DNA from: Thaumarchaeota archaeon 13_1_20CM_2_39_20
Lineage (GTDB): Archaea > Thermoproteota > Nitrososphaeria > Nitrososphaerales > Nitrosopumilaceae
Assembly (NCBI GenBank): GCA_001920395.1
Contig: MNJS01000010.1
Span: 1 to 36,076, forward strand
Length of the DNA: 36,076 bases
Direction of reading: 5' to 3'
In this document: one piece after another, positions 1 to 36,076 of the stretch
How positions within the stretch are numbered: position 1 is the stretch's first letter
Layout: the number at the start of each line of letters is the position of its first letter
Made by a program: the position numbers and the translations under genes
The notes under the pieces: generated by a model
What the model was told of the DNA's origin: nothing
Database searches by the model: none
The model's input: only the letters and a program-made list of their open reading frames with translations

Positions 1-253
1 CACCGTCAGCTGATCTCTCGATTTGGTATCCAGTAACCGGATAGACCCCGTTAAGTGGCGCATGCCAAGAGATACTTATCTGTGAAGAGGAGACAAATGG
101 TGTTGTAAGTCCCGTTGGAGGAAGCGGTACAGCCGGAACCACTTGAGCTGCTGCCTGCGGCATTATATTACTGCTTTCTGATACAGCTGGAATAGAAAGA
201 ATAACAATTATCAGAATTGAAAGAGATTCTATCGTACGTTTGAATTTATTCAT
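1..253 (-). CDS. Secreted fibronectin type III domain protein (partial, 5' part only)
   Basis: The first 84 codons of a gene that runs out of the window on the left. The start ATG at 253-251 overlaps the TGA stop (252-250) of the upstream LmbE/LpxD fusion gene as ATGA, so the two are probably translated together. The N-terminus has a basic start (MNKFKR), a hydrophobic stretch of about 17 residues (LSILIIVILSIPAV) and an Ala-rich region, which reads as a signal peptide. After a Pro-rich spacer the sequence enters what looks like a fibronectin type III domain: ISWHAPLNG, VTGYQIERS, then ADG, the usual W...P..G....Y.v.rs.dG pattern. The product is therefore probably exported and displayed on or released from the cell. 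Nothing can be said about the rest of the protein or any catalytic domain. Confidence 0.75.
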   Translation of the reverse strand, partial: MNKFKRTIESLSILIIVILSIPAVSESSNIMPQAAAQVVPAVPLPPTGLTTPFVSSSQISISWHAPLNGVYPVTGYQIERSADG

Positions 254-2058
254 ATCACAACACCTCTTCGATGAACCGTTATTGAGGGCCTTCCTACCAT
301 CAAGAATAGCTCGTCGGTTGTAACCTTATTTTTTATTGACTTTGCTGGGACGCCTGCAACTATATCATCATCAGAGACGTCATTTATGACAGTTGCTCCC
401 GCAGCAACCAAGACATTATTTCCGATATTAATTTTATGCTTGATAGTAGAATTAAGACCTGTCCAGCACGAATTTCCAATTGTAACACTTCCACCAATGA
501 CAGTACCTGCTGTCAGCTGACAATAGTCTCCTATTCTGACATTGTGTGCTATATGCACTAGTGAATCCATCTTTGTACCGTTGCCTATTGTAGTATCAAT
601 AAGAGATCCTCGAGCAATTGAGCAGTTGGCACCAATCTCGACGTTATTTCCAATTCTTAATCCCTTTAGTTGAGGGAACTTTTCCAGCTCTCCTGACAAG
701 TGTCTTTCAAATCCAAATCCATCAAAACCCAAAGTTGCACCTGGCTGAATGATACAATTGTTCCCAATTATACAATCTTGCTCCAAGATTACCCTAGCAT
801 GGATGGTCGCATTTTTTCCAATTTGACAATTTTTACCTATTTTTACAAATTCTCCTATGTAGCAACCAGGCCCTATTTTCGCGGTTTTATCGATTACCGC
901 AGTTGCTGCAACTCCTGCCCTTTTTTCATCTCTTCTTGCTTTGTTTACGAATTGAGTGAATACTAATTTGGGATCGTCGACAAAAATATACTGGCTACCG
1001 TTTCTTGGATATATCTTTCCCTTCAGGCTCTTTTTGCAAAGAATAATGCCGGCCTTTGACTTGGCAATTGCAGATATTGCCTTTTCTCCTTCCATTGAGC
1101 AGAATGCAAGATCGTTTTCTGTTGCTTCAAGAATGGAAGATACTCCATCTATGATACTTTGATGCCCTTCTACGTCATATTCGCCTGCTATACCTTTTAC
1201 TATAGACTCTGCTTTCCATTCCGCTCCCAACTGCATGGGGTTTTCATAATCATCTGCAGTGGGACTTGAAGCATTTGATACCTCTTGTGTAAATTGGAGT
1301 GGCACCTCTCCTTGTAATTCAATTGGTTTCTTGGTGTCATGTGTATCATATGGCATGTCATTTACATATTCGATAATTCCCTTTGTGATAATCTTCTTAG
1401 TTTGTGGATATGTATCTCCCATAGGAAATTTGAATATGCTAAAGTCACTGTTCAAACAAAGTTTCATTACTTCAAAACTCTCTGCAAACTCTATATTCGA
1501 GTTTAATCTGCTCTGCTGGGCTCTGAATTTGGTAAGCGCTTGAACACCACTTTGATCCATAAAATTCTTATTTTTTTGTGACGCAAATATATTGACGAGC
1601 TCATTCTTATCGTCCTTTACTTCCGAAATGTCAAAAAATAGTTGTGGATTAAAGTCTCGCGTAAGAGGTATCTCGTATGCTAAGACGTTTTGACTATTTC
1701 GAGCTGCTTCAAGAGTACTCTTGGCTATTGCACGATGATCATGATGATAATCTTCAATCGGATGTGTAAGGATTAAGTCCGGGTGTACCTTTTGAATAAA
1801 GTATTCTAAATGATTTATCAGTTTACTATTAACTGATAGTGTAGCATCCTCGAAATTGTCTATCCAGAGCATCTTTGCCCCTATGAATCTAGCGGACTGG
1901 ATTAGTTCCATACATCTCAGCCGAGGATCGCCTGAAGCCTCTCCGCGCGTTATCACATACATGTAGACATTGTGTCCTTGTCTTGCGGACTTTATCAGAA
2001 GACCACCGCATCCTAATTCTATATCATCTGGATGTGCTCCAATTGCCAGAATGTTCAT
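250..2058 (-). CDS. LmbE/PIG-L family deacetylase fused to LpxD-like N-acyltransferase
   Basis: A 602-residue two-enzyme fusion. Residues 1 to about 230 are an LmbE/PIG-L zinc-dependent N-deacetylase: AHPDD at residues 8-12 is the metal and catalytic motif, and HPIEDYHHDH near residue 100 supplies further metal ligands. After a variable linker (about 230-300), residues 300-390 resemble the LpxD non-repeat N-terminal domain. From about 390 to 580 there is a left-handed beta-helix of hexapeptide repeats (IGxxxxI) containing VHIAHNVRIG, which matches the region carrying the catalytic His of LpxD. The family logic suggests that the N-terminal half removes an acetyl group from an amino sugar and the C-terminal half adds another acyl group to the freed amine. 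The substrate is unknown, and lipid A itself is not expected in an archaeon. Its stop overlaps the start of the secreted Fn3 gene. Confidence 0.85.
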   Translation of the reverse strand: MNILAIGAHPDDIELGCGGLLIKSARQGHNVYMYVITRGEASGDPRLRCMELIQSARFIGAKMLWIDNFEDATLSVNSKLINHLEYFIQKVHPDLILTHPIEDYHHDHRAIAKSTLEAARNSQNVLAYEIPLTRDFNPQLFFDISEVKDDKNELVNIFASQKNKNFMDQSGVQALTKFRAQQSRLNSNIEFAESFEVMKLCLNSDFSIFKFPMGDTYPQTKKIITKGIIEYVNDMPYDTHDTKKPIELQGEVPLQFTQEVSNASSPTADDYENPMQLGAEWKAESIVKGIAGEYDVEGHQSIIDGVSSILEATENDLAFCSMEGEKAISAIAKSKAGIILCKKSLKGKIYPRNGSQYIFVDDPKLVFTQFVNKARRDEKRAGVAATAVIDKTAKIGPGCYIGEFVKIGKNCQIGKNATIHARVILEQDCIIGNNCIIQPGATLGFDGFGFERHLSGELEKFPQLKGLRIGNNVEIGANCSIARGSLIDTTIGNGTKMDSLVHIAHNVRIGDYCQLTAGTVIGGSVTIGNSCWTGLNSTIKHKINIGNNVLVAAGATVINDVSDDDIVAGVPAKSIKNKVTTDELFLMVGRPSITVHRRGVVI

Positions 2059-2316
2059 TTCGTTAGTGATTTCATTGATTTTTATTATTTAATGCTGATG
2101 GAGCTTGGACTCTATTTCAATTCCACGTGTTCTTCCTCAAATTGTATCTGCGGTTTAGATCTGTATTTCCAAAGTCGGTATTTATCCCACGATATCATCT
2201 TAGTTATAACTAATTTGGAATTATGTAAGCCCCAACTCGTCGCTTCTATTTTTGGCATATCAATTGATGATTTCTAAATGATACAGGTTATATCCGTTAT
2301 AAATTATAGTTTTCAC

Positions 2317-2568
2317 ATGTCACTTCCAAACGAGGTCTTGGATTTTCTTCGCTCACTAAGAGACCACAACATCAATACTTCCACCTTAAGCGACGAGGAT
2401 AGAGTAATGATAGCAAAAAAATTCCGGGAATTTAACGAGAAAGGAATCTCGTATGACCTCAGAGAGATGGATCACTGGGTTGAGCTGGCAAAACCTGATT
2501 GGAGCTATACGGTTTACACATATATCATGTATGCAGCAGAGATTACAAGATACGCATATCAAAAATAG
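2317..2568 (+). CDS. Conserved-looking hypothetical protein, 83 aa
   Basis: A small soluble protein of unknown function. I prefer the ATG at 2317 (MSLPNEVLDFL) over an in-frame ATG at 2278, because the 13 extra residues look like read-through of the upstream AT-rich promoter region (a TATA-like TTATAAATTA lies at 2298-2307). The protein is charged, probably mainly helical, rich in Asp, Glu, Arg and aromatic residues (MDHWVELAKPDWSYTVYTYIMYAAEITRYAYQK is its C-terminal part, read here by eye and split only by family-like spacing). It has no signal peptide, membrane segment or Cys pair. It has the look of a short protein conserved among related archaea, but I do not recognise the family. It stands alone on this strand, 118 bp before the dehydrogenase-like gene. 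Confidence 0.6.
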   Translation: MSLPNEVLDFLRSLRDHNINTSTLSDEDRVMIAKKFREFNEKGISYDLREMDHWVELAKPDWSYTVYTYIMYAAEITRYAYQK

Positions 2569-2686
2569 CGTTCTAGTATTTTGATTTGCTAGTTCGTTTC
2601 CAAAAGGAGTCAGAAAGTAGAACAGGTGATAGGAAATTAAATTGTATCACAGAAATGAACTAAAATTAAAAACCATTAGTTAATTT

Positions 2687-3499
2687 ATGAGTAAAAACAA
2701 GCCTTCACAAATGACAAATAAAGATGTTGTAGCAGGCCTTGGGGAAATTGGTAGCCCAATACTTCAGCTTGTATCAAGAGCTTGTCCTGCAGTAGGATTT
2801 GATATTAGAAAAGAACTAGTGGACAAGAAAAAATTCGAAAGATATCAAGAATTGGAAACCCAGTTTTTGCACGTATGCATTCCCTTTAACAGAAATTTTG
2901 TCCCAAGTGTAATGTCGCTATATAAAAAATTCCATCCTCAGGGAGTCGTCATCCACAGTACAATAAGTCCTGGCACAACAAGTAAGATACAGGCAAAATT
3001 GCCCGTCCCCGTAATTTTTAGTCCAACAAGAGGAGTTCACAAAAGAATGCTCCATGATTTGAAAAGATACACCAAGTTCTATGGCATCGATTCTAATGCG
3101 CCAAGAGCACATTGGGCAGACCTGACATATGAGAGATTGATGCGAAGATGCAAAGTTAGAACAAAAAGAATGTCAAAGCCCATTACACTGGAACTTGCAA
3201 AGATAGTAGTTGACACCTCATACTATGGCTGGCTAATAACATATGCGCAGCTCAGTAATATGATAGCTATCAAAAATAAAGTAGATTATGATGAAATGTG
3301 GTCCTTTGCAGATGAGATACACAGATTTTTAGGAAATAGGCCAAAGATGTTTCCTGGATTCATTGGCGGTCATTGTTTGATACCAAACTTGGACCTGATA
3401 CACCATGAGACACTGAACTTGATAAAAAAACTAAACAACGCATATGTTAGAAAGGTAAGAAATGCAAAATCTATTGTAAAAAAATACTCCGTGAAATAG
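2687..3499 (+). CDS. Short UDP-glucose/UDP-ManNAc dehydrogenase-like protein
   Basis: A 270-residue protein related to the nucleotide-sugar dehydrogenase family (UDP-glucose 6-dehydrogenase, WecC), which oxidises a sugar C6 alcohol to a uronic acid with NAD. The N-terminal nucleotide-binding fold shows GLGEIG near residue 17, and VVIHSTISPGTT corresponds to the conserved STv.pGtt strand. The central helical region has ELAKIVVDTSYYGWLITYAQLSN. PGFIGGHCLIPN near residue 228 matches the active-site loop (GGHCIP), including the catalytic Cys. Family members are usually about 400-440 residues. This one stops soon after the Cys loop, so the C-terminal UDP-binding domain is missing, and it may have a changed substrate or role. 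The wecB-type epimerase 1.9 kb downstream would supply UDP-ManNAc. The start ATG is preceded by an AT-rich promoter-like tract. Confidence 0.7.
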   Translation: MSKNKPSQMTNKDVVAGLGEIGSPILQLVSRACPAVGFDIRKELVDKKKFERYQELETQFLHVCIPFNRNFVPSVMSLYKKFHPQGVVIHSTISPGTTSKIQAKLPVPVIFSPTRGVHKRMLHDLKRYTKFYGIDSNAPRAHWADLTYERLMRRCKVRTKRMSKPITLELAKIVVDTSYYGWLITYAQLSNMIAIKNKVDYDEMWSFADEIHRFLGNRPKMFPGFIGGHCLIPNLDLIHHETLNLIKKLNNAYVRKVRNAKSIVKKYSVK

Positions 3500-3570
3500 C
3501 TAATGTGGTTTTCTCTTTATCAAGTCAATTGAGTTTGAATGAATTCTTATTTAGTTGAATTGTCCTATTG

Positions 3571-5190
3571 CTATGACATTTGTATTATTCCGCTATCAAG
3601 CAAATATTGTAATTCTGAAATCAAATCAGTGTCTGATATTTGTCCGTTTGCCCACCAGCCGACGCTATTTTTGAACCATGTTGGAATATGCAGTGATTGA
3701 TGCAAGAGCGTCTGAGTTCCATTGGGTTTTTCTATAATACCGACTTTGACAAGGTATTGAATGCTGTCTCCAAAAGTACTATCGCTTATCTTTCCTTGAG
3801 ACCACAAGTTTGCATTGCTTTTAAGGGTTAAAACGGGTGTATTAGATTCAGACAAAAGTACTGTGCCGGTGTTTGGATAAGTCTGAACTGGCAATAGTAC
3901 TTGATCAGATGTCACATTAAGCAAGATTGAACCTAAATTGGAATTCTGATATATCACGTCTATTTTATACTGCCCAAGTAAGGAATTTTTGTCAAAGGCA
4001 ATAGGTGAGTAAAAAATTCCCTTGGATGTGACATAAGTCTCGTCGTGTTCAACAACTCCATCTGGTCTTGTAATGTATAAAATCACCTTACCTCCCTGAG
4101 AATTGCTCACTGTTCCATAGACGTTTATCTGAGTTGGCCGTTTCTGTGATACCCCAAGTTGGGCTTTGCTTGCAGTTACAAGTCCGGCCGCTGGCTGCTG
4201 GTCCATACTCATATTCAAGCTATTCTGCGCTGGGAGAAGTGACAGGTTCACTTGAGGCTGATATTTACCATTGATTATATCCGAACTTATCGACGAATTT
4301 GATAAAAAGTTGCTGTGCCATGCATCTAAAACTATTGTATTTTTTCCGTCATCTACAAAGCCCTTGTGAGTCATTATCCCACCAATAATTATAGTATTTT
4401 TTGCTGATGCGTCAATTGTTGAACTAATTGCGCCTGCAGGCAAATCCCAAAATTGAACATTGTAAAAGGCATTGTATTGATGCTTGATATCCTTGGCACC
4501 ATAGGTAGTCATAGAACCACTTTGAAACATGCTGTCTCTGAATGTATTTCCATCAAAACCATCTACATCGTCTGTATGTTTGCCCTTGAAATCAAATTCG
4601 ATACCCCTCACAAAATTCCAGCCTTTGATGTTAACAAATGTATTAGCGTTTACCCACTGTCCAGTGGACGAATTAAAATCAATCACGATATATGGATTGG
4701 TTATAACCATATTCTCGATGAGATTTAAGAAAACACCGTCTGGTCCACCTTGCATCATAATTCCGATCCAGTTCCTTTTAACGGGGTTTGCCTCCAATAT
4801 CTGACCGCCCTCGATTACACACTGCCCTACCCCATTGCTGAATCGGAATACGTAACCTGCATATCCAGATGTAACAATGATGTCGGAATTTGCTGCTAGC
4901 TTCAAATGTGTGAGAGATTTAAGATCAAATCCGGAAAAATCTTTTGATAGATGGTATTCGCCGCCAGCTATGTATATCTCGCCTCCTCTAGCTAGTGCAG
5001 TCTTGATTACAGTATCAGGTGTATCGCTGCTGATAATGATCTTTTGTGAATCTTTTGCATAGTATAGGCCACCAAATTCGTATACGACAATGTCAAAATT
5101 ATTTGGCAAATCCACACTTTGAGCAAACGTATCCATAAACAAAAAAGTAGGTGAAAATAAGAGTACGATAAAGGAAATTATGATTTTCAT
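3571..5190 (-). CDS. Secreted beta-helix protein with Ig-like and C-terminal Trp-rich modules
   Basis: A 539-residue exported protein. Residues 1-23 form a signal peptide (hydrophobic IIISFIVLLFSPTFLF, likely cleavage after FAQ). Residues about 30-310 look like a right-handed parallel beta-helix of the pectate-lyase type: repeated short strands with N-T-F and N-A-F-Y-N turns and IIIGGIMTHKG near the end. A beta-sandwich of Ig-like type follows (about 350-430, with PDGVVEHDETYVTSKG and LLGQYKIDVIYQNS). The last 85 residues hold two copies of a module with paired Trp, G-x-I-S-D and QYL(V/L)xxGII: one near 460-492, one near 507-539 (WFKNSVGWWANGQISD). The same module ends the phosphoesterase at 6543-8282. 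Beta-helices of this kind often bind or cleave polysaccharides, but I see no assignable catalytic residues. The module may attach the protein to the cell surface; that is inference. Confidence 0.75.
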   Translation of the reverse strand: MKIIISFIVLLFSPTFLFMDTFAQSVDLPNNFDIVVYEFGGLYYAKDSQKIIISSDTPDTVIKTALARGGEIYIAGGEYHLSKDFSGFDLKSLTHLKLAANSDIIVTSGYAGYVFRFSNGVGQCVIEGGQILEANPVKRNWIGIMMQGGPDGVFLNLIENMVITNPYIVIDFNSSTGQWVNANTFVNIKGWNFVRGIEFDFKGKHTDDVDGFDGNTFRDSMFQSGSMTTYGAKDIKHQYNAFYNVQFWDLPAGAISSTIDASAKNTIIIGGIMTHKGFVDDGKNTIVLDAWHSNFLSNSSISSDIINGKYQPQVNLSLLPAQNSLNMSMDQQPAAGLVTASKAQLGVSQKRPTQINVYGTVSNSQGGKVILYITRPDGVVEHDETYVTSKGIFYSPIAFDKNSLLGQYKIDVIYQNSNLGSILLNVTSDQVLLPVQTYPNTGTVLLSESNTPVLTLKSNANLWSQGKISDSTFGDSIQYLVKVGIIEKPNGTQTLLHQSLHIPTWFKNSVGWWANGQISDTDLISELQYLLDSGIIQMS

Positions 5191-5424
5191 TTCGAATAAC
5201 TCAAGAATACTGGGAAATTAAGGTTCCAATAAATCATACTCTCGGCTTATCACGCTAATTGTGACCAGATTTTCAAAAAACTGCGTCGTTCTCCTCATAA
5301 TATTTACCGATGAACCTTTTATTCAATGCATTCTCCCTTCTTTATCAAAGTAATTGCATTAAACATCTGTTAATCTCTTTTGATACGGTAAAAAGGTTAT
5401 CAAGGACACCTAGATGATTAGTAC

Positions 5425-6495
5425 ATGAAAACAGCCATAGTAATGGGAACAAGACCTGAAATCATCAAACTGGCTCCAATAATTCATCAATTGAATAAAA
5501 ATAACGCCTTTGTTATTTTCACAGGTCAACATTACGATTATAATATGAGCCTGCAATTCATAGAAGAACTAGATATCCGCAAGCCCGATTACTGGATGGA
5601 AATAACTAAAGCAAATCCGTCCATACAGGTTGGTGAGATAATTATAAAACTCACAAAGATTCTACAAAAATTAAAGCCCGATACGGTTCTAGTGGAAGGA
5701 GATACGAATACAGTACTAGCCGCAAGCGTTGCTTCCTTAAAATCTGGCGTTCCAGTGAGTCATGTAGAAGCTGGGCCTCGTAGTTTTGACTGGAGGATGC
5801 CGGAAGAACATAATAGAATCGAAGTAGATCACATAGCAGAACTTCTTTTTGCCCCTTCACAATATGCAAAGAAAAACCTACTCTCTGAGCGGGTTCATGG
5901 AAAGATCTTCGTCACAGGAAACACCGTTATAGATGCGATACAAATGTACGCAGACCTGGCATCAAAAAAATCACATTTTTCTGGTGACATGGACGATTTT
6001 ATTCTGATGACGCTTCATAGGGGAGAAAATGTTGATAATAAGGAGGCTCTCTCAGGAATTGTAAGGGCCATACTAAATTCAAATCAAAAAATAATATTTC
6101 CGGTGCATCCACGTACTGTTGGAAAACTGCATAGGTTCGGATTATACAAAATGCTAAGGGATTCTGAAAATGTTCATCTAACAAAACCTGTTGGATATTT
6201 TGATATGCTAGAGCTGATGAAAAAATGCTTGTTTATAATAACTGACTCTGGTGGAATACAGCAGGAGGCAACCTCTCCTAAAATAAGAAAGAGGGTGTTG
6301 GTCACTCGCAAAACAACAGATAGTCCTGAGGCAGTTATGGCCGGAGTAGCCGAAGTTGTAGGAGTGGAGGAAAAAAAGATCCTCTCAGCTATCAAAAGAA
6401 CCCAGAAGAATCCGAGAGTTCGGACAAGAAGTATCCCATTTGGAAATGGAAATGCGGCAAAACGGATAATCAAAATACTAAAAGAACATTTTTAG
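5425..6495 (+). CDS. wecB: UDP-N-acetylglucosamine 2-epimerase (non-hydrolysing)
   Basis: A 356-residue cytoplasmic enzyme that interconverts UDP-GlcNAc and UDP-ManNAc, the first step toward ManNAc or ManNAcA units in surface glycans. Recognised motifs: MGTRPEIIKLAP at the N-terminus, TGQHYDYNMS, VEGDTNTVLA, HVEAG..SF...MPEEHNR, TLHRGENVDN, VHPRT and TDSGGIQQEA (UDP-binding and active-site segments). Length is normal for the family (about 350-390). Two small oddities: the usually conserved G-L-R after HVEA reads G-P-R, and the TERPE motif reads TDSPE. Neither removes a known catalytic Asp, Glu or His that I can identify, but the Pro is unusual. The gene stands alone, divergent from the beta-helix gene (234 bp apart), and convergent with the phosphoesterase gene downstream. 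A dehydrogenase-like partner lies upstream at 2687. Confidence 0.92.
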   Translation: MKTAIVMGTRPEIIKLAPIIHQLNKNNAFVIFTGQHYDYNMSLQFIEELDIRKPDYWMEITKANPSIQVGEIIIKLTKILQKLKPDTVLVEGDTNTVLAASVASLKSGVPVSHVEAGPRSFDWRMPEEHNRIEVDHIAELLFAPSQYAKKNLLSERVHGKIFVTGNTVIDAIQMYADLASKKSHFSGDMDDFILMTLHRGENVDNKEALSGIVRAILNSNQKIIFPVHPRTVGKLHRFGLYKMLRDSENVHLTKPVGYFDMLELMKKCLFIITDSGGIQQEATSPKIRKRVLVTRKTTDSPEAVMAGVAEVVGVEEKKILSAIKRTQKNPRVRTRSIPFGNGNAAKRIIKILKEHF

Positions 6496-6542
6496 CTTTG
6501 TATCGCATTTTTTAATAATAGAAAGTCCACACCAGGGGAAAC

Positions 6543-8282
6543 TTAAACTGAGATAATTCCCTTTTGAACCAAGTATTGTAGCGAACTCCCAAATTCATTA
6601 TCTGATATCAAGTCATCTGACCACCACTTTGCCTCATTTAACACCCAATTAGGTATGTGTATAGCGCTCTCAGCATTATAATTTGGTACTTTGATAATAT
6701 CAGAATTAATTAGCCCTGCGATTAATCTAGCAAAGTCGCTTTCATGAGGAGTTCCTTGGAACCATGATTTTGCAAGGGACTTGTATTCTGTTGGAATTGC
6801 AATTTTGTCAGAGTCTATCAGTTCAATAGAAACAGTGGTTTTCGCACCCGAATACTCTGCAGTGATTTGATATTTGCCTGGGACGTAATTCGTCTTATAG
6901 AAAACCACTGGAGTAATTATCGTACTGTCTAATTTTGATATCTGGATTGGAATGGCCGAACTCGACTGCTCATAAGGGTCTACCATGTGAAGAACTACTG
7001 GATCTCGGGTTATCTCCGATACCTGTAGTCTAACAGATAGAAAATCTCCATACTCGTAAACTTGTTTGTCGGTGTATATTGAAAGAGAGGGCTCACCAGA
7101 CCCTGGAAGCGATGTAGTCTGCTGTTCAAGAGGATAATGATCAGCCATATATTTGCCTGGAAGGATTAAAGGGGCTACGGGCGATTGTGAAAAGTCAAAA
7201 GCCTCCATAAGGTCGTTGGCTTTTGCATCCCTTTCCGCAAGAGGCGATAAAGAGAATAATGTTTCAATGAACTTGAGTATGGATGTGTGATCGTTTAGTG
7301 TGTGGTCTACAAAACCTTGTTTAGCGTATGGCGATAATACAAGAAGAGGGACTCTGAATCCATAGCCAAATTGGTCTACCTGAGGTGGAGGAACGTGATC
7401 ATAAAAACCTCCAAAGTCGTCCCATGTTATGAAAATTGCAGTCGAGTTCCAGTAACTACTCTGCATAATTGCATTTACCAAAGATACCACCGTATGCTCG
7501 CCTTCTGTAATATTTTGTGGTAGGTGTTCGCTATTGAAAGGATTTATCCAAACAACATCTGGGAGAGTATTGTTTGCAATATCAGAGAGAAACTGCTTTT
7601 CTGGTACTACGTTAACAAGCTTGGATTTTGCCTTGAATGATTCGATGTATTGCGTAGGTTCAAAATATCCGTGATAGTACTTCCACGAGATGTGTTTTGC
7701 ATCAAGCTCATCTGTTACCGTTGGAATGTTTGCAGTGACAGTGGATCCCGGAGGTAGATCGCTGCGAATTGAACCTGATTGCGCAGCAAGAAGATAGAGA
7801 TGGTTTGGCATACTATCGCCCATTACCGAGCTAAAATAATTATCGGAAAGAACGAATTGCGAGGCATAATCCCAGTAGTATGGTATGTCAGCTGAATCAT
7901 AATAGCCCATTGGCAAAGTTGAATGTTCGACCAAGACAAAGCCGTCCATTTTTCCGTTGTTATATGATAGGTGCGCGCATCTAAGGCTGTTACAGAGATT
8001 GTTGGGTAGAGCTGTAGTATAGATATGATACGGTGTGACAAGTTCGTCTGTGTTATTGGCAGTCGGTATAGCTATATGCCTGTTCAGTCCATTTACTCCA
8101 GGATAAGTGCCAAAATAGTTATCAAATGTGTGATTTTCCTCAACTATAACAACGACATTCTTGATAGGCACATCTTGAGCTAATATATTAGAATAGCAAG
8201 TAGACGCTATGAGAAGAAAACATGCTACAAAAATGAATAATATTCTAGTATTCAATTTCTTGATTTGATAATTATTTGCCAA
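6543..8282 (-). CDS. Secreted phosphoesterase (acid phosphatase / phospholipase C family) with C-terminal Trp-rich module
   Basis: A 579-residue exported enzyme of the bacterial-type phosphoesterase family (non-haemolytic phospholipase C, AcpA-like acid phosphatase). The catalytic domain spans about residues 38-385: [16 protein letters not shown] (metal and nucleophile region), [33 protein letters not shown] and [12 protein letters not shown] are its hallmark motifs. An N-terminal membrane segment ([15 protein letters not shown]) serves as signal peptide. After the enzyme comes an Ig-like domain (about 400-490), then two Trp-rich modules ending in WWSDDLISD and [11 protein letters not shown], as in the protein at 3571-5190. 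There is no ATG; translation seems to begin at TTG 8282, preceded by a TATA-like tract around 8311-8321. Likely substrates are phosphate monoesters or phosphodiesters outside the cell; the exact one is unknown. The enzyme domain is closely similar to the one at 33064. Confidence 0.88.
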
Positions 8283-8561
8283 TATATACCCTATTCTGGC
8301 ATGAACTTTTAATCAGTTGTGTATCCTTGTTGCTTCACTATCTAAGACATTTTGAAGCAAAGTTCACTTGAAGTGGAACTGTGTCAGTCCCCTAATGACC
8401 ATGGTACTAATGTCCAACTAAAATGATGAAATCAAATTACATCTAACTCACACAAAATTCCATTGTCTCAGTAAGACGTCATAATCAAAATCGTCGCTTT
8501 TTGTAATTGTGCCCTCAGTACAATTAAATAAATGCAGGTACATCGATGGAAATTTTGTATC

Positions 8562-10520
8562 ATGAATGCAGAATACCGTTGTCCGAAATGTAAAACATTT
8601 CTTACTGCCACGCCTGAGGGCTATTCATGCCAAAATTGCAACTGCGTATATTTTTTGCGAGACGGCTATGTTGACTTTATCGGAGAATCAGAATTCTACG
8701 CAGGTGAGGTATCTAAAAAACAAATGGAAATATTGATACAAGAAATTGATTCGTTAGGATATGAAGAAGGAATTAGCCGGTTTTTTAAACAAAATCCCTC
8801 TCTTCAAGATTATGTGACAAGTGTTAGAAGGATAGACTGGGTTTGCCATTGTTTAACAAAAAACAATTCACGCTGTTTAGATATTGGGAGCGGGCTAGGT
8901 AATATTTCTGAGAATCTCTCTCGCATTTACGGAGAAGTATATTCGTTAGAAGCGGTAAAAGAGCGAATCGAATTTCAAAAAAGGAGATATAAAAATTCTA
9001 ATCGAGCCAATATTATCATACTTAGGGGTAACGCTTTAGAATTACCCTTTCCGGATAATTATTTCGATTTAATAGTTTGCAATGGTGTTCTTGAATGGGT
9101 AGGTATGATGAATACAAACGTATCTCCCCGTGAAGTTCAACTTTCATTTCTTCGAGAAGTGAAAAGAGTACTATCAAATAATGGCTGTCTTTATGTAGGA
9201 ATCGAAAATAGATTGGGACTGCCCTTTCTTCTTGGTGAAAGAGACCACAGTGGCCTTCCATATACTAGTCTTCTACCTAGATGGTTAGCAAATTTTGTGG
9301 TGAAAAAATTCGGTCGTGCTGGCGGAGTATATGGCGACAAATCAAGTGTGATTAGGGAAAAGAGGGGATACCATACTTATACCTACACCATATATGGATA
9401 CAAAAAACTTTTTGCGCAAGCTGGTTTTGGACTCAAATCTTATTGGGTGTTCCCTTCATATAATGAGCCTTACTTTTCTGGAAATCTTGAGGATAAAATT
9501 GGATTAAAGGCCTTTGTTCGATATCAGGGGGACTTTGTTAAGCGATTCAAAATTCTTGTTTCGATAATAAAAAAAATGCCAAAGTCGGTAATAAGATTGA
9601 CAGCAAATTTACTTAGTCCTAGTTTTCTCTTTTATTGTTTTAAGAGCAACTCACCAGATTCAGTTGACGAAATCATCGTTAGTAACGCAGCAATTCAAAG
9701 CTTCACTACAATAAGCCAAGGTAGTGACATAAAGTATGTACTCTACGACAAAAGAGGCAAGCCAGCAAGGATTGCTCATCTAAAGCGCTTCGGAAACGAT
9801 TTTCCTACTGTTTTGCGCTCTTATGACAAAACTAGTCCTAATTCTCATATTCCAAAGGAGAGAATTTGGTTAGAGGATTGGATATCTGGAAGGCCACTGG
9901 CATACCTCAAATCTGATGAAATCGCGGCGGCGATCAACTGGCTCGTTGATTTTCAAGATAAAACTCGTGGACCAAGCATAACTACAAATGATATAACATC
10001 AGAAGTAAATTACATCAAAATTGAACTCATGAAAATACCTGATCTGAACAAATTAGAATACGTAAGATGGATAGAAGATTATCAACAATTTATGGAAGGA
10101 CTCAGGATTAGTAAAGTTGCTGAGCATGGAGATTTCTGGCAGGGAAACATATTGATTGACAAATCCGTAAACAAGATCAATGTTATCGATTGGGACCATT
10201 ATAGAGAAGATGGAAACCCTTTCTTTGATTTTATATTTTTTATTATAAATGTGATACTGCTAGGAGGTAGCGTAGAAGAATTTGGCCATTACCTCGATGA
10301 AGGCAGAAGGGTTGCCTCCATCGTGAAGAAAATGAAAGCCAAAGTTGAAAGCTACTTTGGTTTTGAACTTAATCTAGACATTCTTATTCGATATGTTATC
10401 ATACGATTCATAATTAGAAAACATCTAGAAGGCGGATCATATGATCAAACAACTATCACACTTAAGAAAGTACTCAATATATTGTCGCAAGATGGACAGG
10501 CAGCAGGTTTTGGGACCTAA
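8562..10520 (+). CDS. Zinc-ribbon / SAM methyltransferase / APH-like kinase fusion protein
   Basis: About 652 residues and three parts. First, a short zinc ribbon (CPKC and CQNC, 11 residues apart). Second, a class I SAM-dependent methyltransferase: CLDIGSGLGN is motif I, VYSLEAV carries the acidic residue after beta 2, NALELPFPDNYFDLIVCNGVLEW is the motif II-III region, and FLREVKRVLSNNGCLYVGIEN follows. Third, a C-terminal domain with the aminoglycoside-phosphotransferase/choline-kinase signature HGDFWQGN and VIDWDHYREDGNPFFD, i.e. the catalytic HxDxxxxN and the metal-binding DW. Function is presumably modification (methyl and phosphate transfer) of a glycan or its precursor; no substrate can be named. 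The zinc-ribbon start fits ATG 8562, with a TATA-like AATTAAATA at 8522-8530. An in-frame ATG at 8532 would add 10 residues. It converges with the next gene, 27 bp apart. Confidence 0.82.
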   Translation: MNAEYRCPKCKTFLTATPEGYSCQNCNCVYFLRDGYVDFIGESEFYAGEVSKKQMEILIQEIDSLGYEEGISRFFKQNPSLQDYVTSVRRIDWVCHCLTKNNSRCLDIGSGLGNISENLSRIYGEVYSLEAVKERIEFQKRRYKNSNRANIIILRGNALELPFPDNYFDLIVCNGVLEWVGMMNTNVSPREVQLSFLREVKRVLSNNGCLYVGIENRLGLPFLLGERDHSGLPYTSLLPRWLANFVVKKFGRAGGVYGDKSSVIREKRGYHTYTYTIYGYKKLFAQAGFGLKSYWVFPSYNEPYFSGNLEDKIGLKAFVRYQGDFVKRFKILVSIIKKMPKSVIRLTANLLSPSFLFYCFKSNSPDSVDEIIVSNAAIQSFTTISQGSDIKYVLYDKRGKPARIAHLKRFGNDFPTVLRSYDKTSPNSHIPKERIWLEDWISGRPLAYLKSDEIAAAINWLVDFQDKTRGPSITTNDITSEVNYIKIELMKIPDLNKLEYVRWIEDYQQFMEGLRISKVAEHGDFWQGNILIDKSVNKINVIDWDHYREDGNPFFDFIFFIINVILLGGSVEEFGHYLDEGRRVASIVKKMKAKVESYFGFELNLDILIRYVIIRFIIRKHLEGGSYDQTTITLKKVLNILSQDGQAAGFGT

Positions 10521-10547
10521 GGTAATAAATTTCAAAACTATCATTCT

Positions 10548-13500
10548 TCAGTTTGTAGTACTTTCTGGGAGCAATTTCCTAGACTCTAGTCTTCGTCTAT
10601 TGAAAATAAGAACATTACCTAGAATCAATGCTAGACCTATTGTTAATATATAGGGCATACTTTGCGTGGTAAAAATATTTTCTAAACTACCAAGCTCATC
10701 AAAGGAGTAAATTTGGCTAGGCGTTGATATTTTGCCTTCAAATGAACTATTGTGTACCACGGTAAAATAATCAGAGTATCTGATATCGTATGATACCTTT
10801 CCGTCTATTGTAAGATAATCTCCAAGTACTCTTACCCTTTTGCCGGTATCTCCATATCCATAGAAGCCCTCGAATATGGTCATACCACTTGATTCGACTC
10901 TTGGTTGCCTAATTAATACATCCGACCCTCCCAAATTAATTTGGATATTATTACCCGTTATTGTATTTGAACTTCCATTATTGTAGACAAGTAAGAGAAC
11001 CGAAGGATGCCCTGCTACTACTATCGACGACTGATTTAGTAACGCATGCGAATAAAAGCCCTCGCCTCCGTTAATAATTCCTCCGTGACTTTTTATTATG
11101 GTCTTATCAGTGTCGATGGGAATTATTTCCGACACATATTTGAAATCTGAACTCTTTCCATCAATCTTAATCATTAGAGAAGGAGAATCAACATTTACTA
11201 TCGCTGAAGATGAGTTGAGCACAATATCGCCTGTGAAAGTAGCATTTTGAAAAACAGTGACTCCTCCTAATACAAGGCTCTGCGAATTTCTTGTCATTTT
11301 GTAAGCCGGAAATTTGGCATCAGCTGATTCTAGCAACATGCTAAGAGAAGGAAGAAGCTGTTGTATGTCGGCATTTCTGGCATCTAATTCTTGAATTATT
11401 GGTTTTGCATTAAGATAAAAGATTCCATATCCCTCGTAAGTAGCTGACGCAATGAAAGGCTCACCTAGATCAAGAGTTGTTGCTCCGTCTCCTTTTTGAT
11501 TAATATTATTAGGGAATTCTGAATATATCCTAGTGTTATTTCCTACGAAGCTCCAAACAGTTGAAGGATAGCCCCCTTTGATTCTCTCTTGATTAGATAC
11601 TCCAGCTAGTGCATCTAACAAGGTACCATTGCCGTCAAGATTAAGAACCAGTAGTTTTTTGAATTGAAAATTATAATCTTTCTTATAATGAATCATTTTC
11701 AAAGCTGTATCATCATTTGGAGCAACTACTATCTTGGCTTTGCTTATGAAACTAACATCAGATTCAAGAGCAGTTGTATAATTGTAGCCTCCAAGAGATA
11801 ATATGTCATATGCATAGTAGATTCTATTTTGGTTCTCTGGCAGGACTAGAACCATATCGCTGTTGGATGAAGGAGGTGAAACCCTAGGAACTTCAAGGAT
11901 TTCCTCTGCGGGGCCTCTGTACGTCACTGGTGCCACTTTCAAAATATGTGATGCGATGTACCCGTTTCCATATTGAGACGTTATTTTATTGAAATCCGCT
12001 TGTTGAAGCAATATGACTGTAGAGCTATTCATGGAAGAGAAGACATTCAATGGTAGTTCAGGACTCTTTGAGGGCCAAAGTTGGTATCTATAGTAATCAA
12101 CAACATATCCAAAATTTTTGAATTGAGCAATATTTCTAGAGCTGTCCGTGACTGTGAGGAATATTGAGTATGGATCGGTACCAGTTAGATGGTCTACAAG
12201 AGTACTTTGATTCTCACTGAGAGATCTTTTCTGGAAAGTCTCAAGCTGGTAATCGATGCTTAGGAATGTTGAGAATATTCCCCCTAAAACTAATAATGAT
12301 AAAAGACTGACGGTCAGAACATTTTTGAGACGGTTTGAGGATTTGTATTCCTCTCGCCATTGGATTAACTTCAATATGATTAGAGAAGAAAGGATCGCAC
12401 AACTGAAGTATGCATATGGAATTATTCGTCTCTCCCAATATCCTGTATCAGTAAAGTTAGCGTTAACGTAGGTTAAAATTCTACCGAAAACTATAGCGAA
12501 AACCAAAAAAGCCACAAAAATTAAAACTGGATGGTCTCGGTATTTTTTTACTACCACAATAGACCCGAATATAGCAGTAGCGCCCACTACCCCTAGCAGG
12601 ACAGGATACAATTCCCAAGGAACTGCCAAAATTCGAAAGTTAGTTCGAGAAAATGCGTCTGGATTTAAGATCCAATGAATTAATAAAATAGAAAAAATAA
12701 ACAAGACAATAGAAGAGACTAGGGCTGAATTGATTTTGAGCCTTAGGCTAGCTCTTTTCTGGTGTCTTAGCAGATATAGCACAAAGAATGCAAGAAAGGC
12801 CAAGATGGGGACGTACTGGAATGAAACTGTTTGATAGTGTGGATTAAATTGTTCGTATGAGAGTGTCAATATCGCTGAAGCGGCAAGAGCTATTAACGCT
12901 GATATAGCTGTTTCTCTGATACGTAATTTTATCGCAGGACGAATCAACGTCACGATGAAAAGTAGAATTAGAAACATGAGAAATTCTGGGAGGTGGACTT
13001 GACTAAGGGTTGTCAATAAAAATGATGCAATAATTATGTAGTTGCGGCTAGACAGGTCATTACGTTTCATGAGGTAAAGCAAGATGAAGAAGATGGTAAA
13101 TCCCATTGTGAGTGGTCTAAACCAGAGCCACAGCCAACCTTGTCCGGCAGCTACATCGAAATACGTTATGTTATATGACTTGCTAAGAATATCAAGATAA
13201 TTAATAGAAATTCCCGGGCTAAATTTTTGCTGAACGACGTAAAGCCAACCAAATCCTGAAAAAACAAAAAATGAAATAGTGGCCACCAAATGAGCTCGCC
13301 TGTCTATATCACTTAGATACGCCTTTGCCATGACATAAAAAGAAAAAATCAGAAATATGCTCAAACATGCAATTGCAGATTGAAGAAGCCATGCGGGGGT
13401 GTTTGATAGAGTGTTCACAGCAGCCAAAGCAGAATGGAACCAGACGTATTCACTTGTATAAATATCGGGCGTCTCAGTAAGTGTTTCAGTTAGTGAAAGA

Positions 13501-14198
13501 TGCGCAATTATGTCTGAACTTGGAACAAATGCCAAGTTTGGATAAAGACTTGAAATAACAAATGCAAAAAATACAATTATCCACAGCAGCACCAAGAATT
13601 CAACTAGATTGTATGAGACCTCAGTACTTGCAGAGGTAAGACTCTGTTTTAGTTTGATTTTCCCTAAAGAATCTTTTAGAATTGGAAACAGGCAGACAAC
13701 TGCATAAGTTGCAGAAAGTAGAGTAGTTGTAACCTCCTTGGAAAATAATGATACTATAAAAATTATTGATGTTAATCCAATACTTAGACAAAAGGATAAT
13801 GGGAGAATTGAAAAGGTCGATATTTGGCGATCAGCAACGCCAAGGAGTCTAAGCAGAACCCATCCAGGCAAGAAAAAAGAAATGATCATGTAGAACGGGA
13901 GCATAATGTCAATCTTGGGATAAGCAAGTATGTTATAGACAAAAATGATAATTGAACACCCTGCCAGGAAATAGTCTACCACATTGGCTGACAAAAATGA
14001 CGTGGCCGTCCTTAGTCTATAGTTTGATCGAGATGACAACAGGACAAAAATCCATGTTAAGAGTACAGCAAAAGTAAAGAGTACATATTTTATCTGATGA
14101 TTGATAACAAAAAGAATTATAGATAAAGTACTGACGATTATTACGGCACCAAAAGCGGTAACTGGAATCCTTGCCAGCATTTGCTTATTATTTATCAT
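10548..14198 (-). CDS. Very large multi-spanning membrane protein, GT-C-like, with large extracellular domain
   Basis: A 1216-residue protein. Residues 1 to about 655 contain roughly 19 hydrophobic segments. The loop after about the seventh segment carries SSDIIAHL (Asp229, His233), placed where GT-C glycosyltransferases have their catalytic acidic motif, and FFLPGWVLLRLLG near residue 113 is a motif seen in related archaeal membrane proteins. Residues about 660-1180 form a soluble, probably extracellular, mostly beta region (including an apparent Rossmann-like part and beta-sandwich or beta-solenoid stretches), and a last membrane helix (ILTIGLALILGNVLIF) is followed by a basic tail. This is consistent with a lipid-linked-sugar-dependent glycosyltransferase or an oligosaccharyltransferase relative, but homology to a named family cannot be shown by eye. 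It lies upstream on the same strand as nothing else, and shares the locus with a flippase and GT4 enzymes. Confidence 0.7.
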   Translation of the reverse strand: MINNKQMLARIPVTAFGAVIIVSTLSIILFVINHQIKYVLFTFAVLLTWIFVLLSSRSNYRLRTATSFLSANVVDYFLAGCSIIIFVYNILAYPKIDIMLPFYMIISFFLPGWVLLRLLGVADRQISTFSILPLSFCLSIGLTSIIFIVSLFSKEVTTTLLSATYAVVCLFPILKDSLGKIKLKQSLTSASTEVSYNLVEFLVLLWIIVFFAFVISSLYPNLAFVPSSDIIAHLSLTETLTETPDIYTSEYVWFHSALAAVNTLSNTPAWLLQSAIACLSIFLIFSFYVMAKAYLSDIDRRAHLVATISFFVFSGFGWLYVVQQKFSPGISINYLDILSKSYNITYFDVAAGQGWLWLWFRPLTMGFTIFFILLYLMKRNDLSSRNYIIIASFLLTTLSQVHLPEFLMFLILLFIVTLIRPAIKLRIRETAISALIALAASAILTLSYEQFNPHYQTVSFQYVPILAFLAFFVLYLLRHQKRASLRLKINSALVSSIVLFIFSILLIHWILNPDAFSRTNFRILAVPWELYPVLLGVVGATAIFGSIVVVKKYRDHPVLIFVAFLVFAIVFGRILTYVNANFTDTGYWERRIIPYAYFSCAILSSLIILKLIQWREEYKSSNRLKNVLTVSLLSLLVLGGIFSTFLSIDYQLETFQKRSLSENQSTLVDHLTGTDPYSIFLTVTDSSRNIAQFKNFGYVVDYYRYQLWPSKSPELPLNVFSSMNSSTVILLQQADFNKITSQYGNGYIASHILKVAPVTYRGPAEEILEVPRVSPPSSNSDMVLVLPENQNRIYYAYDILSLGGYNYTTALESDVSFISKAKIVVAPNDDTALKMIHYKKDYNFQFKKLLVLNLDGNGTLLDALAGVSNQERIKGGYPSTVWSFVGNNTRIYSEFPNNINQKGDGATTLDLGEPFIASATYEGYGIFYLNAKPIIQELDARNADIQQLLPSLSMLLESADAKFPAYKMTRNSQSLVLGGVTVFQNATFTGDIVLNSSSAIVNVDSPSLMIKIDGKSSDFKYVSEIIPIDTDKTIIKSHGGIINGGEGFYSHALLNQSSIVVAGHPSVLLLVYNNGSSNTITGNNIQINLGGSDVLIRQPRVESSGMTIFEGFYGYGDTGKRVRVLGDYLTIDGKVSYDIRYSDYFTVVHNSSFEGKISTPSQIYSFDELGSLENIFTTQSMPYILTIGLALILGNVLIFNRRRLESRKLLPESTTN

Positions 14199-14353
14199 AT
14201 ATTGATATACTTCGTGAAAGATATCTCGTATCTTGGATGTAATTCTTAATTATTCCAACCATACACATTTTATCCTCCTTGTACTGACTAAGAATAAGAC
14301 GGTTTGTTATAGTATAAAAAATCGGTAGGGCAGCTTTTAATATTTTCAACAAA

Positions 14354-15565
14354 TTATGAATCTACCTTTTTGGTCAATGTTAAATAATGTTGTAGAATTT
14401 TAGAGAAAACCGCCTCTTCGTCATACTCACTTGCTTTGATTTTGGCATTGGTACCTAATTCTGACCGCAGTGATTCATCATTAGCAAGTAACTGGATGGC
14501 CTCACTTAGCTCTTGACAGCTATGGGGACTAATGAGCAATCCCTCTCTTTTATGAATGATCAATAATCTGTTAGCAGGAATATCACTACATATCACGGCA
14601 CGCTCACAACTCATAGCTTCAAGCAATGCGCTGGAGAGACCTTCTGTGTATGAAGGAAGCACAAAAATATCAAACCCAGAAAGAACTCTAGAAATATCAT
14701 GTCGCATACCACAAAAGATTACTTTGTCTTTAGCACCAAGTCTTCCGACCTCTTCTCTAAGTTGAGGATCTAGAGTACCTGTTCCTACTATTACTAGTTT
14801 CATGGAAGAATAGTGTCCTATTGCCTGGACAAATGAGTTTAACAGTGTAAGGAGATTCTTTTCTGCAGACAATCTGCCGACAAATCCCACCACTATTGTA
14901 TGCTTCTCTATACCTAGCTCTTTGCGTATCAAATCTCTATTAGTTTGGGAGAACACAAAATTTTCTAGTTTTATTGGGTTGGGAATGAACTCTGCAACTT
15001 TGGCAGTAATCTTCCTCAAATAGTCCCTTATTTCTGGATTGACAGCTATGATACTGTCTGCTCGCTTTAATGTGAAAATGTCGAGATTATATTCAAACTT
15101 CAGCAATATTCTTCCAAGTCTTCCTTTAAGGATTGACTCTAGACTTTTGTGCCTAATTCCATGTGAGGATAATATCACTGGTATTTTCATCATTTTGCCA
15201 GCCATTACTGCTGCAAGACCTGAATATCCAGTATCCTGCGCATGAATTAGTTTTATCGGCGACTTCTTATTTATCAAAAGAATTTGTAGGAAACAAAATA
15301 GCGAAAAGAGTAGTCTTGACATCATATAGATAACATGTGGTGGATATGCTACTCTGATGTTTTTTCCGTTATTCTTTTTATTTTGATTAGTTTCAACCTT
15401 GGATAAATATTCTGCTTTCACTCCTGTAAATGTTCGGCCAATAAGAACTACATTCTGGTTCTGTTTCAGCAACCATCTACCAAGGGCAAGCGCGAATCGT
15501 TCCTCCCCATAAGGCATCTCATGAATATAGCCTGATGTCAAAATACAGTACACGGAGCTAGTCAT
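14354..15565 (-). CDS. Glycosyltransferase family 4
   Basis: A GT-B fold retaining glycosyltransferase of about 403 residues, which would add a sugar from a nucleotide-sugar donor to a lipid-linked acceptor at the inner membrane face. The N-terminal half includes SGYIHEMPYGEERFALALGRWL and IKLIHAQDTGYSGLAAV. The C-terminal half has VGFVGRLSAEKN (start of the donor domain), LVIVGTG, VIFCGMRHDI, and the family signature FVLPSYTEGLSSALLEAM, containing the E-x7-E motif. I use ATG 15565; an in-frame TTG at 15571 would add two residues. It follows the upstream GT4 gene by 11 nt on the same strand and is certainly in the same transcript. The hydrophobic segment near residue 90 (LFSLFCFLQILLI) may be a peripheral membrane contact. 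Donor and acceptor are unknown. Confidence 0.9.
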   Translation of the reverse strand: MTSSVYCILTSGYIHEMPYGEERFALALGRWLLKQNQNVVLIGRTFTGVKAEYLSKVETNQNKKNNGKNIRVAYPPHVIYMMSRLLFSLFCFLQILLINKKSPIKLIHAQDTGYSGLAAVMAGKMMKIPVILSSHGIRHKSLESILKGRLGRILLKFEYNLDIFTLKRADSIIAVNPEIRDYLRKITAKVAEFIPNPIKLENFVFSQTNRDLIRKELGIEKHTIVVGFVGRLSAEKNLLTLLNSFVQAIGHYSSMKLVIVGTGTLDPQLREEVGRLGAKDKVIFCGMRHDISRVLSGFDIFVLPSYTEGLSSALLEAMSCERAVICSDIPANRLLIIHKREGLLISPHSCQELSEAIQLLANDESLRSELGTNAKIKASEYDEEAVFSKILQHYLTLTKKVDS

Positions 15566-15576
15566 TTCCAAAAGTC

Positions 15577-16734
15577 CTATTCATTCAACAGATAGTGATA
15601 GATTCTATGTAAATCTTGTTCCATGTTATTCCAGTTGTATTTCTGTTCAAATGCTCTTCGTCCATTTGCTCCCAATCTTTTTCGAAGTTCTTTATTATCA
15701 CGCAAACTAATTATCGCAGTTTTTATCTGATTTAAATCGTTGTAATCTACTTTGATGCCACATTTAATTTCATCAACTAACTCATGTGCTACATTTGTTA
15801 TCATTGGTATTCCAAATTTCATTGCCTCAAAAAATTTGTTGGGCATCGAAAAGTTGTTAATTGGTAGGCTCAAATCGTATAAAATAACCATCGCATCACA
15901 ATTTGCTTCAAGCTCTAATGCATCAACGGGAAGTAATAGTCCCTTGTACTTCACATTAGGTAGTGTTGTCATCTGGTCGAAAAAATCCTGATCTATTACT
16001 CTACCTGCAACTAACAGTTCGACTCCTTTCAGATCCTTTATTGCCTCAGTTATTCTTTCTATTCCACGATTCCGTATGATGGTACCAGTGTAAACAAGAG
16101 TGAAAGAGGACTGGGTGGATTTTGTCCTTTCTATGCGATGACCTTCTGGGCAGTTCATAATTATCCTGCAATATTGCGGTTTTTTTCTAAATGTTTTTAA
16201 AAGCTTATCTGACACGGTTATAAGCACATCTGAGCGGCTCGCCAATGATTCTTCTACCCTATTAATAACAGAGCTTAATAGGCTGAATTTTTCTGGAACG
16301 TACCCCATTGCATATCTATCGAAGACATCAAATACTAGTTTCTTTTTAAATATTAACTTGTAAATATAGCAAGGTAAAATAGTGTCCAGATCACATGCAT
16401 GGACGACCTTTGGCCTGCAAATAATTAATTTAAAAAGAATCCATATCCAGAAAGCAGGAAAATATAACACCAATGTTTTCTTTCCGTAGGGGGCTTGCAG
16501 ATTAAACAACCCAAGTTCACTGAAATCATCGGTCTTTTCAATTGGTCTTGCTTCCCTATTCCATCCAAGGGTTGCCAAGGAGTATTTCTTAGATAAGGAT
16601 CCGACTATTTTTCTGACTCTCGGATCATAAACTATCGAATTAGACCTTATTATCGCGATATCTACCAAGGGTTCATCAACCAATAAACTCCAATCATATT
16701 TTAACTCATTTACCCTGAAGAAAACCAGGAACAT
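15577..16734 (-). CDS. Glycosyltransferase family 4
   Basis: A 385-residue GT-B glycosyltransferase, first gene of a two-gene operon with the GT4 at 14354. Recognised parts: IIRSNSIVYDPRVRKI at the start of the acceptor domain, KVVHACDLDTILP, SDVLITVSDKLL, LVYTGTIIRNRGI at the start of the donor domain, LLVAGRV, VKYKGLL, and NNFSMPNKFFEAMKFGIPMI, the equivalent of the E-x7-E region. The first 22 residues before VDIAII look unlike the family, whose members usually start right at this strand. An in-frame TTG at 16668 is therefore a plausible true start; the ATG at 16734 is kept because a TATA-like ATATAAAG lies just upstream (about 16748-16757), although a little close. Divergent from the flippase gene, with about 150 bp of shared promoter region. 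Confidence 0.88.
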   Translation of the reverse strand: MFLVFFRVNELKYDWSLLVDEPLVDIAIIRSNSIVYDPRVRKIVGSLSKKYSLATLGWNREARPIEKTDDFSELGLFNLQAPYGKKTLVLYFPAFWIWILFKLIICRPKVVHACDLDTILPCYIYKLIFKKKLVFDVFDRYAMGYVPEKFSLLSSVINRVEESLASRSDVLITVSDKLLKTFRKKPQYCRIIMNCPEGHRIERTKSTQSSFTLVYTGTIIRNRGIERITEAIKDLKGVELLVAGRVIDQDFFDQMTTLPNVKYKGLLLPVDALELEANCDAMVILYDLSLPINNFSMPNKFFEAMKFGIPMITNVAHELVDEIKCGIKVDYNDLNQIKTAIISLRDNKELRKRLGANGRRAFEQKYNWNNMEQDLHRIYHYLLNE

Positions 16735-16886
16735 ACTCAGATTTCACTTTATATCATGAGATGTCTTTTACTATTTGCCGATTCTACAAGAAATATCACA
16801 CAGATAACATATTCCAACTAAAATTCTTACTTTTTGTATGTGTTAACAACTTAATTAGGTAATTCTTTCAAATCTAATGAAGGTGA

Positions 16887-18383
16887 CAGAAATTTAGCAC
16901 AGGTAACGTAGGAAAAGGAGCTGGTTACCTCTTTATCGAGACAACCGTGTCTATGTTCTCTGGCTACGTTTTTTGGTTCATCATGTCCAAGTTAAGTACA
17001 ACTGAGGTAATTGGGACTGCCTCTGCTTTGGTTTCTCTGGTTGCTATTTTCTCAACGGTTGCAACTCTTGGAGTTCCATCTGGTGTGCAACGTTTTTTGG
17101 GACGAAGTTTTTCGGAGCAAAAAATTCATGAATCTAATGCCCTCGTCAGGTCTTCTTTAGTTCTAGTTACTATTGGAATACTTGGCTGTATAGTCGCAAT
17201 CATAATTGCCAAGGATTTTTTCCATAACACCTTCTCAATAGATGACAGTTTGATGCTTATAGCTATAGCATTAATAGGTTCGACTTCCACATACAATCTT
17301 TTTAGATCAATCATAATTGCTTCATTGAAAACTAAAATGCTGCCGATTATTACTTTAATGGCTACCTCAGCCAGGATTGGCGTAGGAATTATTCTAGTGT
17401 TGATGGGAACTGGTGCATTAGGTATTACAATCGGTTTCACATTATTCCCAATTCTTGCCTCGGTTCTTTTGTTTATTACTATAATATCTATTCTTAGACC
17501 ACGGAATTACAAACCAGAAGCCAACCCTGCATACCCATTTAAAGATACCCTTTCTTCTAGCTTAGCAAACTGGATACCTGCATTAATAACAACAGTTGGG
17601 TCTCAATTAGGAACTATTGTTGTATTTGGAACCAAAGGGGCAAGTCATGCTGGAATCTACTTTATAGCATTTTCAATATTCACAGCAATATCTGCCGCTA
17701 CCTCGGTATTATTGTTGGTCGCCTATCCCGCCTTAAGTGCTATGAATGATGGGCGAAAGAGGTTTACTTGGAGAATCATAAAAATGAGTTTAATGGTCAC
17801 CATACCCATTTCTTCATCTATCATTTTTTATTCAAAAGATATCATGCAATTATTTGGCCAAGCATATGTAGAGGGTTCTTTTTCTTTACAATTACTTCTG
17901 TTATCCGCTCTACCTACAGTGATAACAAGCGGAGTTAATTCTCTAATTTATTCACGTGGCAATTATAGACAGGTTCTATCAATAGGACTAGCCTCTAGTA
18001 TTCCACGTACTCTACTTTACTTTGTACTAGTTCCCCTTTACGGTAGTAGTGGGGCGGCGATTAGTTACACACTAGGTTCTATCGTTGGATTTGCCGCTTC
18101 AATTCTGCTTGCGAGAATGATTGGTTTACAAATATTTTGGAAGGATCTTCTCTTAATTCTTATACTTCCAAGCGGATTGGGACTTGGATTAAGCTACGTA
18201 GGAATTAATTATCTTGCAGGGATCCCAATTACCTTTGTAGCATCATACGCATTGTTTTTGAAAATGCGTATTGTGACCAGGAATGATGTTCAAGAATCCA
18301 TGAGTATTCTGCCATCGAAAATTGCAAATCCCATCCTTCGCATACTGAATGTGGTGGCTAAGAAATTAAATAAACTATATTAA
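16887..18383 (+). CDS. Wzx-type polysaccharide flippase (N-terminus lacks a usable start)
   Basis: A polytopic membrane protein with about 12 hydrophobic segments, of the MATE/MviN-Wzx family that flips lipid-linked oligosaccharides across the membrane. Typical features are SKLSTTEVIGTASALVSL, GVPSGVQRFLG, a central Gly-rich helix (ALGITIGFTLFPILASV), and GAAISYTLGSIVGFAAS. The conventional start would be GTG 16947 or ATG 16953, but family-like sequence continues upstream in frame: GNVGKGAGYLFIETT, from 16902, reaching back to an in-frame TGA at 16884-16886. Between that stop and 16947 there is no ATG, GTG or TTG. An ATG at 16876 (ATG AAG GTG ACA GAA ATT, then TAG) lies in another frame and would join if one base were missing from the T/A-rich stretch at 16889-16895. 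Either a frameshift has hit the N-terminus, or the sequence has an error, or translation starts at GTG 16947. Confidence 0.82.
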   Translation, partial: QKFSTGNVGKGAGYLFIETTVSMFSGYVFWFIMSKLSTTEVIGTASALVSLVAIFSTVATLGVPSGVQRFLGRSFSEQKIHESNALVRSSLVLVTIGILGCIVAIIIAKDFFHNTFSIDDSLMLIAIALIGSTSTYNLFRSIIIASLKTKMLPIITLMATSARIGVGIILVLMGTGALGITIGFTLFPILASVLLFITIISILRPRNYKPEANPAYPFKDTLSSSLANWIPALITTVGSQLGTIVVFGTKGASHAGIYFIAFSIFTAISAATSVLLLVAYPALSAMNDGRKRFTWRIIKMSLMVTIPISSSIIFYSKDIMQLFGQAYVEGSFSLQLLLLSALPTVITSGVNSLIYSRGNYRQVLSIGLASSIPRTLLYFVLVPLYGSSGAAISYTLGSIVGFAASILLARMIGLQIFWKDLLLILILPSGLGLGLSYVGINYLAGIPITFVASYALFLKMRIVTRNDVQESMSILPSKIANPILRILNVVAKKLNKLY

Positions 18384-18588
18384 ATTATATGTTCATCTTG
18401 CCTGCAGATGAATGACTCACCTCGATTGATAATATCGATCATATTCAAAATGACCTTTGGATCATAAGTTCCACCATTGCATTGTTCTCTATGGGAGGTT
18501 ATTAAGGAAAGTTCATCATATTTTACACGAGTATGTAAGATTACAAGACATACTATTGCATATTTCGATATTTCTCGGTGAAGCGATA

Positions 18589-18696
18589 ATGAAGCACCCA
18601 GTTCTTCGAGTGGCAGCCGAGCATAAACACAAGTGGGTTACTAAGAAATCCTATAAGGAATGCGAAGTTTGTAAAGAAATCCGACTTGAAAAATAG
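18589..18696 (+). CDS. Small Cys/His protein, 35 aa, possible zinc-binding
   Basis: A very short reading frame: ATG KHPVLRVAAEHKHKWVT, then KKSYKECEVCKEIRLEK. The pattern H-x-H-K-W ... E-C-x-x-C resembles a minimal zinc-binding knuckle like those in many small archaeal proteins, and the Cys pair is close to the C-terminus. The reading frame is open upstream to 18457, but the extra 44 residues (His-, Leu-rich, no clear pattern) look non-coding. No clear TATA box is visible before 18589. It lies 206 bp after the flippase stop, on the same strand. Whether it is expressed cannot be told from sequence; it is listed because of the Cys/His pattern. Confidence 0.45.
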   Translation: MKHPVLRVAAEHKHKWVTKKSYKECEVCKEIRLEK

Positions 18697-19143
18697 ACAA
18701 TAATTGCGTCAAGTCGGATCCTGTAAAACGAAAGAATAGATGACAAATCTTTCATATGTTTATTCATAATTGAATTGGAAAGGATTTATGGTTAATCACA
18801 TACTGTTTTCAAGTTTTTTTTGATTTGTTGTTCTTCTATCAGAAATTAGATTCTCTCCCAACCATTATCTTGATTTCTTCTGATTTTGGTTGTTTGTAAG
18901 ATCTCTAGAAACAACATCGACCAAGTGCTTAACCTACTGGAGATTCTCATCCACCAAATTTTTCCAGAACTTAACATTTTAGTTTCTCAATCCAATCTCC
19001 TGTAAGGGGCATTATTAAATAGATATGTACCTTGTTTTCATACATAATTACACACATAGTTTTTTCTAGTGGTTTGCAGAGGAACAAAAAGAAGCTTTAT
19101 GATGTTTATCTATGTCAAATAAATTGAGGTTCTTAATGATACC
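18697..19143. other. Intergenic region without a recognisable gene
   Basis: About 450 bp with stop codons in all frames. It is AT-rich and has several runs of T. On the minus strand between about 18840 and 19010 there are short stretches with coding-like composition (for example GDWIEKLKC and STWSMLFLEIL in different frames), which could be a very old pseudogene, but no family is recognisable. The right end contains a TATA-like AAATAAATTG at 19116-19125, about 20-28 bp before the ATG of the next gene (19144), which would give a leaderless transcript. Confidence 0.5.
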
Positions 19144-20328
19144 ATGACAAAGAAAATTTATTATATAGATGCGTTCACACGCGCTTCACACAATATATTT
19201 CTGTGTATGCAGGATTTGATAACAGAGACCAAAAGAGATTTTAAGATCTTTTTTCTTGGACCTGATGAAAAATTCTCATATTTCACTTCAAATTGGAAGG
19301 TGGAAAACGCCATACAGATCTGGACAAAGGGTCATTATGTCAGAAAAATTTATGGCTACATAAAAAAGAACAAGCCAGATATTATTCAATTTGGTTTTGA
19401 GTTAAGAACATTTGGAACATTAAAGTCTGCCATAAAGTTCCCTATTTTACTATATTTAATAAAAAACTTGAATATCAAGACAGTTATTACAATGCATGCC
19501 ATTCTTGTTTTCAGGGAGAATTCTAAATGGGTTGTATTAGGTGACTCTCCTATGAAGATACCGCATGGCATATTGGTAATCCTAGTGAAGGTTTTCATCA
19601 AGTCCATTTGCAGGCTTAGCAGTAAAATTGTAGTCGCAACTGAAGCAGGCCGGGAAGGATTGAACGAATTTTATGGAGTTGACAAGCACAAAATTGAGGT
19701 GATACGGGAAGGATTCTCAGATACTCCTCGGGTAAATCTAGAGAAAAAGAAAAAATTTGTCACTCAATTCAAGGAAAAAAAAATCATCCTTTGTTTTGGA
19801 GTGATCACACCTAGGAAGGGATTGACAACTGTTATCAAAGCGTTTAGTAAGATTCATGAAAAATTGCCAGATCACATCCTGGTGATAGCAGGAAAGGCCA
19901 GTCCTGAATTTCAATATTATGAGAACATGCTTCATCAAATATCAAAGGATCTGAAACTGGATCAAAAAGTATTCTTCACAGGCTTTGTTGACAACGACGA
20001 AATTGAGATTATTTTTGACATGGCTCAAATGGCTCTATTCATGTACCTACCTTCAGCTGCTGGTTCTGGCGCTATACATTTTGCCGTTCAACATGGCATA
20101 CCTGTAATAGTGAGTAGAGTCGATTCCTTTACCGAGGTTTTAAACGCTCAGGAAGCTATGTTTGTAGAACCTGAGAACAAAGATCAGTTAGGGGAGGCGA
20201 TCCTTAAACTTGCAAGTGATGAGAAACTAAGAAATTCCCTTCAGCAGAGATTAAAGGCCACAAGCAATCGAACTTGGAGAATCGTGGCAGAGGAATATCT
20301 CACACTTTATGAAAAAGTAGCGGCCTAA
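19144..20328 (+). CDS. Glycosyltransferase family 4
   Basis: A 394-residue GT-B glycosyltransferase. The N-terminal domain has KKIYYIDAFTRASHN and PDIIQFGFELRTFGT, plus a hydrophobic stretch around residues 140-160 (ILVILVKVFIKSICRL). Donor-domain landmarks are SSKIVVATEAGREGL, VIREGFSDT, ILCFGVITPRKGLTTVI, ILVIAGKA, VFFTGFVDNDEI and LPSAAGSGAIHFAVQHGIPVIVS. The usual E-x7-E region reads S-A-A-G-S-G-A-I-H-F-A, so the first Glu of that motif is replaced, as in some GT4 subgroups. The start ATG fits a TATA-like tract 20-28 bp upstream. The gene ends two bases before a fragment of a methyltransferase gene in the same orientation, so it once probably preceded a complete methyltransferase gene. 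Substrates are unknown. Confidence 0.85.
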   Translation: MTKKIYYIDAFTRASHNIFLCMQDLITETKRDFKIFFLGPDEKFSYFTSNWKVENAIQIWTKGHYVRKIYGYIKKNKPDIIQFGFELRTFGTLKSAIKFPILLYLIKNLNIKTVITMHAILVFRENSKWVVLGDSPMKIPHGILVILVKVFIKSICRLSSKIVVATEAGREGLNEFYGVDKHKIEVIREGFSDTPRVNLEKKKKFVTQFKEKKIILCFGVITPRKGLTTVIKAFSKIHEKLPDHILVIAGKASPEFQYYENMLHQISKDLKLDQKVFFTGFVDNDEIEIIFDMAQMALFMYLPSAAGSGAIHFAVQHGIPVIVSRVDSFTEVLNAQEAMFVEPENKDQLGEAILKLASDEKLRNSLQQRLKATSNRTWRIVAEEYLTLYEKVAA

Positions 20329-20330
20329 AT

Positions 20331-20519
20331 TTGTTATCCAAAATTTTGATAAGAAGATCTTCTATGTTCGATTTCACTTATCCTAGAATGCATAAGGGAG
20401 CGGTGATGTTATTTGATGACTACGGATGGAAAAGTACACCTAGGGAAAGGATGGCGTGGATGAATTTTTTTCAGACAAAAATGAAAAACCGATTTATCAG
20501 CCAGCAGGTCAATCTTTAA
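20331..20519 (+). pseudogene. 3' fragment of a TylF-like SAM-dependent methyltransferase gene
   Basis: The 62-codon reading frame beginning TTG 20331 contains YPRMHKGAVMLFDDYGWKST and then RMAWMNFFQTKMKN. This matches, by eye, the C-terminal part of TylF/macrocin-O-methyltransferase family proteins (FYPRL..GG.iifDDYGw...pG...A.deF). The rest of the family (about 200 residues with the SAM-binding motif) is absent, since the GT4 gene ends two bases upstream. In intact relatives the G-x-k/r-k-A-x-D-E-F section is conserved; here it reads RERMAWMNF, showing decay. No upstream start of its own. I regard it as a remnant and not as a functional small gene. A TylF-like enzyme would methylate sugar hydroxyl groups, in line with the glycan locus. 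Confidence 0.65.
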
Positions 20520-20578
20520 TCATAAAAGCTTAAATTTTTCATTCAAAGTTATGGTAAAAAATATAATTACATCAGATA

Positions 20579-21157
20579 TTAGATTTGTTTTAAATTTTGT
20601 AGTTTAGATTCTACTAAATCAACTAGTATATGACCTACCATAATATGAGATTCTTGTATGTTTTGTGTGTTGGAAGAAGGTATTTTTATGGCTAGGTCTA
20701 CCAGGGATACCATTTTTCCTCCACTTTTACCGGTCAATCCTATTGTAGTTATCTTATTTTTTTTTGCAAGTTTTAGTGCCTCAAGCACATTAGAAGAGTT
20801 TCCACTCGTGCTTATTGCAATAATCACATCATTTACTGATGCAAGTCCTTCCAGTTGTCTTGAAAAAATCTTTTTAAAACCAAAGTCATTACCCAAGGCA
20901 GTTAAGCTTGACGTATTAGTAGTAAGTGCAATAGCAGGTAAAGCTTTTCTTTTAATTCCATATTTTCCAATAAATTCTGCAGCAATATGTTGAGCATCTC
21001 CAGCACTACCTCCATTTCCAAGTAGGATTAATTTTCCTCCAGAACGAAATGATCGAGTAATAACATCAGCTACTTTTTCAATTAACAGTGCTTGTTCCTT
21101 TAGCTTTTCTTTAGTCCTAATACTTTGATTAATGTAATCAGTAATTTTGTTATTCAA
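20579..21157 (-). CDS. gmhA: Sedoheptulose-7-phosphate isomerase (phosphoheptose isomerase)
   Basis: A 192-residue cytoplasmic SIS-domain isomerase that converts sedoheptulose 7-phosphate to D-glycero-D-manno-heptose 7-phosphate, the first step of heptose activation. GGKLILLGNGGSAGDAQHIAAEFIGKY near residue 39 is the conserved phosphosugar/active-site segment with the catalytic His and Glu; NDVIIAISTSGNSSNVLEAL is the second SIS phosphate loop; and IQESHIMVGHILVD near residue 167 has the conserved Glu and His pair that binds metal and substrate. Size is normal (about 190). It is the last gene of the heptose operon: its TTG start (21157) overlaps the TGA of hddA as TTGA, so translation is coupled. 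All motif residues I can check are intact. Confidence 0.93.
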   Translation of the reverse strand: MNNKITDYINQSIRTKEKLKEQALLIEKVADVITRSFRSGGKLILLGNGGSAGDAQHIAAEFIGKYGIKRKALPAIALTTNTSSLTALGNDFGFKKIFSRQLEGLASVNDVIIAISTSGNSSNVLEALKLAKKNKITTIGLTGKSGGKMVSLVDLAIKIPSSNTQNIQESHIMVGHILVDLVESKLQNLKQI

Positions 21158-22185
21158 TATACAACCTTCTTGTCATGTAATACCCATGTTTGCAATCCTG
21201 ATTTATCAAAATTGAACTTTACTATAGTAGCATCAGTATTATCAATCACATGTGTAATTTGATGTCTTTTGTCTGGGTCACATACAAATAACATATGTCC
21301 TCCTCCTCCTGCACCCAATATTTTTCCTCCTAGTGCACCCGCTTTTTTCACCTTGTCGTAGATCTTGTCTATTTTGGGATTGCTTATACTTTTATCAATG
21401 CTTTTTTTATGTTTCCAATAAAGATCCAACATATGTCCTATCTCAGTCATTTTTCCTTTCAATAGGTACTCTTTGACATCATGAACCAAACTCTTGATTA
21501 CTTCCAAATGTTCAAGAGTTGATACATCCTTTCTTTCATATTGCTGTATTTGTTTTTTCAGAATATTTCCAGATAATCTAGTTTTCCCTGTGTCAACTAA
21601 AATCAAAGAGGCTAGCAGTTCATGTAGAATTTCAGATCTTAATCTAAGTGGATTAACGGTCACAGTTTTTTTAAATTCCATGAAATTAAATCCACCAAAA
21701 GCAGAAGCGTATTGATCCTGATAACCACCTTTGATTCCGACTATTTCTCGTTCAAGCTTTATAGCACGTTCCGCTATGTCATAAGTGCTCAAATTTTCGT
21801 TCAAATATTTTGCCATGCAGCCTATCAAGCTAACTGAAACTGCGGAAGAAGATCCTAAACCAGAACCTGGAGACGAATCAGCATGAATAATTATGTCAAT
21901 GTCCTCGTTTTTAAGACCGGCATGAACAATTGCTGCTTTGACAATTCCCATTTTCCCATCAATTTTTAAATCAGAAATACTTTTAAGTTTTTCAAGTAGA
22001 TTATAATCTTGCGAAATTACACGTATTCCTTTTTTTAAATTTTTTTTTATTGTAACATAAGCATATCTATCAATCGTAGTACTAATCACAGCGCCTCCAT
22101 AAAGTTCAGGATATGGAGGAACGTCAGTACCACCTCCTGCGAAACTAATTCTCAAGGGTGCTCTGCTACGGAAAATTTTCTCCAC
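21154..22185 (-). CDS. hddA: D-glycero-D-manno-heptose 7-phosphate kinase (GHMP kinase)
   Basis: A 343-residue GHMP-family kinase expected to phosphorylate heptose 7-phosphate at C1 to the alpha-1,7-bisphosphate. RSRAPLRISFAGGGTDVPPY is the family N-terminus of the HddA group, SSPGSGLGSSSAVSVSL is the ATP-binding glycine-rich loop, KGGYQDQYASAFGGFN is the substrate region, and KILGAGGGGHMLFV is the C-terminal GHMP motif. Similar kinases act on fucose (FKP), but the gmhA, gmhB and hddC neighbours decide for heptose. Start codon is GTG 22185; 15 bp separate it from the hddC stop. Its own stop overlaps the gmhA start by 4 bases. No defect is visible. Confidence 0.92.
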   Translation of the reverse strand: MEKIFRSRAPLRISFAGGGTDVPPYPELYGGAVISTTIDRYAYVTIKKNLKKGIRVISQDYNLLEKLKSISDLKIDGKMGIVKAAIVHAGLKNEDIDIIIHADSSPGSGLGSSSAVSVSLIGCMAKYLNENLSTYDIAERAIKLEREIVGIKGGYQDQYASAFGGFNFMEFKKTVTVNPLRLRSEILHELLASLILVDTGKTRLSGNILKKQIQQYERKDVSTLEHLEVIKSLVHDVKEYLLKGKMTEIGHMLDLYWKHKKSIDKSISNPKIDKIYDKVKKAGALGGKILGAGGGGHMLFVCDPDKRHQITHVIDNTDATIVKFNFDKSGLQTWVLHDKKVVY

Positions 22186-22200
22186 GAGTACTACACATAA

Positions 22201-22935
22201 TTAGCTGTTAAAATCTTTTTTAAAAAGCCATGAGCAGGATTTGATGTCCTCTTGAAATCTTGTGAAATCTTCTGGAATGCCTATATCAATAAAGTAACCA
22301 GTTGATTTGAATCCAAAAAACCCATTTTTGGATAACAAAATAGAGAATAATTCTTTTTCTAGAGAAAATTTTGTTGGAAATGCTTCCCATTCAATAAAGT
22401 TTTTCTCAATCAGGTATATTCCTGCATTAATAAAGGAATTAGAAAGATCATGTTTTTTTTCAGAAAATGATATTATGCTATCAGTATTATCGGTAAGCAC
22501 AATACCATATCTTGAATTATTTACGACTTTAGCAAGAACCATAGATACATTTGCCTTTTTTTCTTTATGAAAATTCATAAATGTGTCATATGATAAATTA
22601 CAAATTGTATCGCCATTTAAGACAACAAAGTTGTTTTCTAACAAGTGCAACACATTTTTAATGGCGCCGCCTGTTCCTAGCTGTTCTTTTTCTACCGAGT
22701 ATGTTATATTAGCAGATAGAACTCTGCCATCTCCAAAATATTCTGATATATGTTCATGCTTATAGCCAGTGCATATAATAAAATTGGTTAATCCTTGACT
22801 CATCAGGAATTTAATTTGATATTCTAAAAATGGTTTTCCCATGATTAATGCCATACATTTCGGTCTATCAGAAATAATTGAACGCAATCTTGTTCCATAA
22901 CCACCAGCTAAAATTACAACTTGCATACCAATCAT
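22201..22935 (-). CDS. hddC: D-glycero-alpha-D-manno-heptose 1-phosphate guanylyltransferase
   Basis: A 244-residue nucleotidyltransferase of the sugar-1-phosphate type. VVILAGGYGTRLRSI with DRPKCM is the nucleotide-binding signature (G-x-G-T-R-L...PK), GKPFLEYQIKFL follows as in the HddC/RmlA group, VVLNGDTICNLSY contains the metal-binding GD, and FINAGIYLIEK and GYFIDIGIPEDFTRFQED are the sugar-binding and C-terminal parts. It should make GDP-heptose from heptose 1-phosphate and GTP; the guanylyl specificity is inferred from operon context, because UTP- or dTTP-using relatives share these motifs. The ATG at 22935 overlaps the gmhB stop (ATGA); a second in-frame ATG at 22926 (MQVVILAGG) starts right at the fold and is equally possible. 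Confidence 0.88.
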   Translation of the reverse strand: MIGMQVVILAGGYGTRLRSIISDRPKCMALIMGKPFLEYQIKFLMSQGLTNFIICTGYKHEHISEYFGDGRVLSANITYSVEKEQLGTGGAIKNVLHLLENNFVVLNGDTICNLSYDTFMNFHKEKKANVSMVLAKVVNNSRYGIVLTDNTDSIISFSEKKHDLSNSFINAGIYLIEKNFIEWEAFPTKFSLEKELFSILLSKNGFFGFKSTGYFIDIGIPEDFTRFQEDIKSCSWLFKKDFNS

Positions 22936-23465
22936 GTAGAATTATTCAAGATTTCTGATATGACGTCTTTGAGACTAGAGTTGGTTTGTATCTTAATTGT
23001 TTTACATCCAATTCTTTCACCTGCAAGCACATCAGTTACATCATTACCAATAACCCACGAATTTTTTATATTGACATAAAACTCATCTATTGCATTTTTG
23101 TAAAGTCCAATCTCAGGTTTCCTACATGAACAACTATCTTCAGGTTTATGAGGACAGTAGTATATGCCATCAATCTGAAAACCATTTTCAGAGAATATTT
23201 TTTGCATTTTTTGGTGTATTAAATGAAGATTTTCATGTGTAGATAATCCTCTTCCTATCATTGATTGATTTGTAACTACAATTAGTTTGAAACCCTTGTC
23301 TACAAGAAACTTTAACCAAAATGCGACATCAGGTATAATTTGGAACTCATCTGGTGTTTTTACATAATCTTTTCGTTCAAAATTAATCACTCCATCTCGG
23401 TCCAAAAATACTACTTTTACTTTAGTACCATCATATTTCGAACTAAAAGATATGAGATCTCTCAT
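22932..23465 (-). CDS. gmhB: D-glycero-D-manno-heptose 1,7-bisphosphate 7-phosphatase
   Basis: A 177-residue HAD-superfamily phosphatase that removes the C7 phosphate from heptose 1,7-bisphosphate. VVFLDRDGVIN near residue 17 holds the DxD nucleophile and acid; VVTNQSMIGRGLS is motif II with Thr; CPHKPEDSCSCRKP is the GmhB zinc-binding loop (Cys-x-His ... Cys-x-Cys) followed by the catalytic Arg-Lys; and WVIGNDVTDVLAGERIGC is motif IV with two Asp residues. Family length is about 175-190. Because HddA and HddC are partners, the alpha-anomer product is expected. The ATG at 23465 overlaps the stop of the truncated GT4 frame upstream (ATGA), and its stop overlaps hddC, so the operon is fully coupled. 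Confidence 0.93.
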   Translation of the reverse strand: MRDLISFSSKYDGTKVKVVFLDRDGVINFERKDYVKTPDEFQIIPDVAFWLKFLVDKGFKLIVVTNQSMIGRGLSTHENLHLIHQKMQKIFSENGFQIDGIYYCPHKPEDSCSCRKPEIGLYKNAIDEFYVNIKNSWVIGNDVTDVLAGERIGCKTIKIQTNSSLKDVISEILNNST

Positions 23466-23905
23466 TTTTCTAAAATAGTTTTAAAAATTGTCTTGAATAT
23501 TTCGCGCGAGATTTCACGTGAATAATGAGCTTCTGCAAAGTCTTTCATATTTTTAGAGTACTTCTCCCAAGGATCCACATAACCTATTAAAATACAGTTT
23601 TTGGTTTCTTGACAAAGTTTTGCCAATTTGCTAGGAATATTACTTCCCAATACATAGGATTTTACTTCAGGTATTTTTCGTCGAATTAAAGGAAAAATAT
23701 TGTTGATGAAATATTCTACAGCATCAACGTGTGGCTTATGACCAAATCCTCCGATGAAAACAATATCTTTTCTTTTGCCAAAGGGTTTTGATTCTCCCTC
23801 AAGGGAATACGAAGTCTGTGATAGGTCACTCTTCAAACATTCCAATAAAAAATGCTTTGGTGTATTTCTTACCCTTACTACAAATGATACAAACCAGGTA
23901 TCCAT
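23462..23905 (-). pseudogene. Internally deleted GT4 glycosyltransferase remnant
   Basis: A 147-codon open frame with the pieces of a GT4 enzyme but not the whole. Residues about 48-112 match the start of the donor domain: RKDIVFIGGFGHKPHVDAVEY, FPLIRRKIPEVKSYVLGSN, NCILIGYVD. The next piece, WEKYSKNMKDFAEAHYSREIS, is the usual extreme C-terminal segment. In intact relatives these two are separated by about 100 residues including the E-x7-E catalytic region (APLRYGAG..KI..AM), which is missing here. The acceptor domain upstream of residue 40 is also missing or unrecognisable. An in-frame internal deletion therefore joined the two ends without breaking the reading frame. It may still serve as the first translated member of the heptose operon, since its stop overlaps gmhB. 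Confidence 0.7.
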
Positions 23906-23932
23906 ATCTTATTCAGGAGTTGTCTGTTTTAA

Positions 23933-24778
23933 TTATGCGTATCCTTTTCGCAAAGCTCTGCCAATGCTAAACAGAACTATCGACATCAAAATGAGCAGTA
24001 TTCCTATTAAGACAGCACCCATGGAAACAAGTGTCCATGGAATAGAAAAGTATCTTGTCTGATTGAAAAGTGATATCACTACAATAGAAAAAGCTATTCC
24101 TACGATAGTCAAACTAACACCTGGAAGTCCAAGATATCTTAGAGGACGTCTGAGCACGACTTGCTCTAATAGGGAATTGACAACATCGGCAGAATGAGAA
24201 ACGTGGTTCTTGGTAGAAGTCTTTTCTCCGGTATCGTATAGAACTGTGACCTTTTCTTGTACGATTCTCAATCCTTTGCGTGATGCATCCATGAGGATCT
24301 CCGCATCTACGCCAAACTGATCTGATTCAAAGGTGATAAGTTCTGTTGCCTTATGTGAATAAGCTCTGAACCCGCTCTGAGTATCCCGAAACGGTAACTC
24401 AGATGCCATATTAGTTATCTTATCTAAAATCTTCATTCCAATTTTTCTATATGCCGGAATTTCATTATCTTTCTCAAACCCATAGCCTATTACTACATCA
24501 GCCTTCCCGTCTAAGATCGGTTTGACAATTTTATCTATCTCTTGAGGGAGGAATGGGCCATCACCGTCTATTGTCACTATCACATCTGCTTTCAGATCTT
24601 TTGCAACATTGAAAAGAGATTTCAATGCAGCTCCTTTACCTCTGTTTTTAGCGTGACTAATTACAGTGGCGCCACCTCTTTTTGCCTCTGTTGTAGTATC
24701 ATCGATGGAACCATCATCGCAAACAATGACTTCATCGGAATACTTGAGGCACTCCTCAACTAATCCACAAACCCTCAT
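23933..24778 (-). CDS. Family 2 glycosyltransferase (DPM-like), N-terminally eroded paralogue
   Basis: A family 2 glycosyltransferase of the dolichol/polyprenyl-phosphate sugar synthase type with two C-terminal membrane segments (LTIVGIAFSIVVISLF and VSMGAVLIGILLILMSIVLF). It closely resembles the complete protein at 26801-27709. The ATG at 24778 begins at RVCGLVEEC, which lies well inside the paralogue's residues 24-30, so the first beta strand (ILVCIPAYN) is missing from the called product. In frame upstream one still reads KIITHIP (about 24802-24822), the counterpart of RILVCIP, followed by KRLCFC where AYN should be, but there is no start codon. Other conserved spots differ as well: DGDGP for DGDGQ, and GYGF for GNRF. 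I consider it a degrading copy and probably inactive; it sits 27 bp upstream of the deleted GT4. Confidence 0.7.
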   Translation of the reverse strand: MRVCGLVEECLKYSDEVIVCDDGSIDDTTTEAKRGGATVISHAKNRGKGAALKSLFNVAKDLKADVIVTIDGDGPFLPQEIDKIVKPILDGKADVVIGYGFEKDNEIPAYRKIGMKILDKITNMASELPFRDTQSGFRAYSHKATELITFESDQFGVDAEILMDASRKGLRIVQEKVTVLYDTGEKTSTKNHVSHSADVVNSLLEQVVLRRPLRYLGLPGVSLTIVGIAFSIVVISLFNQTRYFSIPWTLVSMGAVLIGILLILMSIVLFSIGRALRKGYA

Positions 24779-24920
24779 ACAAAAACAAAGGCGCTTAGGG
24801 ATGTGAGTAATTATCTTTGGACAAAAAATTGTTCCTTCACATATATGAACTCCTAGATAAGATTGTTTGGAAGCAGTTTTAAATCATCAACCACAAATAT
24901 ATTTGTTGATCAAAAACATA

Positions 24921-25727
24921 ATGTCGGTAGATTTGGAAGATTATTACTGCGATCTTCCTTTTTCTAGTTGGTCAAAATATGAAAGTAGAGTCGTAGGAAG
25001 TACAAAAGTCATCCTTGAACTTTTCGATAAACATAAGGTCAACGCTACTTTTTTTACGCTAGGTTATGTAGCCGAGAGACACCCTGAACTGATCGAAGAA
25101 ATAAAGTCAAAAGGTCATGAGATAGCAACTCATGGCTATTCCCACACTGATCTCAGGAAAATGGATTTAAAAACTTTCGAAACAGATCTGACCAAATCGC
25201 TTAAAATTTTAGAACAAATTTCAGGAGAAAAGATTTTGGGCTTCAGGGCTCCTTTTTTTTCAATTGATAAAAGAAACTTCTGGACTTTTGATGTATTGAA
25301 AAAATATTTGGAATATGACTCTTCCATATTTCCAGTTAGAACACCCCTTTACGGTATTGCTGGCGCAAAACGATATCCATATCATCCTTCTCATGACAAT
25401 CCCCTCAAGGAGGACGTAAACGATAAATTTTTGGAGATACCCCCTGCCACTTTACCTATACCCATTATAGGTAATATTCCAATTGCGGGTGGTTTTCATA
25501 TGAGATTCTTGCCTTTGAGTATTGTGAAAAGCGGTATAAAAAAAATAAACAAAAATGGGCATCCTGCAATGTGTTATGTTCATCCCAAAGACTTGGATCC
25601 GGAAACGCCTCGTATCCCAGAGTACAGTTGGTATTATTATTGGGGGCTCGATAATTCGAAAAAAAAATTTGAATCTCTTCTCAAGAATTTCAGTTTCTCA
25701 TCCGTTCGCGAAACTGTTCTTTCATGA
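24921..25727 (+). CDS. Polysaccharide deacetylase (NodB homology, DUF3473-type)
   Basis: A 268-residue NodB-type enzyme that removes N-acetyl groups from glycan amino sugars. SVDLEDYYCD has the first metal-binding Asp pair; ATFFTLGYVAERHPELI and EIATHGYSHTDLRKM hold the His-x-x-x-His; GFRAPFFSID and SSIFPVRTPLYG follow; and HPKDLDPETPRIP is the C-terminal His-containing motif, with the DUF3473-like tail after it. The catalytic residues visible are intact. I choose ATG 24921 because a TATA-like AAATATATTTG at 24895-24905 precedes it by about 20-26 bp, giving a leaderless start; in-frame TTG codons at 24867 and 24906 would extend the protein. Divergent from the eroded GT2, followed by the GNAT gene 79 bp downstream. 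No signal peptide is seen, so it may act inside the cell. Confidence 0.85.
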   Translation: MSVDLEDYYCDLPFSSWSKYESRVVGSTKVILELFDKHKVNATFFTLGYVAERHPELIEEIKSKGHEIATHGYSHTDLRKMDLKTFETDLTKSLKILEQISGEKILGFRAPFFSIDKRNFWTFDVLKKYLEYDSSIFPVRTPLYGIAGAKRYPYHPSHDNPLKEDVNDKFLEIPPATLPIPIIGNIPIAGGFHMRFLPLSIVKSGIKKINKNGHPAMCYVHPKDLDPETPRIPEYSWYYYWGLDNSKKKFESLLKNFSFSSVRETVLS

Positions 25728-25806
25728 GACGCCATACACATTCTCAATTTGAACTGAACATTTTCTCATGCTTAAATTAAATAGCTGCAAACGTACTCTG
25801 TTCCAG

Positions 25807-26412
25807 ATGACGATTGTCGAGGTAACTGACGAAGTCGCAGAAGAGTTAAGGAATAGTGATTTTACTCCACTCTTCTTAGATAACTGTCTTAACTCCAAAT
25901 TTTTGGCTGTTGAATTTAATAATCAAAAAATTATTGGAGCTTGTTTTGTTGGAGGATTGTTAAATTCGAATGGGATTGAGATAAAAGAAGAGTTTAGAGG
26001 AAAGGGATTAGGAAAAAAGTTATTATCAGAGATTCTGAAGGAATGTCAAAAAAGGCGAATTTCATTTTTAGTCGGAGTATTCAAACCTACTAATGCAATA
26101 TCTATAAAAACTCACTTGAAAATAGGATATAGGCCACTTTTTACAGTCAATTATAACAAGGAAGAAGGAAAAGAGATTGTGGTAATTTTACCCTTTAATA
26201 AAAAAGGGAGCTTATTAATGCGTTTCTTAACACTATTCAATTTTAGGATCGGTAACATTATTTTTGCAATATTGATGGAAATCCTAAGGCCATTCCTAAA
26301 GGGTTTCATAGCCTTTTCAGCTGATGAGATGCCAAAAATTGATTTTTTTTATTGTGCGAAAAATTTCGAAAAAGTTCAAAAAACTTTGGAAGACATTCAA
26401 GTTAAGGTTTAG
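25807..26412 (+). CDS. GNAT family acetyltransferase
   Basis: About 200 residues. EEFRGKGLGKKLLSEILKEC near residue 60 is the acetyl-CoA pyrophosphate-binding motif A of the GNAT superfamily (R/Q-x-x-G-x-G/A), and FKPTNAISIKTHLKIGYRP is motif B, giving an N-acyltransferase fold. The C-terminal part (about 130-200, FNFRIGNIIFAILMEILRPF) is hydrophobic-aromatic and unlike common GNATs. The adjacent sugar N-deacetylase suggests an amino-sugar acetylation or other acylation partner, but this is inference from position. A TATA-like CTTAAATTAAATA at 25771-25783 lies 24-36 bp before the chosen ATG; the alternative ATG at 25768 would sit within the TATA box and adds 13 residues of poor quality. Confidence 0.75.
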   Translation: MTIVEVTDEVAEELRNSDFTPLFLDNCLNSKFLAVEFNNQKIIGACFVGGLLNSNGIEIKEEFRGKGLGKKLLSEILKECQKRRISFLVGVFKPTNAISIKTHLKIGYRPLFTVNYNKEEGKEIVVILPFNKKGSLLMRFLTLFNFRIGNIIFAILMEILRPFLKGFIAFSADEMPKIDFFYCAKNFEKVQKTLEDIQVKV

Positions 26413-26800
26413 CTCTTTCGGATCTTGTCTATCATGATTGAAGATAAAAACACAAAGTTACCCGTTATACACATTACAGTTTCTAACGCTGAAATTTTCA
26501 ACGTATTGGAAAAAATTACGTAATATTTTTATCGCCAAATCTCAATGAAGTTATTGCTCATGCTTAAAATTTTGACATAATGAGAATAGCTATTAGTGAA
26601 TATGAATTATATGTTGAACGTTTGCACTCACTAGGATTTGGACATTTTTCAAGCTACAAGTTTTCTATGATTGAATCGAAAATCTGATGGACCAGGTGTT
26701 TGCTGACTTGCGTAAAACTAAGAGGCGAATCGCGAAAAACAATTTTGTCTTGCATACTTGTAATATCAAAGAAAAAACCGCTTTTCACAATCTACATACG
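26413..26800. other. Intergenic region, two very short reading frames only
   Basis: Nearly 390 bp without a recognised gene. Two short plus-strand frames exist: 26434-26523 (29 codons, MIEDKNTKLPVIHITVSNAE...) and 26580-26687 (35 codons, MRIAISEYELYVERLHSLGF...). The second has a residue pattern like the N-terminal part of some sugar-modifying enzymes, so it may be a remnant, but I cannot assign it. AT-rich, no hairpin that I would call a terminator. Confidence 0.4.
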
Positions 26801-27709
26801 TTATGAATATCCTCTTCGTAAAGCTCTACCAATGCTAAACAAAACTACAGACATCAAGACTAGTATGATTCCAATTACGAGAGAGCCTAAAGCTACAAGT
26901 GTTGAGGGAATAGAAAAGTACCTGGTTTGATTGAACAGAACTATTACGATAATTGAGTAAGCTATTCCTATGGCTGACAGAGTAAGACCAGGAATTCCAA
27001 GATAAGTTAATGGACGCCTGACCGCAATCAGTTCTATGAGTGAAACTACAACGTCTGTCGTATGGGAAACGGGGTTCTTGGTAGATGTTTCCTGTCCGGT
27101 GTTATTGTACAGAACTGTGACCTTTTCCTCGATAATTCTCAAACCTTTTCTTGATGCATCAATGAGGATCTCTGCATCTGAGCCAAATCCATCTGTGTGG
27201 AAGCTAATCAGCTCTACTGCTTTAGCTGAATAAGCTCTGAATCCACTTTGTGTATCCTGAAACGGTAGATCCGATGCCATACTAGTCATCTTATCTAAAA
27301 ACTTGTTTCCGAATTTTCTATAGGAGGGTATTTTGTTCTCTCCATTAAATCTATTTCCTATCACTACGTCAGCTCTTCCATCTAAAATTGGTTTAATAAT
27401 TTTATCAATCTCTTGAGGAAGGAATTGGCCATCACCGTCTATTGTCACTATCACATCTGCTTTCAGATCTTTTGCATAAGTGAAGAGAGATCTCATTGCA
27501 GCTCCTTTACCTTTATTTTTTGGATGTCTTACTACGGTGGCACCACCTCTCTTGGCTTCTGTTTCGGTGTCATCAGCTGAGCCATCATCGCAAACAACGA
27601 CATCATATGAGTACTTGCAACATTCCTCTACCAATTTTCGGATGACTTTTCCTACATTATATGCTGGTATGCAAACTAAGATTCTTTTACCACTTTGTTC
27701 ACTTTTCAT
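26801..27709 (-). CDS. Family 2 glycosyltransferase, polyprenyl-phosphate sugar synthase (DPM-like)
   Basis: A 302-residue membrane-associated GT2 that would transfer a sugar from a nucleotide sugar to a polyprenyl (dolichol) phosphate. RILVCIPAYNVGKVIRKLVEEC is the first Rossmann-like strand; VVVCDDGSADDT is the nucleotide-binding Asp motif; VTIDGDGQFLPQEID carries the metal-binding DxD; FQDTQSGFRAYS matches the QxGFR acceptor region; and SDAEILIDASRKGLRIIEEKVTV follows. Two hydrophobic segments at residues about 232-255 and 265-292 anchor the C-terminus. All core motifs are intact, unlike the paralogue at 23933. It starts 9 bp after the stop of the PGI/PMI pseudogene on the same strand, so it was probably co-transcribed with that gene while the latter was functional, and may still use its promoter (TATA-like at 28755-28764). 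Confidence 0.9.
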   Translation of the reverse strand: MKSEQSGKRILVCIPAYNVGKVIRKLVEECCKYSYDVVVCDDGSADDTETEAKRGGATVVRHPKNKGKGAAMRSLFTYAKDLKADVIVTIDGDGQFLPQEIDKIIKPILDGRADVVIGNRFNGENKIPSYRKFGNKFLDKMTSMASDLPFQDTQSGFRAYSAKAVELISFHTDGFGSDAEILIDASRKGLRIIEEKVTVLYNNTGQETSTKNPVSHTTDVVVSLIELIAVRRPLTYLGIPGLTLSAIGIAYSIIVIVLFNQTRYFSIPSTLVALGSLVIGIILVLMSVVLFSIGRALRRGYS

Positions 27710-27718
27710 CCTACCAGC

Positions 27719-28730
27719 TCAAACAGGAATCTGATATATCACCATTGCGCTGGATTTTGCAAAATCAACAGAATTCAAAGGAGCTGCATCAGTCCTTCCT
27801 TAACAGCCAATTAGATAGTGACGTAGTCAAGTGGATAAATTAAATTAATTAATTTGGTTAGAATGTTTCCTGAACTGAAAAAACCTCTTTGTAATCGATC
27901 CTTTTTGCCCTAAAATATTCTGAGTATTTGCCATTTTTCCTTTGTTGCAATATGGTCGTCATGTCCTTATATCAAAATGAGTCTGACATTACCGGTCTTT
28001 CTCAGGAAAGAATTTGATTATGGTATGCCTCACCTATTTCTTCCAAAAAGACATGGATCTTTGCATTTTCGTGTAGTGAGTTCTTAAATCTGGTGGCTGC
28101 AGGTTGCAGGCCAGATGGATAGTAAATAATAGGAATTCCTGAGATCCATGAGGCGATATCTAATGCTGGATTTTTGTCACCTATATTTGATGAGTTGATC
28201 TTTTTCTGTAGTTCGTATAAGTTTGTGATAGATTCTTGAACTTCAGCTTTTTTCATGGGAATAATAGACTAAAGTTTTCAATATGTCATATAGAAAGATG
28301 GGAAATGATGACCTCGGAAAGTGCATTTGCGGAAAAACTCGGTGTTCGATTTTATTTTTAGTACAGTACTCTTCCATTTTTCCATCAGCAGAAAAATACA
28401 TTATTTTACGGTTCTTTTCATGTGCAGAATCCAATATAGCGAGAGATTCTGCGGTATTTCCTGAAATGCTCGTTATTATAACCAAAGTATTGGAATCGAC
28501 CATTTTTGGGAGAATGTGTCCTTATATCACATTGACGTGGCTGTTCTTATTTGACAGTATGGATGATAGTATATCCCCCCAATACCTCCAGAACCGCCCA
28601 TTCGAGCAAACACTATGTTATCTATGTTCTGAAAATCAATAGCATTTACTTTTGATTCATAAGATTCTCGTGCCAATTCGGGCCATCAATCATAAATTTT
28701 ATGCATTCCACTAAGGTCGTATTTATTCAA
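27719..28730 (-). pseudogene. Bifunctional phosphoglucose/phosphomannose isomerase pseudogene (many lesions)
   Basis: The whole region reads, when frames are joined, as an archaeal SIS-domain isomerase that links fructose-6-P with glucose-6-P and mannose-6-P. The sequence includes KYDLSGMHKIYD, ARMGGSGGIGG, SNTLVIITSISGNTAE, SWISGIPIIYYPSGLQ, DDHIATKEKWQIL, RIDYKEVFSV, KLINLIYPLDYVTI and TDAAPLNSVDFAKSS to a final TGA at 27721-27719. Lesions: TGA at 28688-28686 (a Glu in relatives), a frameshift in the C6 run at 28575-28580, TAA 28524-28522, a frameshift near 28250, TGA 28004-28002 (a Trp), shifts near 27980, 27920, 27870 and 27792, and TAA at 27969-27967 and 27813-27811. The likely old start is TTG 28730 behind a TATA-like ATTATAAAC. 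About 337 codons, the normal family size. Its protein-level conservation despite so many lesions suggests recent inactivation. A functional copy must exist elsewhere if the reaction is needed. Confidence 0.9.
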
Positions 28731-28754
28731 GGTGGATGAATCTAACAATATCAT

Positions 28755-28764
28755 TATAAACTGA
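28755..28764 (-). promoter_or_regulatory. Archaeal TATA box upstream of the PGI/PMI pseudogene
   Basis: On the minus strand the sequence reads GTTTATAATG, about 26-34 bp before the presumed TTG start of the isomerase pseudogene. It may still drive the downstream intact GT2 gene. Confidence 0.45.
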
Positions 28765-28868
28765 TTTAAATGCGTTATAACGATCTATGTGTAACACTTA
28801 GATGCAAACTATAACGGAAATAGGTCAGCGTAACGGATTTTCATATTTAGAAAGGCCTCTAATATGGA

Positions 28869-28877
28869 TTTATAATC
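28869..28877 (+). promoter_or_regulatory. Archaeal TATA box for the GT-C-like gene
   Basis: TTTATAATC centred about 24 bp before ATG 28897, the spacing expected for a leaderless archaeal transcript. Confidence 0.5.
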
Positions 28878-28896
28878 TCATGTGCTCTGGCATTTT

Positions 28897-30723
28897 ATGG
28901 CTTTAAAGATGACTTTCGTCGCCAAGATAGGAAAGGTGGTAGGTTATGGGAACCCGCATGCGTTGATCATATCTTCTGGAGTACTAGTACTGGTTACATT
29001 TTTCTATATTTTTTTAGTTGGTTCCTATTTTCACCTTGTTGTATCTCCCTTAGAAAACCGTGTGAACTATCATGAATCGTTTGCTATCCATATAATTGAT
29101 CAATATTTTGACCATTTAATTATCGCATCAGGAATAGTTTTATGGCTTGCTTTGGCCGTGATGGGGAGAGCGAGAATTGTTTCTGCTGCAATTTACGGCA
29201 TAATAGCGATAATTGGCGCATCTATTAAAACTGAAATTCTTCTTGATATAGCTTCTTTGATCTCCATTCCTATAGTAGTATCGTTCTTAATTTATGACAA
29301 GCTTGCCACCAAAAAGATTCTATGTACAACAAATTTACCAATAAATTACTTTGCTTTAACTGGCATTGCAATAGGTTTTGTTGGCATCATTATGTCATTT
29401 GCGCCGTTTCTTTCCGTTATGCAAAAGTCAATGCCAATTCACGATTATGCGTATGAAATATTCCTATTACTTTCTAGTCTTTCTCCGCTTTTGGTTTTTT
29501 TTATAATTATGGGCTCTACTTTCAAATTGGTGATGAAAAAATTCATTATTGTAAGGATCAAAAATTCGATTGAGGCAATCAGTAGTGATAGCATAAGCTC
29601 AAAAACGAAAATTCTTTATCTTTTGTTTTTTATGCTACTATCTCTTACAATTACGTTAGTTCCACATCAGCCTACAATTAACACCGATAATCAGCAGGTA
29701 GGCTCCGACAGCGGAGATTATGTCATTCTGCTAAGCAAATTGACGGAATCGAATAATCCTCAAGAATTCATCCAAAAGGCTTTTGTTATTTCTGATTCCA
29801 GCGATAGGCCTCTATCTTCATTATTTCTATATGCAATAGTAAAAATCTCCCCCGCTAATATCTCATACACGATTGACCATGTACCAATTATACTTGGTCC
29901 TGCTCTTGTTTTGGTTGTCTTTTTTTTTACCCGCGAGGTGACCTCCAACGACCTTACCTCATTATTAGCATCGTTTCTCACTACGGTCTCGTTTCACACA
30001 TTAATCGGGATATATTCAGGCATTTACGCAAACTGGATTGCCTTAATAATTGGGTACTTGTCATTTGTTTTTCTTGTTAGATTCCTCAAAGTAGGTAGAA
30101 AACTGGATCTAGTAATTTATTCTGTGCTTTTAATATTTTTGGTGTTTACTCACGCGTACACATGGACCATATTGGCATTGTTTACTGGAATTTTCCTTAT
30201 TGTACTACATAAGCTGAGTTATTATAACAAAAAAAGAATAATTATACTTCTTATAATAGTCTTGTCTTCTGTTGCGATTGACGTTGCTAGATCAAGTTTG
30301 ACAGGTACTAGCGCGGGCATAGAGAGTGATGTTAGTCTTGCCAGGGTAGCAGGACCAGAACAAGTGGTTTCGCTATGGAGTAACTTAACAGATACTACAC
30401 AAAATTATAGCGGCGGCATATTCAGTAATTTCATAATTCTTGCACTTGGCGTTTATTGGCTTTTTCGTTCTAATTCACGGGAACTTTCCAGTATTTTTAT
30501 GCTGGTTTTTCTAGCTTTGGGGGTTTTACCGATTTTGGTCGGTGATGGTGTAATTCAATCTAGAATGCTCTATGATATTCCGTTCCAAATACCAGCAGCA
30601 ATTGGATTAACCTACTTGAAAAGACATACGAACGGAATCCTAATGATCTTTCCTATTTGTATCTGGCTCTTTGAAATGTCAATTAGAGCAGTATCAAATT
30701 TTCACTTTGTCTCTCCTTCATGA
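28897..30723 (+). CDS. Multi-spanning membrane protein, GT-C glycosyltransferase-like
   Basis: About 608 residues, nearly all hydrophobic, with roughly 15 predicted membrane segments. After about the seventh segment, the loop following LVPHQP reads GSDSGDYVILLSKL (Asp271 and Asp274 counted from ATG 28897), in the place of the catalytic acidic motif of GT-C enzymes (DxD-like). Further on, THAYTWTILALFTGIFL has a polar patch typical of such proteins. It could be a lipid-linked sugar transferase or a glycan polymerase. I cannot assign it to a named family. Start choice: ATG 28897 lies about 24 bp after a TATA box (TTTATAATC at 28869-28877), giving a leaderless transcript. GTG 28882 and ATG 28909 are also in frame. 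It is divergent from the PGI/PMI pseudogene. Confidence 0.72.
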   Translation: MALKMTFVAKIGKVVGYGNPHALIISSGVLVLVTFFYIFLVGSYFHLVVSPLENRVNYHESFAIHIIDQYFDHLIIASGIVLWLALAVMGRARIVSAAIYGIIAIIGASIKTEILLDIASLISIPIVVSFLIYDKLATKKILCTTNLPINYFALTGIAIGFVGIIMSFAPFLSVMQKSMPIHDYAYEIFLLLSSLSPLLVFFIIMGSTFKLVMKKFIIVRIKNSIEAISSDSISSKTKILYLLFFMLLSLTITLVPHQPTINTDNQQVGSDSGDYVILLSKLTESNNPQEFIQKAFVISDSSDRPLSSLFLYAIVKISPANISYTIDHVPIILGPALVLVVFFFTREVTSNDLTSLLASFLTTVSFHTLIGIYSGIYANWIALIIGYLSFVFLVRFLKVGRKLDLVIYSVLLIFLVFTHAYTWTILALFTGIFLIVLHKLSYYNKKRIIILLIIVLSSVAIDVARSSLTGTSAGIESDVSLARVAGPEQVVSLWSNLTDTTQNYSGGIFSNFIILALGVYWLFRSNSRELSSIFMLVFLALGVLPILVGDGVIQSRMLYDIPFQIPAAIGLTYLKRHTNGILMIFPICIWLFEMSIRAVSNFHFVSPS

Positions 30724-30915
30724 CTAAACAATTAGTTTTCGTTGTCAAAGAACAAATAAATTGACTGGCACAAAATGACTCAACATGGATTTTGCAAAAA
30801 AGAATTGGACAAGTTGTATTATAGTTACTAATATTTGATATAACCACTCAAATTAGCATAATGTTGCCAATTATTGTACCGGAATCCTTTTTTCAACGAT
30901 TTTTTGTCACAATTA

Positions 30916-30928
30916 GTTTAGTGTAAAC
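30916..30928. promoter_or_regulatory. Palindrome upstream of TPR copy 1
   Basis: GTTTA-GTG-TAAAC, a perfect inverted repeat with a 3-base centre, 32 bases before the ATG. The same element with a different centre stands at the same distance in copy 2. It overlaps where a TATA/BRE region or an operator would be expected; a dimeric regulator could bind it. Confidence 0.5.
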
Positions 30929-30960
30929 ACTTTTCAATTCGCAATTACGTTTCTTTATTT

Positions 30961-31782
30961 ATGAAAGCGTACGGTTTAGTTCTATTGTGTGTGTTTTTGC
31001 TCTGCATTCCTACGTATAGCGAGGCACAGACAACAAGACCTTCAAACATCGTATCATCTGAACAATATAATCAATTATTGGAGAAGGAATTTTTCAAAAC
31101 TGGAAATACTTTTTTTGACCAAAACAAGTACGAAAATGCAATTACTTTTTATGACAGGGCATTAAAAATTAATTCGACTGATACCAACGTAGTATACAAC
31201 AAAGCCCTTGCACTTGAAAGTTTAGGGAAATACGATGAGGCAATAAGATACTATGACATGGTTTTAGTTATTAATCCAAATGATACCGATACATTAAACA
31301 ACAAAGGTCTTTCACTTGAAAGTCTAGGAAAACATTATGATGCTATAACATACTATGATAAGGTTTTAGCTATTAATTCAAATGATACTAATGCGTTATA
31401 CAACAAAGGCGTATCACTTGATAGTTTAGGCAAACATGACCAAGCAATATCGTATTATAAACAGGTTTTGGCTGTCGATCCCGGTGATACCAGTGCGTTA
31501 AACAAATTGAATTTTGCATTTAACATCATAGATAAAAATCAATTAACCATATTCCAACAATTCGATAAAACATCAGTCATCTTATTTGGGATCATAATTT
31601 CGCTTGTATGTTCTATTATTATAATTAGTCTGGTAACAAGAAAAGCTCAGAAGGCCGTGAGGTCAAAAGTTTCACAAATGAGTGTTCCAACCAAGGAAGA
31701 AGAAAAAAGTACAAGACCAGAAATTCAGGACACGAAACCAAGACCAGAAGAAATCAAAGACGATGAATGGGGTGGAGTTTGA
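30961..31782 (+). CDS. Exported, membrane-anchored TPR protein (copy 1)
   Basis: A 273-residue protein. Residues 1-22 are a signal peptide (YGLVLLCVFLLCIPTYSEAQ); about residues 40-180 hold four tetratricopeptide repeats with the usual spacing (YENAITFYDRALKINSTD; YDEAIRYYDMVLVINPND; YDAITYYDKVLAINSND; DQAISYYKQVLAVDPGD); residues about 200-225 are a membrane segment (VILFGIIISLVCSIIIISLV); and the charged tail ends KDDEWGGV. The TPRs would lie outside the cell and bind a partner protein, with a short cytoplasmic tail. It is followed 183 bp downstream by a near-identical copy. A perfect 5-3-5 palindrome (GTTTA, three bases, TAAAC) sits 32 bp before the ATG in both genes. Confidence 0.85.
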   Translation: MKAYGLVLLCVFLLCIPTYSEAQTTRPSNIVSSEQYNQLLEKEFFKTGNTFFDQNKYENAITFYDRALKINSTDTNVVYNKALALESLGKYDEAIRYYDMVLVINPNDTDTLNNKGLSLESLGKHYDAITYYDKVLAINSNDTNALYNKGVSLDSLGKHDQAISYYKQVLAVDPGDTSALNKLNFAFNIIDKNQLTIFQQFDKTSVILFGIIISLVCSIIIISLVTRKAQKAVRSKVSQMSVPTKEEEKSTRPEIQDTKPRPEEIKDDEWGGV

Positions 31783-31921
31783 CTTTATGACCGACACGCA
31801 ACATAAATCTCCTACCAGATTATCCTACAATTATATGAGGCTAGAATAGTCGTAGACTAACACAATGTTGGCAATTAAAACGCGGTAGGATTCGTTTTTT
31901 TAACGAATTTTCCTTCTATTA

Positions 31922-31934
31922 GTTTAACGTAAAC
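31922..31934. promoter_or_regulatory. Palindrome upstream of TPR copy 2
   Basis: GTTTA-ACG-TAAAC, 31 bases before ATG 31966. The arms are conserved and the centre is changed relative to copy 1, as expected for a site under selection, though it may only reflect the recent duplication. Confidence 0.5.
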
Positions 31935-31965
31935 ACTTTTCAATTCCTTATTCCTTTCTTTGTTT

Positions 31966-32787
31966 ATGAAATTGTATGGTTTAGTTCTATTGTATCTGTT
32001 TTTGTTGTTCATTCCTACATATAGTCAGGCACAAACAACAGCACCTACAAACAGCACTTCATCTGAACAATATCGTCAACTACTGGAGAAACAGTTCTTC
32101 AAAACTGGAAATAGCCTCTTTGACCAAGGCAATTATACGGACGCAATAACGTATTATGACAGAGCGTTACAAATCAATTCAACTGATATCAACGTACTTT
32201 ACAACAAAGCTCTTGCACTTGATAATCTAGACAGACTTGGTGAAGCAATAACATACTATGATAAGGTCTTGGCCATTAGTCCACGAGATACCGATTCATT
32301 AAACAACAAAGGTCTTGTACTAGACAAACTAGGTAAACATGACGAGGCAATAACATACTATGATAAGGTTTTAGCTATCAATCCCACTGATACTGATGCA
32401 TTATACAACAAAGGCGTATCACTTGATAGTTTAGGCAAACATGACCAAGCAATATCATACTATAAGGAGGTTTTAGCTATCAATCCCGGTGATACCAGTG
32501 CGTTAAACAAATTGAATCTTACTTTCAACAACGCAAATACCAAAGAGATACAAGGAATTCAAAAAATAGATCAAACTTCCCTCGTTATCGTCGGGATCAT
32601 AATTTCACTTGTAGGTGTGATTATTGTACTCAATCTAATTGCAAAAAAAACTCGTAAGGGCTTGACCCAAAACGTTTTAGAAACCACTGTTCCTGTGAAA
32701 GAAGAAGAAAAAAATGCGAGACCAGAAATTCAAGACAAGAAACCAGAACCAGAAAAAATCAAAGAAGATGAATGGAAGGGAATTTGA
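31966..32787 (+). CDS. Exported, membrane-anchored TPR protein (copy 2)
   Basis: Tandem duplicate of the gene at 30961, 273 residues from ATG 31966 (an in-frame TTG at 31960 adds MF but lies in the promoter-like part and does not match copy 1). Layout is the same: signal peptide ending in YSQAQ, four TPR units (TDAITYYDRALQINSTD; GEAITYYDKVLAISPRD; DEAITYYDKVLAINPTD; DQAISYYKEVLAINPGD), membrane segment (VIVGIIISLVGVIIVLNLI), charged tail ending KEDEWKGI. The last repeat shares a 56-base exact match with copy 1 (32401-32456 and 31396-31451), while the second repeat is more divergent. The conserved tail E-W-x-G-(V/I) hints at a common interaction at the C-terminus. The promoter palindrome and about 100 bp of upstream sequence are duplicated as well. 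Confidence 0.85.
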   Translation: MKLYGLVLLYLFLLFIPTYSQAQTTAPTNSTSSEQYRQLLEKQFFKTGNSLFDQGNYTDAITYYDRALQINSTDINVLYNKALALDNLDRLGEAITYYDKVLAISPRDTDSLNNKGLVLDKLGKHDEAITYYDKVLAINPTDTDALYNKGVSLDSLGKHDQAISYYKEVLAINPGDTSALNKLNLTFNNANTKEIQGIQKIDQTSLVIVGIIISLVGVIIVLNLIAKKTRKGLTQNVLETTVPVKEEEKNARPEIQDKKPEPEKIKEDEWKGI

Positions 32788-32905
32788 TTTATGTTAAATA
32801 ACATCTGCTAAACTAGCTCGAGTAAATTATTTCTCAATTAGTTGTGGAACTTACAGGACTTCGATCGATTTTCCAAGAGATTTTGGATTCAAACTTGATA
32901 AATAA

Positions 32906-32938
32906 AGTGGTTGATTACAGTGGTTGATTACAGTGGTT
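32906..32938. repeat. 13-bp tandem repeat, two and a half copies
   Basis: AGTGGTTGATTAC occurs twice head to tail (32906-32918 and 32919-32931), followed by a partial copy AGTGGTT. It lies in the 276-bp intergenic region before the giant phosphoesterase gene, otherwise AT-rich. It could be slippage or a weak regulator-binding array. Confidence 0.6.
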
Positions 32939-33036
32939 TAAAATCCAATAATAATTCATTTTTTTTAACTTTTTACAAACTTCAAATCAAAATTACAAAT
33001 TCTTACATGTGTCTTCAAAGTAATAGGAAAGCATTG

Positions 33037-33044
33037 TTTTATAC
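33037..33044 (+). promoter_or_regulatory. Archaeal TATA box for the giant phosphoesterase
   Basis: TTTTATAC centred about 23 bp before ATG 33064. Its position supports the chosen start and a very short or absent leader. Confidence 0.5.
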
Positions 33045-33063
33045 AGCTTAAAAGAATGGTCAC

Positions 33064-36000
33064 ATGGGGTTAAGGTGGCGATTGAAAAAATTCTTTCTTC
33101 CGATATTTGTTGTATTGATTACAGTTTTATTATTTTTACCGCATGATACGCACGCTGTTCAGGCCACCAATCCCATAAAGCACATTGTCATCATAGTTAA
33201 AGAAAATCATACCTTTGATAATTATTTTGGAACTTATCCAAACGCAAACGGAGTAAATTCTACTCTTGTCAATCGTTATAATCTCTATCACTTGAACGAC
33301 ACGAATCCTGATTCTACATTCACGGGACTAAGTGCTAATTGGCAGAGTGCTCACAAAGCCTATGATAACGGGAAAATGGACAGATTCAACTATCTCACAT
33401 CGAGTCAAAACACTACCACACCATTTGGTTATTATGATCACACACAGATTCCCTATTATTGGGATTATGCTTCGCAGTTTGTTCTCTTTGACAATTTCTT
33501 CACGTCGGCCATGAGCATAAGTGTTCCAAACTATCAGTATATTTTATCAGCCCAAATGAATCCAGATCCAAAATTTCTTAACAATCCGCCATATGATCAA
33601 CAAGCGTCGATGGATAACTATACTACAATCTTGAATGTGCTTGATTCAAAAAACATTTCGTGGAAATTTTATCATGGCTGGCTTGATGCACCGCGGTATT
33701 TCTCAACACTAAACAACACGCAAGACAGGGCAAACGACGTGCCAGAAGGAAATCTTTTTACAGACATTTCGGCAAATAATCTTCCTAGCGTTTCTTTTAC
33801 GACGCCATCTCAATCTGAGCATCAGCCACCACAAGACATCAAATTGGGTGAAGATGCTACAGTGTCAATATTAAATGCTATAATGACAAGTCCTTACTGG
33901 AATTCAACGGCAGTTTTCATAACATGGGACGATTATGGAGGCTGGTATGATCACGTTCCTCCACTACAGGTAGATGGATTTGGTTATGGATTCAGAGCCC
34001 CATTACTTATAATATCGCCATATGCAAAACAGGGCTTCATTGATCATACACTAGGCGATCATACATCTTTTCTTAAATTCATTGAAACGTTATATTCACT
34101 GCCACCACTGACACAAAGAGATGCTCAGGCCAGCGACCTTACAGATGCATTTAATTTTACCCAGTCACCAAGATCTCCTTTGGTGCTGCCTGGCATCTAC
34201 ATTCCTAACCATTATCCCCTTCAACTAACGTCATCATTAAATCCATTGACCGTCGGTGAGTCAGTAACCTTAACTACAGTATCATCATCAGCAAACCCAT
34301 CAACACCGAGTCAACAAGTTACATTTACTGCCACAGTAAACTCTACTACTGCAACTGGAACTGTAGAGTTCAATGACACCAGCACCACACCCCCAACAAT
34401 CCTTGGCATTGGTGCACTATCATCTAGCACCGCAACATATTCCACACCCTCCCTATCTAGTGGCAGTCACAGTATAGTAGCCAAGTATCTTGGTGATACA
34501 AATAATGCTGCCAGCACTTCGATTGCAATAACACAGTATGTCAATCAACATACCAATCTATGTCAGTCGCCACCTACTACTGGAGATTGGGTGATTGAAT
34601 CAGAATGTACCCTGGGGACTAGTACTGCTGCACAAGTGAATGTCATAGTACCAGAAGATGTCAGCTTTACAATAGATTCAGGTGTCACGCTTACGATCAA
34701 TTCAGGTCTTTCCATCTCCAACTCTGGTACCATCATCATCAAAAATTCCGGCGCCATCAAATCAGGCGGCAACATCACTAACAACTCCGGCGGCAGCATT
34801 GCCAACTCTGGTGTCATATCCAACTCAGGTACCATCAATAACAACTACGGCAGTCTCATCACCATCAAAATCGGCGCCAGTATTGCCAACTCTGGTGTCA
34901 TCTCCAACTCTGGTACCATCAACACTAACTATGGTGGTAGCATCACCATCTCATCCGTTGGCAAAATTACCAATACGGGCGTAATCTCTAACTCTGGTAC
35001 CATCAGCAACTCCGGTACCATCTCCAACTCTGGTATACTCAACAACTCCGGCTACCTTGGAAACGGCGGTACCATTACCAATAATTCTGGCGGCACCATT
35101 ACTAACTCTGGTACCATCAGCTCCTATGGTACCATCAACAACTCTGGTACCATCACCAATAACTCTGTTGGAACTATCAAGAACTACAGCGGCGGAAAGA
35201 TCAACAACAACTTTGGTGGTACCATTACCAACAACTCTGGTGGTACCATTACCAACTCTGCTACTATCAACAACTCTGGTGCAATCTTCAACTCTGGTGG
35301 TACTATTACCAACTCTGGTACCATCAGCAGCGGTGGCACCATTACTAACTTGGGTACCATCTCCAATTCGGGTACCATCTCAGGGACAGGTACACTAAAC
35401 TCTGCTCTGAGCTCAATTACAAACACTGGAACAATCACACTAAAACCAGTACCTCCAACAATTACCAGTCCAACGGCTGGCTCAATAGTCATGCCCCATG
35501 TTACAATTGCTGGTACTGCGCAAGCTGGTTCCACGGTCAACTTGTCTGATATTCATGGCGTAAGTGATACTACTACGGCTGACGCAACAACAGGTGTATG
35601 GTCATTTACTGAGACACTTGCTTCAGGCGCTGATACAATCTCAGTAACCGATACAGGTTTCGGTGCTACATCGTCTGCCTCTACTGTTTCAATAACAGTG
35701 CAATCTGCTGCCACAACCATTCTGATCTCCTCCAGTGCAAACCCATCAATCTTTGGTTATAGCATAACATTTACTGCAACAGTAAACTCTACTGCTACAA
35801 CTGGAACTGTAACATTCTACAACGGAACACAGACACTTGGCACTGGAACACTTTCAGGCGGTACTGCCACATATTCCACGTCTGCATTTGCACCAGGCTC
35901 ATACAGTATAACAGCATCATATTCTGGGGATACAAACTATCTAGCCAGTACATCAGCTGCGATAACACAGATTGTAAATGCACCAAATCCCCTAATTACG

Positions 36001-36076
36001 ACGCCTAATGGAACCACAACTACAGTATCATCATCATCCAACCCATCAACATCAGGTCAACAAGTTACATTTACTG
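33064..36076 (+). CDS. Giant secreted phosphoesterase with Ig-like domains and NSGTI solenoid (3' end outside window)
   Basis: The frame stays open from ATG 33064 to the end of the window (1004 codons). Signal peptide: basic RWRLKK, then FFLPIFVVLITVLLFL. Residues about 35-390 are a phosphoesterase/acid-phosphatase domain with [42 protein letters not shown] and GDHTSFLKFIE, closely like the enzyme at 6543-8282. Residues about 398-494 are an Ig-like domain (ANPSTPSQQVTFTATVNST; DTNNAASTS). Residues about 535-790 are a low-complexity repeat, mostly (S/T)NSGTI units about six residues long, probably a beta-solenoid. Then comes another beta-sandwich (about 799-879), a second Ig-like domain (about 883-973), and a third begins at about 985. 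There is a TATA box (TTTTATAC) at 33037-33044. Surface display or adhesion seems likely; enzyme substrate is unknown. Confidence 0.88.
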   Translation, partial: MGLRWRLKKFFLPIFVVLITVLLFLPHDTHAVQATNPIKHIVIIVKENHTFDNYFGTYPNANGVNSTLVNRYNLYHLNDTNPDSTFTGLSANWQSAHKAYDNGKMDRFNYLTSSQNTTTPFGYYDHTQIPYYWDYASQFVLFDNFFTSAMSISVPNYQYILSAQMNPDPKFLNNPPYDQQASMDNYTTILNVLDSKNISWKFYHGWLDAPRYFSTLNNTQDRANDVPEGNLFTDISANNLPSVSFTTPSQSEHQPPQDIKLGEDATVSILNAIMTSPYWNSTAVFITWDDYGGWYDHVPPLQVDGFGYGFRAPLLIISPYAKQGFIDHTLGDHTSFLKFIETLYSLPPLTQRDAQASDLTDAFNFTQSPRSPLVLPGIYIPNHYPLQLTSSLNPLTVGESVTLTTVSSSANPSTPSQQVTFTATVNSTTATGTVEFNDTSTTPPTILGIGALSSSTATYSTPSLSSGSHSIVAKYLGDTNNAASTSIAITQYVNQHTNLCQSPPTTGDWVIESECTLGTSTAAQVNVIVPEDVSFTIDSGVTLTINSGLSISNSGTIIIKNSGAIKSGGNITNNSGGSIANSGVISNSGTINNNYGSLITIKIGASIANSGVISNSGTINTNYGGSITISSVGKITNTGVISNSGTISNSGTISNSGILNNSGYLGNGGTITNNSGGTITNSGTISSYGTINNSGTITNNSVGTIKNYSGGKINNNFGGTITNNSGGTITNSATINNSGAIFNSGGTITNSGTISSGGTITNLGTISNSGTISGTGTLNSALSSITNTGTITLKPVPPTITSPTAGSIVMPHVTIAGTAQAGSTVNLSDIHGVSDTTTADATTGVWSFTETLASGADTISVTDTGFGATSSASTVSITVQSAATTILISSSANPSIFGYSITFTATVNSTATTGTVTFYNGTQTLGTGTLSGGTATYSTSAFAPGSYSITASYSGDTNYLASTSAAITQIVNAPNPLITTPNGTTTTVSSSSNPSTSGQQVTFT
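34273..34330 (+). repeat. Repeated segment of Ig-like domain, copy A
   Basis: A 58-base segment matching 36019-36076 at 53 of 58 positions. It encodes the first strands of the Ig-like domain (SSANPSTPSQQVTFT), and shows internal domain duplication in the phosphoesterase gene. Confidence 0.75.
34680..35430 (+). repeat. In-gene repeat region coding NSGTI units
   Basis: About 750 bp that codes for six-residue units of (S/T)NSGTI type with variants (NNSGG, NYGG, NNS). At DNA level the 15-mer AACTCTGGTACCATC occurs exactly six times (starting near 34723, 34906, 34990, 35104, 35143 and 35314). The reading frame remains open throughout, so the repeat is under selection at protein level. It is not a CRISPR: units are not separated by unique spacers. 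Confidence 0.85.
36019..36076 (+). repeat. Repeated segment of Ig-like domain, copy B (cut by window end)
   Basis: Matches 34273-34330 at 53 of 58 positions and starts a further Ig-like domain at the very end of the window, so the gene certainly continues. Confidence 0.75.

What the first reader, a model, noticed from the sequence alone, without database searches (positions are those of the whole stretch)
20579..23465. Complete four-gene GDP-heptose pathway operon in an archaeal genome
gmhB, hddC, hddA and gmhA lie in one minus-strand operon, with ATGA/TTGA overlaps at three junctions and a 15-bp gap at the fourth. All motifs needed for the four steps from sedoheptulose 7-phosphate to GDP-D-glycero-alpha-D-manno-heptose are present and intact. 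This pathway is best known from bacterial LPS, capsule and S-layer glycans. In an archaeon it predicts a heptose in the surface glycan, possibly on the S-layer. It is compact and fully intact while its surroundings decay, so it looks selected and perhaps laterally acquired.
Basis: partly seen in the sequence, partly recalled or inferred. Interest (0 to 1): 0.75.

Follow-up and report, generated by a model that had tools for sequence, protein, structure and literature searches.

The report
Heptose-sugar operon in ammonia-oxidising archaeon
An ammonia-oxidising archaeon carries four adjacent genes that should make GDP-activated heptose, a seven-carbon surface sugar best known from bacteria; relatives carry parts of the same set, and one of the four enzymes here has an unusual change in its metal-binding site.

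Summary
The four ORFs, the order gmhB-hddC-hddA-gmhA, the overlaps and the 15-bp gap are real. Each protein's best solved relatives are heptose-pathway enzymes, not fucose or rhamnose enzymes. Trees place HddC with operon-linked bacterial HddCs. HddA lies far from fucokinase, but outside the clade of solved heptokinases. The genome encodes transketolase and transaldolase, so sedoheptulose 7-phosphate should be available.

Two corrections matter. 'All motifs intact' is wrong: GmhB has Asn141 where E. coli GmhB has the HAD motif Asp136, which is Asp in 46 of 47 aligned homologues and in all AOA relatives checked. The ORF just upstream is a remnant of a glycosyltransferase that is intact at the same place in a relative (G196), so decay reaches the operon edge. 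The operon is also not a lone bacterial import: gmhB-hddA-gmhA recurs in the same order in another genus of the family without hddC, and the pathway is patchy (gmhA in 22 of 250 family genomes).

Archaeal heptose gene clusters were already reported (Thermoplasmata 'Iplasma', Methanococcus, Tang et al. 2024). I call it a new member of a known kind: a GDP-heptose pathway in an ammonia-oxidising archaeon. S-layer use is untested.

The parts
20579..21157 (-). gmhA: sedoheptulose-7-phosphate isomerase, 192 aa, TTG start; Zn ligands H57, E61, Q168, H176 kept
   Evidence: SIS_2 6e-28; TIGR00441 gmhA 194.7 bits, cut-off 209; best PDB 2xbl phosphoheptose isomerase 3e-52; Zn ligands as listed for gonococcal GmhA in PMC5387315; no mismatch at 23 conserved positions
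21154..22185 (-). hddA: GHMP-family heptose-7-phosphate 1-kinase, 343 aa, GTG start; R12 and D157 match WcbL catalytic R13/D163
   Evidence: NF049969 HddA 263.6 bits, cut-off 600, vs 125.7 fucokinase; PDB 3k85 1e-69, WcbL 4usm 7e-69, fucokinase 4.5e-25; PMC4691232
22201..22935 (-). hddC: heptose-1-phosphate guanylyltransferase-like nucleotidyltransferase, 244 aa
   Evidence: NF049965 HddC 191.6 bits, cut-off 300, vs 181.5 mannose-1-P guanylyltransferase; best PDB 5xhw/6jq8, '6-deoxy-D-mannoheptose pathway protein'; tree
22932..23465 (-). gmhB: HAD-IIIA heptose 1,7-bisphosphate 7-phosphatase, 177 aa; DRDG and CPH-CxCRKP kept, motif Asp replaced by Asn141 (codon 23045-23043)
   Evidence: NF006506 173 bits, cut-off 178; TIGR01656 above cut-off; PDB 4pnh 2e-29, HisB 1e-22; motif comparison
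23462..23905 (-). remnant of a glycosyltransferase gene; 75 aa align at 52% with residues 577-651 of the intact 761-aa GT2+GT4 protein next to gmhB in G196
   Evidence: tblastn; TIGR03087 partial match
23933..24778 (-). AglJ-like GT2, N-terminally shortened copy (73-77% DNA identity) of the gene at 26801-27709
   Evidence: TIGR04182 AglJ 129 bits; direct repeat
19144..20328 (+). GT4 glycosyltransferase next to gmhA, candidate user of the sugar (inference)
   Evidence: Glycos_transf_1 4e-24

Best explanation
[quoted passage not shown] GmhA isomerises S7P to heptose 7-P, HddA phosphorylates C1, GmhB removes the 7-phosphate and HddC adds GMP from GTP. The donor is most likely used by glycosyltransferases of the surrounding surface-glycan locus. 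It is an accessory pathway passed around among ammonia-oxidising archaea: a gmhB-hddA-gmhA core, with hddC joined to it in this organism. Shown here: homology, gene order, most active-site residues, presence of S7P-making enzymes, relatives' clusters. Inferred: substrates, the GDP product, the acceptor glycan, and that GmhB still works despite Asn141.
For: Best solved relatives of all four are heptose-pathway proteins. The same four genes sit together in many bacterial loci, and hddA-gmhA-gmhB in Methanomassiliicoccales. Same-order gmhB-hddA-gmhA in G196 and G211, and all four within 8.5 kb in the single-contig G006 genome. HddC groups with operon-linked HddCs rather than the archaeon's other nucleotidyltransferases. 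Transketolase (two subunits) and transaldolase genes on contig C4. Four related archaeal clusters have a transaldolase gene close by (L018, L019, L020, L023). WcbL catalytic Arg/Asp and GmhA zinc ligands conserved.
Against: No protein reaches its NCBIfam equivalog cut-off. HddC beats the mannose-1-P guanylyltransferase model by only 10 bits. Archaeal HddAs lie outside the clade holding the solved heptokinases. GmhB lost a near-invariant motif Asp and no second GmhB is found in the 61%-complete genome. The adjacent glycosyltransferase is a remnant. No dedicated heptosyltransferase was identified.
Confidence: 0.77

Rival explanations
1. The pathway is present but failing: after loss of the neighbouring glycosyltransferase, GmhB has taken an inactivating Asp-to-Asn change and the operon is an early pseudo-pathway.
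For: Asn at the HAD motif Asp; glycosyltransferase remnant at the first junction; no second GmhB found.
Against: All four ORFs are open, with strongly low third-position GC as in coding sequence; every other conserved GmhB position is kept; one other GmhB in a hddA-gmhB-gmhA locus (L061) also has Asn; a MAG base error is possible.
Confidence: 0.15
2. The four enzymes make a different GDP- or NDP-sugar; the module is heptose-like but the kinase and nucleotidyltransferase have other substrates.
For: Sub-cut-off profile scores; archaeal HddAs outside the solved-heptokinase clade; some Thermoplasmata loci have hddA without gmhA or gmhB nearby.
Against: Physical linkage to GmhA and GmhB in window, G196, G211 and Methanomassiliicoccales; transaldolase near related clusters; catalytic residues as in WcbL.
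Confidence: 0.08

Closest known systems
[quoted passage not shown]
   Same: All four enzyme families and the same inferred reaction order (PMC10680097)
   Different: Archaeal host; GmhB motif Asp replaced; no GDP-heptose-modifying dehydratase or reductase found among the ORFs annotated in the window
Heptose gene cluster of the Thermoplasmata archaeon Iplasma (PMC3750248)
   Same: Full heptose pathway cluster in an archaeon, proposed for S-layer glycosylation
   Different: Different archaeal phylum; annotated there as ADP-heptose
Archaeal NDP-heptose enzymes of Tang et al. 2024 (summarised in PMC11461863)
   Same: Heptose biosynthesis in archaea, shown in vitro
   Different: That work started from heptose nucleotidyltransferases of the HENase type (ADP/CDP/UDP-beta-heptose), not from the HddC GDP-alpha route
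gmhB-hddA-gmhA modules of G196 and G211 (same family, other genus)
   Same: Same order and closest sequences (HddA 55-60%, GmhA 57-61%)
   Different: No hddC between them; GmhB has Asp; intact glycosyltransferase upstream in G196

Membership tests
GDP-heptose pathway | GmhA: SIS isomerase with the Zn site His/Glu/Gln/His | tested here: met
   H57, E61, Q168, H176; best PDB match phosphoheptose isomerase
GDP-heptose pathway | HddA: GHMP kinase nearer to heptokinases than to fucokinase, with catalytic Arg/Asp | tested here: met
   235-238 bits vs 92 for fucokinase; R12 and D157 kept; but outside the solved-heptokinase clade
GDP-heptose pathway | GmhB: HAD motifs DXDX(T/V), S/T, (G/S)DXX(N/T)D | tested here: not met
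   First and second motifs kept; third reads GNDVTD, Asn for the motif's first Asp
GDP-heptose pathway | HddC groups with heptose-1-P guanylyltransferases | tested here: met
   Groups with operon-linked HddCs and 5xhw, SH-aLRT 86, apart from GMPPs and the archaeon's other nucleotidyltransferases; score margin over the mannose-1-P model small
GDP-heptose pathway | NCBIfam equivalog cut-offs reached | tested here: not met
   All four below their equivalog cut-offs
GDP-heptose pathway | S7P supply | tested here: met
   Transketolase subunits and transaldolase on C4
GDP-heptose pathway | Enzyme activity and GDP-heptose product | not testable with these tools
   Needs biochemistry
S-layer heptose glycosylation | Heptose on S-layer, and an oligosaccharyltransferase | tested here: inconclusive
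   No STT3/AglB found, but the genome is only 61% complete; no sugar data

The most novel reading that the evidence does not exclude
Ammonia-oxidising archaea keep a mobile heptose toolkit: one gmhA lineage feeds GDP-heptose (this operon), and another feeds a NeuB/KDN-phosphatase module that would make a ten-carbon CMP-ulosonic acid not found in the papers searched.
Probability: 0.15. Interest if true: 0.7.

Novelty: new member of a known kind. Interest (0 to 1): 0.33.

Why it matters
If true, surface glycans of ammonia-oxidising archaea, among the most abundant archaea, can carry manno-heptose, a sugar treated as typical of bacterial envelopes. The patchy distribution and cross-genus relationships suggest that glycan chemistry in these archaea is exchanged gene set by gene set, as in bacterial O-antigen and capsule loci, possibly under virus pressure (inference). 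The GmhB Asp-to-Asn change gives a simple biochemical test of whether this copy still works.

Tried and rejected
Fucose or rhamnose assignment: rejected on scores and trees. HisB-type histidinol phosphatase for gmhB: lower score than GmhB structures, and the operon context argues against it. Recent bacterial import of the whole operon: not supported; the nearest relatives are other ammonia-oxidising archaea, although hddC may have joined separately. Flank comparison within the genus to find an empty site: only scattered 64-67% matches, so the locus is too variable. Sigma-70 and terminator scan: no more than chance, and not suited to archaea. STT3 search: negative but inconclusive. No structure prediction was run, because the question about GmhB is catalytic and a fold model would not settle it.

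Full report
The observation. The four ORFs, their order and their junctions are as described. Upstream ORF/gmhB and gmhB/hddC share ATGA, hddA/gmhA share TTGA, and hddC/hddA are 15 bp apart. The window is a whole contig (C37) of a 1.06-Mb, 61%-complete genome. The organism is an ammonia-oxidising archaeon: archaeal AmoA scores 350 bits. The family is probably Nitrosopumilaceae; that name is my inference, as handles carry none.

What the proteins are. Pfam and NCBIfam give SIS isomerase/GmhA, GHMP kinase/HddA, nucleotidyltransferase/HddC and HAD-IIIA/GmhB as best models, although none reaches its equivalog cut-off. In the PDB the best matches are phosphoheptose isomerase (3e-52), HddA/WcbL heptokinases (about 1e-69; fucokinase 4.5e-25), a 6-deoxy-mannoheptose pathway nucleotidyltransferase (1e-38) and heptose bisphosphate phosphatases (2e-29; HisB 1e-22). 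GmhA keeps the zinc ligands reported in PMC5387315. HddA keeps the equivalents of WcbL R13 and D163 (PMC4691232).

A broken claim. Among 47 aligned GmhB relatives the HAD motif Asp (E. coli Asp136) is Asp in 46; the window has Asn141 (AAT, 23045-23043) and only L061 shares Asn. The AOA relatives G006, G018, G019, G196, G211, G205 and G112 all have Asp. PMC8204981 lists (G/S)DXX(N/T)D as one of the three defining motifs. That this Asp binds the catalytic Mg2+ is established HAD knowledge, not tested here. So the pathway may be weakened here, or this may be a tolerated change or a MAG base error.

The decayed neighbour. ORF 23462-23905 matches residues 577-651 of a 761-aa glycosyltransferase of G196 (52% identity), which is intact directly upstream of gmhB there. 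After residue 651 the window ORF jumps to a sequence resembling the G196 protein's last 30 residues (read by eye). It is therefore most likely a remnant of the module's own glycosyltransferase.

Relatives. In the window's genus, 7 of 37 genomes have an HddA at E<=1e-40. In its family, 22 of 250 genomes have a GmhA at E<=1e-30. The same gmhB-hddA-gmhA order occurs in G196 and G211 of another genus, without hddC between; the single-contig G006 genome has all four within 8.5 kb. The window's HddA and GmhA group with those other-genus copies at least as closely as with same-genus copies, which indicates exchange within the family. HddC groups with G006 and with operon-linked bacterial HddCs including 5xhw (SH-aLRT 90 and 86), away from the archaeon's other nucleotidyltransferases and GMPPs. 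Thermoplasmata and Methanomassiliicoccales also carry HddA, some with GmhA and GmhB. The solved heptokinases fall in a bacterial clade (SH-aLRT 100) that excludes all archaeal HddAs, so substrate identity for the archaeal kinases rests on linkage and residues, not on orthology.

Substrate supply. The genome has a transketolase N-subunit (in one ORF with a ribulose-phosphate epimerase-like domain), a transketolase pyrimidine-binding domain and a transaldolase within about 3.3 kb on contig C4. Four related archaeal clusters of a second type carry a transaldolase gene close to gmhA-gmhB-hddA.

Prior art. Iplasma was reported to encode a full heptose cluster tentatively linked to its S-layer (PMC3750248). 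Methanococcus glycan loci contain heptose genes (PMC12667266). Tang et al. 2024 showed archaeal enzymes making NDP-heptoses (PMC11461863). The GDP route's reactions are established in C. jejuni (PMC10680097). I found no paper on a GDP-heptose operon in ammonia-oxidising archaea, but the library holds open-licence papers only.

Verdict. A real heptose-biosynthesis operon in an ammonia-oxidising archaeon, a new member of a known kind, moderately interesting for archaeal surface chemistry. The S-layer claim remains a guess.

Noticed in passing
L134-L140, L142-L148 (e.g. L134:5277-7207): In 14 of 20 further family loci found by GmhA, gmhA sits in a locus with a NeuB-family synthase and a KDN-9-P/KdsC-like HAD phosphatase, in L134 also with a cytidylyltransferase. 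By analogy with the KDN pathway this could make a ten-carbon CMP-ulosonic acid from heptose 7-P and PEP; no paper in the library names such a sugar.
   Followed up: partly
L018, L019, L020, L023: A second, divergent archaeal hddA-gmhA-gmhB type carries a transaldolase gene close by, suggesting on-site S7P supply; G018 has both types.
   Followed up: partly
L104 (G000:C4:16767-17555): Transketolase N-terminal subunit appears fused in one 555-aa ORF with a ribulose-phosphate 3-epimerase-like domain.
   Followed up: no
23933-24778 and 26801-27709: Two AglJ-like GT2 genes, 73-77% identical in DNA; the first is shortened at its N-terminus and altered in conserved stretches.
   Followed up: partly
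L029, L030, L032, L034, L037 and other Thermoplasmata loci: HddA-like kinases with no gmhA or gmhB within about 6 kb; their substrate is open.
   Followed up: no
30961-31782 and 31960-32787: Two neighbouring TPR-repeat proteins of similar length.
   Followed up: no
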